In this document: one piece after another, positions 1-64,000 of the stretch
Layout: each line of letters opens with the position of its first letter
Position numbering within the stretch: the first letter of the stretch is position 1
NCBI RefSeq assembly: GCF_003201475.1
Contig: NZ_QJJK01000013.1
Span: forward strand, 124,001-188,000
DNA length: 64,000 nt
DNA from: Chelatococcus asaccharovorans
GTDB taxonomy: Bacteria; Pseudomonadota; Alphaproteobacteria; Rhizobiales; Beijerinckiaceae
Direction: 5' to 3'
Notes under the pieces: generated by a model
Told to the model about the DNA's origin: nothing
Database searches by the model: none
Seen by the model: the letters and a program-made list of their open reading frames with translations, nothing else
Position numbers and translations under genes: made by a program

Positions 1-302
1 GCCAGCAGATAGGCCACCGGATAGGCCCCGACGATGCAGAACAGCATCGTGAAAAAGGCCACCTTGATGGTCGCCAGCAGCACCTTGCCATAGAGTGGGA
101 CATCGACCAGCCGCTTATAATGTTCGAGCGACGGACTGCCGTCATTGTCGAAGAAGCTGATGCTCAGCAGCGTGACGACCGGCACGACAAACAGCGCCAG
201 CAGAAATACGGCGACCGGTAGGGTCTGCCAGCGAAGCCTGTGCGTCCCCGGCCTTGCGGGAGACGGCGCCGTCGTGGCGGCGGCGACATCGGCGCTCGCC
301 AT
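1..302 (-). CDS. ABC transporter permease (PotB type), N-terminal part
   Basis: Only the first 100 or so codons are inside the window; the gene runs off the left edge. It starts with ATG at 302-300, sharing bases with the TGA of the upstream ATPase gene (TGATG), so the two are translationally coupled. The visible protein has a short polar N-terminus, one hydrophobic membrane segment at about residues 29-48, and the start of a second one, as in PotB/PotH-like inner-membrane permeases of spermidine/putrescine importers. With the ATPase and Tat-exported binding protein upstream it forms a small-molecule import operon. The substrate cannot be told from the sequence. Confidence 0.85.
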   Translation of the reverse strand, partial: MASADVAAATTAPSPARPGTHRLRWQTLPVAVFLLALFVVPVVTLLSISFFDNDGSPSLEHYKRLVDVPLYGKVLLATIKVAFFTMLFCIVGAYPVAYLL

Positions 303-1408
303 CACGCCACCTCCCGCCGATTGTCGGCAAACACCCGACCGACATCGGCGTCCCAGCCGATGGTCAGCAATTCGCCCTTACGCACCCGCTGGCTGACGCT
401 CGTCAACTGCGAGACCTGCAAGGTCGCACCGTCGCCGACACTTACGAAAACCTTGGTCAGCGCACCGGAAACGACAACATCCGCTACCTCACCGCGGACC
501 AGATTGTCCTTGATTTCCGTCCCGGAGAGGATCGAAAGCGACTCGGGCCGCGTGAAGTGCACGATACCCGCGCCCTGCTCATACGGTGTCGTCGACGGCG
601 CGCGCAGGGTGCCGATGCCGGGCAACTCCAGCACCAGGCGATCCGCATCTTCACCGACGATGCGACCGGAGATCAGGTTGGACTCGCCGAGGAAATCCGC
701 AGCAAACAGCGTCGCGGGCCGGAAGTAGAGTTCATCGGGCGTGCCGATCTGCTCGATCCGGCCGCCATTCATCAGGCAGATGCGGTCGGACATCACCATG
801 GCTTCTTCCTGATCGTGCGTGACATAGAGGACGGTCGTGGCCAGTTCGTCATGCAACCGCTTGATTTCGAGTTGCAGGTGGTCGCGCAGCTTTTTGTCAA
901 GCGCACCGAGCGGTTCGTCCATCAGAATGATCGAGGGATTGGCGACGAATGCGCGCGCCAAGGCGATGCGCTGCTGCTGCCCACCAGAAAGCTGGCTGCA
1001 GTAGCGATCACCGACATGTTCCAGCTTGATCATCTCCAACGCACGCCTGATGGCTTGCGGGCGGTTCGCTGCCGGCACTTTCCGCATTTCGAGCGGAAAG
1101 GAGATGTTCTCCCTGACGGTCATATGCGGAAACAGCGCATAGTTCTGGAATACCATGCCGATGTCGCGGCCCGATGCCGGAACATGGGTCGCGTCGCGAC
1201 CATCGATCCAGATCTCGCCGCCATCCGGATCGTTCAGCCCGGCCACGGCCCAAAGCAGCGTGGTCTTGCCCGAGCCGGAAGGGCCGAGCATCGTCAGGAA
1301 CTCGCCATCCACGAGATCGAGATCGACACGATCCAGCGCGGTGGCGCTACCATATCTTTTGGTCAGACCACGAATTGTCAGTTTGTTCTTACATTCGGTC
1401 AACGTCAA
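302..1408 (-). CDS. ABC transporter ATP-binding protein, polyamine/spermidine type
   Basis: A 368-residue ATPase that powers import with the neighbouring permease. Walker A GPSGSGKT is at residues 42-49, the signature LSGGQQQR at 140-147, Walker B ILMDEP at 161-166 and the switch histidine in THDQ near 198. The remaining C-terminal 150 residues match the length of a TOBE domain, as in PotA/UgpC/CysA-like ATPases. The start is TTG at 1408 (a second TTG lies two codons on); no ATG is available in frame before the conserved N-terminal strand. Order is binding protein, ATPase, permease on the minus strand. All catalytic motifs are intact. Confidence 0.93.
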   Translation of the reverse strand: MTLTECKNKLTIRGLTKRYGSATALDRVDLDLVDGEFLTMLGPSGSGKTTLLWAVAGLNDPDGGEIWIDGRDATHVPASGRDIGMVFQNYALFPHMTVRENISFPLEMRKVPAANRPQAIRRALEMIKLEHVGDRYCSQLSGGQQQRIALARAFVANPSIILMDEPLGALDKKLRDHLQLEIKRLHDELATTVLYVTHDQEEAMVMSDRICLMNGGRIEQIGTPDELYFRPATLFAADFLGESNLISGRIVGEDADRLVLELPGIGTLRAPSTTPYEQGAGIVHFTRPESLSILSGTEIKDNLVRGEVADVVVSGALTKVFVSVGDGATLQVSQLTSVSQRVRKGELLTIGWDADVGRVFADNRREVA

Positions 1409-1480
1409 AATCCCGCCGGGTCATGCACTCCACCGATAGCGGCCAATTTCGCGATCGGCATCCGTGGCGAAGGAGCATAG

Positions 1481-2563
1481 TTATCCGAGCAGCCAGGTCT
1501 CGAAGCGCTCCTGCGCCTTGGCGCTGCTGGCGCCCCACCACGCGGCATCCATGACGAACATGTCGGCAAAGTGTTTCGGATGGGTGGGCAGTATGTCGGC
1601 AAGCTTCGGCTCTATAAGGTCGAAGGACTTTGGATTACAGGGACCGCTCGTCGAATACTTAACGAACTCTGCCTGGTTTTCTGCCGCCGAGGCGAATTCG
1701 ATGAACTCGCGCATCAGCTCCACATTCGGCCCGCCCTTGAGGATGGCGAAACCGGCGAAGGAGAACATCGCGTCCTTCCAGACGATCTTGACCGGCGCAC
1801 CGTCATCGATGGCCACTTGGGCGCGACCGTTCCAAGTAATCAGGCAATCGACCTCACCCGTTTTCAGCATCTGCGAGGTCTGCGCCCCGCCGGTCCACCA
1901 CACGGCGACGTCCTTCTTGATCCTGTCGAGGCTCCGGAAAGCGCGGTCCAGATCAAGCGGATAGAGTGCATTCTTTGCGACGCCATCGGCAAGAAGCGCC
2001 GGCTCCAGCGTTCCGCTGGCATGCTTGCGCACGGATCGCGCTCCCGGCACGTCAGCAACGTTCCAGAAATCGGCAAAGCTTCGCGGCGGCTTTTTGCCCA
2101 TCGTGTCGGTGCGGTAGGCGAGGACCGTGGCATAGCCCATGGCCCCGATGAGGAGATCGCTGCGGAGCTCTGCCGGAATCTGCGAAGCGTTCGGGCCGAG
2201 ACCGCCCTCGCCGACCACCGTTTCGAGATATTTGGTGCCTGACAGGACATCGACGTCGCTCATGTCGAGAAGCGCACCGTCCCAGGCATAATTGCCCGCA
2301 TCGACCATCGCCTTGATCTCGCCGGTCGGGCCGTGGGACGACTGAACGCCGATGACATCGACGCCGGCGGTCTTGGCGAACGGCTCGAAGAACGCCTTCT
2401 TATAGGCCTCGCCGACGGGGCCGCCAGGGTCGCGGATGGTCAAGGAGCGACTTGCAGCTGAGGATGTCCTGACGAACGGCGTGGCGAGCACAGCACCGCC
2501 TGAAACGGTCAAGAAGGTCCTGCGGCTGAGGGCCGCCTTCGGCAATTGCGTCGTCTCGGACAT
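1481..2563 (-). CDS. ABC transporter extracellular solute-binding protein, Tat-exported, PotD-like
   Basis: A 360-residue periplasmic binding protein. The N-terminus has a twin-arginine motif (SRRTFLT, residues 13-19) followed by a hydrophobic stretch and an Ala-rich cleavage region near residue 37, so it is predicted to be folded before export by the Tat system. The rest reads as a bacterial type-1/6 extracellular solute-binding protein of the spermidine/putrescine class. A GGGGAA ribosome site precedes the ATG. It is the first gene of the operon with the ATPase and permease and probably fixes its substrate, which the sequence does not reveal. Confidence 0.88.
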   Translation of the reverse strand: MSETTQLPKAALSRRTFLTVSGGAVLATPFVRTSSAASRSLTIRDPGGPVGEAYKKAFFEPFAKTAGVDVIGVQSSHGPTGEIKAMVDAGNYAWDGALLDMSDVDVLSGTKYLETVVGEGGLGPNASQIPAELRSDLLIGAMGYATVLAYRTDTMGKKPPRSFADFWNVADVPGARSVRKHASGTLEPALLADGVAKNALYPLDLDRAFRSLDRIKKDVAVWWTGGAQTSQMLKTGEVDCLITWNGRAQVAIDDGAPVKIVWKDAMFSFAGFAILKGGPNVELMREFIEFASAAENQAEFVKYSTSGPCNPKSFDLIEPKLADILPTHPKHFADMFVMDAAWWGASSAKAQERFETWLLG

Positions 2564-2675
2564 GATCGGTTCCCCTATCGCTTCTGCGTTTTCTCAGCAA
2601 GTTCAGCGCAATCAACGGGGAGGGTCCAATCGAATTATGGGGGCAATTGATGCATAAATGTAATGTGAGAAAGGC

Positions 2676-2843
2676 CTAGTGGTTCGACTCCGACATTTGC
2701 ATCCGCCCGGATACCACCCTCGGAGCAAATGTCAGAGTCAAGAAAACCACGAGCAAGTTATTGGTTCTAGTGGAGCTTTTGAATTTGACATTTGATCTGG
2801 AACTGATGTCAGGCGGGGCTCAAATGTCAATTCGCTCCACTAG
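2676..2843. repeat. Double-hairpin palindromic repeat, copy 1
   Basis: A 168-bp element made of two imperfect inverted repeats, each bounded by CTAGTGG/CCAC-type ends. The first arm pair is built on ACTCCGACATTTGC and its complement, the second on GAATTTGACATTTGA and its complement. A near-identical element lies in opposite orientation at 47182-47350. It sits between the binding-protein gene and the LysR gene. It resembles RIME-like intergenic mosaic repeats of rhizobia; no coding potential. Confidence 0.9.
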
Positions 2844-2899
2844 TTCACGCAACGGGCGCTCCCGAGGGGGCCGAAAAGCGGCGCGTGGAGGTTTTCCGC

Positions 2900-3805
2900 T
2901 CAAATCGCTTCGAATTGAGCCAGAGCCTTGTTCCGCGCTTCCGCGAGCACGGCGATGAACTTGCGCGTTACCGCCGAAGGCGGCCGCAAGACCGGCATCA
3001 CCATTGCGTAGCTCGCCCTTACCAAGGGTCTGAAGCGCCGCATGACGAGCCCATGTCCAGCAAAGTCGGCCGCAGCAAACGGGCTTAGGACAGAAACGCC
3101 AGCGCCGCTTATGACGAAACTGCAGACCGTGGCGGCAAACTGGGTCTCAATGTGTTGCTTCAAGGTAAAGCCGGCGTTTTCCAGAATATGATCCACCTGT
3201 TGTCTGGTGACGTCGTCCTTCACCAATCTGATAAACGGGAGACCGGCGATATCGGCCGGCACGATTTCAGTCTTCGCGGCGAGAGGATGCCCTGCCGGAA
3301 GAATGCAGACGCAATCGACACCGGCGAAGTGTTCTGCATGATGGTTGAGATCGTTTGGCGGCCCCGGCAGGAAGCCAAGGTCGAATTCTTGCGTGGAGGT
3401 GATACCTCTGACGAAGCCCGAACTGCGCACCTGTAGGGACACTTCGACATTCGGATAGAGCTCTGAAAAGCTGGTAATTACGCGCGGTAGGAAGCCGAAC
3501 CCCAGCGCGGGCAGCGACGCAATCCGCAGATGGCCGGTGTTGAAATTGGTGATGTTGTCTGCAAAATGGCGAAGATTTTCGAGCCCAACGAAAGCGCGCT
3601 TGACCTCCTCATAGAAGGCCACACCTTCTGGAGTTGGCTGAAGACCTCGACCGACCCGATGGAACAACTTTATCCGCGAGACCTTTTCAAGGCGTTCGAT
3701 TTGGCGGCTCACAGCTGGTTGGGAAAGATTGAGGAGTTCGGCACCAGCCGTAATACTGCCCGTGCGCATCACGGCCTGGAAAATTTCTATCTGCCTCAGA
3801 TTCAT
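2900..3805 (-). CDS. LysR-family transcriptional regulator
   Basis: A 301-residue LysR-type regulator of usual length. The winged helix-turn-helix covers about residues 1-60 (recognition region LSQPAVSRQIERLE) and the co-inducer-binding domain fills the rest. It is not divergent from an obvious target: its downstream neighbour across a repeat is the ABC operon and upstream lies a 600-bp gene-poor stretch. The target is therefore open, the ABC operon at 0.3-2.6 kb being the nearest candidate. Confidence 0.9.
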   Translation of the reverse strand: MNLRQIEIFQAVMRTGSITAGAELLNLSQPAVSRQIERLEKVSRIKLFHRVGRGLQPTPEGVAFYEEVKRAFVGLENLRHFADNITNFNTGHLRIASLPALGFGFLPRVITSFSELYPNVEVSLQVRSSGFVRGITSTQEFDLGFLPGPPNDLNHHAEHFAGVDCVCILPAGHPLAAKTEIVPADIAGLPFIRLVKDDVTRQQVDHILENAGFTLKQHIETQFAATVCSFVISGAGVSVLSPFAAADFAGHGLVMRRFRPLVRASYAMVMPVLRPPSAVTRKFIAVLAEARNKALAQFEAI

Positions 3806-3918
3806 TCTTTACCCGCCTGCGAGCTTCGGCTCTTCAAGCCGGATAATCCACCGACCAGGCGGACGAGGCAAGGCGTGGGGGACGGCGTTGGCAGGTGAGG
3901 TCTTTCCGCTCCTTATGT

Positions 3919-4203
3919 TCAGCAGAAACCCGCGGGTGATGCCCCATCCAGAGCCATGGACTTATCACGCTTCCATCCGACGGTCTCGTGGGGACTGGCG
4001 CCTCGGGTGGTGACACGCATCAGCCGCTCGATGCGCTTGAGGCCACAACTGATGCCGTCCGCCAGCACGTCGCGCCAGACACGGACCTCTCGGCGGGGGT
4101 GGATCACGATGTGATCGACCGGATCAATCCGGGCGCGGGCGAGGAAGTGGCCTGAGCACAAGGCCGCTCGGCTTCCGGATGCCGATTGCCACAGTTTCTC
4201 CAA
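3919..4203 (-). pseudogene. Possible IS3-family transposase (OrfB) scrap
   Basis: The minus strand encodes an open stretch including VWRDVLADG and GLKRIERLMR, which resembles the N-terminal helix-turn-helix part of IS3-type OrfB transposases (the RIERLMR segment). No DDE catalytic core is visible and there are no terminal repeats, so if real it is a short remnant. The surrounding stretch 3806-4406 carries no other recognisable gene. Low confidence. Confidence 0.3.
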
Positions 4204-4406
4204 ACTCGCGCTTGGGCTGTTTCATGATGTCCGTTATTTCCGAGTTTTACGGAAGATAATCATCAATCCATGACGTAATGGACTTCATTCGGCTCCCCGT
4301 CGCGGTGCGCCGACGTGGCCGACGCCAGACAAGGTTTCGTGATCCGATTGAATCTGGAGAAGTGGCGATGCGGTGCCGCCCCGCGTCGCCGCCATTGGCA
4401 GGTTCT

Positions 4407-5402
4407 TTACTGACCGGGGACTGCAGCCATAGCCGCGCGTGCCTTCTCGACCACATCCGCGCCGATCTTCTCGCTGTATTCCTTCACGACAGGGGCAACG
4501 CGCTGGCGCATCGCAGCGAGGGCTTCGGGCGTGGGTTGGGTAATCTTGAAGCCCTTCGCCACGAGCTCCTTCTCGAGATCCTGCGCCGACTTGCGGGAAA
4601 TTTCCCGCTGGAAGGCCGCCGATTCCTTCGCGGCGTCCATGACGATCGCCTTGTCTTCGTCCGAGAGGCTCGAGAACCATTTCTTGCTCGCGAGAAGAAC
4701 AAACGGCGTGTAGACGTGGCCCGTCTTGGCGAGATGTTTCTGCACCTCGTAGAACCTTGCCGTATAGATCAGAGCGTACGGGGTCTCCTGCGCATCGACG
4801 GCGCCATTTTCGAGGGCGCTGTAGAGTTCAGGCCAGGGAAGCGGCGTCGGATTGGTGCCCAGCGCCTTCCAGGTCGCGATGAACAACGGGTTGGGGATGA
4901 CGCGGATGTTGATCCCTGCCATATCCTCCACCGTGTTGATGGGACGGGCCTTGGTGGTCATGTGGCGGAAGCCGTTGTCCCACCACGCCAGCCCGACGAT
5001 GCCGGTCTTTTCCTTCAGTTGCGCGAACAGTTGCTCGCCGACCGGGCCGTCCATGACGGCATCCACGGCGGCGAAGTCTTTGTAGAAGAACGGAAGGTCG
5101 AAGATCATGAACTGCGGCACAACGCCGACCAGATTGGGCGTCGGGCCGACCATGATGTCGATGAAGCCGGCCTGAACCGACGCCTGCATCTCGGGCTCGC
5201 TGCCGAGCACGCCGTTACCGAAGGTATCGATCTTGATGCGACCGCCGCTCTTCTCATTGACCAGCTTCGCGAAGTGGCGCGAGGCCTGCCCCACCGGATG
5301 GTCTTCCGTGGGCACGTAGCCCAGGCGGGCATTCTGGGCCATGGCCGGAGTGGCGGCCAGAAGGCCTCCGACAAATGCTGCAGTCAGAAGCAAGAGTTTC
5401 AT
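4407..5402 (-). CDS. TRAP transporter substrate-binding protein (DctP family)
   Basis: A 331-residue periplasmic binding protein of a TRAP uptake system. The start at 5402 is chosen because GGGAGGAG lies six bases upstream and the protein then opens with a classical Sec signal peptide (hydrophobic core about 4-17, AMA cleavage region near 20-22); a longer reading frame adds 99 non-conserved residues. The body shows DctP-family features, including the region IRVIPNPLF near 160 with the conserved arginine that binds carboxylates. Its membrane partners DctQ and DctM lie apart at 8903-10722. The promoter region carries an IclR-type motif at 5513-5540. Confidence 0.92.
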   Translation of the reverse strand: MKLLLLTAAFVGGLLAATPAMAQNARLGYVPTEDHPVGQASRHFAKLVNEKSGGRIKIDTFGNGVLGSEPEMQASVQAGFIDIMVGPTPNLVGVVPQFMIFDLPFFYKDFAAVDAVMDGPVGEQLFAQLKEKTGIVGLAWWDNGFRHMTTKARPINTVEDMAGINIRVIPNPLFIATWKALGTNPTPLPWPELYSALENGAVDAQETPYALIYTARFYEVQKHLAKTGHVYTPFVLLASKKWFSSLSDEDKAIVMDAAKESAAFQREISRKSAQDLEKELVAKGFKITQPTPEALAAMRQRVAPVVKEYSEKIGADVVEKARAAMAAVPGQ

Positions 5403-5512
5403 TCGGTTCTCCTCCCAAAGATTGTTCACGCAACCAGGATTTGCCGCTTGTCCGCAGACGCGTACAGATCCGGTATGACGTGTCTTGCGCCCTACACTCT
5501 CAACAAGACCAG

Positions 5513-5540
5513 ATTGTCCACAATATGGGCGAATTGTCCA
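5513..5540. promoter_or_regulatory. Putative IclR operator in front of the dctP gene
   Basis: Reads ATTGTCCACAATATGGGC followed by GAATTGTCCA, so the 7-mer TTGTCCA occurs twice, 20 bp (about two helical turns) apart. The core (GTCCA-N5-TGG) recurs at 6282, 6404 and 11368, all at promoters of the same gene module. The reader is inferred to be the IclR protein at 11445-12254. Confidence 0.6.
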
Positions 5541-5712
5541 AAAGATATGATGGGGCAGACGACTGCCCATTGTCAACGCTTCTCGGCACGCTCCGGAGCG
5601 CGGCGGCGAGATGGCTGGCGTCGGGTGGGCGCCTTGACCGCTCCCGGTTGACGACGCGCGAACCCTGGCCGCCGATCGGCGGCTAGGTTCAATCGACATT
5701 CAGCCCTTTCAG

Positions 5713-5922
5713 CCGTCATGGCCGGGCTTGTCATTGAAGTCGGGCTTGCCCGACTTCAACTTGTTCAACGCGGAACTCGGCTACAGCCGAGTTCCGTTGC
5801 CATCCCGATGAACTGAGGCGCCCTTCTGATCGGGATCACCGGAACTCGGCTGTTGCCGAGTTCCTGACCAAAAGCCGAAATTCGGATAAATCCGATTTCG
5901 GGGACAAGCCCGGTGATGACGG
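5713..5922. repeat. Nested mosaic palindrome with five internal hairpins
   Basis: Outer arms (CCGTCATGGCCGGGCTTGTC at 5713-5732 and its near complement at 5903-5922) enclose five successive hairpins: arms GAAGTCGGG, GGAACTCGGCT, ATCCCGAT, GGAACTCGGC and CCGAAATTCGG with their complements. The transcript would fold as a multi-branched cloverleaf. It lies in the 557-bp gap between the dctP promoter and the truncated dehydrogenase. No coding potential. Confidence 0.85.
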
Positions 5923-5959
5923 TGGTATCTATTTGGCAATACTTGAATGTCGATTGCTC

Positions 5960-6280
5960 CTAAGGCACGGGCGTCATCGCCGCTCCGCTTTGGAACCGGG
6001 CGAGCAAGTTCCGCGCGGGGAGATCGGCCATCGCGGTATGCGTCGCGACCGACGCGGATCCGATATGCGGAAGGATCGTCAGGTTCTCGAGCGCCAGCAT
6101 GTCATCCGAGACATTGGGCTCATCTGCAATGACATCCAGACCGGCCGCCGCAATGGTTCCCGTCCGGAGGGCGTCGATCAATGCCTCCTCATCCACCACA
6201 GTTCCACGGCCGACATTGATGAACACGCCCTCCGGTCCAAGGGCGGACAAGACGTCGGCATAGCTCAGCGTCATCGACAT
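5960..6280 (-). pseudogene. Truncated D-2-hydroxyacid dehydrogenase (C-terminal part)
   Basis: About 105 residues match the end of the NAD-binding domain and C-terminal tail of D-isomer 2-hydroxyacid dehydrogenases: FINVGRGTVVDEEAL, AAAGLDVIADEP and ILPHIGSA, containing the catalytic Glu and His regions. The N-terminal 200 residues, including the GxGxxG dinucleotide motif, are missing. The homology begins right after ATG codons at 6280/6274, and an operator-like site (6282-6311) lies directly before them, so the remnant may still be transcribed. A full enzyme would be about 310-330 residues; this one cannot be functional. Confidence 0.8.
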
Positions 6281-6281
6281 A

Positions 6282-6311
6282 ATTGTCCATAATATAGACA
6301 ATATATCCACA
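6282..6311. promoter_or_regulatory. Putative IclR operator (minus-facing side of divergent region)
   Basis: ATTGTCCATAATATAGACAA followed by ATATCCACA: a diverged copy of the motif at 5513 and 6404. It sits in the intergenic space between the dehydrogenase remnant (minus) and the alcohol dehydrogenase gene (plus), about 100 bp from the next copy. Confidence 0.55.
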
Positions 6312-6403
6312 TTTATTTTCGCGCTATAGCAGAGCTTGTCAATGGCCGTAGCAGCGGGCATGCCGAACGCTAAGCTTGACATTTGCAGAGTTCCGATTGA
6401 TGC

Positions 6404-6435
6404 TTGGACAATATGTCCACAATATGGACGAATGG
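6404..6435. promoter_or_regulatory. Putative IclR operator before the Fe-alcohol dehydrogenase gene
   Basis: Two overlapping palindromes: GGACA-ATA-TGTCC and GTCCA-CAATA-TGGAC with perfect 5-bp arms. This is the most symmetric copy of the motif found at four promoters of the module, and lies about 100 bp upstream of the GTG start at 6538. Confidence 0.65.
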
Positions 6436-6537
6436 AGCAAGGGCGTCACGCCCTGCACGCTCCTCAAAACGCGCCGAATGCTACCCGGTGGCTGCGGCGG
6501 TGCATTTGGGGGTGGATACATCGAGGAGAGCGGCAGC

Positions 6538-7680
6538 GTGAATACTCGCAGCGTGGATACTATAACTTATCTTACAAATATCAGTTTCGGGCTTGGGGCG
6601 GCCGAGTCGTTGGCGGAGATCTTGCGCGAACTCGGCGTCGCGAACCCCCTGGTCATCAGCGATCACGGCGTCCGGGCCGCTGGCCTGCTTCAGCACCCTG
6701 CTTTCGCGTTTCTGAATAGCGCGCCGACCTTCCTGGACGTCCCCTCCAACCCGACCGAGAGCGCAGTCGCGGCGGGTCTGGAGCTCTACAAACAAGGCGG
6801 TTGCGACGGGGTGGTGGCGATCGGCGGGGGCTCTCCGATTGATCTCGCCAAGGGCGTTGCGCTGCTCGCCACGCACGACGGCGAACTTGAGCGCTACGCC
6901 GCGATCCTGGGTGGCGTGGCACGCATCACGGCTGCTGTCGCGCCGCTCGTGGCCGTCCCGACAACCGCGGGTACGGGATCCGAGGTCGGGCGCGCCGCAT
7001 TGATCACCCTGAATGACGGCCGGAAGCTGGGGTTCATCAGCCCCTATCTGATCCCTCGCAGGGCGGTCTGCGACCCGGAGTTGACGATGGGGCTGCCTCC
7101 GGCATTGACGGCCGCGACCGGACTCGACGCGCTGTCCCATTGCATCGAGACCTACCTGTCTCCCCGCTACAATCCGCCGGCCGAGGCAATAGCCGTCGAC
7201 GGTTTCCAACGCATCTGGAAGGCTTTGCCCGTCGCCTACGCGGATGGCTCGAACGCTGAGGCCCGGAGCGATCTCATGATGGGTGCCCTCGAAGGCGGCC
7301 TGACGTTCCAGAAGGGGCTCGGCGCCGTCCATGCACTCAGCCACGCCCTGGGTGGTCTGAAGGAGGCGCGCCTCCATCATGGGACGCTGAATGCCATCCT
7401 GATGCCTCCGGTGCTCCGGTGGAATGTGGAAGTCGAGGCCGTGGCTGAAAAAGTAAGCCACCTTGAGAGCCTGGCAGGCCTTGAACAGACAACCCTCGCA
7501 GACGCGCTGGACGATTTGAACCGCCGTCTGGGCATCACGCCGCGATTGTCGGAATTGGGTGTGCCCCGGCATGTCATCGATTGGGTCTGTGAACGGGCTC
7601 TCGCCGATCACAGCCACCCCACCAATCCACGCCCATTGACCAAGGAAGATTACGCCGCGATCCTTCAATCGGTCTTCTAG
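6538..7680 (+). CDS. Iron-containing alcohol dehydrogenase / maleylacetate-reductase family
   Basis: A 380-residue NAD(P)-dependent, metal-containing group III alcohol dehydrogenase. GTG at 6538 is chosen as start: AGGAGAG lies just upstream and family similarity begins there, while the longer frame adds 54 residues running through the operator. Motifs include GGGSPIDLAK (nucleotide binding, about 90-100), VPTTAGTGSEV, and the metal-ligand stretches DALSHCIE and HALSHALGG with HHG. It likely oxidises a short hydroxylated compound or reduces an aldehyde/keto acid taken up by the adjacent TRAP system. The next gene, an SDR, begins 40 bp later and is probably cotranscribed. Confidence 0.9.
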   Translation: MNTRSVDTITYLTNISFGLGAAESLAEILRELGVANPLVISDHGVRAAGLLQHPAFAFLNSAPTFLDVPSNPTESAVAAGLELYKQGGCDGVVAIGGGSPIDLAKGVALLATHDGELERYAAILGGVARITAAVAPLVAVPTTAGTGSEVGRAALITLNDGRKLGFISPYLIPRRAVCDPELTMGLPPALTAATGLDALSHCIETYLSPRYNPPAEAIAVDGFQRIWKALPVAYADGSNAEARSDLMMGALEGGLTFQKGLGAVHALSHALGGLKEARLHHGTLNAILMPPVLRWNVEVEAVAEKVSHLESLAGLEQTTLADALDDLNRRLGITPRLSELGVPRHVIDWVCERALADHSHPTNPRPLTKEDYAAILQSVF

Positions 7681-7720
7681 ACCAGGAAAGCCCTCAGACA
7701 AGAAGCGCGGAGGCCAATCC

Positions 7721-8467
7721 TTGAGACCAATTGTAATCGTGACGGGCGCAAGCCACGGCATCGGCGCCGCGACGGCGCGTCTGTTCGCCGCTGACGGCTA
7801 CGATGTCTGCATCAACTATCTCTCGGACGCTGCGGCTGCGTCCTCAGTCGCGGAAGACTGCAGGGCGGCAGGCGCCCGCGCCATCGCCGTGCAGGGAGAC
7901 GTGGGGGCAATCGAGGACATCCAGGCCCTGTTCAGCGCATGCGACGATGCGCTGGGGCGGGTGACCTGCCTGATCAACAACGCCGGGATCATCGGCAAAG
8001 CCGGCCGCATAGAGGATCTGCAGCCTGCCACCCTGGAGGGAACCTTCAGGGTGAACGTATTCGGCGTCATGTATTGTATCCAGGAGGCAGCGAAACGCAT
8101 GTCCACCCGTCGGGGCGGACAGGGCGGGACAATCGTGAACATGTCGTCCCTCGCATCCTACCTCGGTAGCCCCAACGAATACGTGCACTATGCCGCGAGC
8201 AAGGGCGCCGTCGAATCCATCACCTTCGGTGCAGGCAAAGAACTGGCACCGGAGGGCATTCGCGTGAACGCCATACGTGTCGGGACCACCAACACGCGGA
8301 TACATACCCAGGGCGGAAACCCCGAGCGGCCCGCCAGGATTGCGGCAGCAACCCCCATGGGGCGCATCGCAGAGCCCGACGACATCGCGCGCGCGGCCCT
8401 GTGGCTCGCGTCTCCCGGCTCCGGGTTCGTAACAGGCACCCTCATCACGGTGTCCGGGGGGCTCTGA
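7721..8467 (+). CDS. Short-chain dehydrogenase/reductase (SDR), glucose/sorbitol-dehydrogenase-like
   Basis: A 248-residue classical SDR. The start codon is TTG at 7721, preceded by CGGAGGCC; the protein then opens directly with the first beta strand. Cofactor motif TGASHGIG is at residues 8-15, NNAG near 87, and the catalytic Ser (MSSLASY) and YAASK tetrad follow. The C-terminus (VTGTLITVSGGL) is the usual SDR ending. It lies 40 bp after the alcohol dehydrogenase and probably carries out a second oxidation on the same carbon skeleton. A perfect hairpin follows 24 bp after the stop. Confidence 0.92.
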   Translation: MRPIVIVTGASHGIGAATARLFAADGYDVCINYLSDAAAASSVAEDCRAAGARAIAVQGDVGAIEDIQALFSACDDALGRVTCLINNAGIIGKAGRIEDLQPATLEGTFRVNVFGVMYCIQEAAKRMSTRRGGQGGTIVNMSSLASYLGSPNEYVHYAASKGAVESITFGAGKELAPEGIRVNAIRVGTTNTRIHTQGGNPERPARIAAATPMGRIAEPDDIARAALWLASPGSGFVTGTLITVSGGL

Positions 8468-8490
8468 GCCCCAGACCTATCTCAGAGGGA

Positions 8491-8509
8491 GTGCCAGGAA
8501 ACCTGGCAC
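8491..8509 (+). terminator. Hairpin after the SDR gene
   Basis: GTGCCAGG-AAA-CCTGGCAC: perfect 8-bp arms with a 3-base loop, 24 bp downstream of the SDR stop. There is no following T tract, so a Rho-independent role is uncertain, but position and symmetry fit a transcript end. The rest of 8510-8846 shows no recognisable gene. Confidence 0.5.
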
Positions 8510-8846
8510 AGCTGCCGGGATCGGTCGGCGCACTCATTCCCGGACCTGCCACCGAACTTTCCGCCAGCGGCAATTGACTCGGTTTCGCGCCGATTGAATC
8601 GCGGATTCTCGGGTCAGGCTCCTGTTCAAGCTGCCGCCCGAGATGGAGGAACGCCGCGCCGGCCGCGTAAGCTCTGAGGGCTCAACGCATGCCAACGCGG
8701 TCGCCCTCCCCCAGCCGGACGCTTCTTTATCTGGCTAACGAAGGCCGGCGGCAAGCCCGCCGCGCCGAGCGCCCTCGCCTATCGGCACGCGCATCTGACC
8801 TGACCCAGCAGTTGCAAGTCCATTCGCCTCAGGCGTCCCCATGGCC

Positions 8847-8863
8847 GGGCCTCGTCGAGGCCC
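8847..8863 (-). terminator. Hairpin after the dctM gene
   Basis: GGGCCTC-GTC-GAGGCCC, perfect 7-bp GC-rich arms 39 bp beyond the dctM stop codon (minus strand). No clear U tract; candidate transcript end for the DctQM operon, facing the hairpin at 8491 across a gene-free gap. Confidence 0.4.
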
Positions 8864-8902
8864 GCCGTCGCATGTCGCGTGCAACGCCGCGACGGTTTGA
8901 AC

Positions 8903-10180
8903 TCAGTGCAGCCAAGAGGCTGGCACGGTCACCAGAGCGGGAAACAGGACAAGCAGCACAATGAGTATCATCTGCGCCGTGAGGTAGGGCATGGCACCCT
9001 TCGTAGCGGCCTCCATGGAAACCCCGCTGATTCCACACACCGTGTTGAGCACCGTTCCGACAGGAGGCGTGATAAGGCCCACCGCATTGACCATCATGAA
9101 GATGACCCCGAAATAAACCGGGTCGATCCCCGCCGCCTTGACGATTGGAACGAGGATCGGCACCAGTATCGTGATGCAGGGTGCGAAATCGAGCGCAGTG
9201 CCGACGACGAAGACGGCCACGACGATCATCCCCATGAGAAGGATCGGAGAGTCCAGGAAGGGCTGGAGGAGACCGACCAGCTGGGCGGGCATATTGGAAA
9301 TCGTCAGCATGAAGCCGGAGATCATAGAGGCTGCGACCAAAAGCATGATCACTGCCGTCAGACGCCCGGCGCCCAGCAGCGCGTCATAGAGGAGCCGCAG
9401 TGTCAGCTCTCGATAAATAAACACCCCCACGAACAGGGCATAGAAGGCAGCAACGACGCCGGCCTCCGTGGGCGTGAAGATGCCGAACCGCAGTCCACCC
9501 AGGATGATCGCCGGCATCATCAGCGCCCAACCGGCAGTCCTGATGGTTTTCGGGATGTCCCTGCGCGGAAGTTTAAGCTGGACCGACGCCGTTTCCTTTT
9601 TGGAGAGGAACCACCAGGCGATCATGAGGCTCAACCCCATCAAAAGCCCGGGTATGATTCCGGCGAAGAACAGGCCGACGATCGAGATATTTGCCGTGAC
9701 GCCCAGAAGGATGAACCCGACAGACGGCGGGATCACAGGGGCAATAATGCCCGTCGCCGCCATCAAGCCCGAGGCGCGCCCCAGGTGATAGCCCGCATCC
9801 CGCATAAGAGGGACGAGCATGACGGCGAGCGTCGCCGTATCCGCGATCGCCGACCCCGAGACGCTGGCAAGCACCAGGCCCGTGCCGATGACAACGTAGC
9901 CGAGGCCGCCACGTATATGACCGACGAGCGCCAAGGCCACGTTCACGATCCGGCGGGAGAGGCCGCCCGCGTTCATGAGCTCGCCCGCAATCAGAAAGAA
10001 CGGGATCGCCATCAGCGGATAGCTGTCTGCCCCATTGACCAGCCGCTGTGCGAGGATCTGCGCATCCAGATTGCCCATCAGCAGCATCATCGCAACGCCC
10101 GACAGCATCAGCGCGAAGGCAATGGGGACCCCGATACCCATCGCACCAAGGAGAGACGCGATAAAGACCAATCCGCTCAC
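8903..10180 (-). CDS. TRAP transporter large permease (DctM family)
   Basis: A 425-residue, multi-spanning membrane protein, the ion-coupled transport subunit of a TRAP system. It starts with GTG at 10180 inside the stop of dctQ (GTGA overlap), showing translational coupling. The sequence is almost entirely hydrophobic helices with the family's conserved IPFFLIAGELMNAGG and SGSAIADTATLA-type segments and a paired re-entrant IIPPSVG motif. Partner of DctQ (upstream) and, by module and shared operator, of the DctP at 4407-5402. Substrate probably a small organic acid. Confidence 0.94.
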   Translation of the reverse strand: MSGLVFIASLLGAMGIGVPIAFALMLSGVAMMLLMGNLDAQILAQRLVNGADSYPLMAIPFFLIAGELMNAGGLSRRIVNVALALVGHIRGGLGYVVIGTGLVLASVSGSAIADTATLAVMLVPLMRDAGYHLGRASGLMAATGIIAPVIPPSVGFILLGVTANISIVGLFFAGIIPGLLMGLSLMIAWWFLSKKETASVQLKLPRRDIPKTIRTAGWALMMPAIILGGLRFGIFTPTEAGVVAAFYALFVGVFIYRELTLRLLYDALLGAGRLTAVIMLLVAASMISGFMLTISNMPAQLVGLLQPFLDSPILLMGMIVVAVFVVGTALDFAPCITILVPILVPIVKAAGIDPVYFGVIFMMVNAVGLITPPVGTVLNTVCGISGVSMEAATKGAMPYLTAQMILIVLLVLFPALVTVPASWLH

Positions 10181-10722
10181 GTTGTTTTCTCCGCATTGAG
10201 CGCCGGAGATACGACCGGTGGGGGCTCAACATGCTCTACGCCCGACCAAGGGGCTGGCAGGATGCCGCGCAGCGAGCGCCACAGATCAACAAGGAGAACC
10301 AGAGCCATCAGGATGGCGGCGGCGAGCCCCGCGGCGTAGATGGCGCCGACGGGAATTCCCGACAGGGCCTGGACGTTGCCCCACTCGATCAGGGTGAGCG
10401 ACCAGCTGCCCTTTGCCAGGAGCCAGCAGCACCACAGCATCAAGCCGTATGAAGCGAGAAAGCAGACGAAGCGCGCCCCGCGCGGCAAACGGACGACCAG
10501 CGAGTCGACGCCGAGATGCGCCCCCTTGGCCAGGGCCACCACGGAGCCCAAAAAGATCACCCAAACGAGGACCACACGAGACACTTCGACGGCAAACGGA
10601 ATGCCTGAGCTGAAACCGTAGCGCAGCACGACATTTGTGAAGATCAAGAGGCTTATGACGGCCATGCCGACGACGACGAGAACGTCAAAGACCTTAAAAA
10701 GCCAACGCAACGGTTCGGGCAT
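10177..10722 (-). CDS. TRAP transporter small permease (DctQ family)
   Basis: A 181-residue membrane protein with four hydrophobic segments and a longer C-terminal tail, the usual DctQ size and layout. GGGGAGA precedes the ATG. The stop overlaps the GTG of dctM by four bases. The conserved EVSRVVLVWVIFLGS stretch lies in the middle of the protein. The gene upstream on the same strand encodes a DUF1330 protein 220 bp away, so all three may share the operator near 11368. Confidence 0.92.
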   Translation of the reverse strand: MPEPLRWLFKVFDVLVVVGMAVISLLIFTNVVLRYGFSSGIPFAVEVSRVVLVWVIFLGSVVALAKGAHLGVDSLVVRLPRGARFVCFLASYGLMLWCCWLLAKGSWSLTLIEWGNVQALSGIPVGAIYAAGLAAAILMALVLLVDLWRSLRGILPAPWSGVEHVEPPPVVSPALNAEKTT

Positions 10723-10942
10723 AGTTCTCCCCAGAAGGTTGTGCGCTCATGCGACGTCCTCGCCGCACGCTGACGAGGCTATGGAGAATGCGAGCATGGC
10801 GCTCCAGCATGCCGGTCGGGCCAGGAACGCCCTATCGCGTGATCGAGGCCTGCGCTGCTACCCCGGTCGAACAGCGCGCGGGAGCAAAAGCGACGTTCCC
10901 TCCAACCACCGGGACTGGAGGTTTCAAGCCTTGCTTCCCGCG

Positions 10943-11233
10943 TCAGACGCCTTCCACCACCGTCAGATGGGCCTTGGCATATTTGACGCGTGCCTCGATG
11001 GCCTTCTGATACTCAGGAGAGTTGTAGCAGGCGAGGGCGGTCTCGTAGTCCTTGAACTCGATCACAGCCACGCGGTTCGCGTCCGGCCCTTCCATGACCT
11101 GGTGTTTTCCGGCGCGAACCACAAAAGTGGCACCGTATTTGTCGAAAGCGGCCTTGTTCAAGGCAATGTATTCTTTATAGCCCTCCTGGTCTGCAATATC
11201 GACCATTGCAACCCAGTATCCTTTTTTTGTCAT
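10943..11233 (-). CDS. DUF1330 (dimeric alpha-beta barrel) small protein
   Basis: A 96-residue protein of the DUF1330 family: KGYWVAMVDI at the N-terminus, FVVRAGKHQVMEG in the middle and a C-terminal ACYNSPEYQKA block. The family has a ferredoxin-like dimeric barrel fold and no firmly assigned reaction; several members occur in catabolic operons. GGGAGGA lies seven bases before the ATG. It is divergent from the IclR gene and shares its intergenic operator, so it is probably the first gene of the DctQM transcript. Confidence 0.85.
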   Translation of the reverse strand: MTKKGYWVAMVDIADQEGYKEYIALNKAAFDKYGATFVVRAGKHQVMEGPDANRVAVIEFKDYETALACYNSPEYQKAIEARVKYAKAHLTVVEGV

Positions 11234-11367
11234 TGCTTATCCTCCCAGCAGCCATTCCCGCACCCTCTCGCAGAAGGGCGGACTGCCCGATGCGTTCACT
11301 GTCGGTGCACGTGAGCTTGCCGTTGACCCTCCCCGATCATACGACTAGAACCGAACTCTGGAATACT

Positions 11368-11382
11368 GACTACAATATGGAC
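11368..11382. promoter_or_regulatory. Putative IclR operator in the divergent iclR/DUF1330 promoter
   Basis: GACTACAATATGGAC followed by AGTTTGCCCA; the core matches GTCCACAATATGGAC at 6416 with two mismatches. It lies 63 bp before the likely IclR start, as expected for autoregulation. Confidence 0.55.
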
Positions 11383-11444
11383 AGTTTGCCCACGAACGTG
11401 TAGTGCCGCCATGTTCCGTTGTCAAGCTTGCAGGGAGTTATGCC

Positions 11445-12254
11445 ATGAGCCTGAGTGACATCCAGGACGAAGCCGATGTGCGGGCTCCCCATCCCGTGCA
11501 GGGAGCGGCTTCGTTCTCAAAGTTCATGGCAGTGCTCCAGATCATCGCGGATTCCCCCGGGACACTGGACATTGCCCAACTGACCAAGCGTGCGCGTTTC
11601 CCGCGGGGGACGGTCTACCGACTTGTGTCGGCGCTGATCGCCGAGGGACTCATCACGCAGTCCGGGGAGAGCGGAACATTTCGCCTTGGGCCGCGCCTTC
11701 TCCAGCTCGCCGCCAAGACCTGGGAGGATTCCGATCTGCGGACGATCGCCAGGGACTTTCTGGTATCGCTCCGCGACGCAACGGATGAGGCTGTGCACCT
11801 CGCGGTGCCCAGCAACAACCGGATGGTCTATATCGATAAGTTGGTCGGCTCCAGCACGGTTCAGATGAAGACGAGCATTGGCGGCCAGGTTGAACTTCAC
11901 TCCACATCCGTGGGCAAGGCGTGGCTGTCCGGCCTGCCGGATGAGCGGTTGCTGGACGTCATCAAGGGGTTGGAGTTAAAGCGCCACACCGCCAATACGC
12001 TCACGACGCCCGAGGCGCTGCTCGCGGAACTGAAGCGGACGCGCGAGCAGGGGTTTGCATTTGATGACGAGGAGAACGAGCCGGATATTCGTTGTCTCGG
12101 CAGCCCGATCTTCAATCGTCAGCGGGAACCGGTCGGAGCGATAAGCGTCAGTATGCCCGTATACCGGCACGACGCGCGACGTCACGAACTCTGCGCCAGG
12201 CTGGTGCGTCAAACGGCGAAACGGATCACTGCCGAATTATCCAGGATTCTGTAG
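11445..12254 (+). CDS. IclR-family transcriptional regulator
   Basis: A 269-residue IclR protein. ATG at 11445 with AGGGAG upstream is preferred over a GTG 14 codons earlier. The N-terminal winged helix-turn-helix (about 40-85, FPRGTVYRLVSALIAEG) is followed by the effector-binding domain with the usual HSTSVGKAWLSGLP segment near 155-170 and a C-terminal ISVSMPVYR strand. It sits at the edge of the TRAP/dehydrogenase module. A repeated GTCCA-N5-TGGAC-like motif at four promoters, including its own, suggests it controls the whole module. Confidence 0.92.
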   Translation: MSLSDIQDEADVRAPHPVQGAASFSKFMAVLQIIADSPGTLDIAQLTKRARFPRGTVYRLVSALIAEGLITQSGESGTFRLGPRLLQLAAKTWEDSDLRTIARDFLVSLRDATDEAVHLAVPSNNRMVYIDKLVGSSTVQMKTSIGGQVELHSTSVGKAWLSGLPDERLLDVIKGLELKRHTANTLTTPEALLAELKRTREQGFAFDDEENEPDIRCLGSPIFNRQREPVGAISVSMPVYRHDARRHELCARLVRQTAKRITAELSRIL

Positions 12255-12260
12255 CGCCGT

Positions 12261-12368
12261 CGTTAGAGCGCGGTTCGATCTGATTGCATCAAATCGGCGC
12301 TCTAACCTCCTTTATTTCAAGCATAATCTTATCGATCCTCGTTTCACTCCGGTCGGATTATGCTCTAG
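12261..12368. repeat. AGAGC palindromic repeat, complete copy A
   Basis: A 108-bp element with an outer hairpin (GTTAGAGCG and its complement, 12262-12306) joined to a second imperfect palindrome (AGCATAATC ... GATTATGCT) ending in CTCTAG. A shorter copy in opposite orientation is at 24565-24629. It abuts the stop codon of a transposase fragment. The type resembles a multicopy intergenic repeat of rhizobia. Confidence 0.85.
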
Positions 12369-12490
12369 ATGTCGTTTCCAAGAAGGTTGTTCAGCCTTGT
12401 CCATGGCGCAAGGCCGTTGTGGGCTGAGTGGGGCCTGACGAGGTTGTAGTCGTCGAGCCAGGTCGGCATGGCTTCGGTTCGGCGCATCGT
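12366..12490 (-). pseudogene. Transposase C-terminal fragment (IS481/IS3 type integrase core)
   Basis: About 38 residues (TWLDDYNLVRPHSAHNG, then a short tail to the stop) match the end of the DDE integrase core of IS481/IS3-type transposases, where YNxxRPH is the hallmark. The catalytic residues upstream are absent and the frame runs into unrelated sequence. It lies directly against repeat copy A and marks the left edge of the organophosphorus module. Confidence 0.75.
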
Positions 12491-12670
12491 ACCATCAGAT
12501 TTTTGAAGCTGCCCCCTGTTCGTCAACAGCTCAGTTTGGCACCTTTCGTCGGCGATCCGGCAGTGCCGTAGCGGATGGCAGGTCATCGCGTCGATATCGA
12601 TGCCATCGAGGATCCGATGCAGCTGCTCGCCAGCGCGATATGGCCAAGACAATGGGGTTCGATGCGACTT

Positions 12671-13996
12671 CTATGCGAGGATGCTCCTCACGCCATCGAA
12701 AAGCGTCCGACCAGACGGCTGCCATCGTAATTCGCGGCCGATCATATCCGATATGACTCGTTGGGCGGCACCGCGGGTGGTCGCGAGACGAAGGATTTCA
12801 CATCGGTGATTTGCTTGCCGAACGTGCTGCCCCCACGCCGTTGTTCGCGACTGCGGACGCGGCCGCACCAGCGCTCGTATGGTTTCGAGCTCAATCGGAT
12901 CGACCTCGGTCACGACCACATCGAAGGTCGTGTACGGCATGAGCTGGAGTAACTGCAGCCGGGATACGGGACCGTTTTCCAGAAATGCAAAGATGCCGTC
13001 GAGCGTCGGCTGCCCACAGGTTGCATAGGCAAAGGTGACGTCGGCGTCGGTCACGTCGGCTATAGCAGCGGCGAGAAAGTCGGCCAACGGCATAGGGCCG
13101 CCAGATCGGGCGTACAGGGGGCGATCGAGGTCACCAAGGTGGTCGGCAGCTGCCTCGGCAATGATATCGGCCCCCGTGCCCCTCCACTGGCCGCGTGCCT
13201 CGACCAGCACCCCCCTGGGCGGTGCCAGGGCACGACCTGTCGCGAGATCGAGATCGATGACGGCGATCTCTGCACCCAGAGGCCACGGCTGCATCACCGG
13301 CGTGCCCTCGATCTCCCCGAAAAAGCGGCCGAGCGTATGGCCGGCGATGATCAAATCGATTGCCCCCCGCCAGGAACGGCACCGGTCGGCAAACATGACC
13401 TCGTCGACGAGGTAGCGACCGTTTGCGCGAAAGCTCCAGTCAACGCCATCATGAACGAGAGCAACGACGACATCGGCACCCTGATGCCTCAGTTCGCCGG
13501 CGATGGCAGGAACATCGACGTCCAACTGATCATCAGGTGTAGGCATCCGGCTGGTGTCTGCGACGGTCCAGAAGCGCATCGCATGGAGATTGTGATGTGT
13601 GAGGCCGATGACCCCGACCGTACCGGCCGATGTCGGCAACATGGCCGTCTGCGGCAGGCCGATCGCGACGTTGGAACAAAGCATGGGACAGCGCAGGTCG
13701 GCCACGTGAGCCTGTAGAAACGCGGCGCCAAAATCGAGATCGTGATTGCCGACGACCGATACATCGATACCGAGTTCACCGGCCGCGGCCAGCCCGCCGC
13801 GACCTTGCGTCGCCACTGTCAGCGGTCCGCCCTGCGTCAGATCTCCGCTGTCGATCCACAGCGCCGCGCGGGTCTTCAAAGTCCGAGCCGCCGACCGCAA
13901 ACCTTCGCCGCCGGCGAGAGACCCATAGGAGGTGGGGATGGTCGCAAACGACCCGAAGAAGTCGTGGGTACTCAGGATGCGGACATCGCGGGACAT
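12671..13996 (-). CDS. Metallophosphoesterase, 5'-nucleotidase (UshA) family
   Basis: A 441-residue two-domain phosphatase. Start 13996 is chosen because GAGAGG lies just ahead. The N-terminal metallophosphoesterase half has DSGDLTQGG (49-57), VGNHDLDFG (82-90) and AGHTLGRF, and the C-terminal half resembles the 5'-nucleotidase substrate domain. Unlike UshA there is no signal peptide, and the first metal motif, usually D-x-H, reads STHDFFG, so a ligand may be replaced. It is last in a minus-strand operon with a GDPD, an aminotransferase and a ugp-like importer, suggesting release of phosphate from an imported ester. Confidence 0.82.
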   Translation of the reverse strand: MSRDVRILSTHDFFGSFATIPTSYGSLAGGEGLRSAARTLKTRAALWIDSGDLTQGGPLTVATQGRGGLAAAGELGIDVSVVGNHDLDFGAAFLQAHVADLRCPMLCSNVAIGLPQTAMLPTSAGTVGVIGLTHHNLHAMRFWTVADTSRMPTPDDQLDVDVPAIAGELRHQGADVVVALVHDGVDWSFRANGRYLVDEVMFADRCRSWRGAIDLIIAGHTLGRFFGEIEGTPVMQPWPLGAEIAVIDLDLATGRALAPPRGVLVEARGQWRGTGADIIAEAAADHLGDLDRPLYARSGGPMPLADFLAAAIADVTDADVTFAYATCGQPTLDGIFAFLENGPVSRLQLLQLMPYTTFDVVVTEVDPIELETIRALVRPRPQSRTTAWGQHVRQANHRCEILRLATTRGAAQRVISDMIGRELRWQPSGRTLFDGVRSILA

Positions 13997-14106
13997 CGGA
14001 CCTCTCATGATCGGTCGACATGTCGAAATGACGCGCCCACAGCTTGGCAATTCCGGCGTCTGGACGCGGCCTCCGAATGGCTAAAGAGCCAAAGATTCAC
14101 GGGGCA

Positions 14107-15249
14107 CTAACCTGTGAGGGCGGCACCGACAATGGCCACACCGCGGGCGACGTCCTCGCGTTGCAGCGGACTGCTCAGCGATATGCGAACGGCACTGGGA
14201 CACGGCCGTTCGTCGACGGCGAAAAGCTCGGACGTACGCACCAGAACACCCCGTTGCTCCAGTCGGGCTGCAAAATCATGGCGGCCGATACGGTCTGGCA
14301 GGCGCAACCAGAGGTGCATGGCGCCCCTTGGGCTCGCGATGTCCGCGCCTGCAAGTATCTCCGCGGCCAGTGTCTGGCGGATGATGGCTTCCTCGCGAAT
14401 GGCCGAGCAGATTTGTTCGGCCGTGCCCGTCTCGATCCAGTGCGTCGCCACCGCCGTCGACATTGGCGCAGGAAACCAGTGGGACAGCCGGCGGATCGGT
14501 TCGACAAAGTCACGGCAAGACGCAGGTGACGGCGCGACGAGATAAGCAACGCGCAGCCCGTGGGCCAGGCACTTTGTGACGCCCATGATGTACCAGGTGA
14601 CATCCGGTGCGATGGCCGCGATCGGGCGGGGCGCGTCAGGATGTAGCCGCCCGAGCGGATCATCCTCGATCAGCCAGACACCGAAATGCCTTGCGATGGC
14701 GGCAATTTCCAGCCGGCGCGTTTCGGACATGATCGCCGTGGTGGGATTGTGTACTGTCGGATTGCAATAGAGCGCACGGGGGCGATCCGTCCGGCACGCA
14801 TGTTCGAAGGCTTCGGGCAGAATGCCCTCCGCGTCGAGCGGAAGTCCCTTCACCTTCACATGCGCCCTCTCCGCGAGGCTTTGCAGCACCGCGTAGGACA
14901 GTTCTTCGGCAAGCAGCAGCCCCCCGGGGCCGACGAACTGCTCCAGAAGGAGAAGCAGAGCGCCCTGCGTGCCATTGGTGACGACCACCCGTTCGGCTGC
15001 GATCTCTTCCCGGAAACGGGACGACAGCCATTGTGCGCCGGCCTTCCGATCCCGCGCGGAGCCGCCCGGCAATCCGGTGCGAAGCGACATGGCGAACTGC
15101 GGATCCTGCGCAAATTCAGTCAATGTCCTGCCCAGCTGTTCCGGCAGAAGCGCGGGAAAGGGAGGGATCGACCGCGTGAAATCGATCGCCGTTTCAGCGT
15201 CTGGAGGCGAGGAGACGGCCGTCTTGCGGAATGTCATGCTGTTAACCAT
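14107..15249 (-). CDS. PLP-dependent aminotransferase, class I/II
   Basis: A 380-residue aminotransferase of fold type I. The visible landmarks are VTNGTQGALLLLLEQ, NPTVHNPT, a LIEDDPLGR motif with the PLP-ring aspartate, and the Schiff-base lysine in GVTKCLAHGLRVAY. It resembles the catalytic half of MocR proteins but has no helix-turn-helix. Start at 15249 (overlapping the GDPD stop by 8 bp) is likely but ATG 15237 is possible. In a cluster with phosphonopyruvate hydrolase, a natural guess is conversion of a phosphono-amino acid such as phosphonoalanine to its keto acid; this is inference. Confidence 0.82.
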   Translation of the reverse strand: MVNSMTFRKTAVSSPPDAETAIDFTRSIPPFPALLPEQLGRTLTEFAQDPQFAMSLRTGLPGGSARDRKAGAQWLSSRFREEIAAERVVVTNGTQGALLLLLEQFVGPGGLLLAEELSYAVLQSLAERAHVKVKGLPLDAEGILPEAFEHACRTDRPRALYCNPTVHNPTTAIMSETRRLEIAAIARHFGVWLIEDDPLGRLHPDAPRPIAAIAPDVTWYIMGVTKCLAHGLRVAYLVAPSPASCRDFVEPIRRLSHWFPAPMSTAVATHWIETGTAEQICSAIREEAIIRQTLAAEILAGADIASPRGAMHLWLRLPDRIGRHDFAARLEQRGVLVRTSELFAVDERPCPSAVRISLSSPLQREDVARGVAIVGAALTG

Positions 15250-16006
15250 TGGCGGGCACCGGGTCGGGGAGGTGCGAGGGAAAGGCGCGGTCAATGACGC
15301 GGCGCGCGAGAACGACGTCGTTGACAATCAACGCGTCAGGTTGGAAGCGGAGGAGCGTTGTCAGCGCCTGCTCGTCGGTGTCGCCGATCCGGCGATCCCC
15401 GCCGCCACAGGTGACCATCACGCTGAGCCCGCGTGCGCGAACCGTTTCCATGAGACCCTGCGTCACACGCGGTTCGTGGAGGCGGATCCATTGCCCCTCG
15501 CGGATCGAGGCAAAGGCGGCAATCGCCTCGACGTCGAGCATCAGCCCGACCTGCCTTAAATCCGGCCACCGACGCGCGATCTGGCGGGCGGTAGCGGCAT
15601 CATGGACGCCGACGATCCAGTCCCGCGGCACGTCGAGTTTGTGGATGGTTTCGAGCAGATCCATCTGGCGCGCTGCCGTCTCCTTCACGTCGAGATAGAT
15701 GGGGCGTCCTATCGCGGCGACATCCCGGAAGCGCGCGATCTCAGGCTCCGCCACCTGCAGGACGGCGAAGCGCATGGCCGCAACCGGCACGGCGCCATCG
15801 GTCGCTGTCGTGATGTCGGGATCGTGACGGCAGATCGGAATCCGGTCATGTGTCAGCCGCAGATCGACTTCGAACGCGTCGGTGCCAGCCGCGGCGGCGG
15901 CCACGCAGGCGGCGTGCGAATTCTCGGCGCCGGCCGCCACCCCGCCGCGATGTGCGATCGTCAGCGGCGGGCGGCCGGTTGCGGCTGTCATCGTCCAGAT
16001 CGACAT
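15242..16006 (-). CDS. Glycerophosphodiester phosphodiesterase (GDPD)
   Basis: A 254-residue GDPD with no signal peptide, so cytoplasmic like UgpQ. Catalytic features are AHRGG near 18-22 with ENS shortly after, FEVDLRLTHD around 45-54 and the CRHD histidine near 59-62, followed by a TIM-barrel-like run (IYLDVKE, QWIRLHEP). The usual length is about 240-260. It is encoded just after the ugp-like binding protein and before the aminotransferase, as ugpQ is in ugp operons, and would hydrolyse imported glycerophosphodiesters to glycerol-3-phosphate plus alcohol. Confidence 0.9.
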   Translation of the reverse strand: MSIWTMTAATGRPPLTIAHRGGVAAGAENSHAACVAAAAAGTDAFEVDLRLTHDRIPICRHDPDITTATDGAVPVAAMRFAVLQVAEPEIARFRDVAAIGRPIYLDVKETAARQMDLLETIHKLDVPRDWIVGVHDAATARQIARRWPDLRQVGLMLDVEAIAAFASIREGQWIRLHEPRVTQGLMETVRARGLSVMVTCGGGDRRIGDTDEQALTTLLRFQPDALIVNDVVLARRVIDRAFPSHLPDPVPANG

Positions 16007-16043
16007 GAGCGTCTCGATCTCCCCATTATCCCGTCAGGCCCGT

Positions 16044-17306
16044 CTAATTGGGCAGCAGCAGCTGAACGTCCCGCTTCATTGCCGCCATCGCGTCCTCGGG
16101 CGTCCGCTTGAGCGTGAGAACGGACTGAAGGTGCTCCTTGATGACCGCCGTAATCTTCAGCGAGTTGCTTCCGGGAAAGGCGTACCACTCGGTCAGGCGC
16201 GGCAGCTGATCGATCGCCGCCTGGCTGTTGGGTCGCTGTGCGACAAGACGGCCGAGTTGCTCCGGATTGGCGAGGGCCAGACGGTTGACGGAGAGGAGGC
16301 CGGTTTGGGTGCCCATGATCGTCTGGGCTTCGGGGCCCGCGGCGAAGCTCAGAAGCGCCCAGGCCGCCTTCTGTTTGGCAGGGTCCTTGGTGAGGACCAT
16401 CATGACCGTGCCCGCAGCGGGAATGCGACCGTTCGCGCTGCCAAGCGGTAGAGGCGCCGCTCGCAGTGGGAAAGCACCAGCCGACAGCTTCTCAAGGCCC
16501 GGCAGGGCACCGCTCGATGTCACGAGCAAGCCGATCTTGCCGGCGGCGAAAGCCTGCCTCGCCTGGTCGCGCGTCATGTCCACGCGCCCCTGGCCAGCCT
16601 CGCCGAAGGAATGGAGGACTTTGAGGGCTTCGAGCCCCGCGGGACTGTCGAAGTCGATCGTCCGGTCCCCAGGCTGCATCATGCGGCCGCCCAGCGTCGC
16701 GACAAGTGCCTTGTAGGTCCAATTCCCCGTGTTGTCGTATTCGAAAAACCCGCCCAAAGTATCCGGCTGCAAGGCGCTGATACGCTTGACCAGATCAATC
16801 GTGGCCGGCCAGGTGGTCGGGAAATGATCGGGATCGCCGCCCGCCTTGCGAACCAGCTCGGCATTGTAGGCGATAACGGGTGTCGAGACCCCGAAGGGCA
16901 GGCCATAGAGCTTGCCATCAATCGTGCCGACCGCGCCGGCGCCCTCCACCAGGCCGATCCGCTCCAGCGCGACCGGCGTCGCCCCGATCTGGTCGAGCGG
17001 GACGGCCAACGCACGATCGACGAGTGGCCGCATCAGGTTCGGACTGACGAACAACACGTCCGGCAGGTCGCCCGTGATGGCCGCGCGCAGCGTCGTCTGC
17101 ACCAGTTCCTCGTCCTCGCGCTTGGCGGGGATCAGCTCGATCCGTACGCCGGGCGTGGCCTTCTCGAAGGCTCCGGCGAGCGCCTCATAGGTCTTCTGAT
17201 AGATTGACGGCGCCGTGGCGACCTGGATCGTGACGGCTTCGGCTGCCAGGGCGCTGTGGGAGAAGCACAAAGCGGCTCCCAACGCCGCGATGCACGCGCG
17301 TTTCAT
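16044..17306 (-). CDS. ABC transporter solute-binding protein, UgpB-like
   Basis: A 420-residue periplasmic binding protein. ATG 17306 is chosen because AGGAGAAG precedes it and the protein then begins with a Sec signal peptide (positive MKRA, hydrophobic core, ALA cleavage near 19-22). The body matches family-1 solute-binding proteins for sugars or glycerol-3-phosphate. The GDPD, metallophosphoesterase and phosphonopyruvate hydrolase around it favour a phosphorylated substrate over a plain sugar. Confidence 0.88.
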   Translation of the reverse strand: MKRACIAALGAALCFSHSALAAEAVTIQVATAPSIYQKTYEALAGAFEKATPGVRIELIPAKREDEELVQTTLRAAITGDLPDVLFVSPNLMRPLVDRALAVPLDQIGATPVALERIGLVEGAGAVGTIDGKLYGLPFGVSTPVIAYNAELVRKAGGDPDHFPTTWPATIDLVKRISALQPDTLGGFFEYDNTGNWTYKALVATLGGRMMQPGDRTIDFDSPAGLEALKVLHSFGEAGQGRVDMTRDQARQAFAAGKIGLLVTSSGALPGLEKLSAGAFPLRAAPLPLGSANGRIPAAGTVMMVLTKDPAKQKAAWALLSFAAGPEAQTIMGTQTGLLSVNRLALANPEQLGRLVAQRPNSQAAIDQLPRLTEWYAFPGSNSLKITAVIKEHLQSVLTLKRTPEDAMAAMKRDVQLLLPN

Positions 17307-17387
17307 GGACTTCTCCTGAAGGATCATTGTTGCTGTCCGGAAGACGGGACTCGTCAGTGAATGCGAGGGTCTGTTCTGACGGCCGGC

Positions 17388-18224
17388 TCACTTCGTGGCG
17401 CCGGCCGTCAGGCCTTCGATGAACCACCTCTGGGCGCAGAGAAACGCGATGAGAAGCGGTGCGACGACGAGACTGGCGCCGGCCATCAAAGGACCGTAGT
17501 CGTTGCCAGCCTCCTCATTCTTGAATGCCATGATGCCCAGCGAAGGCGGCATAAGTTCTTCCTGGCGGACGGCGATCAAGGGCCAGAACAGGTCGTTCCA
17601 GTGTGCAACCACCGAGAAGATCGAGAAGGCGATCACGGCCGGCATTGCCATCGGCAGCATGATGCGCCAGACGATGGAGAACTCAGACAAACCATCGAGC
17701 CGGGCAGCATGGACAATGTCGTCCGGTATACCTTTGAAGAACTGTCGGAATAGAAAGATGCCGAACGGCGAGACGACAAAGGGAAAGATCAGTGCGGCAT
17801 AGCTATTCAGTAGGCCAAGCTGATAACCAAGGATGAAGAGCGGCAGGGCCAGCACTTGGTGAGGGATCAGGAGCGCCACCAGTACCAGTCCGAACACCAC
17901 TTCCCGTCCCCGGAAGTTCAGTTTCGCCAGCGCGTAGGCTGCCGGCGCGCAGAACAGGATCTGGAGGGCGAGAATTGCCGCGCAAACCGCGACACCGTTC
18001 AGCATGAAGCGCGGAAGCGGCGCGGCCGTGAGCGCGGTGGTGTAGTTCTCCCAGGCATTCCAACGGTCTGGGAGGAGGGAAAACCCGCCGTGGAAGATCT
18101 CGCCCGGCGGCTTCAAGGAAAGGCTGATCATCCATACGAAGGGCAGCAGCATCATCCCCCCCGTGACGATGAGAACGGCGTGCCGGGTGAGCCTCGCCGG
18201 CAGCGACAAGCGATGCGCGCTCAT
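17388..18224 (-). CDS. ABC transporter permease, UgpE/MalG-like
   Basis: A 278-residue inner-membrane permease with six hydrophobic segments. The EAA loop is visible as DDIVHAARLDGLSEFSIVWR (about 190-209), which docks on the ATPase. Its ATG overlaps the stop of the upstream permease by four bases. Second membrane subunit of the ugp-like importer at 16.0-20.3 kb. Confidence 0.92.
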   Translation of the reverse strand: MSAHRLSLPARLTRHAVLIVTGGMMLLPFVWMISLSLKPPGEIFHGGFSLLPDRWNAWENYTTALTAAPLPRFMLNGVAVCAAILALQILFCAPAAYALAKLNFRGREVVFGLVLVALLIPHQVLALPLFILGYQLGLLNSYAALIFPFVVSPFGIFLFRQFFKGIPDDIVHAARLDGLSEFSIVWRIMLPMAMPAVIAFSIFSVVAHWNDLFWPLIAVRQEELMPPSLGIMAFKNEEAGNDYGPLMAGASLVVAPLLIAFLCAQRWFIEGLTAGATK

Positions 18225-19156
18225 GAATAGTGCACCTTTCGATCCATCACCCGGGCCTGGAAGAGGGTGAGCGACACGACGATCGTCAGGAAGACGACGG
18301 TGATAGCCGCGCCGTAGCCCGTTCGCAGGAACTCGAAGCTTTCGCGATAGAGCGTGTAGAGCAGCAACTCGGACGCCTTGCCCGGTCCGCCCTGTGTCAG
18401 CATTTGAACGGTATCGAAGGCTTCGAAGGCCCTGAGCGCCACCACGATGACGACGAACATGGACACCGGGCCGAGCATTGGCAGCGTCACCGTCAGAATG
18501 CGATCCATCCAGGAACTCGCGCCGTCAATGTCGGCGGCGTCATAGAGGTCACGCGGGATGGCTTTCAGCCCGGCCATGAACAAGACGAGAGCAAAGCCGA
18601 GATTCTGCCAGATCCCGATAATGGCGAGCACGGGCAGCACTGTCCGTTCGTCCCGCAGCCAATTTGCAGTCGGTGCTCCGATCGCCGCCAACATCTGGTT
18701 GACCAGGCCGATCGTGGGATGCAGCAACGCCTCCCACGCGATCGCCATGGCCGCAAGCGTCGCCATGAAGGGCAGAAAATGGATAGCTCGGTAGAAGCTG
18801 CGGAAACGGCTGTCGGCCTCGATCAGGAGAGCGACCACAAGGGCGCAAACGACCGTCCCCGGCACCACGATCAAGACGTAGACAAGTGTGTTGCCAAAGG
18901 ATGCACGGAACGTTGCATCCGCGAAGATCTCTTGAAAATTTGCCGCCCCGACGAAGGACAGCGATTGCGCGCCAAACTGCCAATCCGTCAGCGCAATACC
19001 AAGAATAGCAAGCGTCGGAAGCAGAAAGAGCACGAGCAACAGCAGAAGCGCGGGGCCGACGAGCGCACAGGCCCTGAGCACCTCGCCGCGCCGTCGGGAC
19101 CGGGCGGCGTTCCCGACGGCTGCGGGGGATGCGGCCGGATGGGCATGCATGGTCAT
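18221..19156 (-). CDS. ABC transporter permease, UgpA/MalF-like
   Basis: A 311-residue permease with six membrane segments. The start at 19156 overlaps the ATPase stop (ATGA), which decides it against a 105-codon longer frame that is only a shadow of the ATPase gene. The EAA loop reads RDLYDAADIDGASSWMDRI. It pairs with the 17388-18224 permease. Overlaps on both sides show a tightly coupled ATPase-permease-permease arrangement. Confidence 0.92.
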   Translation of the reverse strand: MTMHAHPAASPAAVGNAARSRRRGEVLRACALVGPALLLLLVLFLLPTLAILGIALTDWQFGAQSLSFVGAANFQEIFADATFRASFGNTLVYVLIVVPGTVVCALVVALLIEADSRFRSFYRAIHFLPFMATLAAMAIAWEALLHPTIGLVNQMLAAIGAPTANWLRDERTVLPVLAIIGIWQNLGFALVLFMAGLKAIPRDLYDAADIDGASSWMDRILTVTLPMLGPVSMFVVIVVALRAFEAFDTVQMLTQGGPGKASELLLYTLYRESFEFLRTGYGAAITVVFLTIVVSLTLFQARVMDRKVHYS

Positions 19157-20316
19157 GCTCGCCCCCGCAACGTCGTGACTGTCGCTTCCCGGTTCGGTAG
19201 CCGGCTCCCATCCGGCCGGAACAACAGAACGCGAGACGCATCGATGCCGAGATGGACGGTCTCTCCAATACTGAGCGACGGGGCGCGGTCCGTCGCCAGG
19301 CGCGCGATGAGGGGGGCCCCGGCACCCGGAAAATCGCAATGGACGAACAAATCCGATCCAAGATGCTCGACGAGGTGAACGCGTGCGCCGAGCGTGCCCG
19401 GCGCGAAGCGGTCGACGTAATGGAACGCCTCGGGTCGAATGCCGAGGACAATATTCGTTCCCGGCTCGCACCCGGTCGGAACCGGCAGGGTTGCACCGGC
19501 AACGTCGATCGTTTCCGGAGTGCGTACAACGGCATCGAGAAGATTGATCTTGGGGGAGCCGATGAATTCGGCGACACGCCGGTCGTTCGGTTCCGCATAG
19601 ATCGCGTCGGGCGGTGCGACCTGCAGGAGCTCGCCGTCGAGCATCACCGCCACCCGATCCGACAGGGTCATGGCTTCGGCTTGGTCGTGGGTGACATAGA
19701 TGAAGGTCACGCCCAGGCGTCGATGCAGTTCCTTGATCTCGGCCCGCATCTGCACACGCAGCTTGGCATCGAGATTGGAGAGCGGCTCGTCCATCAGAAA
19801 CACGGCCGGATGGCGCACCATCGCGCGCGCCACGGCAACACGCTGACGCTGACCTCCGGACAATTGGCCGGGCTTGCGGTCGAGAAGATGTTCAATCCCG
19901 ACAGACTTCGCGACTTTTCCGGCCTCGCCGGCAATCTCCTTCCTGATCCGTGCGCTATTGGGTAGGCAGCGGCCAAAAAGGGGAAGTCGCTGCCAGGACG
20001 ACAAGCGCCGCATCTTCAAGGGCACCGAGATATTGTCCCGCACAGTCATATGCGGATAAAGCGCATAGGACTGGAAGACCATGGCCACGTCACGCTTCTT
20101 CGGGTGAAGGTCGTCGACGACACGATCGTCGATGGAAATCGTGCCACCATCCTGAATCTCAAGGCCCGCAAGGATGCGTAGGAGTGTCGACTTCCCGCAG
20201 CCGGATGGCCCGAGCAGGGTCAGAAACTCGCCGTCCCTGATGTCAAGGGATACACCCTTGAGCACCTGCGTGGCTTCAAACCCCTTTGTGATACCGGCGA
20301 TAGACAAGCTTGCCAT
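19153..20316 (-). CDS. ABC transporter ATP-binding protein, UgpC/MalK-like
   Basis: A 387-residue ATPase. ATG at 20316 has GAGGGG five bases upstream and is preferred over a start ten codons earlier. Walker A GPSGCGKS is at 36-43, signature LSGGQRQR at 152-159 and Walker B FLMDEP at 173-178; the C-terminal 150 residues are a TOBE/MOP-type regulatory domain. Compared with typical MalK proteins there is an insert of about 15-20 residues around 105-128, before the signature. First gene of the importer operon, divergent from the GntR gene. Confidence 0.93.
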   Translation of the reverse strand: MASLSIAGITKGFEATQVLKGVSLDIRDGEFLTLLGPSGCGKSTLLRILAGLEIQDGGTISIDDRVVDDLHPKKRDVAMVFQSYALYPHMTVRDNISVPLKMRRLSSWQRLPLFGRCLPNSARIRKEIAGEAGKVAKSVGIEHLLDRKPGQLSGGQRQRVAVARAMVRHPAVFLMDEPLSNLDAKLRVQMRAEIKELHRRLGVTFIYVTHDQAEAMTLSDRVAVMLDGELLQVAPPDAIYAEPNDRRVAEFIGSPKINLLDAVVRTPETIDVAGATLPVPTGCEPGTNIVLGIRPEAFHYVDRFAPGTLGARVHLVEHLGSDLFVHCDFPGAGAPLIARLATDRAPSLSIGETVHLGIDASRVLLFRPDGSRLPNREATVTTLRGRA

Positions 20317-20351
20317 AATTCCCCTCGGCCGCCATCTCTGGCTCATTCATT

Positions 20352-20378
20352 CTAGACTTCTAATTTCAATTACTCTAG
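20352..20378. promoter_or_regulatory. Putative GntR operator between the importer operon and gntR
   Basis: CTAGA-N17-TCTAG inverted repeat with an AT-rich middle in the 96-bp divergent intergenic region. Position between two divergent genes and symmetry suggest the binding site of the GntR/PhnF protein encoded next door. Confidence 0.5.
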
Positions 20379-20412
20379 CAATGATCGCGTGACAAGTGTG
20401 TGAAAGTCGGAA

Positions 20413-21198
20413 ATGGAACAGCAGCAGCGAGCCATAGCCGCGAGGGCAGGAATGCAGAATCTGAATGAGAGGGACGGCGTCAGCCTTTGGCGTCAGATCG
20501 GCGACGCGCTGATCCGCGAGATTGAAAGTGGCGAGCTCGAGGTGGAGAAGCGCCTTCCGTCGAGCGATAGTCTTGCCAGCCGATTTGGCGTGAATCGCCA
20601 TACCGTCCTGAAGGCAATTTCTCATCTGCAGGCGGAAGGATATGTCCGCGTACAGCGAGGACGCGGCACCTACGCTGTGGTCAACCGCATGGAATACCGG
20701 ATCGGGCCACGGCGCTGGTTCGAAGAGAGCTTGTTGCAGAGCAAGCTTATGCCAAGCCGCACCATCGTAATGACGGACGATCTGTCCGCTTCTGCAGAAA
20801 TCGCCTCGTCCCTCAGGATTGCCGAGGGTAGCCCCGTGTTCTTTCTGAAAATCCTGGGTGAAGCGGACGGTTTCCCGGTGAACTTCGGTTGCCATTATTT
20901 CCCGCTGGAGCGTCTGCCCACAATCGGCGACGTGTTCCGCAGCTACGGCGACAAGCCGACTGCGGATCTCTCCTTCACCAAGGTTTTCAATGAGGTCGGC
21001 GTGACCGACTTCCGCCGCAAATCAGTTCGGATCCGTTCGCGGTTACCCTCGCAGGAGGAGGCATGGCGGCTGCGGATGCCGCAGACCGAGCAGGTTATCG
21101 AAACCGACGTTGTGAACGTCGATGCTCAAGAGACGCCGGTTGTATTCGCCAATACATGTTTCTGTAGCAGCCGTGTCGAGCTGGTCCTCGAACTCTAG
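20413..21198 (+). CDS. GntR-family regulator, HutC/PhnF subfamily
   Basis: A 261-residue regulator. The winged helix-turn-helix (about 22-90, LWRQIGDALIREIESGEL then LPSSDSLASRFGVNRHTVLKAI) is followed by a UTRA effector domain to the end. The architecture and the WRQI/FGVNRHTVRxA pattern match PhnF, the phosphonate-utilisation regulator subfamily. It lies between the divergent ugp-like importer and the phosphonopyruvate hydrolase gene, so it probably controls both directions in response to an organophosphorus ligand. Confidence 0.9.
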   Translation: MEQQQRAIAARAGMQNLNERDGVSLWRQIGDALIREIESGELEVEKRLPSSDSLASRFGVNRHTVLKAISHLQAEGYVRVQRGRGTYAVVNRMEYRIGPRRWFEESLLQSKLMPSRTIVMTDDLSASAEIASSLRIAEGSPVFFLKILGEADGFPVNFGCHYFPLERLPTIGDVFRSYGDKPTADLSFTKVFNEVGVTDFRRKSVRIRSRLPSQEEAWRLRMPQTEQVIETDVVNVDAQETPVVFANTCFCSSRVELVLEL

Positions 21199-21319
21199 AA
21201 TTTTCCCGATGAACTCCTGTTCGCCGGAAACGCTCTAGGTCTTTGTTTATACGCGTTTTACTCACGCGATCCGGCGTCCACTTCGCTCGAAAATACTCTA
21301 TCATCATAGCGAGTTATCT

Positions 21320-22192
21320 ATGCGCACCCCGAATCAACTAAAAAAATCACTCGCAAGCCATCACCTTCTCCACGTCATGGCAGCGCACAGCCCTTTGTCG
21401 GCACGGCTGGCGGAAGAAGCTGGCTTTGACGGCTTGTGGGCCTCGGGCTTTGAGCTGTCCGCACTTTATGGCCTGGCCGATGTCAGCCTCATCTCGATGA
21501 CGCAGCATCTCGATATGGTGCGCGCCATGGCCGAACATTCGTCATTGCCGATCGTCGCCGACATCGACACCGGCTTCGGCAATGCCATCAACGTCATCTA
21601 TGCGATCCAGCAATACGAGCGCGCCGGCGCGGCCGCCGTCGTCATCGAAGACAAGACCTTTCCGAAGGTGACCAGCCTCGTTGCCGATGGTCGGCAGGAA
21701 TTGCTCCGGACGGAAGAATTCCAGGGCAAGATCCGCGCGGCGATCGCGACACGACGGGATCCCGATCTGCTCGTCATCGCCCGCACCGAGGCCCTGATCG
21801 CAGGTCTCGGCGAGGAAGAGGCGCTGAAGCGCGCGGCAGCCTATGAAGCGGCCGGTGCCGATATGATCCTCATCCACTCCAAGCAGAAGACACCGGACGA
21901 GGTGGAGAGCTTCGTCCGCGCCTGGACCGGCAAGGCGCCGATCGTCATCGTGCCGACCGCCTATCCCGAGATGAACGAGGCGCGCATCAAGGCGCTGGGG
22001 AAGATCGCCATCGTGATCTACGGCAACCATGCCATCCGCGCCTCGGTGACGGCGATGAAGGATGTCTTCGCCCGTATCCAGAAGGATCGTGGCATTCAGA
22101 ACGTCAACCGCGACATTGTCTCGGTCGAAGAGGTCTTCCGGTTGCAGAAGATGGATCAAATCAAAGCTGACGAGAAACGTTTCCTCGCCTGA
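21320..22192 (+). CDS. pphA: Phosphonopyruvate hydrolase
   Basis: A 290-residue enzyme of the PEP mutase/isocitrate lyase superfamily. The family motif is EDKTFPKVTS (110-119). Threonine at 118 is where phosphonopyruvate hydrolases differ from PEP mutases, which have asparagine (K-x-NS), so hydrolysis of phosphonopyruvate to pyruvate and phosphate is favoured. Mg-binding aspartates lie in ADIDTGFGN (80-88). The C-terminal half with IHSKQKTPDEV and VIVPTAYPE also matches this group. No mutase or decarboxylase partner is nearby, which supports a catabolic role. Upstream spacing from the GntR gene is 121 bp. Confidence 0.85.
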   Translation: MRTPNQLKKSLASHHLLHVMAAHSPLSARLAEEAGFDGLWASGFELSALYGLADVSLISMTQHLDMVRAMAEHSSLPIVADIDTGFGNAINVIYAIQQYERAGAAAVVIEDKTFPKVTSLVADGRQELLRTEEFQGKIRAAIATRRDPDLLVIARTEALIAGLGEEEALKRAAAYEAAGADMILIHSKQKTPDEVESFVRAWTGKAPIVIVPTAYPEMNEARIKALGKIAIVIYGNHAIRASVTAMKDVFARIQKDRGIQNVNRDIVSVEEVFRLQKMDQIKADEKRFLA

Positions 22193-22299
22193 TCCGGTCA
22201 CGCCGAGCCAGATCCCGAAAACCCCGCAGTCGCTGCACCTGCTTTGACAGCCGCCAGCAGGGCAGCAGTCCAGCTGAGCTGTGCCGTGGAACTCCTTCA

Positions 22300-23949
22300 A
22301 TGCTTGACCTGATTGGTGCCGTCGCCCTGCTGCTCTGGGGTCTTCGCATGGTGAAGACGGGCGTGACGCGGGCGTTTGGGGCTCGGCTGCGGCGATGGAT
22401 CGCAGTGGGCACGCGCAACCGGGTCAGGGCCTTCGGCGTCGGACTTCTCGTCACAATGGTGCTGCAGAGCAGCACCGCCACCGCCCTGATGACCGCCGGC
22501 TTCGCCGGTAGCGGCTACATGAACTCAGCCATGGCGCAGGCCGTCATGCTCGGCGCCAATGTCGGCACCAGCCTGGTGACGCGTCTTCTGGCCTTCGACG
22601 TCCACTGGCTCGCGCCGCTGCTCGTCGCTGTCGGCGTCGTCCTGTTCACCCTTTGCGAAGCCAAGCCGAACAAGGGCATCGCCCGCGCTGTTCTCGGCCT
22701 TGGATTGATGCTCCTGTCCCTCCACCTTCTCGGGCAATCGACCGAGCCGATGCGGCAATCGCAGGTGCTCAAGGCGCTGATGGCTTCGCTCGATGCGGTC
22801 CCTGTATTGGCCGTCGTCGTTGCGGCCGTGCTGGCGATCGCCGCGTCCTCCAGCCTTGCGGTGGTGCTGCTCATCATGTCGCTGGCCGCGACCGGAACGG
22901 TCCAGCCTGAGCTCGGCATCGCGCTGGTTCTTGGCGCCAATCTCGGCGGCGCGGTGCCGCCGGTGCTCGCAACGCTCGGAGACAGTCCGCTGGCCCGACG
23001 CGTCACGCTCGGCAATCTCGCGGCGCGCCTCATCGGCTGCGCCATCGTCCTGCCCTTCGCCGGTCAGGCCGTAGCGATCCTGTCTGGCCTGGTCTCTGGC
23101 CCGGCACAGCAGATCGTCGAGGCTCACATCGTCTTCAACATCCTGCTGGCGGCGATCATGCTGCCACTGCTGACACCCTTCGCCTGGGCCGTCCGTCGCA
23201 TCCTCCCTGAAGCCGCGACACGTGAGGATGGTCCCCGTCACCTCGATTCCGACATCCTCGACCGGCCCACCATGGCGCTTGCGGCCGCAGCCCGCGAGAC
23301 GCTGCGCATCGGCGACTGCGTGGCCTCGATGCTCCAGAACAACCTTGAAGCGCTGAGGATGAACGACACGAAACGCTGCGCCTCGGTCGCCGCCATGGAC
23401 GACGAGGTCGACCGACTGAACAACGCGGTGAAGCTTTATCTGGCGAGGCTCGGCCGCTCTGCCCTCGAAGAGAACGATGAGAAGCGTTCGGCCGAGATCA
23501 TCGCCTACGCCACCAATCTTGAGCACATCGGCGACATCGTGGACAAGAACCTGCGCGAACTCGTCGAGAAGAAGATCAAGCACCAACTTTCCTTCTCCGC
23601 CGAAGGGGCTGCCGAGATCGAACAGTTCTACAGGGTGACGATCGAGAATCTCAGGCTCGCGCAGAGCCTCCTGGTCTCGGGCGACGAGAAGCTCGCCCGC
23701 CAGTTGGTCGAGGCCAAGGTCGACATCCGCCATCGCGAAGAGCGCTCGACCGCCAATCACATGAGCCGCCTTCGCGATGGCCAGGTGGAGAGTGTCCAGA
23801 CCTCCTCGCTCCATCTCGACATCCTGCGCGACTTGAAGCGCATCAACGCCCACATCGCTGCAATCGCCTATCCCATTTTGAAAGAGAGCGGGCTGCTGCG
23901 GGAGTCCCGTTTAGTCGGCGAGACCGGAGGCGAGCAGATGCAAGCATGA
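22300..23949 (+). CDS. Na/Pi-cotransporter family protein with PhoU-like C-terminus
   Basis: A 549-residue protein. The N-terminal 300 residues carry the repeated Na/Pi-cotransporter modules with QSSTAT (about 48-53) and SSSLAVVLL near 188, each within membrane helices; the remaining 230 residues are helical and PhoU-like. Proteins of this class move phosphate across the inner membrane, often outward. Located 107 bp after phosphonopyruvate hydrolase, it could deal with phosphate freed by the module. The start at 22300 is the first in-frame ATG before the first membrane helix. Confidence 0.88.
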   Translation: MLDLIGAVALLLWGLRMVKTGVTRAFGARLRRWIAVGTRNRVRAFGVGLLVTMVLQSSTATALMTAGFAGSGYMNSAMAQAVMLGANVGTSLVTRLLAFDVHWLAPLLVAVGVVLFTLCEAKPNKGIARAVLGLGLMLLSLHLLGQSTEPMRQSQVLKALMASLDAVPVLAVVVAAVLAIAASSSLAVVLLIMSLAATGTVQPELGIALVLGANLGGAVPPVLATLGDSPLARRVTLGNLAARLIGCAIVLPFAGQAVAILSGLVSGPAQQIVEAHIVFNILLAAIMLPLLTPFAWAVRRILPEAATREDGPRHLDSDILDRPTMALAAAARETLRIGDCVASMLQNNLEALRMNDTKRCASVAAMDDEVDRLNNAVKLYLARLGRSALEENDEKRSAEIIAYATNLEHIGDIVDKNLRELVEKKIKHQLSFSAEGAAEIEQFYRVTIENLRLAQSLLVSGDEKLARQLVEAKVDIRHREERSTANHMSRLRDGQVESVQTSSLHLDILRDLKRINAHIAAIAYPILKESGLLRESRLVGETGGEQMQA

Positions 23950-24261
23950 CGATGCCTTGCCGCTGGTGTTACAGCAAGTTTGGTATTCATCTTGGTCTAC
24001 CATATCGGCTGCGAAGTACAACGAAATCGCCGCGATGTATGCTGCTTCAAGAGATAGGAAAAGTTCCCACGCCATAGTGCATTTTACGTGAAATACACTG
24101 AAGCGAGATATCTTTGCTCACAGCACAGGCCGTATTTCTAGCGGCCCGGTATCGTGCACGGGCTTTGAAGCCGGTTTTGCCAAGCGGGTGTCAGGGCAAC
24201 AGCCGGTCGCGAAGCTCAGGCATGGAGAGCGGCTGCAACGTGGCATACAGTGCAGCGGCGG

Positions 24262-24402
24262 CGATGACCGCGCCCTCCACTTCAGCCGCCACAGCTTTGC
24301 GCCTGATACCGCGACAAACAGGTGAAGCCCCTCACCGACTGAAATCTTTTGCGGCTGTTGGTACGGTTTGATTCGGCAGATGGCAACGTCTGTAAGTGGC
24401 AT
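24262..24402 (-). pseudogene. N-terminal scrap of a P4-type tyrosine integrase (DUF4102)
   Basis: The 47 residues starting MPLTDVAICRIKP and containing GLHLFVAVSGAKLWRLKW match the N-terminal DUF4102 domain of prophage P4-type integrases. The frame then diverges and no catalytic domain follows. Its first codon touches the end of the IS66 fragment, so the join is a recombination scar. The rest of 23950-24261 shows nothing recognisable. Confidence 0.75.
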
Positions 24403-24561
24403 GACTGTTGGGATGGCCGCTTACGATCCTGGCCATGATGTCGGCGAGACAGGCGCGCGGCTCGACGCCGTTGAGCTTCGCGGTTTCGATGAGCGAGGCG
24501 ATGACGGCCCAATGCTCCACGCTGCCATCGCAACCAGCGAAGAGTGCGTTCTTGCGTGACA
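24401..24561 (-). pseudogene. IS66 transposase (TnpC) C-terminal scrap
   Basis: Fifty residues beginning RKNALFAGCDGSVEHWAVIA and continuing through an ETAKLNGVEP and IVSGHPNS segment match the conserved C-terminus of IS66-family transposases. The fragment is bounded on one side by repeat copy B and on the other by the integrase scrap. Confidence 0.85.
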
Positions 24562-24564
24562 GGG

Positions 24565-24629
24565 CTAGAGCATAATCCGACCGGAGTGAAAAGATTATGC
24601 TTGAAATAAAAGAGGTTAGAGCGCCGACG
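24565..24629. repeat. AGAGC palindromic repeat, shortened copy B
   Basis: Inverted relative to copy A at 12261-12368. It matches the AGCATAATCCGACC ... GGTTAGAGCGCC half and lacks an 11-bp segment (ATCGATCCTCG) present in A as well as the outer hairpin. It abuts the IS66 fragment. Confidence 0.85.
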
Positions 24630-24769
24630 CCGCACTCCGCACCCCACAGAACCCCCTCGCAGGCGGCGGGCAATCCTGCGCCCGCCACGGAAATGCAGTG
24701 CACCCGGCCGTACGAGCGCGGACGCACTGCAAGTTGATCTGGACAATTCGCTCGCTTCGAGACCGGGGC

Positions 24770-25882
24770 CTAGGCCCCTTCCTGCCGCGGACCGACATAT
24801 CCGGTCTGACCCTTTTCGGAACCCAACGTGAGGATCGGACCGTCCATCCTTTCCTGCCAGATCAGCGATTCCATGCCGATCTGGAGCGGGTGGTCCTGAA
24901 TGGTGAGGATACCGTGACCCTCAGGACCCGGATAATGGGCGTGTTCCGACCAAGCGGGTGCGGAGAGCATCAGGTCGCCGGCCCGCCAATGGAACTCCTG
25001 GCCGTCAACGACGCTGCTCCCAAACCCCTTGTAGTGATAGTTGATGGCGACGGAACTGTGCTTGTGCCCGCGACCCGGTTTGCGCGGCGGGGTGCCGGGA
25101 GCCGTTGAGGCCAGCGTGGCAAAGAAGGAATGCGTGGTTCCATTCCGCCGTTCTGTCGCCGGGTTGTACAGAAGCATGATGTTTCGCTTGTTGTCGCCAT
25201 AAGTCATCGACAAATGCTCCGAGACTTTTTCCCACGGCCAGTGGATCATATGGTTCTCGACAACCTCGATGTCGGTGAGGAACTCATAACCCCTGACGCG
25301 CGCGCCGGCCTCGGTGATGACGAAGTCGGGAGCGCTCTCGCGGGTATACTTGGCCGGCGCATTCGTAGTAGCCGGGGAATTACCCCCGCGCAGATCGGAA
25401 TAGGCGACGCCGCGCTCGATGTGGTGGATACCGAGCTTTTCGAGCATCGGGGCGTTCGAATAGGTCAGTCGGACGAACAGATCCTTCCCGTTGTTGCGAT
25501 GGCTGTAGACCTTCATCGACGGGATGTTCCACGCACTCCACTTGGAGACGGAAATCTGGCGGTCGCCGGCCCGCACCTCACCCTCGCCGCGCAGGCAGAA
25601 CTCGACCTGGTTCGAGTTGTGCCGGACGGGCTCCGTCTCCTCTCCCGGCTTGAGAACGTTGATCGTGACGTCGACGCCGGGAGACAGGCCCAGGCCTGGC
25701 GCGGTCGATTCCGGATGAACAATGACGCTGCTCCGGCGACCGCCCTGGCCTGCCGGGACTTCGGCCAACCGCTCGATCTCCGCTTCGATCGCCTCGCGCG
25801 GGACCAGCAACGGACTCCAGACCTTCATCGTGCCTTCCCGCGCCGTTTCGGCAGGAATAAATCTAAATGCTTGCTCAGGCAT
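24770..25882 (-). CDS. Bicupin protein, gentisate 1,2-dioxygenase-like
   Basis: A 370-residue protein with two cupin domains. The C-terminal cupin keeps metal-ligand-like histidines GRGHKHS (H273, H275) and SEHAHY (H314, H316). The N-terminal cupin, where gentisate dioxygenases bind iron, has only RHNSNQVEF (H88) and SHRNNG. Fold and size match the gentisate/1-hydroxy-2-naphthoate dioxygenase group, so ring cleavage of a hydroxylated aromatic acid is plausible, but the active site may have moved to the second cupin. It stands alone on the minus strand next to a LysR gene, its likely regulator. Confidence 0.75.
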   Translation of the reverse strand: MPEQAFRFIPAETAREGTMKVWSPLLVPREAIEAEIERLAEVPAGQGGRRSSVIVHPESTAPGLGLSPGVDVTINVLKPGEETEPVRHNSNQVEFCLRGEGEVRAGDRQISVSKWSAWNIPSMKVYSHRNNGKDLFVRLTYSNAPMLEKLGIHHIERGVAYSDLRGGNSPATTNAPAKYTRESAPDFVITEAGARVRGYEFLTDIEVVENHMIHWPWEKVSEHLSMTYGDNKRNIMLLYNPATERRNGTTHSFFATLASTAPGTPPRKPGRGHKHSSVAINYHYKGFGSSVVDGQEFHWRAGDLMLSAPAWSEHAHYPGPEGHGILTIQDHPLQIGMESLIWQERMDGPILTLGSEKGQTGYVGPRQEGA

Positions 25883-26244
25883 ATCTGCGCTCCTCGGGAT
25901 TGTTCATTCACGATATCCGCTCGCATCAGGCGCTCAATACAGAACGGCGAACGACACTCTTTCCGAACGCGCAATACTTTGGCGGGTGTTTCTTGGCACG
26001 ACTGCGGACCCAGAAAGCGAAGATTTTGCGCCCTCTGGGCGGCCGCAACATCAGGGCTTCTGGCGTGACTGGAAAGACTGTTCTTCGGGGAGTGCTGTTG
26101 AGGCCGTGAAGCGACGCGCTACAGTGCTCACGGTCGGGGGAGGCTAACCGGTTGCCATCACTGTTGCCGCCGAGTCGTCGGCAATACGCCCAGGCGTCCT
26201 TGCCACGCTGACGCGACCTCAGACGGAGAACCCGGAGCCCGGTC
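25883..26244. other. Intergenic stretch without recognisable gene
   Basis: Between the bicupin and LysR genes, both on the minus strand. No family-like translation, RNA gene or strong palindrome was seen; it presumably holds the bicupin promoter. Confidence 0.5.
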
Positions 26245-27225
26245 TCAAAGCGCCTCGACCAGGCGCAGCATCGGGCGCTTCGGCAACGCGGCAGGCTCCT
26301 GCCGCACATCCTTGAGACGTCTGCTCAGGTGGTCGATAAAGGCGCGTGACGGTCTGGACAGATGCCGACAATCGGGGGCCGCAGCCACCACGACGGAGGC
26401 CGGCGGACTGTATGCCTCGAGAACGCGAACCAATCGCCCGGAGCCTTCATAGTCGCGGCCTATGAAGGCACCAAGGAGTGCCACTCCCAGCCCCGACGCC
26501 GCAAGCTCGGCAATCGTGTTCGCGTTGTTGGAGGTGAAGGGTCCGGACACGTTGATGCGCCCAAAGCGGCCTCTGTCGTTGTAGGGCCAGGACGCCGCCG
26601 CCGATCCCTGTCGGACGATCAGGCAGGAATGCGCCGTGAGATCGCGGGGATGTTTTGGCTCGCCGTGCTCTGCCAGATAGTTCGGCGAAGCGTAGAAGTG
26701 GCGATGGTTCTCATGAAGCACGATGTTGTCCGGCTCGACGTCGAAGCGGGCCACCATCCGGATCGACAGGTCGAACCCCTCGCCGCGCAGGTTCTTCGTG
26801 TTGGTGGAGGTGTCGAGATCGATCTCCACCGCCGGATTTTGGACGAGGAAGTCAGCGATGTGCGGCATGAGGGTCCGTTCGGTCAGTGCGATCGGCGCAG
26901 TCACCCGCAGCCGACCGGCCAGGCTATCACGCCCTGACGCGATCGCCCGCTCCGCAAGCTCGGCCTCGTCCATCAGACGGCTGCAATGCGCATAGAAGTC
27001 CATGCCGGCCTGCGTGATCTCGACCTTGCGCGTGGTGCGGCTTATGAGATGCGCCTTGGCACGCTCCTCCAGTTCCGCCATCTTCTTGGATACCGTGGAG
27101 GGAGCCACGCGCAGCTTCTCCGCCGTGCGCGTAAGGCTCCTGGTTTCCACGACAGACAGGAATATCTCGACCGACTTCAGATCCGACAAGATATTCAGCC
27201 GACTGCTCGATGGAACATACTTCAT
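26245..27225 (-). CDS. LysR-family transcriptional regulator
   Basis: A 326-residue LysR regulator. ATG 27225 is chosen: GGAGGAAA lies six bases upstream, while a longer frame adds 58 unrelated residues. The helix-turn-helix is around 19-75 (LTRTAEKLRVAPSTVSKKMAELE). The effector domain shows the DLSIRMVARF and SNNANTIAELAASGLG segments typical of the DsdC/AaeR-like subgroup. Tandem with the bicupin gene downstream, which it may control. Confidence 0.9.
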   Translation of the reverse strand: MKYVPSSSRLNILSDLKSVEIFLSVVETRSLTRTAEKLRVAPSTVSKKMAELEERAKAHLISRTTRKVEITQAGMDFYAHCSRLMDEAELAERAIASGRDSLAGRLRVTAPIALTERTLMPHIADFLVQNPAVEIDLDTSTNTKNLRGEGFDLSIRMVARFDVEPDNIVLHENHRHFYASPNYLAEHGEPKHPRDLTAHSCLIVRQGSAAASWPYNDRGRFGRINVSGPFTSNNANTIAELAASGLGVALLGAFIGRDYEGSGRLVRVLEAYSPPASVVVAAAPDCRHLSRPSRAFIDHLSRRLKDVRQEPAALPKRPMLRLVEAL

Positions 27226-27296
27226 GATGATTTCCTCCCACCCCATTTTCATACAGTCCGGAATGAATGTAAATGAGACCGGGGAAGAAAATGCGG

Positions 27297-27563
27297 CTAG
27301 GTCTGTCGCGGCATCGAACGCATAAGGTCTCGGTTCGGGCAGAATGCCGGCGCCTTGCCGGCAGCGCCGGCGCTCCGGCGGTCCAGGAAGCGCCTGCACT
27401 CCGCGCTCGCGGCACAGGCCAGACAGCCGCGGATTGCGGACCCAACCGCCGTTTCGTTAGCAGCCGCGGCGGGAACGATGTCCACGCCCAGCGTCTCGAT
27501 CATCCGCGAAAACAGCGTCGCCCGTTCGTTCGAACGCGTAATCATTCGCGAAAATTTGCTCAT
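27297..27563 (-). CDS. DUF6455-family small protein
   Basis: An 88-residue protein: an N-terminal helical LFSRMIETLGVD segment, then a cysteine pair in CLACAASAECRRFLD and APAFCPN. This matches the DUF6455 family, whose role is not known; the three cysteines suggest metal binding. The ATG at 27563 has AGGAGCG upstream. A GTCTAATTTTTGACGA site (27640-27655), like the operators of the aromatic region, lies 77 bp ahead. Confidence 0.65.
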   Translation of the reverse strand: MSKFSRMITRSNERATLFSRMIETLGVDIVPAAAANETAVGSAIRGCLACAASAECRRFLDRRSAGAAGKAPAFCPNRDLMRSMPRQT

Positions 27564-27801
27564 CAACGTCGCTCCTGGAAAGTTGTGTCCAATAGATCGG
27601 CATGGGCAGCGGCAAGGCTCCTTGATCTGAGTCAATCGCGTCTAATTTTTGACGATCATGTATGTAACCCTCCGTATGAAAGTGGGTCGCGGAAGGGCCG
27701 GGCCAGTCGCCCGACACTCTCCACGACAGCCGCCCCCTCGCGCCTGCGAGGGTTCACATGTGCTCGGTCGCCGCTGCGGTCACGAGGCCGGTCCGGCGCG
27801 T

Positions 27802-28941
27802 TCAAGCGCCTGATGCGGCTCCGCGAAACGGTTCGCGAAGTCCGGCCTGTTCCAGCATCGGCATGACCGACCGGTTCCACCGCTCGAGCCCTTCGGCGTA
27901 GTCCACCCAGGAGAGCAGGATGCCGGCGATGCCGGCCCGGCTCAGCATAGACAAGCGATTGACGATCATTTCGGCCGTGCCCACCAGCGGGAAGCCACCG
28001 GCACCGGCGGCAAAGCGGAACCTCATCTGTTCAAGCGCCTCGTGCGACATCAGCTTCGTGTTCGCCGCCTGCTTCTCCACCCAGGCGTCGACGCACTCGT
28101 GATCGCCCATCTCGACCACGTAACGGTTGAGATAGGCATCCGCCTCCTGCGCGGTCTCGCGCTGCACCACATAGCTGTGCATCCATATCTGGACGTCGCG
28201 TCCGTATTCGGTGTGCGCAAGATTGCGGTAGTCGTCGACCTGGGCGCGGATCTCGTCCTCGTTCTCGGACCTGATGATCAGAAAACAGAGGTCGGCATTC
28301 TTCGCTGCGAAGTGGCGGCCCTTGTCCGATCCGCCGGCGTTCATGATCGGCACGTGCTGCTGGATCGGCTTGGGCGAGGAAAGGCCGCCGTTTATCTTGT
28401 AGAATTGACCCTCGTGGTCGAACTCGTCACGCTCACTCCACAGGCGTTGCACGATCGTCAGCCATTCCTCGACCTGGTCGTAGCGCAGCTCGTGTTCCTT
28501 CATCGGGGCGCCGAACATCTCCAGTTCCGGCTTGTTCCATCCGCCCACCACGTTGAGCGCGAAGCGGCCGCCGGAGATGTGATCGATCGTCGCTCCCTGC
28601 TTGGCGGCGAAGATCGGATGGATGGTGGGGATGTGCGACGTCGAGAACACGCAGGCGTGTTCCGTTGCCTGAGCGATCCCTGCGGCCCAGGCATAAGGCT
28701 CGAGAACCGTCGCGGAGGGATGGTCGGGCTTGCCGTCCACATAGCCCTTCCAGCGCGCATAAGGGACCAGCGCCTCGAAGCCCGCGCGGTCCGCAACGAC
28801 GCAAGCCTCCAAGGACTTCTTCCAGTCCGCGCGATGTGCCTCCGGGACGAGCGTCATCGTCGTCCCCTTTCCATTGGATGCGAAGACACCCAGCTTCATC
28901 CGATTGGCGTTGTAGATCGGATTCTTTTCGTTCTGACCCAT
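27802..28941 (-). CDS. LLM-class flavin-dependent monooxygenase
   Basis: A 379-residue luciferase-like monooxygenase that would use reduced FMN from a separate reductase. Start at 28941 has GGGAGG upstream. Family features: RMKLGVFASN, the FSTSHIPTIHP block, GRFALNVVGGWN and MNAGGSDKGRHFAA. It resembles alkanesulfonate/pyrimidine (RutA-like) monooxygenases. A flavin reductase gene precedes it by 72 bp and a second LLM gene lies beyond that, all on one strand, so they form a two-component oxygenase operon. The substrate is unknown. Confidence 0.9.
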   Translation of the reverse strand: MGQNEKNPIYNANRMKLGVFASNGKGTTMTLVPEAHRADWKKSLEACVVADRAGFEALVPYARWKGYVDGKPDHPSATVLEPYAWAAGIAQATEHACVFSTSHIPTIHPIFAAKQGATIDHISGGRFALNVVGGWNKPELEMFGAPMKEHELRYDQVEEWLTIVQRLWSERDEFDHEGQFYKINGGLSSPKPIQQHVPIMNAGGSDKGRHFAAKNADLCFLIIRSENEDEIRAQVDDYRNLAHTEYGRDVQIWMHSYVVQRETAQEADAYLNRYVVEMGDHECVDAWVEKQAANTKLMSHEALEQMRFRFAAGAGGFPLVGTAEMIVNRLSMLSRAGIAGILLSWVDYAEGLERWNRSVMPMLEQAGLREPFRGAASGA

Positions 28942-29012
28942 GAAAACCTCCCTGACCATGTTCTAGCCCGCGACCTCGTCACGCCGGCCGGGCAAGCGTT
29001 CTGTGAACAATC

Positions 29013-29558
29013 TCACTGAGCGGATTGATGTGCGTGGATCGCGGCCGTCGCCGGTGGCCCCATCTCCCGATAGGCGCCCCGGAAATGCATCAGCGGCTCG
29101 CCGTCTACGCCCCACATCTCGGTCGCTAGTCCGGTGATGATCGAATGGTCGCCGCCAGCGATCATGTCCCGGACCGTGCAGGTGATGACAGCCAGCGAAC
29201 CGGAAATCTCGATGTGGCCCGACGGACGCCGCCGGGTCGGGACGCGGCTGAACTTATCGGCACTCCTGCCGGCGAAGATGTTCGAAATCTCCTGCTGGGA
29301 CCTCATGAGGAAATTGATGCAGAAGCGCCCGGAGTCCTGGATCGCCGGCAGGGTCGTCGATTTCAGGTCGACGCAGATCAGGTAGAGCGGCGGCTCCAGC
29401 GACAGCGACGTGACGCTGCTCATCGTCAGGCCGAAAGGCGTGCCGGCGTTGTCCATCGCGGTGATCACCGCCACGCCGGAGGGCCAAAGTCCGGCGATCT
29501 TCCGGAACGAGGCCCGGTCAGAGATTCCGCCTTCGGGACGAGAGACGGCAGAGTACAT
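29013..29558 (-). CDS. Flavin reductase (FMN-binding, HpaC/NtaB-like)
   Basis: A 181-residue flavin reductase-like protein. GGGAGGTA precedes the ATG at 29558 and rules out a 131-codon longer frame that shadows the upstream gene. Typical features are WPSGVAVIT (25-33), GLTMSSVTSLSLEPPL near 43-58, FCINFL (79-84) and GDHSIITG (136-143, the GDH flavin motif). It sits between two LLM monooxygenases and probably supplies FMNH2 to both. Confidence 0.92.
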   Translation of the reverse strand: MYSAVSRPEGGISDRASFRKIAGLWPSGVAVITAMDNAGTPFGLTMSSVTSLSLEPPLYLICVDLKSTTLPAIQDSGRFCINFLMRSQQEISNIFAGRSADKFSRVPTRRRPSGHIEISGSLAVITCTVRDMIAGGDHSIITGLATEMWGVDGEPLMHFRGAYREMGPPATAAIHAHQSAQ

Positions 29559-29575
29559 TCCTACCTCCCTTATCT

Positions 29576-30685
29576 TCAATAATGGGCGCGAAACGGCTTG
29601 CGCACACCGGCCTGCTCGAGGAGCGGAAGGACATCGGCCGTCAGCCGCGAGACCATCGATTCCGGTTCGATCGAGTTCAGCAGGATTCCGTCGACGCCCG
29701 CGGCGGAAAATTCGGCCATCCGCCTGGCGACGGTCTCCGGACTGCCGACGAGCGCAACTCCGCCACCGGCCGCCCAATTCCTCTGATACTTCCAGCGCTC
29801 GCTGTCCTGGATCTTCTCGTAGGCAGACTCGCTGAGCGCCTTGATCATGGCCGCGACACGGGCCTGGTCCGCATGTTCGACAGCGAAATACCGGAGAAAC
29901 TCCTCCGCTTCGGCGTCCGTATCCCGGATGACGATGTAGCCGTGGGTCCACACCTGCACGGGTCGGCGGAATTCATCCCATGCCAGCTTCTTGATCGAGG
30001 CGCATTGCGCGCGAACACTGTCCATATCCTCCTGGAAATGCGTGAAGACCATGTCCGCATACTTCGCGGCGAACAGGACGCCGCGCTCGGACGTGCCGGC
30101 GTTCATGATCGGAGGAAGGGACTGCACGGGCTTTGGCTGGGACTCCGCCTTGAAGACCTGGAAATGCCGTCCCTCGAAATCGAACGGGTCTTCGGTCCAG
30201 AGCCGCTTCAGCAGCTCCATGTATTCGGCCGCCTGCGCGTAGCGCGTTTCATGGTCCGGCATTTCCATGCCGAAGGCCTGGTAGGAGCGGCTGTTGGAGC
30301 CCGCCACGACGTTGAGGCAGAAGCGCCCGTCCGTTATGTGATCGCCGGTGGCCGCCGCCTTGGCGACGAAGGTCGGATGGACCAGCTGGACATGGAACGT
30401 CGCAACGACCGCGGGATTTGGGTGACGGGCACCAAGCGCTGCACACCAGGTGAACGTATCGAACTGCCGCTGGTGCCAAGTGATGAGCGCGACAATGGCT
30501 TCGAGACCGGCATCGCTCGCCAGCTTCACGGAAGCGTCCGATCGTTTCCAATCGGCAATATAGCGGTCAGGTGCTTTGGTCATCACCTGACCTGAATTCA
30601 GCCCAAAGAGACCCAGCTTCAGGCGATTGTCGTTGAAAACAGGATTTGTCGCTCGCCGGTCATCGGCATTGATCGTCGTGCTCAC
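29576..30685 (-). CDS. LLM-class flavin-dependent monooxygenase (second copy)
   Basis: A 369-residue paralogue of the 27802-28941 protein, with the same landmarks (RLKLGLFGLNSG, GRFCLNVVAGSN, MNAGTSERGVLFAA). It is first in the operon, divergent from a TetR gene, and ends 17 bp before the flavin reductase. The two LLM proteins are too different to be a recent duplication and may act on successive or alternative substrates. Confidence 0.9.
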   Translation of the reverse strand: MSTTINADDRRATNPVFNDNRLKLGLFGLNSGQVMTKAPDRYIADWKRSDASVKLASDAGLEAIVALITWHQRQFDTFTWCAALGARHPNPAVVATFHVQLVHPTFVAKAAATGDHITDGRFCLNVVAGSNSRSYQAFGMEMPDHETRYAQAAEYMELLKRLWTEDPFDFEGRHFQVFKAESQPKPVQSLPPIMNAGTSERGVLFAAKYADMVFTHFQEDMDSVRAQCASIKKLAWDEFRRPVQVWTHGYIVIRDTDAEAEEFLRYFAVEHADQARVAAMIKALSESAYEKIQDSERWKYQRNWAAGGGVALVGSPETVARRMAEFSAAGVDGILLNSIEPESMVSRLTADVLPLLEQAGVRKPFRAHY

Positions 30686-30732
30686 ACGGGCCTCCCCTGG
30701 ATGCTTCCTTGACGAAACGCAGCCTTACGTTC

Positions 30733-30754
30733 GTTAGGTTGACATCAGCCTAAC
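30733..30754. promoter_or_regulatory. Putative TetR operator in the LLM/tetR divergent promoter
   Basis: GTTAGG-N10-CCTAAC palindrome, followed by a partial repeat (CGTTAGCCTGACG). It lies between the divergent LLM monooxygenase and TetR genes. Confidence 0.6.
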
Positions 30755-30807
30755 AATCGTTAGCCTGACGTCAAGTCGAAGGAGCGGCAGAAGGAAGGAA
30801 TTTTTCA

Positions 30808-31473
30808 GTGAACACGGGGCTGCGTCCTTCCACCAGTCAGTCCGGATCCGACAGCCGGACGGAGATCATCGACGCGGCGGCGCGCATCTTCATGGAGAAC
30901 GGGCTCGACAAGGTCAGCATGAGGATGATCGCCGAGGCGGTCGGGATGTCGGCGCCGAGCCTCTACCACCACTTCGCGTCAAGAGAGGCTCTTGTCGCTG
31001 GTATCGCGGATCATGCGATAAGCCTCTATGTTGAAACCGTAGGTCCCACGCTTGAGGGCGACGGATCTCCCACCGAAAAGATCGCGACCCACGTGGAGAT
31101 GCATCTCATCGTCGAAGAGCCGCGGCGCCATCTCTTCGGTATCTTCGACCACATCTACCGGGGAGCGGTCCGCGATCCCAATCGACGGCGCTTCGCCGGT
31201 GGCGATTCAATCCTCGCCAAGCAGAGCCCCTTCAGCCAGCACAGGAAGCGGTTGGCCGAGGTCCTCAGCCTGGGCCGGCAACTGGGGGAGTTCCGGTTCG
31301 AAAGTCCCCAGCTTGCCCTGGCATGCGTGTTGGGCACACCCAAGGCCATTCTCCAGTACACGGGAACAGACGAGGTCGGGTCCGTGGAAACGATGGCGAA
31401 ATTCTGCTCGATGTCCGTCATCCGCACCCTGTGCGGTCCGGTTCATGACGCCGTCGTCCCTGCCCGGGAGTAG
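30808..31473 (+). CDS. TetR-family transcriptional regulator
   Basis: A 221-residue TetR regulator: helix-turn-helix about 17-63 (TEIIDAAARIFMENG, SMRMIAEAVGMSAPSLYHHF), then the helical ligand domain. Divergent from the flavin monooxygenase operon with a palindrome between them, so it likely represses that operon. ATG or GTG at 30808 gives the full N-terminal helix. Confidence 0.9.
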   Translation: MNTGLRPSTSQSGSDSRTEIIDAAARIFMENGLDKVSMRMIAEAVGMSAPSLYHHFASREALVAGIADHAISLYVETVGPTLEGDGSPTEKIATHVEMHLIVEEPRRHLFGIFDHIYRGAVRDPNRRRFAGGDSILAKQSPFSQHRKRLAEVLSLGRQLGEFRFESPQLALACVLGTPKAILQYTGTDEVGSVETMAKFCSMSVIRTLCGPVHDAVVPARE

Positions 31474-31649
31474 CTGCAGTTCGGCCCTTGCCCGAACGTG
31501 CCGACCAATTCGCCACCTGCGCCCGAGTTGCAACGGCGTATCAGTTGGGCTGGAGCAACCGATCGGCGATCAGTCGCCGATCGGCAAAGCCGACGTGCCT
31601 GCCGACGATGGCGCTCAATCGCGACCCGTCCCTGCGAACGGGCTCGCCG

Positions 31650-32942
31650 TCATTGCAGCAGCCACAGCGCGAGCACGGGGAATGACACGAGCAGCACGAT
31701 CCGCACGAGGTCCGTCAGGATGAACGGCATGACGCCCCGGAATATCTTGGACATCGGAACGTGGGGCGCCACCGCATGCAAGACGAACACATTCATGCCG
31801 ATTGGTGGCGTGATCATCCCCAGCTCGATCACCGCCAGGGTGACAATACCCCACCAGATCACGCTGTATCCGAGGCTCTCAACGACGGGCAGCACGAACG
31901 GCAAGGTGATCAGCATCGCCGCGATAGTATCGAAGATGCTGCCGAGGACGATATACATCAGCACGAAGCAGGTAATCACCACGATCGGGGCATAGCCTGC
32001 AGTTTGGATGAAGGACACAAATGCTTCAGGAGCGCCGGTGATCGTCACGAAGTAACCCAGCATGTCCGCTCCCAGAATGATGAGGTAGATCATGCCGGTG
32101 TTTCGCCCCGCCTCGATGAGCGTCGAGCGAAGCGTATGGACGGTCAGCTTGCCGCGGGCGATGGCCAGAAGCATGGCCCCGATCGCACCCGCGGCCGCGG
32201 CCTCGTTGACCGTGAAGACGCCCCCATACATGCCGCCGAGGATGATGACCAGGAAACCGATTGATGGAAGCGCGGATTTGGCGGTCGCGATCCTTTCGGC
32301 CGTGGAGTAGCGACGTCCGGCGGGGGCAAGCGACGGATCCCGCCACAAGGTGATGTAGATGGCAACGAACTGGCAGATGATGGCCATCAATGCGGGAATA
32401 AGCGCCGCCACGAACAAGTCGAGGATAAAACTTTCGGTCATCACCGCATAGATGACGAGGATGATGGATGGGGGAATCAGCGCGCCGAGCGTACCACCGG
32501 CCGCGATCGTGCCGCTGGCCAGAGAGGTCGCATAGCCGCGTTTCTCCATCTCGGGAAGGGCGACCCGTCCGAAAGTCGCCGCTGTTGCCAGGGACGACCC
32601 GCAGATGGCGCCGAACACCGCGCAGCCCAGGATCGTAGCCTGCGCCAGTCCACCGCGACGGTGCCCGATCATCCGTTCCGCCAGTCGATAAAGATCATCG
32701 GAGAGCCCCGCCAAGGAGGCGAAGCTGCCCATCAGGATAAACAGGGGCACCACGGCGAGGCTGAAGCTCGAAACGTTGGAGGCGACCGAGGTCATGAGCG
32801 TCGACGCGGCTGGTGTAAAGCCCACCAGCGTCGCGTATCCGCAAAAACCCACCAGCATCATGGCGAAGCCGATCGGAACATGCAGCAGCATCAGCGCGAA
32901 CATCACGGTCATGCCGATGACGAAATACTCGATGCCGCCCAT
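31650..32942 (-). CDS. TRAP transporter large permease (DctM family)
   Basis: A 430-residue polytopic membrane protein. ATG 32942 overlaps the dctQ stop by one base (TAATG), which fixes the start against a 69-codon longer shadow. DctM features include VVPLFILMGSFASLAG, GAICGSSLATAATFG and LIPPSIILVIYA. Last gene of the DctP-DctQ-DctM operon 31.6-34.5 kb, within the aromatic region, where it would import an organic or aromatic acid. Confidence 0.93.
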   Translation of the reverse strand: MGGIEYFVIGMTVMFALMLLHVPIGFAMMLVGFCGYATLVGFTPAASTLMTSVASNVSSFSLAVVPLFILMGSFASLAGLSDDLYRLAERMIGHRRGGLAQATILGCAVFGAICGSSLATAATFGRVALPEMEKRGYATSLASGTIAAGGTLGALIPPSIILVIYAVMTESFILDLFVAALIPALMAIICQFVAIYITLWRDPSLAPAGRRYSTAERIATAKSALPSIGFLVIILGGMYGGVFTVNEAAAAGAIGAMLLAIARGKLTVHTLRSTLIEAGRNTGMIYLIILGADMLGYFVTITGAPEAFVSFIQTAGYAPIVVITCFVLMYIVLGSIFDTIAAMLITLPFVLPVVESLGYSVIWWGIVTLAVIELGMITPPIGMNVFVLHAVAPHVPMSKIFRGVMPFILTDLVRIVLLVSFPVLALWLLQ

Positions 32943-33472
32943 TAGTGACCCGCCATATTCGAGGAGGTTTCCAAGCGATTGCCACTCACGAAATTGGCGA
33001 CGTCGCGGAAGAAGACGATCGCCTGCACGGCGGTACTGATCGCCAGCAATACGCAGAAGGCCACCCATGTCGGCCACAACGGCAGGCGCAGAACCCAGGT
33101 GGTTTCGCCGCTCCCCATCAACCGCAAAGCGTGGTCGGCCGATAGCCACGCAATCAGGGCCAGAGCGGCCATCGCGATGCCATTACCGAACGCTTCGAGC
33201 GCGTCGGCACCGCGCACGCCGGCAATGCGGCTGAGGAACTTGACGGCGATATGGCCCCTCGACGTTATGACGGAAGGGAAGGCTGCACCCACGACCACCG
33301 GGAGCAGAAGCGTGACGATGTCGGCCGATCCGCGGATGGGAGAATTGAACAGCCAACGGCCGAGTACGTCGATGGTGACAAGGGCGGCTATACCCATGAG
33401 GCCGCCCAGGCCGGCCAGCGCGGAATACCGCGCCAGCCGGTCGGAGAGCCTCTCCAGCCGTTCTAGGATCAT
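32942..33472 (-). CDS. TRAP transporter small permease (DctQ family)
   Basis: A 176-residue protein with four membrane segments. It begins 12 bp after the dctP stop and overlaps dctM by one base, so the three subunits are coupled. The TIDVLGRWLF and PVVVGAAFPSVITSRGHIAV stretches are usual for the family. Confidence 0.9.
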   Translation of the reverse strand: MILERLERLSDRLARYSALAGLGGLMGIAALVTIDVLGRWLFNSPIRGSADIVTLLLPVVVGAAFPSVITSRGHIAVKFLSRIAGVRGADALEAFGNGIAMAALALIAWLSADHALRLMGSGETTWVLRLPLWPTWVAFCVLLAISTAVQAIVFFRDVANFVSGNRLETSSNMAGH

Positions 33473-33483
33473 TTTTCAGGCGC

Positions 33484-34491
33484 TCAGTTGGTCGCGTTGG
33501 ACTTGATGAGGGAGAGAATCTCGTCGCCCTTCGGGGAGCCGCTCTTCCATTCGTTCTGAATCGGAGCGAAGGTTGCGTCCAGCGCCTGCAAGTCGGCTGC
33601 CGTAGGTTCGACCACCTTGTGCCCGCTGCCCGGCGCCTTCCAAGCCTCGAGCAGCTTCGTCGCCTGCCCGTCGTTGGCCTCGCCCCAGGCCTTCGAAAGG
33701 GCCAAGCCGCTATTCTCATCCAAGGCCTTTCTTGCTGCCTCCGGAAGTGCGTCGAACCTTGACTTCTTCATGAGGAGCATGACCGCCCCAGTTCCCAATT
33801 TCACCTGGAAGTGGTTTTTTGCCACCCCGGCCGCGCCGACCTGCGTCAAGATCGAAGGATGCGCGGCCATCCCATCGACGACGCCTCGGCTAATGGCCTC
33901 GGTCGCTTCGGTCATCGGCATCCCGATGGCTGTTGCGCCAACGGCCTCGACCGCCTTGATCCCATATGCGCCGGCGGACCGCAGCTTGAGACCCTTGAGG
34001 TCGGCGACGGACGCCACGGGGCGGGCCGTGTGCACAGAGAAGGGAGGCGACGAGAATATGCCCAGGACCTTGAATTCCTCAAGCCCCCTCAAGAGGCCGG
34101 CTTCATTGGCCTTCCACATCGAGGTCGAGGCATGGACGCTGGATTTGAACAGTCCCGGAAGTTCGGCAACCTCGCTGTCGGGGAACCGCCCAGGCGTATA
34201 GGGCGGAGCCGGGTAGGCGATATCAGCCACCCCGTCTTCTAACATCTTCAATTGTGCCGCGGGATCCCGTCCCAGCGTTCCGCCGGTGAAGGCTCGGATC
34301 TTGAGGGTTCCACCGGACGCTTCCGTGACCTTGGCAATCCACGGCAGGAACACCGTCTGCCAGTCATTGCCCTTCTCGGGCAGCCAATATGCGAACTTCA
34401 GTTCAACCTGCTCCGCTGCGCTGGCTGCCGAGGCGGCCGTGAGGGCGCACCCGACCGCCAATGCGCGAAAAGTCTTCGAAAGCATGTTCAT
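33484..34491 (-). CDS. TRAP transporter substrate-binding protein (DctP family)
   Basis: A 335-residue periplasmic protein. Start 34491 has GGAGG upstream and opens a Sec signal peptide ending near residue 26 (ASAASAAEQ). The GLKLRSAGAYG stretch holds the conserved arginine of TRAP binding proteins that contacts the ligand carboxylate. First gene of the operon. Confidence 0.92.
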   Translation of the reverse strand: MNMLSKTFRALAVGCALTAASAASAAEQVELKFAYWLPEKGNDWQTVFLPWIAKVTEASGGTLKIRAFTGGTLGRDPAAQLKMLEDGVADIAYPAPPYTPGRFPDSEVAELPGLFKSSVHASTSMWKANEAGLLRGLEEFKVLGIFSSPPFSVHTARPVASVADLKGLKLRSAGAYGIKAVEAVGATAIGMPMTEATEAISRGVVDGMAAHPSILTQVGAAGVAKNHFQVKLGTGAVMLLMKKSRFDALPEAARKALDENSGLALSKAWGEANDGQATKLLEAWKAPGSGHKVVEPTAADLQALDATFAPIQNEWKSGSPKGDEILSLIKSNATN

Positions 34492-34646
34492 GCCGGTTCC
34501 TCCCGTGACAGATTTTGGTGTTAGCCTCGGCTGCCAATATCCGCGGTCACAGCCAAGTGGTCCGGGCTTCCGGCTGTTATGACAGCGCTCTCCTCCGAAC
34601 CTTGAAGACAGTGCCGCACACCCACGCGAGCGCGCACTGCAATTCC

Positions 34647-35921
34647 TCACAAGTCAGTCTTTCCGTTCCGAAGCCAATCGGCAATGATCCGGCCGGCTTC
34701 GATCTGACCGTTGGGCCTACCCGCTTCCACAGGCCGCCCGTGGTGATTGCCGTGGACGCGGTGGCGCTCCTTGCGCCGCGCTCCGATCGCCTCGAAGAGG
34801 ACGTCGGCTTCACTGGGAAACACACTGTTGTCACCGGTATACTCGATCATGAGGACAGGCTTGCGGACGTCCGGCGCGCACTTCGCCATGGACGCATTGG
34901 ACGAGAGGGCCGACCAGTTGGAGAGCCAGCTCTCCGGCGTGCAGACCCGGGCGAAGCCGACGCTCCCGTAGTTCGAAGCGACCTGATTGGCGCCCCACAA
35001 CGTCCCGTATGCGCGCTCCGTCGGCTCGAGCGAGAGATCGAAGCAGCGCGGGTCCGCATCCGTGCGCCATACGTTGAAGATTGGCGAATAGGCCGCGACG
35101 ATGGCGTCCTGGCGCGACCCGCCCCCGTCCTTGATGGTCCGCCGGGCCGCAGCCTTGCGCTCAAGCGCGGCGCGGGCGAACGCGTCGATCCGCGCGACGC
35201 GTTCCCTCTGTGCAGCGCGATAGCGCGCCAGGAATTCGGGGGCATAGGAGGACGATTGGGGCGGCTCCCGGTACCCGTTCGCCGGATTGAATGCCGACAG
35301 ACTCTCGTCCGTCTGCAGCGGGTCGTCCTCGTCGGTCACCGCAGGATCGATACACCGCAGCAGGAGTTCGCCCTGCCCAAGATGAGACGATATCAGTATC
35401 ACGCCGTCCGGCTCGGGCAAGCCCGCCTTGTCGAGGCCGGTCGGCTTGCCGCCGGGAGACCGCTTGATCCGCGCGTCGGGCGCGCGCGCGGACTGCTGGC
35501 AGTAAAAGGCCGCGAGTGGGCCGCCTCCGGAAATGCCCTGCAGGATCGTGCGCTCGAAACCCTGTTCGCGCAGGAAATTCTGACCGGCCGCGAGATCGAG
35601 CAGCGCGGTCTCATGCTCGAGGCGGATATCGTTCCCGGGCGAACGCGCGCCTTGGACCCAGACGGCGACGCCGGCGTTCAGGAGATCGGGCACGAGGTAT
35701 TGCGCGACGTTGATTTCCCGGGGGTGCATCGTGCAGACGACCGTGCTCTCGCCGCCGCGGCGGAAGAGATACCCGGTGACGTCGGCGCCATCATGCGTCG
35801 TCAGCGCATGCACCGTCATGCGCGTGTCGGCAGGCAGCCGCGACGGATCCCATCGCGTCCCCCGCAACCCGGCAGTCGTCACGGCGACCGGCTTGGCCTG
35901 GTTCTTCGCCCTTCCGTCCAT
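34647..35921 (-). CDS. Alpha/beta-hydrolase-fold protein
   Basis: A 424-residue protein with an alpha/beta hydrolase pattern. The nucleophile elbow GISGGG follows a hydrophobic strand at about residue 130; the acid and histidine appear to be in LMIEYTGDNSVFPSE and HRVHGNHHGRP towards the C-terminus. It is longer than a typical hydrolase, with an inserted cap between about 150 and 300. The ATG directly follows the thioesterase stop codon. It probably cleaves an ester, amide or thioester intermediate of the pathway. Confidence 0.75.
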   Translation of the reverse strand: MDGRAKNQAKPVAVTTAGLRGTRWDPSRLPADTRMTVHALTTHDGADVTGYLFRRGGESTVVCTMHPREINVAQYLVPDLLNAGVAVWVQGARSPGNDIRLEHETALLDLAAGQNFLREQGFERTILQGISGGGPLAAFYCQQSARAPDARIKRSPGGKPTGLDKAGLPEPDGVILISSHLGQGELLLRCIDPAVTDEDDPLQTDESLSAFNPANGYREPPQSSSYAPEFLARYRAAQRERVARIDAFARAALERKAAARRTIKDGGGSRQDAIVAAYSPIFNVWRTDADPRCFDLSLEPTERAYGTLWGANQVASNYGSVGFARVCTPESWLSNWSALSSNASMAKCAPDVRKPVLMIEYTGDNSVFPSEADVLFEAIGARRKERHRVHGNHHGRPVEAGRPNGQIEAGRIIADWLRNGKTDL

Positions 35922-36440
35922 TTACGTTCCTCTCTGCCGCGCGACCTGGGTGAGGATCTCAGGCTGCTGACCCGTCTCACGCCGGTAGTCCTCGAAGGCT
36001 GCCTTGACATCGTCCGGCACGTCGATAGCCCCGAGCCGGTCATGCGCGGAGACGTAGATGGAGGTGACGCGTCCGACGAAGACATCCCTGCCGGTATCAA
36101 CGCGGAAGGCATGAACCAGTATGTCCGTGGTTCGCGTCCCGACCGGACCGAGATAGACCGCCATGTCGAATACGTCCCCCGGCCAGAGCGGGCTGTGAAA
36201 CACCATGCTGAGTGCCTTGCCGGGCGTTCCGTACCGGGCTTTCTCGTCGCGCTGCCCGACCGGTCGGCCAAGCACGACCTGGCGGAAAAGGTGAGCCGTC
36301 GCCAACATGTATTCGGTGAAATTGCCCGCATACACGACGCCCGCGGGATCGCATTCCGCCCATCGCACAGTTCGCCGGACTGTGAATGGCTTCCAGGCGG
36401 CGACATACTCTGTGGCGACGAAGTCGTTCGACGGTCTCAT
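35922..36440 (-). CDS. Hotdog-fold acyl-CoA thioesterase (YbgC/4-hydroxybenzoyl-CoA type)
   Basis: A 172-residue hotdog protein. ATG at 36440 is one base after the stop of the FAD monooxygenase gene (TGAGATG) and decides the start. The catalytic region RWAECDPAGVVYAGNF (about 29-44) has the Asp of 4-hydroxybenzoyl-CoA thioesterases. Next to an aryl-CoA hydroxylase homologue it most simply frees the hydroxylated aryl acid from CoA. Confidence 0.85.
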   Translation of the reverse strand: MRPSNDFVATEYVAAWKPFTVRRTVRWAECDPAGVVYAGNFTEYMLATAHLFRQVVLGRPVGQRDEKARYGTPGKALSMVFHSPLWPGDVFDMAVYLGPVGTRTTDILVHAFRVDTGRDVFVGRVTSIYVSAHDRLGAIDVPDDVKAAFEDYRRETGQQPEILTQVARQRGT

Positions 36441-36441
36441 C

Positions 36442-37590
36442 TCATCCACCCGACGAGATTGCCGGGAAGGCAGCCATGTATGTGTCGTAAAAATTGGGGA
36501 CGTAAGAGCGAAGTCGCTCGTCGTCGATGCGGCCGGTCCTCGTGAGGAAGTCGCGCGTGAACGCGACCACGTCGAGTTCCATCTGCTTCCCGATGTCCTC
36601 GTACCACTCGAAGCTCTTGACGGTCGCCTCCGTGAACAGATCCCGCGTGGGCTTGCGCAGTTCCACATAGCGGGCAAGCCCCACCGCAATGTCGTCGGCG
36701 CAGTCCGCCAAGGCGTCGTTCAGGGCGACGGCATCGTCCATGGCCAGACGCGTGCCGGACCCGATCGAGAAGTGGGCCACCCGGAGCGCATCCCCGATCA
36801 GGACAGCATTTCCGTGAAACCACTCGCCGCAGGTCGTGAAGTTGAAGCGGCGCCAGACCGACTTGTTCTCCACCAGCGGCTGTCCGTCGAGCATGTCGGC
36901 GAAGACGTCCTCGAAGGCTGCTTTGCGCTCATCGTCCGACAGTCGGGAGAACCCCCTCTCGTTCCACGTCTCGCCGTCGCATTCGGCGACGAAGGTGCTC
37001 ATGCCGGGCGCGTAGGAATAGTAATGGGCAACAAGCCGGCCGAAGCGCGTATCTCGGAAAACGAGCGCGTTCGGCTTGAGCGCCTTGGCCACCCCATACC
37101 AGGCGAAGCGGTTGTGAAGCACCCGGTTCTGAACGCGGAACTTAGGCTCCAGCAACGTCCGCACCTGAGAGTTCGCCCCATCCGCGCCGACCACGAGATC
37201 ATAGGCCGCCAGGTCGTCGCGCGATTCGATGCGTCGACCGTGTTGCACGACGAGCCCGCACTCCGCGCACAACTGCTCCATCAGGTTGAGCAGCGTCAGA
37301 CGCGCGATGGCGCCGCCCTTCGCGGCGTATTTCAGCGAAACCTTGCGGTCATTCAGGACGATGTCCTGCTCATCGTTGAAGACCATGCATTCCGCCAGGG
37401 TGTCGTGCAGAGCCTCGTCCGCCTTGCGGAGCCGGTCTCTGGCCGCACCGGCGAGGGTCACGCCGAAGCCGTAGGTCGCATCGACGGGATTCTGCTCGAA
37501 AATATCGACGGCATATGCAGGAGCGCGCCGCTTGATGAGGCGAGCGAAAAGAAGCCCGGCCGGCCCTCCTCCGATGACAGCTACCTTCAT
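36442..37590 (-). CDS. FAD-dependent aryl-CoA monooxygenase, salicylyl-CoA 5-hydroxylase-like
   Basis: A 382-residue group A flavin monooxygenase. FAD motif GGGPAG is at 7-12, the DG motif VVGADG at 133-138 and the GD motif IGDAL near 265-269. The AHYYSYAPGMSTFV and RVAHFSIGSGTRLAM blocks are those of the N-terminal domain of salicylyl-CoA 5-hydroxylase and anthraniloyl-CoA monooxygenase. Those enzymes usually carry a second, old-yellow-enzyme-like domain (about 770 residues in total), absent here. Coupled to the thioesterase gene, and preceded by maleate isomerase. Confidence 0.85.
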   Translation of the reverse strand: MKVAVIGGGPAGLLFARLIKRRAPAYAVDIFEQNPVDATYGFGVTLAGAARDRLRKADEALHDTLAECMVFNDEQDIVLNDRKVSLKYAAKGGAIARLTLLNLMEQLCAECGLVVQHGRRIESRDDLAAYDLVVGADGANSQVRTLLEPKFRVQNRVLHNRFAWYGVAKALKPNALVFRDTRFGRLVAHYYSYAPGMSTFVAECDGETWNERGFSRLSDDERKAAFEDVFADMLDGQPLVENKSVWRRFNFTTCGEWFHGNAVLIGDALRVAHFSIGSGTRLAMDDAVALNDALADCADDIAVGLARYVELRKPTRDLFTEATVKSFEWYEDIGKQMELDVVAFTRDFLTRTGRIDDERLRSYVPNFYDTYMAAFPAISSGG

Positions 37591-37618
37591 GAACGCGCTC
37601 CATCTCTCTCCAGCACCG

Positions 37619-38362
37619 TCACGCCGCCACTTCATGCGATTGGGGCGCTGCGAGGCCCAGGGCCCGCAGCATCGCGAAGGACGTGCATTCCGCGGTGGAC
37701 GTCACAGGCTTTCCTGTCAGGCGCCGCGCTTCTTGCAGCACATCGAGCGACGGCATCTGCACGCAGGCCGACAGCACGACCGCATCGACACTCTCGACGG
37801 GAAGGTCCTTCAGGGCGTCGAGCAAGCGGGATCCGGGAATACGCCCGACCTCCTGGTTGTCGGCGACACTGAAGTTCTTGTAGCCCGCCACCTCGATGCC
37901 TTCGTTCGCGATATAGCGGACGACGATCTCGGCCAGCGAGTCCGTGTAGGGCATCAGAAGCGCTACCTTGCGGCCGCCGGCTCGGCGCAGTTCCGACACA
38001 AGCGCACCCGCCGATGTCACGACGGGAAATGCGCGCCCTTCGGCCGCCGCGATCCGCGCCAGCGTCTCTTCGGATTCGCGGTGATATCCCAGGCCCATGG
38101 CCATGATGGCCACGAGACAGGCATAGCCGGCCACATCGATCGGCGCGTCTGCCAGTTCGCGCGCGCAGCGGTGGGAATCCGCATCCATCGCGGCAAGCTC
38201 CTCCTTGCGGACATGCTTCATGCGCATGCGGGAGGAGTGAAACGTGAAGGACACATCGCCCCGTGCGGCGGCGTAGCTCCTGAGAAACTCAGGCACCTCG
38301 GTCTCCATCGTCGTGTTCGAACTGGGAACGATCTGTCCGATTCGAAAGGCACCCCTACCCAC
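37619..38362 (-). CDS. maiA: Maleate cis-trans isomerase
   Basis: A 247-residue member of the Asp/Glu racemase superfamily. The N-terminus RIGQIVPSSNTTMETEVP, the FHSSRMRMKHV block, and the two catalytic cysteines in GYACLVAIM (C82) and LSACVQMPS (C200) are those of maleate isomerases such as NicE. It converts maleate to fumarate, the last step of gentisate/hydroxypyridine-type routes that release maleate. First gene of a minus-strand operon with the FAD monooxygenase, thioesterase and hydrolase; a strong palindrome lies 32 bp before it. Confidence 0.88.
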   Translation of the reverse strand: MGRGAFRIGQIVPSSNTTMETEVPEFLRSYAAARGDVSFTFHSSRMRMKHVRKEELAAMDADSHRCARELADAPIDVAGYACLVAIMAMGLGYHRESEETLARIAAAEGRAFPVVTSAGALVSELRRAGGRKVALLMPYTDSLAEIVVRYIANEGIEVAGYKNFSVADNQEVGRIPGSRLLDALKDLPVESVDAVVLSACVQMPSLDVLQEARRLTGKPVTSTAECTSFAMLRALGLAAPQSHEVAA

Positions 38363-38393
38363 ACTCGCCTCCGCGCGCTGCCAGACAATTTGT

Positions 38394-38421
38394 CTACATC
38401 GTCAAATTTTTGACAGTATAG
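38394..38421. promoter_or_regulatory. Palindromic operator before the maleate isomerase operon
   Basis: CTACATCGTCAAA-TT-TTTGACAGTATAG: the same core as the perfect palindrome at 52663-52694. Outer arms ATTTG/CAAAT extend it to 38389-38428. Distance to the isomerase start is about 32 bp, as for a repressor site overlapping the promoter. Confidence 0.7.
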
Positions 38422-38445
38422 GCAAATCAGAATTCGGAGAACTGG

Positions 38446-38732
38446 TCAAGCCTGAACATCACCCCGGTTCCCCTGTTCTGCTGATGGACGATGCGCCCTG
38501 CGGCCGCCACGAGCCTCGGCTCCCGCATGCAAGTCGATGAGCCCCGGCGTGACCCGGCGCCCCGCCAGGTCAATCCTGATGGCCGGGTCGAGCGGAGCGG
38601 CGCTTGAAGCGACGATCCTTCCGTCGGGGATGCCTATGCTGCGACGGCCGTCAAGCAGGCGCGCGCCATCGCAAACGCTCGCGTTGAGAAGCGCGAGGCG
38701 AGAACTTGGCGCGTCGTGCCTGCGACATCCAT
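38446..38732 (-). pseudogene. Truncated, frameshifted amidohydrolase N-terminus
   Basis: Read with one frame change near 38695, the minus strand gives MDVAGTTRQVLASR then LALLNASVCDGARLLDG and RRVTPGLIDLHAG: the beta-sandwich opening of a metal-dependent amidohydrolase (imidazolonepropionase/dihydroorotase type). It breaks just at the metal-binding H-x-H position, and the rest of the enzyme is missing. It follows the SMP-30 stop by 8 bp, so an intact gene may once have been in that operon. Confidence 0.65.
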
Positions 38733-38739
38733 GGGAGCC

Positions 38740-39606
38740 TCACGCCGCGCGGTCGCCTGGCAGCGCAAAGCCGGGCACATCCACGTCGACGGCGAAGATC
38801 TGTGCCGTGGTGTCGTCACGCGCCATCCGCTCGATCGAATAATCGCAGACGACAACGTAGAGGATGCGCCTCTCGTGCCCTCCCAGCGCGCATGCGACCG
38901 GCTTCAGGGCGCCAAACGGGATCCGCTGGGTGATCCGACCGCCGCGAAGGTAGCGGACGATCTCGTTCCGGTAGGGCATGCACTGCCAGACGCCGCCTTC
39001 GACGTCGAGCGTCATGCCGTCGAGCAGGTCCTCCGTCTCCGAGAAGAGAGATTTGCTCGCGAATGTGCCGTCATCCGCGAGTTCGTAGCTCCAGATCTTG
39101 CGATTGCGGCCTTCCGCGAAAATCAGTTCCTTTCCGTCCTGCGTGATCGCCATCCCGTTCGGGAACTGAAGGCCGCTTTCGAGCACGCTGGCGGAGCCAT
39201 CGGCCTGCACGAGAAGAAGCCGGCCCGGAGCCGGCGGCTCTCCCTCGAACACGCGGAAGCCGACGTCGTCGAGATAGGCGCGGCCCTGCGCATCGACCGC
39301 CATATCCCCGCAATAGCCGGTCATGAGGTGCGACAGGTCGGCATGCTCCGCAAGGGAGCCGTCGCTCGTCATCCGGAGCAGCTTCTGGTCCGCCATGGAG
39401 GTCGTGACCAGTGCGCCGGACGGCAGGAAGCCGAGACCGTTCGGCCGCTCCGGCACCGTTGCCTCGATGCGACGCTGCCCAACCTCGTCGAAACTGTAGA
39501 CCTTGCGGCCCAGCATGTCGGACATCCAGAGGCGCCCGCCATACCACCTCATGCCTTCGCCGAAGACCAGACCGTCAGCAAACAGCTCCGGTTGACGCTG
39601 CACCAT
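38740..39606 (-). CDS. SMP-30/gluconolactonase family lactonase
   Basis: A 288-residue six-bladed propeller hydrolase of the SMP-30/LRE family. ATG at 39606 sits seven bases after GGAGG (a GTG lies one codon earlier). Metal-binding regions are FGEGMRWYGG near the N-terminus, FPNGMAITQDG and LDGMTLDVEGG. Such enzymes open lactones, so it may hydrolyse an enol-lactone or muconolactone-like intermediate. It is followed by an amidohydrolase remnant. Confidence 0.88.
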   Translation of the reverse strand: MVQRQPELFADGLVFGEGMRWYGGRLWMSDMLGRKVYSFDEVGQRRIEATVPERPNGLGFLPSGALVTTSMADQKLLRMTSDGSLAEHADLSHLMTGYCGDMAVDAQGRAYLDDVGFRVFEGEPPAPGRLLLVQADGSASVLESGLQFPNGMAITQDGKELIFAEGRNRKIWSYELADDGTFASKSLFSETEDLLDGMTLDVEGGVWQCMPYRNEIVRYLRGGRITQRIPFGALKPVACALGGHERRILYVVVCDYSIERMARDDTTAQIFAVDVDVPGFALPGDRAA

Positions 39607-39860
39607 CACTCCACCTCCCTATTCGGCTTGTAACGACCGGCAGGGAATCCACCTCATGCGGTCGTCCGTATTCGCTGGACCGATCTGCGCATGAATTGTC
39701 ACAATCGTCAATTATTCTTTATCGGTGATGAATTCATTTCCCGGGCGTCCCGGAGGCATCCGCGCGCAGCACGACGCCCCCGCGCGTCATCGGGCAGCAG
39801 ACACTGGCCGCGCGAGCGGACCGCATGAAGATCGCGATGGATAGAGATGGATAGCGAGAG

Positions 39861-40319
39861 CTAGTTCTGGAACAAGCTGATCGTCCGCGCGGCAAGTGCC
39901 GGCCGTGGCGAACCCTCGAGCTCGAGCGTGTTGTTCCACACGACACGTACGCCGTTGTCCTGAAGGATCACCTCAGCGATCTCCTGCGAAAGCCGCACAT
40001 TTGATCCGGACACGACCTCAGCGATGTAACGCACCCGATCCGATCCGTAGTTCAGGACCCGCGTCTTCTCCTCGACGACCACGAGTTCGGAAGCGAGGCC
40101 CGGAATGAGGGCCAGGAGGAGATAGCCGTGAGCGATTGTTGCCTTGCCCAACTGCGCGCGCATCCGCTCCGGATCGACATGGATCCACTGGTGATCGCCA
40201 GTGGCTTCGGCGAAGCAGTCGATGGTCGGCTGCTCGATCCGCCTCCACCCACTGGGACCGATTGTGGTTCCGAGATGGCCGGCGAGGTCCTCCGGGCGGC
40301 GCACATGAAGCATGGTCAA
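39861..40319 (-). CDS. MaoC-like (R)-specific enoyl-CoA hydratase/dehydratase
   Basis: A 152-residue hotdog-fold hydratase. The hydratase motif ATGDHQWIHVDP supplies Asp42 and His47, followed by AHGYLLLALIP. It would hydrate an enoyl-CoA in beta-oxidation-like processing. The likely start is TTG at 40319, overlapping the TetR stop (TTGA), with GGAG five bases upstream; ATG 40313 is an alternative. The overlap places it in one operon with the regulator. Confidence 0.87.
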   Translation of the reverse strand: MTMLHVRRPEDLAGHLGTTIGPSGWRRIEQPTIDCFAEATGDHQWIHVDPERMRAQLGKATIAHGYLLLALIPGLASELVVVEEKTRVLNYGSDRVRYIAEVVSGSNVRLSQEIAEVILQDNGVRVVWNNTLELEGSPRPALAARTISLFQN

Positions 40320-41083
40320 GCCTTCTCCTCGCCTCGGATCAGCTTCGACAGGTGCCGAAGGTTTTCCTGTATGACCTCGATCGCCTGATTTGGATCATTG
40401 AGCCTGCCGCGGCGCGATTCGTCCGTCAGCAGGGACTGGACCGCCAACTCGGCGAGTTCCTCGGCGACGTCCTCGGCGCTGGCGCCGCGATCCTCGTCGA
40501 ACCAGTAGTTAGTCCAGTTGACGATGCCGATGACTCCAAAGGCAGCGTAGCGGTCATTGACCGGACGGAATTCGCCAGCGAGGATGCCCTCGCGGATGAT
40601 GGCCCGATACTCGGACAGGATGTTCCTTTTGGCCTCCGTGTGCCGCCTGAGGAGGTCGGGCGGCAATGCCGCCTCTGTCACCTCGATCATCCGCATCTGG
40701 ATGCCGCGCTGAAGAACTGCCATGATGCGCATGCGGACGAAGCTCTTCAGCCGCTCCGACGGCTTGCCCGTCGCCGTGAGCTTCCACTCGGAAATCTCCT
40801 TAAGCGGCATCAGGGCGACTTCCTGAACAAGCGCCTCCAGCAGCGCCTCCTTGTTCTTGAAGTAATAGTAGATCGCGCCTCGCGTCAGGCCGACCGAATC
40901 GGCAATGTCGGTAAGACTTGTTCCGGCATATCCTTTCTCGGCGAAAAGGATACAGGCCTTCTCCATAAGCTCTCGCTCGACAAGGGCCTTCCGCTTATCG
41001 CGATTGCCACCGCTCTCGCCGCTTTCGGGCGTGCCGGCGCTCTTCGTACCCTGCTTGCTCTTGCTGGAGCTCGGACGTGCCAT
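40316..41083 (-). CDS. TetR-family transcriptional regulator
   Basis: A 255-residue TetR protein: a Ser/Gly/Lys-rich N-terminal tail of about 30 residues, helix-turn-helix about 36-82 (MEKACILFAEKGYAGTSL, VGLTRGAIYYYF) and a ligand domain resembling regulators of acyl-CoA metabolism. Divergent from the aryl-CoA ligase, with a TTTGACGA half-palindrome at 41165 between them, and cotranscribed with MaoC. It is the best candidate reader of the TCGTCAAA palindromes at 38394, 41160 and 52663. Confidence 0.88.
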   Translation of the reverse strand: MARPSSSKSKQGTKSAGTPESGESGGNRDKRKALVERELMEKACILFAEKGYAGTSLTDIADSVGLTRGAIYYYFKNKEALLEALVQEVALMPLKEISEWKLTATGKPSERLKSFVRMRIMAVLQRGIQMRMIEVTEAALPPDLLRRHTEAKRNILSEYRAIIREGILAGEFRPVNDRYAAFGVIGIVNWTNYWFDEDRGASAEDVAEELAELAVQSLLTDESRRGRLNDPNQAIEVIQENLRHLSKLIRGEEKA

Positions 41084-41159
41084 GCTGTTTATCCGTTCCG
41101 GTTTCTTTCCGTCTGTAGCCCACTCCCTCCGAGACCGCCAGTCGCGATCCCGACGCAAT

Positions 41160-41180
41160 CGAAAAATTTGACGATAGTGT
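41160..41180. promoter_or_regulatory. Half-palindrome in the tetR/CoA-ligase divergent promoter
   Basis: CGAAAAATTTGACGATAG matches one arm plus centre of the palindrome at 52663 (TCGTCAAAAATTTGACGA read on the complement). It lies between two divergent genes of the aromatic region. Confidence 0.5.
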
Positions 41181-41235
41181 TGATTAATTATCGAACATGT
41201 ATGTAATAAGCGTCAATCAAAGGGAGGAGTACAGA

Positions 41236-42927
41236 ATGCCGGTTGTGTCGTCGCCCATGCAAGGTGTCGTTTATCCGCCGAGGGCGGAAGTCGCGCGCTA
41301 TGACGAGATGGGGCTCTTCTCCGACGATACGATGGGACAGGCCTTTCGCAAGGTTGCCGCGCGTTTTCCCAATCGGGCGGCGGTTTCGGACGCATCGTCC
41401 GCCATGAGCTTCGTGGAGCTGGACGAGGTCACCGACAGGCTCGCCGGCAGTCTCCTCCGGTCCGGCCTGAAGCCGCTAGATCGCGTCACCTTTCAGATCC
41501 CGAACGGCAAGGAACTGGTGATCTGCTTCGTAGCTTGCCTCAAGGCGGGGTTGATCCCGATCTGTACGCTTGTCGCCCATCGGCAGGCCGAAATCGGCTA
41601 CCTGTCAGCGCACGCCAAGGCGCGTGCCCACCTGATCGCCAGCGACGATCCGAAGTTCGACTTCCTGGCATTCGCCAGATCGATCAAGAGCCAGACGCCA
41701 TCGATGGATTTCACCATCATCGGCCGAGGACCGGCGCCGGCGAACGAGCCCGGCGTTTCCGGGATCAAAGACCTCATCGACGGGATCAGCCTGGCGGACG
41801 CCAGGGAGATCTTGGGCTCCCTGGAGCTCGACGCGGCGCAGGTCGCGGTGTTTCAGCTGTCGGGAGGAACCAGCGGAATACCGAAGATCATTCCCCGTTT
41901 CCACAACGAGTATCTCTACCAGCTTCGAACCGTCGCGGAATGGCACGGGCTGACGGAAAAGACGGTTGCGTTCTCGCCGGCCCCGATGATGCACAACGCG
42001 CCCATCGTCTGCTACTGGGGCTCTACCTTGTGGAGTGGCGGAGAGGTCGTCTGCGCCGCGAGCCTCCAGCCGGAGGCGATCGCCGAGGTCCTTGCCGCGC
42101 GTCATCCAAACTGGATGTCGATCCCGCTTCCGATCCTCCTGAACCTCAAGGCCGCCGGCCTGCTCGATCGTCGCAACTTCGAGGGCGCAAGGCTTTCGAC
42201 CCCGAGCCACACCGCGCGCCTCTCCGACCTGACGGGCGGAACGGCGGTACCGCTCTACGGCATGACCGAGGGCATCATCACCTATGGCCGGATCGGAGAT
42301 CCCGACTTCGTGTTGCGGAGCACCGTAGGCCGGCCGGTGGGGCCGCACGACGAGTTCCGAATCGTCGATCCTGAAACCGGGCAGGAGCTTCCGGACGGAG
42401 AACTGGGGGAGTTCTGCTTCCGCGGCCCGTCATCCTGCCGGGGCTACTATGATGCCGAAGATCGCAACAGTGAGGCCTTCACTGCGGAAGGCTTCTGCAA
42501 GTCCGGCGACCTGATGCGCGCCCACCTCATTGATGGCGTGCGCTATGTCAGCTTTGAAGGTCGGGTCAAAGACGTCGTCAGCCGCGGAGGCGAAAAGATC
42601 AACTGCCAGGAGGTCGAGCGCGCCCTGATCAATCATCCGGCGGTCGGCGCCATCGCGATCGTGCCGATGCCGGATCCCGTCTACAGCGAGAAGGCCTGCG
42701 CCTTCGTGATTCCGGCGAAGGGAGCAGAGCCACTCACCGTCGCAGGCGCCGGCGCGTTCCTCGAGAAGGCAGGTCTTGCCAAGTTCAAGTGGCCAGAGCG
42801 AATCGAGATCGTCAGCGAGTTCCCGACCACGTCTTCGGGCAAGATCTCGAAGCCCTTGCTGAAGCAGAGAATTGCCGCGCAGCTGGACAGTGAGCGCGGC
42901 GAGGCCGCACGCGCCAAACCCATCTGA
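41236..42927 (+). CDS. Aryl-acid CoA ligase / adenylate-forming enzyme, EntE-like
   Basis: A 563-residue ANL-superfamily enzyme. ATG at 41236 has GGGAGGAG upstream and replaces a start 13 codons earlier. The P-loop is LSGGTSGIPK (208-217) with IPRFHNEYLYQLR after it, the pattern of 2,3-dihydroxybenzoate and salicylate adenylating enzymes; the adenylation motif YGMTEG and the C-terminal SSGKISKPLL with catalytic lysine are intact. It most likely activates an ortho-hydroxylated aryl acid to its CoA ester for the FAD monooxygenase. Thiolase follows 24 bp downstream. Confidence 0.88.
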   Translation: MPVVSSPMQGVVYPPRAEVARYDEMGLFSDDTMGQAFRKVAARFPNRAAVSDASSAMSFVELDEVTDRLAGSLLRSGLKPLDRVTFQIPNGKELVICFVACLKAGLIPICTLVAHRQAEIGYLSAHAKARAHLIASDDPKFDFLAFARSIKSQTPSMDFTIIGRGPAPANEPGVSGIKDLIDGISLADAREILGSLELDAAQVAVFQLSGGTSGIPKIIPRFHNEYLYQLRTVAEWHGLTEKTVAFSPAPMMHNAPIVCYWGSTLWSGGEVVCAASLQPEAIAEVLAARHPNWMSIPLPILLNLKAAGLLDRRNFEGARLSTPSHTARLSDLTGGTAVPLYGMTEGIITYGRIGDPDFVLRSTVGRPVGPHDEFRIVDPETGQELPDGELGEFCFRGPSSCRGYYDAEDRNSEAFTAEGFCKSGDLMRAHLIDGVRYVSFEGRVKDVVSRGGEKINCQEVERALINHPAVGAIAIVPMPDPVYSEKACAFVIPAKGAEPLTVAGAGAFLEKAGLAKFKWPERIEIVSEFPTTSSGKISKPLLKQRIAAQLDSERGEAARAKPI

Positions 42928-42951
42928 CATTGCCATCCGCAGGGGAAGAAG

Positions 42952-44154
42952 ATGCATCTCGACGCCTATATCGTAGACGGACTTCGCACGCCGATCGGTC
43001 GCCATGCCGGCGCACTGTCTGCGGTGCGCCCTGACGACCTGCTCGCCGGTGTCATCCGGGAGGTCGTTGCCAGATCGGCCTTCTCTCCGGACCAGATCGA
43101 GGACGTGATTGCCGGTAACACCAATCAGGCTGGCGAAGACTGCCGCAACGTCGCCCGCAATGCCTCTCTTCTCGCCGGCCTTCCTACGAGCGTCGGCGGC
43201 CAAACGGTGAACCGGCTTTGCGGCAGCGGATTGGCAGCGTTGATTGATGCGTCACGGGCCGTGTCCACCGGAGCCGGCGACGTCATCGTGGCTGGCGGCG
43301 TCGAAAGCATGAGCCGGGCTCCTTTCGTGCTCGCCAAGGCGAATGCGGCTTTCGACCGGACCGCCTCCATCTTCGACACGACCATCGGCACCCGGTTTCC
43401 GAACCCGAAGCTCGTGCAGTCACATGGTGGCGACACGATGCCGGAGACGGCGGACAACGTGGCGTCGGATATCGGCATCTCCCGCGAGGAAGCCGATGCG
43501 TTCGCGCTTGCGTCCCAGCAGAAATACGAGGCGGCGCGCGCGCGTGGCTTCTTCGACCGCGAAATGGCACCGGTGAGCGTGGCCGGCCGAAAGGGCGCTC
43601 TCACGACGGTATCGGCTGACGAGCACCCCCGCCCGGAGACCACATTCGCGACCCTTTCCGGACTGCGCAGCATCAACAACGGCGGCGTCACGACCGCGGG
43701 AAACGCGTCGGGCATCAATGACGGCGCCGGAGCGCTGATCGTGGCGAACGGGGTGGCGGTAGAACGGAGCGGCGCCCGGCCGCTCGCCCGCGTCGTGTCT
43801 GCCGCGATTGCCGGCGTCGAACCGCGCGTGATGGGCCTCGGCCCCGTGCCCGCATCACGCAAGGCCTTGGAGCGCGCCGGCCTGACTCTGAAGGATATCG
43901 ACCTCATTGAACTCAACGAGGCCTTTGCCTCGCAGGTGCTGGGCTGCCTGCGACAGCTGGGCGTGGCCGACGACGATGCGCGCGTCAACCCGAACGGCGG
44001 CGCGATCGCCATCGGCCATCCGCTCGGCGCATCCGGCATCCGGCTCGCGCTGACCGCCGCACGCCAGTTGCAGGAAACGGGTGGACGCTATGCACTGGTG
44101 ACGATGTGCATCGGAATCGGACAGGGAATCGCGGTCGTTCTGGAACGCGTCTGA
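42952..44154 (+). CDS. Acetyl-CoA acyltransferase (thiolase), 3-oxoadipyl-CoA type
   Basis: A 400-residue thiolase of normal length. The nucleophile is Cys90 in NRLCGSG; the [19 protein letters not shown] (His) and MCIGIGQG (second Cys) motifs are intact. The internal [11 protein letters not shown] region resembles PcaF/PaaJ-type beta-ketoadipyl-CoA thiolases. It would release acetyl-CoA from a beta-keto acyl-CoA, giving the pathway a CoA-bound branch beside MaoC. Cotranscribed with the CoA ligase. Confidence 0.9.
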
Positions 44155-44162
44155 CGCAAGGC

Positions 44163-44900
44163 TCAGCCCGGACTTTCTTCATCCAGAAGGCTTTCCACAA
44201 AACTGCGTATCTGGCGGTCGAACGCCTTGCGGACATCGAGCCTCACGAGCGCCGGGATGCCGACTGCGAGCCCGGGCCAAGCCGTACCATCGAACCGCGC
44301 CGCCTGACGGAGAAGGAATTCGCCGTGGTGGGAGGGAGCATGATGCATCGCGACATGTTCGGCCGTGGCGGTGGTCAGGAGCGCGATGAGATGCCAAAGC
44401 TCAGCAGCATCCGCGGGATCGAGCCCGGCATCCGCGAACAGGCGGAACATGGCGTCGACATAGGTTGCACCGAAATCCGTCTCCCCTTCAGGCGGGATCT
44501 GGAACATGCGGAAGCGATCTTCCGCCATAATGTAGCGGGTAATGCCCGGATATTCCGTCTTCAGGTCAAGCGAGGCGGCGGCCGCAGCGATGATGCCGTC
44601 GCGATGGCTCATTCCGCTGGCCAGGATCGGTGCAAGCCCCTCCAGAAGCTTCCGAAAGAAGAGATTCATAACCCCGGACAGGAGCGCATCCCGCGTCCCC
44701 ACATGGTACCGCACCGCATTGGTACGGACCCCCAGGCTCTCACTGAGCCGGACCATCGACAGATCCTGCAGAGGCTCGCTGCGGGTGAGCTCCAGCGCGA
44801 AATCGATGATCCCTGCCCGGGTCAGAACGCCAGGTCCGAGGGTGGTAACGGTCTGCGCCACCTTGGGCGGCCGGCCCCGCGGCTTGGATCGGTTCGCCAT
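44163..44900 (-). CDS. TetR-family transcriptional regulator
   Basis: A 245-residue TetR protein with helix-turn-helix about 26-72 (TRAGIIDFALELTRSE, VRLSESLGVRTNAVRYHV) and a TetR_C-like ligand domain. It converges on the thiolase gene and is divergent from the VOC dioxygenase operon; a perfect 18-bp palindrome lies in the divergent gap. It probably represses the VOC operon. Confidence 0.88.
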   Translation of the reverse strand: MANRSKPRGRPPKVAQTVTTLGPGVLTRAGIIDFALELTRSEPLQDLSMVRLSESLGVRTNAVRYHVGTRDALLSGVMNLFFRKLLEGLAPILASGMSHRDGIIAAAAASLDLKTEYPGITRYIMAEDRFRMFQIPPEGETDFGATYVDAMFRLFADAGLDPADAAELWHLIALLTTATAEHVAMHHAPSHHGEFLLRQAARFDGTAWPGLAVGIPALVRLDVRKAFDRQIRSFVESLLDEESPG

Positions 44901-44925
44901 ATCAAGCTTGCCCTTCTGCAGATTT

Positions 44926-44943
44926 ATTGTTAGGGGTAACAAT
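44926..44943. promoter_or_regulatory. TetR operator between tetR and the VOC operon
   Basis: ATTGTTA-GGGG-TAACAAT: perfect 7-bp arms around four G residues, 25 bp before the VOC start and 26 bp before the tetR start. Confidence 0.65.
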
Positions 44944-44967
44944 TATGGGAATTATTGGAGAAAGCCA

Positions 44968-45678
44968 ATGGGACAGAACGCTCTTCACGAAAAGGCAAGA
45001 ACGGGTTCCTCCTACATGGATCCGACTAAACGCGCCTACCGCACGGCGGAGGTTGACGTCACGATCCTCAAACACGCGAAGGACGACAACGTCGAGCTCC
45101 GCCTCTACGGCGTCGACCATTCCGCACGTCCGACCTGGAAACTGCGCGACACTGTGACGTTCTACCGCGACGTACTCGGTCTCCCCCTGATTCACACGAT
45201 CAGCGCTCGGGGATGGGGCCAGCCAGGCCATCCGGACTTTCTCCACTTCTTCTTCGACGCGGGAAACGGCGCCACCATCGCCTTCTTCTACTATATCGGC
45301 ACCGAGCGGCCCGAGCGCTATCTGCCGGAGGACAGCCACTTCTATTCGGCGTCGCACACCGCCTGGGGGGTCGAATCCATGGAGCAGCTGGTCGAGTGGA
45401 AGGAGACGCTGGAAGCGCGGGGCATCGTCGTGTCCAACTACACCCGGCACGAAGGTCTGGAATCCATCTACTTCCGCGATCCGAACGGCTATCCTCTCGA
45501 AATCACGCTCAGGCTCCGCGATGTCGAGGAGATCGACGCAAAGGATGCCGAACTGACGCTCGAAGCGGCGATGCAGATCGAGGACGAGGCACGGGCCGCC
45601 AACGAAAAGATGACTGATATCGATACGATCTGGCGCCGCAAGGCGAAGATCGTCGAGTCCTATCTTGGAGAAGCCTGA
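44968..45678 (+). CDS. VOC-family (glyoxalase/extradiol dioxygenase-like) protein
   Basis: A 236-residue vicinal-oxygen-chelate protein. ATG 44968 with GGAG eight bases upstream is used; the longer frame shadows the TetR gene. Metal-ligand candidates are H51 (YGVDHSARPTW), H130 (SASHTAWGV) and E178 (YPLEITL), in the order expected for the fold. It could be an extradiol-type dioxygenase or an isomerase/lyase. The C-terminal 50 residues form an extra helical tail. A small 86-residue gene is coupled to it (TGATG). Confidence 0.8.
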   Translation: MGQNALHEKARTGSSYMDPTKRAYRTAEVDVTILKHAKDDNVELRLYGVDHSARPTWKLRDTVTFYRDVLGLPLIHTISARGWGQPGHPDFLHFFFDAGNGATIAFFYYIGTERPERYLPEDSHFYSASHTAWGVESMEQLVEWKETLEARGIVVSNYTRHEGLESIYFRDPNGYPLEITLRLRDVEEIDAKDAELTLEAAMQIEDEARAANEKMTDIDTIWRRKAKIVESYLGEA

Positions 45679-45938
45679 TGCCCAGCATCTATGTCGTGGA
45701 CGTGCCGGAGTTCCGGCCCCTGGTGGACTCGGCACGCTCCAAGGAAGGGTACTCCGTCTCCGAGCAGCGAAAGGGCTACTACAAGATCGAGACAACCGGC
45801 GAAATGCGTTTCAACCGCAAGGAAATGCAGCTCAAGCCGGCCCTCTGGTATGGCATGTTCACCGGGGGCCTTGATGGTGAAATCAAGGACTTCGGCCGCG
45901 ACGAGGTCGTCGTGATCGGGACGAACAAGCCGCTGTAG
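45678..45938 (+). CDS. Hypothetical small protein coupled to the VOC gene
   Basis: An 86-residue protein with no family recognised. It begins MPSIYVVDVPEFRPLVD, is rich in charged and aromatic residues (QRKGYYKIETTGEMRF) and ends in a short VVVIGTNKPL strand; no signal peptide, membrane segment or cysteine. The ATG shares a base with the VOC stop, so the two are made together, and it may be a subunit or stabilising partner of that enzyme. Convergent with the HpaH-like gene across a large palindrome. Confidence 0.75.
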   Translation: MPSIYVVDVPEFRPLVDSARSKEGYSVSEQRKGYYKIETTGEMRFNRKEMQLKPALWYGMFTGGLDGEIKDFGRDEVVVIGTNKPL

Positions 45939-45943
45939 CCCTT

Positions 45944-46151
45944 AGAGCATGCTGTGTTTGGAGGAAATCCCGCCGTCATTCCGGGGCCTCGCATCAACGA
46001 GGAGCCCGGAATCCATGAACACGAAGTCTGACAAGAAGACGCGTCGGACTGTGCCTCCACGGTTAAGCGTGGTGTTCATGGGTTCGGGCTCGGGCCTTTC
46101 GGCCCGCCCCGGAATGACGACGGAGGTTCCGTTATGAAATCAGCATGCTCT
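45944..46151. repeat. Large nested palindrome between convergent genes
   Basis: Outer arms AGAGCATGCTG and CAGCATGCTCT enclose a second pair CGTCATTCCGGGGC / GCCCCGGAATGACG and a third CATGAACAC / GTGTTCATG, with small GC hairpins inside. It fills the gap between convergent genes and could end both transcripts. Built on the same plan as the element at 5713-5922 (arms begin CGTCAT-CCGGGC). Confidence 0.8.
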
Positions 46152-46207
46152 GGATCGTCGAAGGCTTTTTAAAACTTGGAATCCGGCGGGCGCGACGGTA
46201 ATCCTGG

Positions 46208-47017
46208 TCAATCCGCAAAGCGACATTCGATGATTCCATAAGGACCGAAATCACCGCTGATGAGGCTCCCAGGCGGCGCTTCCACCGGACGGATGAATGA
46301 TCCCGAAAGGACCAGCTGCCCGGGTTCGATCGACTGGCCATAGGTATGCAGCCGTTCGGCAAGCCATGCGACTGCCGTGATGGGATCGTTCAAGACGCCG
46401 GCCGCCAGACCGGTCTCCTCCACGTCCCCATCGCGCGACAGGATGGCTCCAATCCATCGCAGGTCCACCTCGCGGAAACCCGCGACCGGCCTTCCGGTCA
46501 CGATCCCGGCGTTCGCCGCATTGTCGGCGATCGTATCGAACACGGTACGCGTTCTTCCGGTCTTGTGGTCCTTGCGGACAATGCGCGTATCCAGAATTTC
46601 CAGCGCCGGCACTGCATAGTCGATGGCTGAGAGGATGTCGTCCCGGGAGAGATTGCCCCCTGCCAGCCGGGATTTCATGACGAAGGCAAGCTCCGCTTCG
46701 ACCCTGGGCTGAATGAAACGGCCCCTGGGGACGACGGCCGGTGCCTCGAACACCATGCTGCGCAGGAGCGGACCGGAGTCGGGAATGTCGATGTTCAGCG
46801 CGGCCTGCATGGCTTTCGACGTCAGCCCGATCTTCCAGCCGACGATGCTGTCGCCGCGGGCGCATTTCCGCCGGACCCACTCTTCCTGGATGGAATAGGA
46901 ATCGTCCATGTCGATTTCCGGGAAGGCGAGGCTTAGCAAGCCCGTCTGCTCACCCGTCTTCTCGGCGTGATCAAGTCTGCTGACGACATCGAGAATCTCA
47001 TCTGCGGTCAATGCCAT
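46208..47017 (-). CDS. 2-oxo-hept-4-ene-1,7-dioate hydratase-like (HpaH/MhpD family)
   Basis: A 269-residue hydratase of the FAH-related 2-keto-4-pentenoate hydratase family (HpaH is 267). ATG 47017 has GGAG eight bases upstream; the longer frame reads through a repeat. Landmarks: GWKIGLTSKAMQ near 60-71, RVEAELAFVM with metal-binding glutamates near 103-112, and an LSGSF segment near the C-terminus. It would hydrate a dienoate produced by meta-cleavage, which fits an extradiol-type ring opening, perhaps by the VOC protein. Confidence 0.88.
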   Translation of the reverse strand: MALTADEILDVVSRLDHAEKTGEQTGLLSLAFPEIDMDDSYSIQEEWVRRKCARGDSIVGWKIGLTSKAMQAALNIDIPDSGPLLRSMVFEAPAVVPRGRFIQPRVEAELAFVMKSRLAGGNLSRDDILSAIDYAVPALEILDTRIVRKDHKTGRTRTVFDTIADNAANAGIVTGRPVAGFREVDLRWIGAILSRDGDVEETGLAAGVLNDPITAVAWLAERLHTYGQSIEPGQLVLSGSFIRPVEAPPGSLISGDFGPYGIIECRFAD

Positions 47018-47181
47018 TCGAAGTCTCCGGGCTGTTTGACAGACAGGCCTGATTGATGTCCCGCCTCCCAGGCTCGCTCGATCCTGAGTGCCGGTTTGAC
47101 GATGCCCAACTGCCGCTTCACTTGGTTTTCCCGACGGCCTTCGAGACATCGGGCGGGAGGGCCCCGAACAGCGCGTCGGGC

Positions 47182-47350
47182 CTAGTGGAGCGAATTTGAC
47201 ATTTGAGTCCCGCCTGACATGAGGCTCCAGATCAAATGTCAAATTCAAAAGCTCCACTAAAACCATTAACTTGCTAGTGGTTCTCCTGACTCCGACATTT
47301 GCTCCGAGGTCCGTATCAGGCGGATGCAAATGTCGGAGTCGAACCACTAG
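47182..47350. repeat. Double-hairpin palindromic repeat, copy 2 (inverted)
   Basis: Reverse-complement counterpart of the element at 2676-2843 along its full length, with scattered substitutions and small indels. It lies between the HpaH-like and ornithine-cyclodeaminase-like genes. Confidence 0.9.
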
Positions 47351-47362
47351 CGCGCCGTGAAG

Positions 47363-48367
47363 TCAGAGGGCACGCCACCGCGGCTGAGCCGGAGGCGACT
47401 TGCCGATCTTCACGCCGACATCCTGCTGTTCGGCGCGCTCGACCACGAGGCGTGCAACGGCAAGATCGGCGAGGCCCGTGCCCACCGCCTTGAAGACGCT
47501 CACACCCGCCGTACGAGGCTTGCGCCCCGCCAGGATGATGCAGCCCAGCGTCTCGACGTTCCCCCAGTTCGAAATGTCCTCACCAAAACGATCGCGGAAC
47601 TCCTTCGAACTCGCCATGACGCGCTCGACATTGTCGACCACGATGCGGCCGGCGCGCTCGAACACGTCCGGCTCGAATTCCGCGGAGTTCGGGAGGATTG
47701 CACCGACGGCGTTCAGATGAGCATTCGCTTCGAGCATGGCGCCGGCCAGAAAAGGCTTCCGCGATCGCGTGATCAGGGTGACGATGGGCACACCATCCAC
47801 AGCGCGCTCAAGACTGGGCTCGGCCGCGACGTCGAAGCTGAATAATTCTCTCGCCTGCGCCGCGAAGCGCTCCCTGTTCTCCTCGGTCGGGCTGTAGACA
47901 CGCAGCCGCTTGAGTTTTCTGACCGCTGCGACGGCTGCGACCTGCAGCATGGCCTGCCGGCCCGTTCCGATGACCGCCATCTCATCCGCATCCGGCACAG
48001 CCATCCAGTCCGTCGCGATGCCCGATGCCGCAGCGGTCCGAAGCCGGCCGAGACCACCGGCCTGGATCATTGCCCTGAGATGACCGACATTCGGCTCAAA
48101 GACCGACATGACGGAGGATGCGCCCTTTGGCGTGTTGATCCAGGTCTTGAACCCGGCAATGTCCAGCGTCTCGGCGAGCGAAGCGAGGGCGTGCAGGGTG
48201 GACCTGTCACCATAGGTCGCCTGGATCTTCGGGAAATTCTTGGCCGCGCCCGCGAATTCGAGGGTCAGCATGTCACTGAGTGCCTCCATCGCATCATTGA
48301 GATCGATGAGCCGGGTCACATCGGCCTCGGTCAAGAAACGCGTGATCGTTGTGTCAATCATGGGCAC
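47363..48367 (-). CDS. Ornithine cyclodeaminase / mu-crystallin family protein
   Basis: A 334-residue NAD(P)-binding protein. GTG at 48367 lies seven bases after AAGGAG and is used as start; ATG 48361 is the alternative. The dinucleotide motif is AVIGTGRQA near 130-138, the substrate region includes FKTWINTPKG and AAASGIATDWM, and GAILPNSAEF marks the C-terminal part. Members reduce or deaminate cyclic or linear imino acids. In a catabolic cluster it points to a nitrogen-containing intermediate, but this is inference. Confidence 0.85.
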   Translation of the reverse strand: MPMIDTTITRFLTEADVTRLIDLNDAMEALSDMLTLEFAGAAKNFPKIQATYGDRSTLHALASLAETLDIAGFKTWINTPKGASSVMSVFEPNVGHLRAMIQAGGLGRLRTAAASGIATDWMAVPDADEMAVIGTGRQAMLQVAAVAAVRKLKRLRVYSPTEENRERFAAQARELFSFDVAAEPSLERAVDGVPIVTLITRSRKPFLAGAMLEANAHLNAVGAILPNSAEFEPDVFERAGRIVVDNVERVMASSKEFRDRFGEDISNWGNVETLGCIILAGRKPRTAGVSVFKAVGTGLADLAVARLVVERAEQQDVGVKIGKSPPAQPRWRAL

Positions 48368-48806
48368 CGTCAGTCTCCTTCGAGATCAATTAAGGGACGG
48401 CTGGCCTTCGTTGAAAGAAGAAGCTTGGGAAATGGACCGTTTCCAACATTTTACTTTGTCTCTATCGCCGACATGGTGAGACTATCCAGCTATTGGGTGA
48501 AAGGGCTGCGGGGGTGGTGCGCCCGGCCTGACATCGCAGGAGAATGCTTAAGGGCCGCCCCGCGCAACGACGGATCACTGCCCCACAGCCTGGTCCGGGG
48601 ACAGCAATCATAGGGTGCTGATGCCAAGACTTCGGAAAACGATACATCCCGGAAAGACCCGGTCAATGTGCGGCACGTCCTAAGCGCCGCCCCTCGTCTT
48701 GCCGCCGGGTTTCAGACATGCTGACATCCTTGCCGCTTCACCGTCCGTTGAATCTGTTGCATACGGGTTCGACAGAACATGGAAAATATTGGTAGACATT
48801 AAGCCC
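48368..48806. other. Intergenic region with a palindrome
   Basis: Divergent gap between the cyclodeaminase-like and TetR genes. GGAAA-N7-TTTCC at 48428-48444 (extended TTGGgAAA ... TTTCCAA) is a plausible operator for the TetR protein. No gene or RNA recognised elsewhere in it. Confidence 0.5.
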
Positions 48807-49439
48807 ATGAATCATACCGTGCCCGCCCTACGACGTGAGAGGCGAAGTAACGAAGCCCGCCGGGTCGAGACACGAATGGCACTGCTTGCGGCAGCCATCG
48901 ATGTGTTCAGCGATGTTGGGTTCGCGGCCGGTACCACGAAGATGATCGCGGAAAAGGCGAAAGTCACGCGCGGCGCACTTCAGTATCACTTCAGCTCCAA
49001 GGAGGACATGATCGTCGCTGTCGTCGATCATGCGATGAATCAGATAAACTTCCGCTTCAACGGCGAGGAGCACGTCCACAAATCGATCGGCGAGCGGTTG
49101 GAATTCATTCTCGCCAACTATCGCGAAGCGTTCTCGTCGCCGACGTTTCTAGCCGTGATCCAGATTTACCTCGGCGTCCGAAAAGACCCACACCTGTCGC
49201 ACATCATTTCGAGGCAGCACGCACTTTCGCGAAAGGCAATCAACAAGACCTGGGTCGACCTGTTTCCGGAGGCCGCCAACGATCCCGAAAAGCTGAGCAC
49301 CCTGCGGCGGATCACGATGGGGATCATCCGCGGCTATGTCGTCGGCGAAGCGCTGGGCGGGAGCAATTTCTGGCCTCAGGACGAAATCGCCGTGCGCGCC
49401 ATCCTGCAGGAACAGATAAACAAGTTGATCGCCTCCTGA
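48807..49439 (+). CDS. TetR-family transcriptional regulator
   Basis: A 210-residue TetR regulator; helix-turn-helix about 24-70 (TRMALLAAAIDVFSDVG, AKVTRGALQYHF), then a ligand domain. ATG 48807 is chosen because residues before it have no family likeness; the ribosome site is weak. Divergent from the cyclodeaminase-like gene and convergent with a TRAP operon; either could be its target. Confidence 0.88.
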   Translation: MNHTVPALRRERRSNEARRVETRMALLAAAIDVFSDVGFAAGTTKMIAEKAKVTRGALQYHFSSKEDMIVAVVDHAMNQINFRFNGEEHVHKSIGERLEFILANYREAFSSPTFLAVIQIYLGVRKDPHLSHIISRQHALSRKAINKTWVDLFPEAANDPEKLSTLRRITMGIIRGYVVGEALGGSNFWPQDEIAVRAILQEQINKLIAS

Positions 49440-49485
49440 GGGCTTCGAGCGACCGTCGCGCGATGCCGATGAGGTCCCCGCGGCA

Positions 49486-49998
49486 TCACAAGACCGCGCC
49501 GCCCTCCTCGTCTTCGAGCCTATCGCGCCCGGACCATTTGTGGGCAGCCATCACCAGCATCGAGACCGCGCTGGCGAGGAGCGCGAAGGCCACGAGACTG
49601 TGGTGCACCAACGGTGATATGCGAAGGATCCCCTTGTATCGGCCCACTGCGGCGAGGTGCAGCCCTTCCTGCAGTACGACATAGGCGACATAGAACAGCA
49701 GCAGGCCGCCGAGGCAAAGCCAGACCGATTCGAGCCTCGCCTTGTTGCGGGGAGACATTGCCGACGTGCCAAGCTCGACGACGAGGTGCCTGTTGCGCGC
49801 GAAGGTGACCGGGATCGCGAAGCCGGTTGCAACGATCAGCGCGAGCGACGTGAGGTCCAGAACTCCGACGATGTAGCCGACGCCGAGATTGCGCAGCACC
49901 ACGTCGATTGCGACGACCGACATCATCGCAAGAAGGGCAACGGCTGCGAGGGATTCCAGCGCAACCACCGGCCATGAGACGAGCTTCTTCAAGTTCAT
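49486..49998 (-). CDS. TRAP transporter small permease (DctQ family)
   Basis: A 170-residue protein with four membrane segments. ATG 49998 with GAGG seven bases upstream is used; a GTG 14 codons earlier would overlap dctM. It is last in the operon, so the order here is DctP-DctM-DctQ, unlike the two other TRAP operons. The ATGFAIPVTFARNRHLVVEL stretch is typical. Confidence 0.88.
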   Translation of the reverse strand: MNLKKLVSWPVVALESLAAVALLAMMSVVAIDVVLRNLGVGYIVGVLDLTSLALIVATGFAIPVTFARNRHLVVELGTSAMSPRNKARLESVWLCLGGLLLFYVAYVVLQEGLHLAAVGRYKGILRISPLVHHSLVAFALLASAVSMLVMAAHKWSGRDRLEDEEGGAVL

Positions 49999-50006
49999 AT
50001 CATGCC

Positions 50007-51311
50007 TCAATTGAACAGCAGGTTTGGAAGCCACAGGCACAGCGGCGGGAAGGCGATGAGAATCCCGACGCGCACGAAATCCGCCATGAGGAAGGGCGTA
50101 ACGCCCCGGAAGGCCTCACTCAGGGTAATCTGCGGCACGAGCGCATTGATGACGAACACGTTCATCCCGAAGGGCGGCGTCAGGAGGCCGATTTCGACGA
50201 CCATGACGAGGACGATGCCGAACCAGATCAGATCGTAGCCGATATGCGAGATGATCGGATAGAGAAACGGCGTCATGATCAGCACGATCGCGATCGAATC
50301 GAGGACGCAGCCCAGCAGCACCAGGAGGAGGATGATCATCATCAGCAGGGCGAAGGGCGGGACATTGAGGCCGAGGAAGAACGCTTCGATGGTCGCCGGA
50401 AGTCTCGACGCCTCCATGAAGAAGTTGAAGTAGTCGATGCCGATCAGCAGCAGGAACACCATGCCGGTGATGAGCACCGTCTCCCGGACGGAGGTCCAGA
50501 TTTCCGATGGCCCGAGCGTTCTGAAGGCGATGCCGATCATGAGGACGGCCGCGGCGCCGACCCCCGCTCCCTCGGTTGGGGAGAAGAACCCGCCGAAGAT
50601 GCCGCCCATGACGATGCCGAAAACCAGAGCGGGTGCCATGATGTCGAGAAGCGTCCGCATCTGCTCGTGGAAGGGCAGCCGCTTCTGATGCGGCGCGATC
50701 TTCGGATCGAGCGAGACCCAGATCACGATCGCCGCGCAGTACAGCAGGATCGCGACGATTCCGGGAATGATGCCGGCGGCAAAGAGCCGGCCCACGGACG
50801 TCTCGGTGATATAGGCGTAGAGGATCATCAGCAGCGAGGGCGGGATCAGAATGCCGAGCGTGCCGCCCGCACCCACCGCGCCAGCGGCGAGCTTGGGATC
50901 GTAACCGTAGCGGAGCATTTCCGGCACCGAGATGCGGGCCATTGTCGTGACCGTCGCCAGCGAACTGCCGCAGATGGCGCTGAATCCGCCGGCGGCCAGG
51001 ATCGTTCCCGCCGCGAGCCCTCCGCGGAAATATCCGACGAAGGCGTTTGCGGATCTGTAAACCGATCCCGCCATGCCCGAGTGGAGGGCGAAGTTGCCCA
51101 TCAGAAGGAACAGCGGGACCATCGACAGGGTGTCGCTCGACAGGACGTGCACCGGCGAGGTGGATGACACGAAGTTGACCGCCGACCAGCCTTGAAGCGC
51201 CCATATTCCCATGACGCCGACCAGGAGCATGGCGACCCCGATAGGCGCCCTTAAGAATATCATCACCAGAAGCGCGGTGATGCCGATAAGACCTATGGTT
51301 TCGGGTGACAT
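50007..51311 (-). CDS. TRAP transporter large permease (DctM family)
   Basis: A 434-residue polytopic membrane protein with the usual VPLFLLMGNFALHSG, FSAICGSSLATVTT and LIPPSLLMILYA segments. ATG 51311 follows GAAGG by eight bases. It lies between its DctP (24 bp upstream) and DctQ (8 bp downstream). Confidence 0.92.
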   Translation of the reverse strand: MSPETIGLIGITALLVMIFLRAPIGVAMLLVGVMGIWALQGWSAVNFVSSTSPVHVLSSDTLSMVPLFLLMGNFALHSGMAGSVYRSANAFVGYFRGGLAAGTILAAGGFSAICGSSLATVTTMARISVPEMLRYGYDPKLAAGAVGAGGTLGILIPPSLLMILYAYITETSVGRLFAAGIIPGIVAILLYCAAIVIWVSLDPKIAPHQKRLPFHEQMRTLLDIMAPALVFGIVMGGIFGGFFSPTEGAGVGAAAVLMIGIAFRTLGPSEIWTSVRETVLITGMVFLLLIGIDYFNFFMEASRLPATIEAFFLGLNVPPFALLMMIILLLVLLGCVLDSIAIVLIMTPFLYPIISHIGYDLIWFGIVLVMVVEIGLLTPPFGMNVFVINALVPQITLSEAFRGVTPFLMADFVRVGILIAFPPLCLWLPNLLFN

Positions 51312-51335
51312 GTCAGCGCCCTTCACATTCGCCGC

Positions 51336-52343
51336 TTACTTCGAGCGCTCTTCGATGATCCGGTCGTAGACAGCCCGTGCCGGAAGCCCCCGCGCTTCGA
51401 GCTCGGCAAGGCGCTTCTCGATCACCGGGACGACCGTGTCGGCCATCTTCTGGCGCTGTTCCGGCGTCAGCTCGTGGATGACGTTGCCGAGATTCTTGGC
51501 CAGTTCGATCGCCTTGCCATCGGAGGTGAGAAAGCAGCGCGAGGTCTTGATCGACGCTTGCGTCCCGGAATGCTTGTCGACGATGGCCTTGGCGTCCGCC
51601 GGCAGCGCCTCATAGGTCTTCTTGTTCATCACCGTGAAGCCGATGCTGGTGCCCATGTTCGTCACGTAATGGTGCTTCGTGACCTCCGCGACCTTGAAGG
51701 CGATCGTTGTGGTCCAGTTTCCATGGATCCCGTCCAGGACACCCTTCTGCAGATTCTCGTAAATCTGGGGAGAGGGGATGAACGAGACTTGCGCACCCAG
51801 GGCTTGCATCGCCGCGAGGTGAACGTCTCCAGCGGAGCGTATCCGCAAGCCCGACAGGTTGGTCGGATCCTTCAACTCCTTGCGCGTATGGATCTGGTAG
51901 AGCGAGGTCATCCACAGGTGGATCACCTTGACGTCCTGCCACTCCGCGCCCAGGAACTCCGGGAGGATCGTGTCGTTGAGGATCCGTGTGCCGGAATCCA
52001 GATCGCCCACCGCAAACGGCATCGTGATCAGTTCGGTCAGCGGAAACTGACCTTCCGTATAGGAGGTGATCCCGAAGGCCATATCTGTGATGCCGCGCGC
52101 CACCTGGTCATACTGCTGGGTCGCATTCCCGAAGGCTCCACCACCGTAGTACCCTTCGAGCGTCACATCATCGAGCGCCGCGAGCTCATCGAGCATCGGA
52201 ACGACTCCGCACGAGAAGATGGTGTTCGTCTTGGGCGTGAACGATGCCACCTTCAGCACGGTCTTCGCGGCAGCAGGCTCCGATATGCTGAGTGCAAACA
52301 GAAGGCTCAGCCCGCAGATCATCTTCGCAAGCGTTGATTTCAT
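51336..52343 (-). CDS. TRAP transporter substrate-binding protein (DctP family)
   Basis: A 335-residue periplasmic protein. ATG 52343 follows GGGAGGA and opens a Sec signal peptide with cleavage near residue 26 (EPAAAKT). The LSGLRIRSAGDVH stretch has the ligand-carboxylate arginine. First gene of the third TRAP operon; the 320-bp leader reaches back to the palindrome at 52663, and the stretch 52344-52662 shows no gene. Confidence 0.92.
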   Translation of the reverse strand: MKSTLAKMICGLSLLFALSISEPAAAKTVLKVASFTPKTNTIFSCGVVPMLDELAALDDVTLEGYYGGGAFGNATQQYDQVARGITDMAFGITSYTEGQFPLTELITMPFAVGDLDSGTRILNDTILPEFLGAEWQDVKVIHLWMTSLYQIHTRKELKDPTNLSGLRIRSAGDVHLAAMQALGAQVSFIPSPQIYENLQKGVLDGIHGNWTTTIAFKVAEVTKHHYVTNMGTSIGFTVMNKKTYEALPADAKAIVDKHSGTQASIKTSRCFLTSDGKAIELAKNLGNVIHELTPEQRQKMADTVVPVIEKRLAELEARGLPARAVYDRIIEERSK

Positions 52344-52662
52344 GTCTTCCTCCCTTTTTTTGACTTTGGTTCTGCGGGCGAGTATCCCGCCCCGCTTTTT
52401 GTTCATGTCTGAGCGTCTGTCGGCTCGCGGGGCAGAAGTGACGGCGCGCTTCCATCGCGGCGAGCTGTTCCCTGTCGGTCATGCTTCCTGCGCACGCGGG
52501 AGGAGCGAAACCTGAGGAGCCGTCGACACACGGATGGGAGCTCGTCAGCACCGAAGCTTAAGGTACTCCGGTCCCGCTGGTCGTGTTCGAACTCGACACG
52601 GTCCAATCAGTTCGACGTCTGCCACTGCCCACGCCCACCTCCACACGCCGCCCCCGCTATTT

Positions 52663-52694
52663 ATCTATGTCGTCAAATTTTTGACGACATAGAT
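52663..52694. promoter_or_regulatory. Perfect 32-bp palindromic operator
   Basis: Arms ATCTATGTCGTCAAA and its exact complement around a central TT. The same core occurs at 38394 and, in part, at 41160, 27640 and 53627, all before genes of the aromatic region, so it is read as an operator rather than a terminator. It lies between the AroE-like gene and the third TRAP operon, both on the minus strand. Confidence 0.75.
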
Positions 52695-52743
52695 GAGCAG
52701 GAATTCGAGGGTTCGGTCAAGTGTTATCTCCCCAGCCGGGGCA

Positions 52744-53541
52744 TTACCTGTCGGCGATGAAGGCCGTGATGGCCTCGGCCTGCGCTTTCATCATCTCGAT
52801 GCCCGGCACCACGCGGCAGCCCTTCGCGCGCGCGGCGAGGATCGTCTCGCTCTCGCGCGGGGCGACGACACAGGCGACGTCCGTCTCTCGGTTCAGGCTG
52901 CCAAAATCAAGCGGCGTCGGATCGCCCTCCTTGAGACCAAGCGACGTTGCATTGATGATGACGTCGTAATCCGTCCGATTGCCGGAGACGGCCGCGATCT
53001 CAAGCGCGGGAACGGCGCGCCGCATCGCCTCGGCCAGTTCCAGAGCCTTGAATTCGGACCGGTTATGGACATGGACGCATGCGGGCTTTTCCTTGCACAG
53101 GGCGAAAGCGATGGCGCGCGCCGCTCCGCCGGCCCCGCAGACGAGCACCCGCCGGCCCGCGACAGTCACCCCGCTTTTCGCCATGCCGCCGATCATTCCA
53201 ATGCCGTCGAATATCTCAGAGACGAGCCGTCCATCGATGATCTTGGTGACGTTTGCCGCGCCGCAAAGTTTCGCATTCGGCATCAGTTCGTCGCTTAGCC
53301 TGGTGATCTGCTGCTTGTGGGGAATGGTCGTGGTGAAGGCGATGTAATTGGACGTCCTTCGCAGCACCGCGACGGTCGCGCCCAGGTTCTCCGGCTTGAC
53401 GTGCATCGGATGCATGATCCAATCCAGCCCATGCCGGGCAAACACCGCGTTCATGATCGAAGGCGCGCGCACCTGGATTACCGGATCGGCAAGGCTCGCG
53501 ATCATGCGCGTGACACCGGTGATCGGCTTAACAACTGTCAT
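52744..53541 (-). CDS. Shikimate-dehydrogenase-family oxidoreductase (AroE-like)
   Basis: A 265-residue NAD(P)-dependent dehydrogenase. ATG 53541 follows GGGAGGAAG by six bases. The dinucleotide motif is VCGAGGAARA (134-143), and the catalytic Lys76 (TTIPHKQQ) and Asp112 (EIFDGIGM) are kept. The two serines that hold shikimate's carboxylate in true AroE (S-x-S-P) are replaced by VRAP (24-27), so the substrate is probably not shikimate. It sits in a catabolic cluster without other aro genes, upstream of a TRAP operon. Confidence 0.85.
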   Translation of the reverse strand: MTVVKPITGVTRMIASLADPVIQVRAPSIMNAVFARHGLDWIMHPMHVKPENLGATVAVLRRTSNYIAFTTTIPHKQQITRLSDELMPNAKLCGAANVTKIIDGRLVSEIFDGIGMIGGMAKSGVTVAGRRVLVCGAGGAARAIAFALCKEKPACVHVHNRSEFKALELAEAMRRAVPALEIAAVSGNRTDYDVIINATSLGLKEGDPTPLDFGSLNRETDVACVVAPRESETILAARAKGCRVVPGIEMMKAQAEAITAFIADR

Positions 53542-53626
53542 CGCGGCTTCCTCCCGGACTGGTCGTGGCCTAGGCAAATCCGGCTTGGACGGAATCAGCC
53601 GGTTCCATACAAACCATTGATTTTAC

Positions 53627-53646
53627 TTGTCTATTCTTTTTGACAG
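53627..53646. promoter_or_regulatory. Imperfect operator before the AroE-like gene
   Basis: TTGTCTATTCTTTTTGACAG, with TGTC/GACA arms and the TTTTTGAC core of the palindromes at 38394 and 52663. Distance to the start codon is about 85 bp. Confidence 0.45.
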
Positions 53647-53671
53647 CAAGCCCGCAGCAGATGGACGCGCT

Positions 53672-54658
53672 CTAGGATGCGTGTCTCGCCAGAAGACCGG
53701 TATGGTCGATCGCGGCCAGATACCTGCGAACGCAGTCGCGCAGGTCGGTCCGAGGCATGTATCCGAGATCTGCAATCGCGCGGGCGGGATCGAGAATCCC
53801 GGAATAGTTCGCGTCCGTGCCAAGAAAATTCAGGCCGTTCCCGACAGCGATTTCCGCGCCCGGGATCTCCGCCCTTATCGCGGCGGCCACGTCATTGAGC
53901 GTATGCCCGACGCCGTTGCAAATGTTGTAGACCGTGTGATTGAGCTTTGGCGCTTCGACAGCGAGCAGAGTGCCCGTCCCCACATCTTCGGCGAAAATCA
54001 TGTCGTCCTTCTGGTCGCCACCGACGTCGATACGCACGGGAACCCCTGCGGCGGCGTCCTCGATCATGCGACTCACCGTGCCGAACTTGCCGTGTCGGAC
54101 CGTCTTCCCCGGACCGAAAATCATCGCATAGCGCAGGGCGACGAACTCCATGGCATAGGAGGCGGCGAACTCGGAGCCGATCCATTCGGAGGCCACCTTG
54201 CACATGTCGTAGAGCTTGCCCGGCAGAAGCGGATGGTCTTCAGAAACGGGCCTGTAGAACGGCGCCTGGTATTCACCGGCGATCGGACCATAGACCGCTC
54301 GCGACGAGGAGAACACGAAGCGTCTCACATTCGCCAATCGCGACGCCTCAAGGAGCCTCGCGGTCAGGTCGGTGTTGATCTTGTACACCAGGTAGGGATC
54401 CGGTTCCGGCTTCTGACTGCCGACAGCCGCCGCCATATGGATCACGGCCTCGATGCGCCGTTCGCGCATCAGCGCCGCGGTCTTGTCGAGGTCCCCGGCG
54501 TCGAGCAGCACAAAATCAAGGCCGGCCCGCTCGTTAGCCGTCATCAGGGAAAAGTCGTCGCGGACGTCGATCACCGTCACGTCGTGGCCGCGCCTGATGG
54601 CTTCGCGCGTGACCCAGGATCCGTTGACGCCGAGCCCACCCGTAATGAGGATCTTCAT
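53672..54658 (-). CDS. NAD-dependent epimerase/dehydratase (extended SDR)
   Basis: A 328-residue extended SDR. Cofactor motif TGGLGVNG is at 6-13, HMAAAVGS near 73-80, a catalytic SSSRAVYG region and YDMCK with the Tyr-Lys pair. The C-terminal half holds the substrate lobe. Members act on nucleotide sugars, but several catabolic relatives act on small hydroxy acids. It lies between the AroE-like and FAH genes on the same strand and may be cotranscribed with FAH (129-bp gap). Confidence 0.87.
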   Translation of the reverse strand: MKILITGGLGVNGSWVTREAIRRGHDVTVIDVRDDFSLMTANERAGLDFVLLDAGDLDKTAALMRERRIEAVIHMAAAVGSQKPEPDPYLVYKINTDLTARLLEASRLANVRRFVFSSSRAVYGPIAGEYQAPFYRPVSEDHPLLPGKLYDMCKVASEWIGSEFAASYAMEFVALRYAMIFGPGKTVRHGKFGTVSRMIEDAAAGVPVRIDVGGDQKDDMIFAEDVGTGTLLAVEAPKLNHTVYNICNGVGHTLNDVAAAIRAEIPGAEIAVGNGLNFLGTDANYSGILDPARAIADLGYMPRTDLRDCVRRYLAAIDHTGLLARHAS

Positions 54659-54787
54659 TGCCCGTTCCCTCTTTCCTTCAACGGCCGCGGGATTGCATCG
54701 TCGGTGCCACGGCCCGCCGCGCGATGAGCGACTTGACGTGCGGGCATCCGCACTCGGATGGGATAAACGAACCGGTTGAACGGCCGG

Positions 54788-55633
54788 TCAGGCTCCGGCG
54801 GCAACCGCATTGCGGAGCGTGCCTATTCCGTCGACCTCGATCTCGATCAGATCACCGGGCCTGAGGAACTCCGGCGGCTTGCGGGAGGACCCTACGCCGG
54901 CGGGTGTGCCGGTGGCGATGATGTCGCCCGGACGAAGCTCGGTGAACTGGGTGATGTACGCGATCAAGGCGGGAATCGAAAACACGAGGGCCTTCGTCGA
55001 TTCCTGCTGCTTGACGACGCCATTCACCCGCGTCGTCAGCCGAAGGTTCGACGGGTCGGCAATCTCGTCGGCCGTAACGATCCAGGGACCCACGGCGCCG
55101 CTTTCAGGGAAGTTCTTGCCCGGCGTCGCCTGACGCGAGTGCTTCTGGAAATCCCGCACCGAATTCTCCGCCATGCAGGTATATCCGGCGACGTAGCTGA
55201 GCGCCTCGTCCGCGCGCACCTGGCGCGCCTTGCGGCCGATGACCACCGCCAGTTCGCCCTCGAAATCGAACTGCTCCGAATTCGCCGGCGCGATGACCGG
55301 CCGCTCGTGGCCGACGAACGTGTCGATGAACCGCACGAAGATCGACGGAAAGGGGGGCTGCTCGTTGCCGGACTCGGCCGCATGATTGGCGTAGTTCAGG
55401 CCAACGCAGAGAATCTTGTCCGGATCGTCGATCGGCGGCAGGAGCCGGATGGCATTGAGCCTGTGCCGGGGAGCCGCAGCCGCAGCCCGATCCCATGCCG
55501 CAACGTCGAGCCCCTGCGCCAGGGCCTCCTTCAACGATCGACATCCCAATGCCGCCGCAAGGTCGGCGACCTCCTCGCCGCGCACGACCCCAAACCCGCG
55601 GACGCCGTCCGCTTCGAATGTCACCAATTTCAA
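54788..55633 (-). CDS. Fumarylacetoacetate hydrolase (FAH) family protein
   Basis: A 281-residue FAH-family hydrolase. TTG at 55633 has GGGAGG upstream by eight bases and opens directly with MKLVTFEADG. Metal ligands are in FDFEGELAVVIG (two Glu) and the AENSVRDFQ region (Asp), and GDIIATGTPAGVG is intact. Enzymes of this class split C-C bonds in fumarylpyruvate or maleylpyruvate, or decarboxylate or hydrolyse related diketo acids. With maleate isomerase in the same region, maleylpyruvate hydrolysis to maleate and pyruvate is a fitting guess. Confidence 0.88.
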   Translation of the reverse strand: MKLVTFEADGVRGFGVVRGEEVADLAAALGCRSLKEALAQGLDVAAWDRAAAAAPRHRLNAIRLLPPIDDPDKILCVGLNYANHAAESGNEQPPFPSIFVRFIDTFVGHERPVIAPANSEQFDFEGELAVVIGRKARQVRADEALSYVAGYTCMAENSVRDFQKHSRQATPGKNFPESGAVGPWIVTADEIADPSNLRLTTRVNGVVKQQESTKALVFSIPALIAYITQFTELRPGDIIATGTPAGVGSSRKPPEFLRPGDLIEIEVDGIGTLRNAVAAGA

Positions 55634-55683
55634 GGTCGATCCTCCCGGTCGGCTGGACGCGCCAACCGAACTTGCCTATTAAA

Positions 55684-55703
55684 TACATTTATGAAGGAAT
55701 GTA
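55684..55703. promoter_or_regulatory. Palindrome in the FAH/SnoaL divergent promoter
   Basis: TACATT-N8-AATGTA with flanking AT symmetry (AAATACATT ... AATGTACTTT), centred between the divergent FAH and SnoaL-like genes. It is unlike the TCGTCAAA sites, so a different regulator is implied. Confidence 0.5.
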
Positions 55704-55742
55704 CTTTAATTTCCCGGCCTGGCAACAGGGAGGATGCAAAAA

Positions 55743-56168
55743 TTGACAACGAGTGAAAAAGCTCAGGCGTTCGTGGCGCTTCAGATGCTCGTGAACGACT
55801 TCTTCCGTGCGTTGGACGATAACCGGATCGATGATCTGATCGCCCTATTCGTGCCGGATGGCGAATGGGCACGTCCTGCCGGCAACCTCCGGGGTCCGGA
55901 CGCGATCCGGGGTGACCTCGCCAATCGTCCGGCCGGTCGCACAAGCCGTCACTTGACGTCGAACCTGCGGATCCTGGACCTGGCAGGCGATCGCTGCCGG
56001 TTCGCCTACAATCTCAGCACCTATTCCGGCTTCGCCTCGGGAGAAGGCCCTCTCGATCTGACCGGCCCCAGCGGCGTTCTCGATTGCGAGGATGTCGCGG
56101 TCGAGACGGCGGACGGCTGGCTGTTCCAACGTCGCTCGGCGACGCCGATTTTCCGTCGGAAGCCCTGA
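55743..56168 (+). CDS. SnoaL-like (NTF2-fold) protein
   Basis: A 141-residue NTF2-fold protein: N-terminal helix pair, then the DDLIALFVPDGEWARPAG segment and RHLTSNLRILDLAG, common to SnoaL_4/ring-hydroxylating-dioxygenase beta-like folds. TTG at 55743 is chosen because GGGAGG lies nine bases ahead, whereas ATG 55734 touches that ribosome site. It could be a small isomerase, hydratase or cyclase; no catalytic residue can be assigned surely. Divergent from the FAH gene. Confidence 0.75.
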   Translation: MTTSEKAQAFVALQMLVNDFFRALDDNRIDDLIALFVPDGEWARPAGNLRGPDAIRGDLANRPAGRTSRHLTSNLRILDLAGDRCRFAYNLSTYSGFASGEGPLDLTGPSGVLDCEDVAVETADGWLFQRRSATPIFRRKP

Positions 56169-56267
56169 GACAAAACGGCTGGCAGGGCGGCGCAAATGCC
56201 CCTGCCCCAAGGCGCAGCAGCGAGCAGAGTTCTCCGCCCGTCCGGCGTCGCCGCGCGGCGTGCCGAG

Positions 56268-56464
56268 TACGGCGGGGGATGATCGGCTGCTGTAACGCGC
56301 TCGTCGATGTCTAGTTTTGCCGGACGCTCGTTGGCAAGCTTGGCCCCGGAGTTTCCGCCAGCACTCGACCATCTCAGTGCGGTTCCAGTACCGCACCCTC
56401 TGGCCAAAGGCATCTTCATCGACTTCGCGAGTGGTGAGCCTGACATGAGCGTGCGGGTTGGTAC
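56268..56464 (-). pseudogene. Relaxase (MobA/MobL, TraA type) remnant
   Basis: One minus-strand frame reads NPHAHVRLTTREVDEDAFG and then VRYWNRTEMVECWRK; after a frame shift, another reads GAKLANERPAKLDIDERV. Together they follow the MobA/MobL relaxase pattern (the NPHAH metal-binding motif, LTTR, FG-K-R-WN, then W--AN--L). Only about 65 residues are left and the frame is broken. It shows that plasmid or conjugative-element DNA was once here. Confidence 0.7.
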
Positions 56465-56721
56465 GCCGTCCCCGGATTATCCCTCGCGCTGAAGCTTATC
56501 GGCGAGTGCGGCACAGCCAATCCAACATCTTATACTCGGTATAATAAATAATAATGAAAACAACTGCAACTAATATTGCATATTATTAGTGAACATTCCG
56601 AGAATGATTTAGGCCGATATTATTTTTGCCTAACATCAAGGCTGCACCGCGAAAAGCAGGATATATCGGCTCAATAGGATAAGCCGACCTCTCACCTCGC
56701 GCACGTCGTTTCGGATTGCTG

Positions 56722-56890
56722 TCACCTGGAAATCGATCCTGATTCTGCATCCGTTCCCTGTGCATTGCAGTAGGCGGCAGCAGCGCGCACCGCCCGGATG
56801 ATGCCGGCATAGCCTGTGCAGCGGCAGATATTCCCGCTCAACGCGCGGGCTAGCTCGGTCAAGGCGGCCCAGGATTTCCTCTGCGGTCAG
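56722..56890 (-). pseudogene. 2Fe-2S subunit remnant of a molybdenum hydroxylase
   Basis: The minus strand reads LTAEEILGRL in one frame and, after a shift, ELARALSGNICRCTGYAGII followed by RAVRAAAYC to a TGA. This is the C-terminal [2Fe-2S] domain (C-x-C in NICRCTGY) of the small subunit of CO-dehydrogenase/nicotinate-dehydrogenase-like molybdenum hydroxylases. The N-terminal cluster domain and the large subunits are missing. Confidence 0.75.
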
Positions 56891-57182
56891 TCAGAGCACC
56901 GCGCAACGCAAAGGTTGGGTCAGTAATCGGCACGCGCCGTGGCAACGGCATAGCGGAACACGCTGCCGATGGGTGGAGCGCAGCCTGCGCGTGTTTTCAT
57001 TCCGCCCACGCATTGCGACGCGCCGTAACGTCTCGAGAATTTCGGGAGTCGTGATCACGTGAATCGGATGACAGCACCGTGCAGCGTCCAGGATTGTCCA
57101 AATAGGAAGGTGGTATGAAATGGCAGACAGCCGTTTCAGCACTCTAAATTATTCAATGGAATCAATTACTTACATAGATATC
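56891..57182. other. AT-richer junction without recognisable gene
   Basis: Between the iron-sulfur remnant and the putative attachment site. No gene or RNA recognised. The stretch 56465-56721 is likewise empty apart from an AT-rich patch at 56525-56640. Confidence 0.4.
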
Positions 57183-57199
57183 TGGCGGAGAGAGAGGGA
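57183..57199. other. Putative attachment site: tRNA-Ser 3'-end fragment
   Basis: TGGCGGAGAGAGAGGGA; its complement TCCCTCTCTCTCCGCCA has the form of the 3' end of an alphaproteobacterial tRNA-Ser gene, including the CCA. The T-loop (GGTTCGAAT) expected next to it is absent, so only the crossover segment is present. It lies 27 bp before the first possible integrase start, as att sites of tRNA-targeting elements do. Confidence 0.6.
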
Positions 57200-57264
57200 C
57201 CATCTCCCATCTGTATCCTAAGGCGATGAAATCGTTATATATCAATTGTTTAAATACCTTGATT

Positions 57265-57297
57265 TGGGGGACACAATGGGGGACAAGTTGGGGGACA
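57265..57297. repeat. Three TGGGGGACA direct repeats with 12-bp period
   Basis: TGGGGGACA occurs at 57265, 57277 and 57289, each followed by three variable bases. They lie between the attachment fragment and the integrase ATG at 57322. In the long reading frame they would encode WGT-x three times; more likely they are arm-type binding sites for the integrase or a directionality factor. Confidence 0.75.
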
Positions 57298-57321
57298 CCA
57301 CTCCCGAAGGACTCCTTTTTA

Positions 57322-58791
57322 ATGGCCCCCGCGAAGCTCGGAAAACACCTCGAATGGCACGGTAGACGCATCAGGGTTGTCGTGCGGGTGCCTCCCTCGC
57401 TGGTCACCAGTGTGGGCAAGACAAAGCTTAAAGTCGTCCTCGAAACCACTGACCCGCTAGAGGCAGAACGGGAGAAGGTGGACGTGATAAAGTCTCTGAG
57501 AGCTTCCCTGCGCGGCGAGCAGCGGCAGCCTCAGGCTCGGAGCCTAACCACCGAGGCGCTCGAATGGCGTGATATGATTGAGCGAGAGGCGGCCGGTGAG
57601 CAGGTGGTTATATCTGCCGACGAGGAACTCGATCTCCGGGACATTCTCGGAGATCACGTCGACGATATCGAACGTAAGCACGGCTACAATGCTGGCAACG
57701 AGTTCGCAGAAATCGCCCTCGGTCGGGCAACCCCACTCGGCGCCCTTCTAGATCGTTGGTTCACCGAGAAGGCGGACCTTTCGATCGGTTACAAGGAAGA
57801 CATCAGACGTGCTGTGTCTCGGCTGGAAACGTGGTGCGGAAAGAACCGAGTCCCCAAGACCGTCGAGGCCATCACTCGGCGCGTAGCTGGCCGCTTCATC
57901 CATGAGCAGTATGTGCTGCCCAGGGAGCACCATAAGACAGCCAACAAGGACCTGTCGTGTTTGAGGTCCTATTGGCGATGGATGCGTAAGCGCTATGACA
58001 TCACCGACAACCCATGGAGCGAACAATCCGTTGAAGCCCCAAGGCGCCGGACAGAGACAGCGAGCGACAAGAAACGCCCGTTTACGGATGATGAAGTGAC
58101 GAAGCTACTCGGCGGCATCCGGCTAAAGCGGGAGCGGGACTTCTCTCTCGTCAGCTCTTTGAGCGGGCTCCGGCTGGAAGAGGTGGCGGGGCTAAAGGTG
58201 GCTGATTGCGCCGATGACGCACTCAAGGTCAGAGACTCGAAGACGGAAAGCGGCCTTAGGACTGTACCGCTTCACCCCTCGCTTAAGCCGCTGATCACCG
58301 AGAGGACCCGCGCTAAGGCGCCAGATGATTACCTTTTCGATGACCTTGGAGAGCAACGAGAGGGCTCCAAGCGGGATCGCTCAGCGCCTGTCAGTCAGGC
58401 CTTTACGCGAGAGCGCCGCCGCCTAAAGGTCGATGAGCGGGGATCGGCAGACCAGCGACAATCGAACATTGATTTCCATAGCTGGCGCAGATGGTTCATT
58501 CGTAAGGCCGTCGAAGGTATCGAGCGCGGCGCAGTCGGCTATACGCCTTGGACGATCGCAAACGTTGTCGGTCACAAAGTCGAAGGTGGAGCAATCGACG
58601 GAGTGGCTCTGCCACTCAAAATGACCATGGGGCGTTATCCAGGGCCAGCATCCGTTGAGTCCATGCGGGCATGTGTCGAGGCTGTCGCCTTACCGAATGG
58701 CGTAAGCACCGCCAGAACCGATACGAAAAGACAGCCCCGCCGCGCGAAACTGAAGCTGAGAAGAGACACAACAAACCCATCAACTTCGTGA
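57322..58791 (+). CDS. Tyrosine recombinase (phage/ICE integrase)
   Basis: A 489-residue site-specific recombinase. ATG 57322 with GAAGGA upstream is preferred to 57226, whose ribosome site is too close and whose extra codons run through the TGGGGGACA repeats. Catalytic residues in order: R284 (SGLRLEEV), K307 (DSKTESG), H386 and R389 (DFHSWRRW), H418 (VVGHKV) and Y439 (MGRYPG), all present. The N-terminal 250 residues hold arm-binding and core-binding domains (SAM-like, about 140-240). It would integrate or excise the 57.2 kb-onward element at a tRNA-Ser end. Confidence 0.93.
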   Translation: MAPAKLGKHLEWHGRRIRVVVRVPPSLVTSVGKTKLKVVLETTDPLEAEREKVDVIKSLRASLRGEQRQPQARSLTTEALEWRDMIEREAAGEQVVISADEELDLRDILGDHVDDIERKHGYNAGNEFAEIALGRATPLGALLDRWFTEKADLSIGYKEDIRRAVSRLETWCGKNRVPKTVEAITRRVAGRFIHEQYVLPREHHKTANKDLSCLRSYWRWMRKRYDITDNPWSEQSVEAPRRRTETASDKKRPFTDDEVTKLLGGIRLKRERDFSLVSSLSGLRLEEVAGLKVADCADDALKVRDSKTESGLRTVPLHPSLKPLITERTRAKAPDDYLFDDLGEQREGSKRDRSAPVSQAFTRERRRLKVDERGSADQRQSNIDFHSWRRWFIRKAVEGIERGAVGYTPWTIANVVGHKVEGGAIDGVALPLKMTMGRYPGPASVESMRACVEAVALPNGVSTARTDTKRQPRRAKLKLRRDTTNPSTS

Positions 58792-59190
58792 ATCCATTGC
58801 TTGGAAGCCAGAGGCTTGGTTACGTTACTGGTCGCCGTTTCTTGTCGCCATCACCGTGGGCAAGGCCCTATGGGACACGGCAGTCTTCTGGCTTATCAGG
58901 CTGCCCATCAGTACTGCCATCACGCGCCCCCTGAGGGCAGCCTTGCGGAGAGCCTTCCGGCCGCTCATGAACGCGTAACACGTTGCCCGCTAACCGACTC
59001 CAGACATGCATTCTTTTATGTGAGGGGTCGGTCAATTTTGGCCGTCATCCTGTGGGCATGGGCCTCCCTCCCAGGTAGGGAGGGGCTGGCGGCCGTTCTT
59101 GGGGGCTCTATGGCGATACGCAATTACCCCCAGCAATCAGAATTTCCGGCCGCAATCCGCGCGCCGCCGACCTCCTGATGGAGTACAGCC
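58792..59190. other. Intergenic stretch after the integrase
   Basis: Open reading frames here have no family likeness or ribosome site. A hairpin CCTCCCT-N7-AGGGAGG at 59063-59083 lacks a T tract. Nothing else seen. Confidence 0.4.
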
Positions 59191-59562
59191 GTGTCAAACT
59201 CCCGCGATCTTCTCGCCCTTTTCAACATCGTGCGGTCGTTTCGTGAATTGGAGAAGGCGCCGCACAAGGACTTCTCAATGACCAATGTGCTGCTGATCCT
59301 TCACGTGGCGTACAACCCAGGCGCTACCATGGCTGATGCGGCGAAGGCGGCGGGGGTATCAATCCAGTCAATCCAGCGCCGGGTTGAGGCGCTAGGTGGA
59401 TACGGCCTTGTGGAGGTTGTCCGTGATCCTCACGAAACACGGCGCTTTCTCATCTTCCTGACGACAGAGGGCGTGCGGGTCGTGCAGGAGGTGCTTTCCC
59501 ATTTACACCCAAACGAGGTCATCGAGTTCTCAACTATGACGGCAGCGGGTTCTGGCCCCTGA
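59191..59562 (+). CDS. MarR-like winged-helix protein
   Basis: A 123-residue protein starting with GTG, GGAG seven bases upstream. The central part (ATMADAAKAAGVSIQSIQRR, then VEALGGYGLVEVVRDPHETRR and a beta wing) is a MarR/PadR-type winged helix. It is shorter than most MarR proteins and lacks long dimerisation helices. Inside a mobile element it may control excision or the neighbouring genes. Confidence 0.75.
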   Translation: MSNSRDLLALFNIVRSFRELEKAPHKDFSMTNVLLILHVAYNPGATMADAAKAAGVSIQSIQRRVEALGGYGLVEVVRDPHETRRFLIFLTTEGVRVVQEVLSHLHPNEVIEFSTMTAAGSGP

Positions 59563-59710
59563 CGAGACTCACTTGACTATTTGTCAGGTGAAGGCGCCCC
59601 CAAAAACTGGAGCCCCTCGGGTTCCCAGGAGCGCAAAGTGTATCGTTCTCACTTAGGGATGACGGAAAGAGGCTTATTTCAATTCAAACCATTCGCGGTT
59701 TGCAGGCCAC

Positions 59711-60233
59711 GTGAATGAGCTGAGTGAGAGCGCGCTCGGAATTTACACGGGCGCTTGTGGCTCTCCGAGTACCGCCATGGCTGTCCGTAAGCTCGACGCG
59801 GATGAGAAGCTGATTCTCCCGTACTCAGAGGCAAAACGGATATGCCTGAGAAAGATTGCAAGCCACCCACGGCCTCCGCCCAAAAAAGACTTCCACTGCT
59901 AGGATCAGTAAAAGTGGTCGCGCCAAAGTCGATCGGATCGGCTTAGGAATGCACACTGGTAAGCCGGCCGTCCTCGGCTCCGAGAGTGGCCTCTACAAGC
60001 TCATTATGCGCTCGGACAAACCTGAGGCCCGCGCCTTCCAGGACTGGGTGACTCGTGAGGTTCTCCCCGCGATACGCAAGACAGGCAGTTACGTGCTCCA
60101 GGGGGCTGACCGCTCGACGGTGGCTGAAAGCTCCGTCTCGGAGATGCCAGACGTGCCCGGCCTCGTGGTATCGGTTAACTTATTGGTATGGCGATCATAT
60201 TCGCCCTTGCGTGCCAATTACCCCCGACAATAG
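59711..60233 (+). pseudogene. Broken BRO-family phage antirepressor
   Basis: Two frames together spell a BRO-N domain: GIYTGACGSPSTAMAVRKLD then, 150 bp on and in another frame, SESGLYKLIMRSDKPEARAF followed by QDWVTREVLPAIRKTGSY. An intact protein would read these continuously. The N-terminal strand and the C-terminal domain are absent or scrambled, so the gene is dead. It supports a prophage origin for part of this element. Confidence 0.8.
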
Positions 60234-60596
60234 GAAATACAGGGCAATCGACTTCCTCGACTTCTGCCCCGACATTACCCGTACCAACAGGAGAAGCGCG
60301 GCGCCTCTGCCGAAGAAGACCATCAGCTCATGAGTGGATTTAAGGAAGCACTAGATTCTACCTTCAAGAGTCCCTGAGGGCTTACCCTAGGAACATCTCT
60401 GAGAAATGAGATTAGCGAAAGACCTAGGTGATACGCCGCTAGGTACAGCTTCAGGTTATCCTGGAGGCCTCCTTTTGTTTCACCGGAAAAATCCGAGCGG
60501 GCATCGATCATATAGCCCGCGCCAGTTCCCCCCGTGGGGCCGCTTCGGCTGGCCTATTGGGTCCTGACCATCAAGAGCATTTACCCTACCTCAAAT

Positions 60597-60671
60597 ATGG
60601 GGGTCTCCATCATCATCACCACCACCGTCGTTCCGTTGGACCTTGGTCTAGTGAGTCGTTCCAGACCGTGA
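60597..60671 (+). other. Possible 24-codon leader peptide with Ile3-Thr3-Val2 run
   Basis: ATG GGG GTC TCC then three ATC, three ACC and GTC GTT codons, ending in TGA after 24 codons (MGVSIIITTTVVPLDLGLVS...). It overlaps the repeat region upstream of the resolvase gene. The composition recalls ilv/thr attenuation leaders, but there is no Shine-Dalgarno sequence and no amino-acid biosynthesis gene follows, so it may be accidental. Confidence 0.2.
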
Positions 60672-60746
60672 GCTTTCCCGTTCCTTATAAGTCGTATTGA
60701 CTTTCGGAACGAGCAGACTCACGTTGTCTAAGACCTCAACGGAACG
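60629..60746. promoter_or_regulatory. Multi-repeat region upstream of the resolvase: putative res site
   Basis: CGTTCCGTT at 60629 has its exact complement AACGGAACG at 60738. Between them CGTTCC occurs at 60657 and 60679, GGAACG at 60706, and GTGAGTC/GACTCAC form a further pair (60651, 60716). The unit 60679-60711 has CGTTCC/GGAACG ends 33 bp apart, the size of a resolvase crossover subsite. It lies just upstream of the resolvase start. Confidence 0.6.
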
Positions 60747-60757
60747 GATGACGTGTC

Positions 60758-61306
60758 ATGCTGGTAGGCTACGCGAGAACGAGCACCATCGAACAGGCGG
60801 CAGGCCTGGAGGCCCAGGTCAGGGACCTGGAAGCTCTCGGCTGTGAGCAAGTCTTCACTGAGCAGACCAGTTCGGTAGGGCCTCGCAAGAAGCTCGATGA
60901 GGCTATCGCCTATTGCCGCAAAGGCGACACCTTCATGGTCACCAAGTTTGACCGGCTGGCCCGTTCGGTCTCACACCTCGGGCAGATCGTCGAGCGCCTG
61001 AAGGAGAAGGGCGTTGCCCTCCGGGTTCTCGATCCCGCCATCGATACGTCCAGCGCCACGGGTGAGTTGGTCCTCAACCTGATGGGGTCCATAGCCCAGT
61101 TCGAGCGTCAGATGATGCTGGAGCGGCAGCGGGAAGGCATCGCCAAGGCCAAGGCCGATGGCAAGTACAAGGGCCGGAAGCCGACCGCGAGGGCCAAGGC
61201 TGACGAGATCAAGGCCCTATCGGCTCAAGGCATCAGCCTTTCGGAGATCGCGAGGCGCCTGGAGATCGGCAAGGCATCAGTTCATAGGGTCCTTGCTTCG
61301 GGCTAG
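60758..61306 (+). CDS. Serine recombinase (resolvase/invertase family)
   Basis: A 182-residue small serine recombinase. The nucleophile is Ser9 in GYARTST; KFDRLARS (63-70) holds the active-site Asp and Arg residues; the long E helix (MGSIAQFERQMMLERQREGI) and C-terminal helix-turn-helix (140-180, ISLSEIARRLEIGKASVHRV) are complete. It matches Tn3-type resolvases and Pin/Hin invertases in length. The repeats directly upstream are its probable recombination site. Confidence 0.92.
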   Translation: MLVGYARTSTIEQAAGLEAQVRDLEALGCEQVFTEQTSSVGPRKKLDEAIAYCRKGDTFMVTKFDRLARSVSHLGQIVERLKEKGVALRVLDPAIDTSSATGELVLNLMGSIAQFERQMMLERQREGIAKAKADGKYKGRKPTARAKADEIKALSAQGISLSEIARRLEIGKASVHRVLASG

Positions 61307-61676
61307 CCGTTATTGGGCCAGTCGGCTTTGTCCCGAGGGCGCGGATACAACAGAGGAAGAATTTTGGAGGTGATCGATCTCGTCGAGGCGTATGTCTAGC
61401 CAGATCGATTGCGCCGTCACATGACTACCACCTTTAATTGCACGTACCATTTGGAATAGGGGCGGTTTCAGCCTTACGCGGCACATGCTCTCGCCGCAGG
61501 TGTGCGGGCGGAGAGCTTAGAATATGGGGAACAGTCACCACCGCTAGCACGAGTTTATACAAGGCTTTGCTCGCACTTCCGCGCCTGTTTGAACGTGGTC
61601 CGCTGCAAAACCCCGCCAGCCCGTGAGAGCCTTCCGGCAGTCCTCACATCGTCCCTCACACCCAGACGACTTAATC
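61307..61676. other. Leader region of the two-gene unit, no gene recognised
   Basis: The 370 bp between the resolvase stop and the terminator carry no translation with family likeness and no tRNA. It must hold the promoter for the downstream pair or for a short transcript that ends at 61710. Confidence 0.4.
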
Positions 61677-61710
61677 GCCCGTCCTTCGGCCTTCCGGAGG
61701 GCGGGCTTTT
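61677..61710 (+). terminator. Strong intrinsic terminator 17 bp before a start codon
   Basis: GCCCGTCCTTCGG-CCTT-CCGGAGGGCGGGC: 13-bp arms (two G-U pairs) with a 4-base loop followed by TTTTCTT. By sequence this is the clearest Rho-independent terminator in the window. There is no room for a promoter between it and the ATG at 61727, so it probably acts as an attenuator, or ends a short leader RNA. Confidence 0.85.
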
Positions 61711-61726
61711 CTTATGGAGCCCACGC

Positions 61727-62380
61727 ATGCCCCGCACTTGTCGATGCTGTTGGCGATCTACCACCAGCCGTTTCGCTGTCTACTGTCCCGCCCACCAATC
61801 CAGAAACCGCCGTCATGGTCATCCCGAGCAACTTGCGATCACAAAAGACGTCCTTAAGCCTAAGCTCCGAACCATAAGGCGGCGGATCGCAAAGAACAGT
61901 GTCAGCCCACTCTGGGACTGCCTCGAAGCCCGCTGGGGTGTCATTCTGGAGCACAGTAAAGGGGTGCTCGCCTCAAAGGCGCCAATGGACCGCCATTATC
62001 GCACCGCGGCCCGCGAGTTAGCCAAGCTCGGAACTTCAGTCGAAGCCGACACCATCGTCGAGACGGCTCTCGCTATGGTCGTACTGCAGTCCTTCGAGCC
62101 GCAACGTTTTAAATCGGACAAAGCCTTCCGCGTGCAGCTATCACGGCGGCTTCGGGGCCTCACGGATTTGAACGCCGGCCTCTGGTACGACCATACGACC
62201 GGCAAGATGAAGCGCGCCTATCGGGAGCTGTCGCCAAAGGCGGCCGTTATCATTGCCGGCATCATCACTCAGGCTTTTGGACCAGCCGGCCTACGGATCG
62301 CTCAGCTTGAAAGGATGGACCACGAGGAAAGGAATTATGGCGTCTCCACGGTGCGTAGGGCGCTGGAGGCCTTGGATTGA
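61727..62380 (+). CDS. Unknown 217-residue protein coupled to the polymerase-like gene
   Basis: A soluble protein with no family recognised. ATG 61727 has GGAG eight bases upstream. The first 25 residues hold a cysteine/histidine cluster (CRCC at 5-8, YCPAH at 19-23) that could bind zinc, then a basic RRHGHPEQLAI segment; the middle and C-terminus look helical (RHYRTAARELAKLG, FRVQLSRRLRGL, AYRELSPKAAVIIAG). The stop overlaps the TTG start of the next gene (TTGA), so both are made together. It may be an accessory DNA- or RNA-binding factor for the polymerase-like protein. Confidence 0.7.
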   Translation: MPRTCRCCWRSTTSRFAVYCPAHQSRNRRHGHPEQLAITKDVLKPKLRTIRRRIAKNSVSPLWDCLEARWGVILEHSKGVLASKAPMDRHYRTAARELAKLGTSVEADTIVETALAMVVLQSFEPQRFKSDKAFRVQLSRRLRGLTDLNAGLWYDHTTGKMKRAYRELSPKAAVIIAGIITQAFGPAGLRIAQLERMDHEERNYGVSTVRRALEALD

Positions 62381-63651
62381 TTGCCAGCACTGCGGTTCGT
62401 TATACATGGCTCGACCCGTGGCTCGGCGTCCGAGATGGCCCTTTTCGGGAGTTGTGCAAAGCCGTAGGCGCCGACCTTGCCTCGCATGAGAAGGCCATGG
62501 GGTGCCGCTTAAGGAGGCGCCGCCCCATCGACCAAATTCACCACGAAGCCGCCCTTGCGACCGTGCTGGCGAACCTTGCCTATGCCACATTGGTGCCCCC
62601 CGTGGGCGGGCGCTTGGGTCTCCTCACTGGAAACAGCGACAAGGGCTTCTCTCGTTACAGCAATCGAGCCTTCGGGAAACCCTTCCGTCGTCTGCTTCAC
62701 CATCTCAAGCAACTCCGATTGATCGACCTGATAAGCTCCACCGAGCGCGGTCAGGCTTCATCCGTCGCGCCTTCAGATGCATTCCGCTCCGCGCTGAACC
62801 CCGTCGCGATTGACCTCTCCGACTTCCGCCGGCTGGAGGGCGAAGAGGTCATCATCCTGTCCCGCAACACTCATCAAGGAGCGGGTCGGAATCGAACCGT
62901 GACCCGCGAATATGTCGATTATGAAGAAACAGCCGCAACCCGTGGGTTGAGGGAGTCGATACAGAGGATCAACCGCTTCTTGGAGGCGGCCGATATCGCC
63001 TTTGTCGATGACGGCCTTGGCCTAGTTGATCCCTATCAACGGCGCCTGACGCGCCATTTTGTCATGAGAGAGGAGGACCTTGAACCATGCTTTGATCAGG
63101 GAGGGCGCCTCTTCGGGGGCTTCTGGATGAACCTGAAGTCGTCACGCAGGGCGGCCATCAGGATCAACGGCGAACCCGTCGGTAATCTCGACTTTTCTTC
63201 CCTGTTCCCACGCTTAGCCTACGCCAGCATCGGCGTTTCGCCTCCCGTGAGCGACCTCTACGCTATCCCTGGCCTGGAGGGCTATCGCAACGAGGTGAAG
63301 TCCGTCCTGAACTGTCTGCTGTTCGACCACTTCAGAAGACGGACATGGCCAGAGGGTATCGACGGACTGCCGCGTGAGTGGACAGTCTCTCGAACCAAGG
63401 CCGCTATTGTCCGCCATCATCCCGAGCTACGCGGGTGTCTAGGACAGGGCCTAGGCTTGAGCTTCATGTACACGGAGAGCGTCATTCTTGTCCAAGTTCT
63501 TCATGAACTCATAGACCAGGGCATCGTTGGCCTCGGTCTCCATGATGGCCTTCTCGTCCCTCGTTCCAAGATCGAAAGGACAAAGATGATCATGGAGCGT
63601 GTCGCTCATGAGGTGGCGTCTGTGCCCCTTCCCGTAAGTATCAAGGCATAG
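62377..63651 (+). CDS. Small family-A DNA-polymerase-like protein
   Basis: A 424-residue protein whose C-terminal half shows the three polymerase motifs of the PolA/T7-RNAP superfamily. Motif A is LDFSSLFPRLAYA (catalytic D272, R279, the D-x6-R spacing of DYSQIELR). Motif B is YRNEVKSVLNCLLF (R304, K308, N312, F316, the R-x3-K-x3-F-x3-Y spacing of the O-helix). Motif C is GLHDGLLV (H389, D390), with Gly where HDE has Glu. There is no exonuclease domain; the first 260 residues are unassigned. TTG 62377 has GGAGG seven bases upstream and overlaps the previous stop. Inferred role: replication or repair synthesis for the mobile element. Confidence 0.7.
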   Translation: MIASTAVRYTWLDPWLGVRDGPFRELCKAVGADLASHEKAMGCRLRRRRPIDQIHHEAALATVLANLAYATLVPPVGGRLGLLTGNSDKGFSRYSNRAFGKPFRRLLHHLKQLRLIDLISSTERGQASSVAPSDAFRSALNPVAIDLSDFRRLEGEEVIILSRNTHQGAGRNRTVTREYVDYEETAATRGLRESIQRINRFLEAADIAFVDDGLGLVDPYQRRLTRHFVMREEDLEPCFDQGGRLFGGFWMNLKSSRRAAIRINGEPVGNLDFSSLFPRLAYASIGVSPPVSDLYAIPGLEGYRNEVKSVLNCLLFDHFRRRTWPEGIDGLPREWTVSRTKAAIVRHHPELRGCLGQGLGLSFMYTESVILVQVLHELIDQGIVGLGLHDGLLVPRSKIERTKMIMERVAHEVASVPLPVSIKA

Positions 63652-64000
63652 CCACGGACTTGGGCTCACCAGTACCCCCTTACTCCATTAACAAGACCCG
63701 TAACTTGCGTACCCGCCTGCTCGGCTAGGAAGTCGAGTAGCGCGAGCTCGTGTCTGCGTCCCACCTGGCGCCGCTAGTCCTGGCCACACACCTCAATCTG
63801 TCTCGTAACCTCATTGATATCCCACAACTCGCGAGGCAGCGGTGTGAGGCGTACCCCCACTGTGCCGGGACAATACCTGCGCTGCAGCCGCCCGAGCTCG
63901 ATCATCCAACAAGCATTTCCGTCCGTCGCTTCCAGCCGGATCGGCAACCCAGACGAGCACTGTCGTCAATCACTCGGAGAAAACTAATCATGAACATTTT
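63652..64000. other. Right end of window, no gene recognised
   Basis: No translation with family likeness, tRNA or second tRNA-Ser fragment was found here, so the far end of the element is probably outside the window. Confidence 0.4.

Follow-up and report, generated by a model that had tools for sequence, protein, structure and literature searches.

A small family-A-like polymerase with a zinc-finger-like partner and recurring RNase H-like neighbours in a putative integrative element of Chelatococcus asaccharovorans

The window, by which we mean the whole 64,000-nucleotide stretch of DNA that was analysed (Chelatococcus asaccharovorans, assembly GCF_003201475.1, contig NZ_QJJK01000013.1, positions 124,001 to 188,000 of the forward strand), carries close to its right end a polymerase gene lying among mobility and regulatory genes. 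The features of this region are given below in window coordinates; counts of rows refer to a family alignment of the polymerase.

57226–58791, plus strand: tyrosine integrase of the element (TIGR02224 at 4.4e-8 and PF00589 at 0.0018, both below the cut-offs; cluster shared by 16 of 21 loci)
59191–59562, plus strand: MarR-like small regulator (PF12802, 1e-6)
59856–60233, plus strand: Bro-N/anti-repressor-like ORF, N-terminally incomplete (PF02498, 7.5e-11, profile positions 57–96 of 96; phrog_130, 6.6e-22)
60758–61306, plus strand: serine resolvase (PF00239, 2e-39; cluster shared by 18 of 21 loci)
61727–62380, plus strand: zinc-finger-like (C-x4-C...C-x2-H...RHG) helical partner protein, 217 aa, with homology to upstream proteins elsewhere; frame open from 61502
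62377–63651, plus strand: family-A (TV-Pol/divPolA2-like) polymerase, TTG start, 424 aa (phrog_4756 at 7.9e-19; AlphaFold; Foldseek against PDB; hhalign to PolA)
63106–63108, plus strand: R244 of GGRLFG, aligned with the PolA GRL motif (52/52 rows; opposite GRLSS of PolA; model strand E242–247)
63190–63192, plus strand: D272, motif A, predicted metal ligand (52/52 rows; in register with the motif A Asp of PolA)
63286–63300, plus strand: R304-x3-K308, fingers helix, model H304–316 (R304 51/52, K308 52/52; in register with PolA)
63541–63546, plus strand: H389-D390, motif C, predicted metal ligand (H389 50/52, D390 51/52; in register with PolA HDE)
63750–64000, plus strand: ORF that continues beyond the end of the window (248 aa when read on the contig), followed by the RNase HI gene
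64611–65117 (window-equivalent, outside the window): RNase HI, 960 nt after the polymerase

The polymerase gene is a single open frame that shares 4 nt with the end of the frame upstream of it, start and stop codon meeting in ATTGA. The original prediction, made from the letters of this DNA, gave the product a length of 424 residues, which the frame bears out, and named the motifs D272-x6-R279, R304-x3-K308-x3-N312-x3-F316 and H389-D390, every one of which is present in the translation. A chance ORF is ruled out by conservation, since polymerase matches at E≤0.001 occur in 53 of 397 genomes of the same taxonomic family, its own included.

The family alignment comprises 52 rows, the window polymerase among them, after 4 of 56 sequences were dropped as duplicates; only a trimmed part of L028 was entered, and L051 and L054 lack sequence on the 5′ side. 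Besides the residues listed above, S368 (52/52) and D293 (50/52) are almost invariant, and R279 is kept in just 39 rows. The N/F pair of the O-helix and the HDG in place of HDE, pointed out originally as peculiarities, are real in the window protein and variable across the family: position 312 is N in 29 of 52 rows, 316 is F in 32, and 391 is G in 31 and E in 1, motif C being HD followed by G, A or S in 50 rows. Two features had been missed, namely the conserved GRL motif with R244 and an aromatic residue five positions after the motif A Asp (D+5; F277 here, Glu in PolA). At this position 33 rows carry F, 3 carry Y, 4 carry H and 1 carries E, so that an aromatic residue is found in 36 of 52. 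In PolB enzymes and reverse transcriptases, an aromatic residue at the D+5 position keeps out ribonucleotides, and this makes DNA synthesis the likelier activity of the protein.

Two members of the family deserve mention on their own. L003 carries N at the position aligned with 390 (LHNG), replacing the motif C Asp, and is possibly an inactive copy. L029 (500 aa) has a helix-turn-helix-like regulator domain fused C-terminally (residues about 441–494), which may aim the polymerase at an origin.

The AlphaFold model of the polymerase, made with 24 sequences, has a mean pLDDT of 91.3 and a pTM of 0.89. Foldseek against the PDB returned 56 matches at E≤1e-3 (best E 3.8e-5), the best 50 of which belong throughout to the family-A DNA polymerases (Taq, Bst and apicoplast enzymes), with TM-scores to the PolA structures that are low, 0.23–0.32 of the query. 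Among viral models, ranks 1–11 are proteins of 400–450 aa with TM 0.50–0.69, and one of these eleven carries the name DNA polymerase (phage Barba31A).

When the 52-row family profile was compared by hhalign with 19 PolA sequences (19 of 20 were recovered by a motif filter; of five phage proteins two were used, P0003, P0005 and P0006 being left out), the score was 31.8 (E 0.0046, probability 7.6%), and GRL, motif A, R-x3-K and HD all fall in register within a single alignment to PolA. None of 200 column-shuffled controls reached this score (mean 16.9, maximum 28.1), the reversed profile gave 14.1, and control families lay at about 16.0–20.2: integrase 17.8, T7/SP6 RNA polymerases 18.6, T7/SP6 DNA polymerases 19.1, phi29 PolB 16.0 and T4 PolB 20.0. 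Against single sequences, the PolA of the own genome scored 22.6, level with T7 DNA polymerase (22.3); the sequence signal for PolA kinship is therefore weak, and the structure carries the case. A family-B polymerase is ruled out by the control-level scores of phi29 and T4 and by a motif C of the HD type. A resemblance to PolB is nevertheless visible in motif A (DFSSLFP) and K-x3-N, next to FDVNSLYP and KLMLNSLYG of phi29.

Pfam, NCBIfam and PDB sequence and profile searches with the polymerase gave nothing useful; the matches to NCBIfam NF002507 (ribonuclease P, 0.01) and PDB 1nog (0.14) were judged to be chance. No Pfam model matches the polymerase branch in the 24 members scanned, and PF00476 (DNA polymerase I) matched 0 of these 24, window included, at E≤1. 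The PHROGs search placed the protein in phrog_4756 (function unknown), a family to which 3 of 14 control genomes also gave a match at E≤1. Neither a differing fold in the PDB comparison nor a better-scoring unrelated family in the profile libraries was encountered, and the family-A-like character originally proposed is upheld by the palm-fingers matches and by the motifs in register with PolA; so is the lack of a 3′-5′ exonuclease domain, none being recognisable. The protein differs from bacterial DNA polymerase I in this last respect and in the replacement of the D+5 Glu, the helix-O F/Y and the E of HDE. These data support the assignment of the predicted product of 62377–63651 as a palm/fingers polymerase of family A that is encoded in an integrative element and in which no exonuclease domain can be recognised.

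In a sample of the phylum, the family profile matches 24 of 398 genomes at 1e-5, and 23 of these 24 belong to the same class or closer. Named relatives (23 loci) come from Methylobacterium, Methylorubrum, Bosea, Bradyrhizobium, Kaistia, Mesorhizobium, Rhizobium and others, from which the class is taken to be Alphaproteobacteria. An initial scan of viral sequences with the polymerase by itself found no relative; direct matches at E≤0.01 include three plasmid records and six Vibrio phage records, and a Vibrio phage member used as the query matched 170 phage records, 115 of them from Rheinheimera. All six phage matches and the one annotated plasmid match are annotated as hypothetical proteins. 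The annotation note of the polymerase gene of Aeromonas phage 4L372D (L088:2854–4158) names a protein of Vibrio phage ICP1, and this much-studied phage may carry such a polymerase.

One described group to which the polymerase can be joined is divPolA2 of barbaviruses and Vibrio phages, reported in 2024 (PMC11348598, of which selected passages are used here and below). Its representative AUR84708 matches profile A1 at 2.0e-22 (hhalign 8.6e-15), a Barba31A protein does so at 5.2e-28 (hhalign 8.1e-19), and AUR84708 falls into phrog_4756 at 1.5e-93, as the window polymerase does. Judged from sequence, the placement in the divPolA2/phrog_4756 family is a certainty. The two are also alike in a size of about 430 aa, an N-terminal globular domain and the lack of an exonuclease. 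They differ in that AUR84708 has FDE where the window polymerase has HDG, and in that divPolA2 occurs in large phage genomes with variable neighbourhoods, according to the same passages. No integrase or resolvase is named in the annotations of the phage stretches covered here, where many genes are entered as hypothetical.

The other group is represented by the TV-Pols, which were described in 2008 by Iyer, Abhiman and Aravind (PMC2579912) from mobile elements where they adjoin genes for a resolvase, an integrase or Bro-N proteins. Their carriers include Methylobacterium species, one of the elements combines a TV-Pol with a resolvase and Bro-N/KilA-C, and a combined primase and polymerase activity was proposed. 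The features of this group recur in our family: a beta-hairpin that precedes motif A and bears an invariant Arg (R244 on the strand 242–247), the two active-site Asp of the palm (D272, D390), the Asp of the fingers with RxxxK (D293, R304, K308), and the neighbourhood of gamma-delta resolvase, lambda-type integrase or Bro-N/KilA-C, found in the window and at other loci. In the secondary structure of the model, one long helix (H186–204) stands before the palm; the thumb of TV-Pols is described as two antiparallel helices. The model has an N-terminal domain of about 180 aa with strands and helices; the N-terminal domain of the integrase/resolvase subset of TV-Pols, TV-PolN, is all-helical. In contrast to the TV-Pol elements, no D5 helicase was seen to recur among the neighbouring ORFs scanned here, and the polymerase has a zinc-finger protein and RNase H-like ORFs next to it. 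The main text of PMC2579912 mentions RNAseH only as a transposase fold and presents TV-Pols as lacking both fusions and conserved neighbourhood links to nuclease domains; in our family no nuclease fusion was seen, and RNase H-like neighbours occur at 10 of 61 loci.

We take the polymerase to work like a TV-Pol and to belong very probably to the subset treated in the 2008 paper. The suggestion that it might be an undescribed polymerase of integrative elements does not hold, since its motifs and neighbourhood are those of the TV-Pols of 2008 and it is homologous to the divPolA2 of 2024. In the passages of PMC11348598 used here, divPolA2 is not joined to the TV-Pols of mobile elements.

Microcystis phage LMM01, the only listed TV-Pol carrier tested, gave no match with profile A1 at E≤1 and none with profile A8 at E≤10 in a scan run without a positive control. 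When 50 of its proteins (about 250 aa at least, some very large ones being left out) were compared singly by hhalign, the best score of 25.2 (P 0.013) belonged to a protein annotated as DNA polymerase and is not significant among 50.

Biochemistry within the TV-Pol group was found in our literature search for CCPol only, and none for the window's branch. CCPol, a relative described as a TV-Pol, performs de novo DNA synthesis with MP and needs its two catalytic Asp, as stated in the parts of PMC7581432 used here. CCPol-MP of SCCmec and the PolA-SSB primases (PMC10061031, likewise used in part) resemble our locus in uniting an A-family polymerase, an integrative element and a small operon partner. 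In the PolA-SSB primases, however, the partner is an OB-fold SSB followed by a helicase, and the survey examples, in the parts used, are all from Bacillota; in the window the partner is zinc-finger-like and helical, with no PDB fold match for a relative of it and no helicase among six window proteins scanned, as detailed below.

The partner most likely starts near 61727 rather than at 61502, to judge by the alignment. It has a homologue that precedes the polymerase at other loci (hhalign 2.4e-7), and C, C, C, H, R and G are invariant in 15 of 15 aligned members. A model of the partner relative at locus L056 (pLDDT 85.6) consists mostly of helices and has no fold match in the PDB (best E 0.69). 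Perhaps the name C3RHD in the supplement of the 2008 TV-Pol paper denotes this zinc-finger type, which is a guess on our part.

Gene order was followed over 61 context loci: the window's contig, 20 of 24 initial loci and 40 further places. The partner, resolvase and integrase profiles were built from 21 named loci, and the 40 fresh ones are an independent test. The partner profile matches at 39 of 61 loci (16/21 training, 23/40 fresh); 38 of the matches are no more than 1.3 kb away from the polymerase. Of these 38, 34 lie upstream on the polymerase strand, and so do 21 of the 23 fresh ones. The resolvase is matched at 45 loci (18/21 training, 27/40 fresh) and the integrase at 41 (17/21 and 24/40). 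The Cys/His-rich protein originally said to be coupled to the polymerase is present, its frame overlapping by 4 nt, and is conserved elsewhere, and the integrase and resolvase claimed to lie beside the polymerase are likewise present and conserved at other loci.

A recurrent helicase was not seen: no Pfam family occurs in more than 3 of 92 neighbouring ORFs (25 of 55 families listed), a D5 helicase does not recur among 92 of the 190 neighbouring ORFs, and none was detected among six window proteins scanned. Since no recurrent helicase is seen, a host helicase would serve the element. At the element ends there is no convincing att repeat and no tRNA; the right end was not located because the contig stops 3.8 kb past the window, and an empty site could not be read in three genus relatives because the flanks are not kept there as a block. 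The segment 56853–57199 (about 347 bp) has further whole or partial copies of 75–91% identity in the own genome and in three genus relatives; read on the minus strand it resembles, by eye, part of a P4-type integrase, and it may be left over from insertions that took place here before.

The RNase HI gene past the window end has its four catalytic residues intact. An independent RNase H profile, made of only the two RNase HI genes of the own genome, one being this gene, was run over the 3,527 ORFs of the 61 loci; it matches at 10 loci and leaves 51 without a match. All ten matches lie on the polymerase strand, eight of them within 1.3 kb, and shuffled ORFs gave 0 matches in 17,635. The probability of such a placement by chance is about 1.4e-6 if ORFs and loci are independent, a value that is optimistic because the loci are related. 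A second profile matches at 17 of 61 loci; the claim rests on the first because the second was trained on the matches of the first. Six duplicate loci were left out of one count in this survey.

At several loci, it is the ORF before the partner that resembles RNase HI. Among 12 upstream ORFs compared with one RNase HI sequence, four (L042, L048, L052, L053) score clearly above every one of the 20 shuffles made from them, L044 does so narrowly (19.4 vs 19.2), and seven do not. The L052 ORF passes the PF00075 cut-off of Pfam (33.4 vs 25.8 bits) and matches RNase HI in the PDB at 1.6e-6; the nine other ORFs scanned beside it have no PF00075 match, and the L048 ORF reaches RNase HI in the PDB only at 0.28. 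By the residue roles that we take to be catalytic, 3 of 11 aligned RNase H-like proteins keep all four residues, 7 are without at least one (L038, L052, L053, L043, L144, L159, L048), and 1 cannot be judged. Apart from the window's element, the four residues are kept in L139 (100 nt after the polymerase) and in the viral contig L060 (overlapping the polymerase). Among the 10 matching loci, an intact RNase HI is present in 2, the window's element (L064) and L139. The literature matches listed, in which few subscription journals are covered, include no report of a polymerase and RNase H module on islands, and it is the polymerase operon with its zinc-finger partner and recurring RNase H-like ORFs that looks new.

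We consider it probable that the product of 62377–63651 is a minimal DNA polymerase of family A and of TV-Pol type, made of palm, fingers and an N-terminal domain of its own, which acts as the replication enzyme of the integrative element. A replication-start module is the best reading of the locus. The analysis establishes the family, the conserved motifs, the predicted fold with its resemblance to PolA and the gene associations; polymerase activity, priming, partner binding and the part played in element replication are inferred. The integrase and resolvase would excise the element or separate copies of it. The zinc-finger partner, supplied by the coupled upstream gene, would bring the polymerase to an origin or to single-stranded DNA, and the polymerase would extend an RNA primer or prime itself, with D272 and D390 serving two-metal nucleotide addition. 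RNase H, encoded nearby in part of the family, may process an RNA/DNA hybrid or the primer, and the polymerase would replicate the excised element.

One can suggest, as a rather unlikely development, a helicase-free start module of three genes (RNase H or its derivative, a zinc-finger binder of the origin or single-stranded DNA, and the minimal family-A polymerase), in which the RNase H protein would bind or cut an RNA/DNA hybrid at the origin and the polymerase would extend the RNA end, in the manner of ColE1 initiation but with element-encoded enzymes in place of the Pol I and RNase H of the host. In the boldest form of this proposal the polymerase would copy RNA as well as DNA; if so, it would form with RNase H the A-family equivalent of a reverse transcriptase that is paired with RNase H.

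The recurrence of the zinc-finger protein, resolvase, integrase and RNase H-like ORFs fits a module for replication and mobility better than a polymerase for repair or translesion synthesis that travels as cargo and takes no part in replicating the element. The latter is an unlikely explanation, in favour of which one can cite that the host has its own PolA and that, in the passages of PMC11348598 used here, barbaviruses carry a regular PolB besides divPolA2, for which the discoverers suggest repair or RNA polymerase activity. Those passages also report structural matches to mitochondrial RNA polymerases, which, together with the G/A/S instead of E after HD in 50 of 52 rows and an adjoining RNase H able to remove RNA primers, would suit a T7-like single-subunit RNA polymerase or an RNA primase making transcripts or primers. 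We hold this to be improbable: the best 50 of 56 PDB matches are DNA polymerases without exception, the hhalign score to T7/SP6 RNA polymerases stays at control level, and the D+5 residue is mostly aromatic. A polymerase-derived non-catalytic protein, for example a DNA-binding replication initiator, finds parallels in L003 and in some RRM-only Pol-like proteins of Bacillota elements that lost the catalytic Asp (PMC10061031, in the parts used), and is most improbable because D272, D390, R304 and K308 are near-invariant in the 52 rows.

We regard the predicted polymerase as one of a kind already described, from a branch about which little is known, and its neighbour association as new and open to testing; it suggests how such elements may start their own copying. 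The analysis joins two literatures, that of the TV-Pols of mobile elements and that of the divPolA2 of phages; the RNase H neighbour gives a concrete hint about the primer, and the start of strands by A-family DNA polymerases can be tested directly on proteins as small as these.

Other genes were met around the polymerase and its relatives. After the RNase HI gene past the window end come an ORF with a T6SS_Tdi1_C immunity domain (L064:8802–9353) and a trypsin-like peptidase (L064:9308–10918), which are either cargo or host DNA. Relatives of the polymerase have genes of defence type near them: methyltransferases, HNH and AbiU2-like proteins occur among the 92 ORFs neighbouring the polymerase relatives, and on a Thioclava plasmid (L033) an AbiE toxin-antitoxin system and a site-specific DNA methyltransferase flank the polymerase relative.
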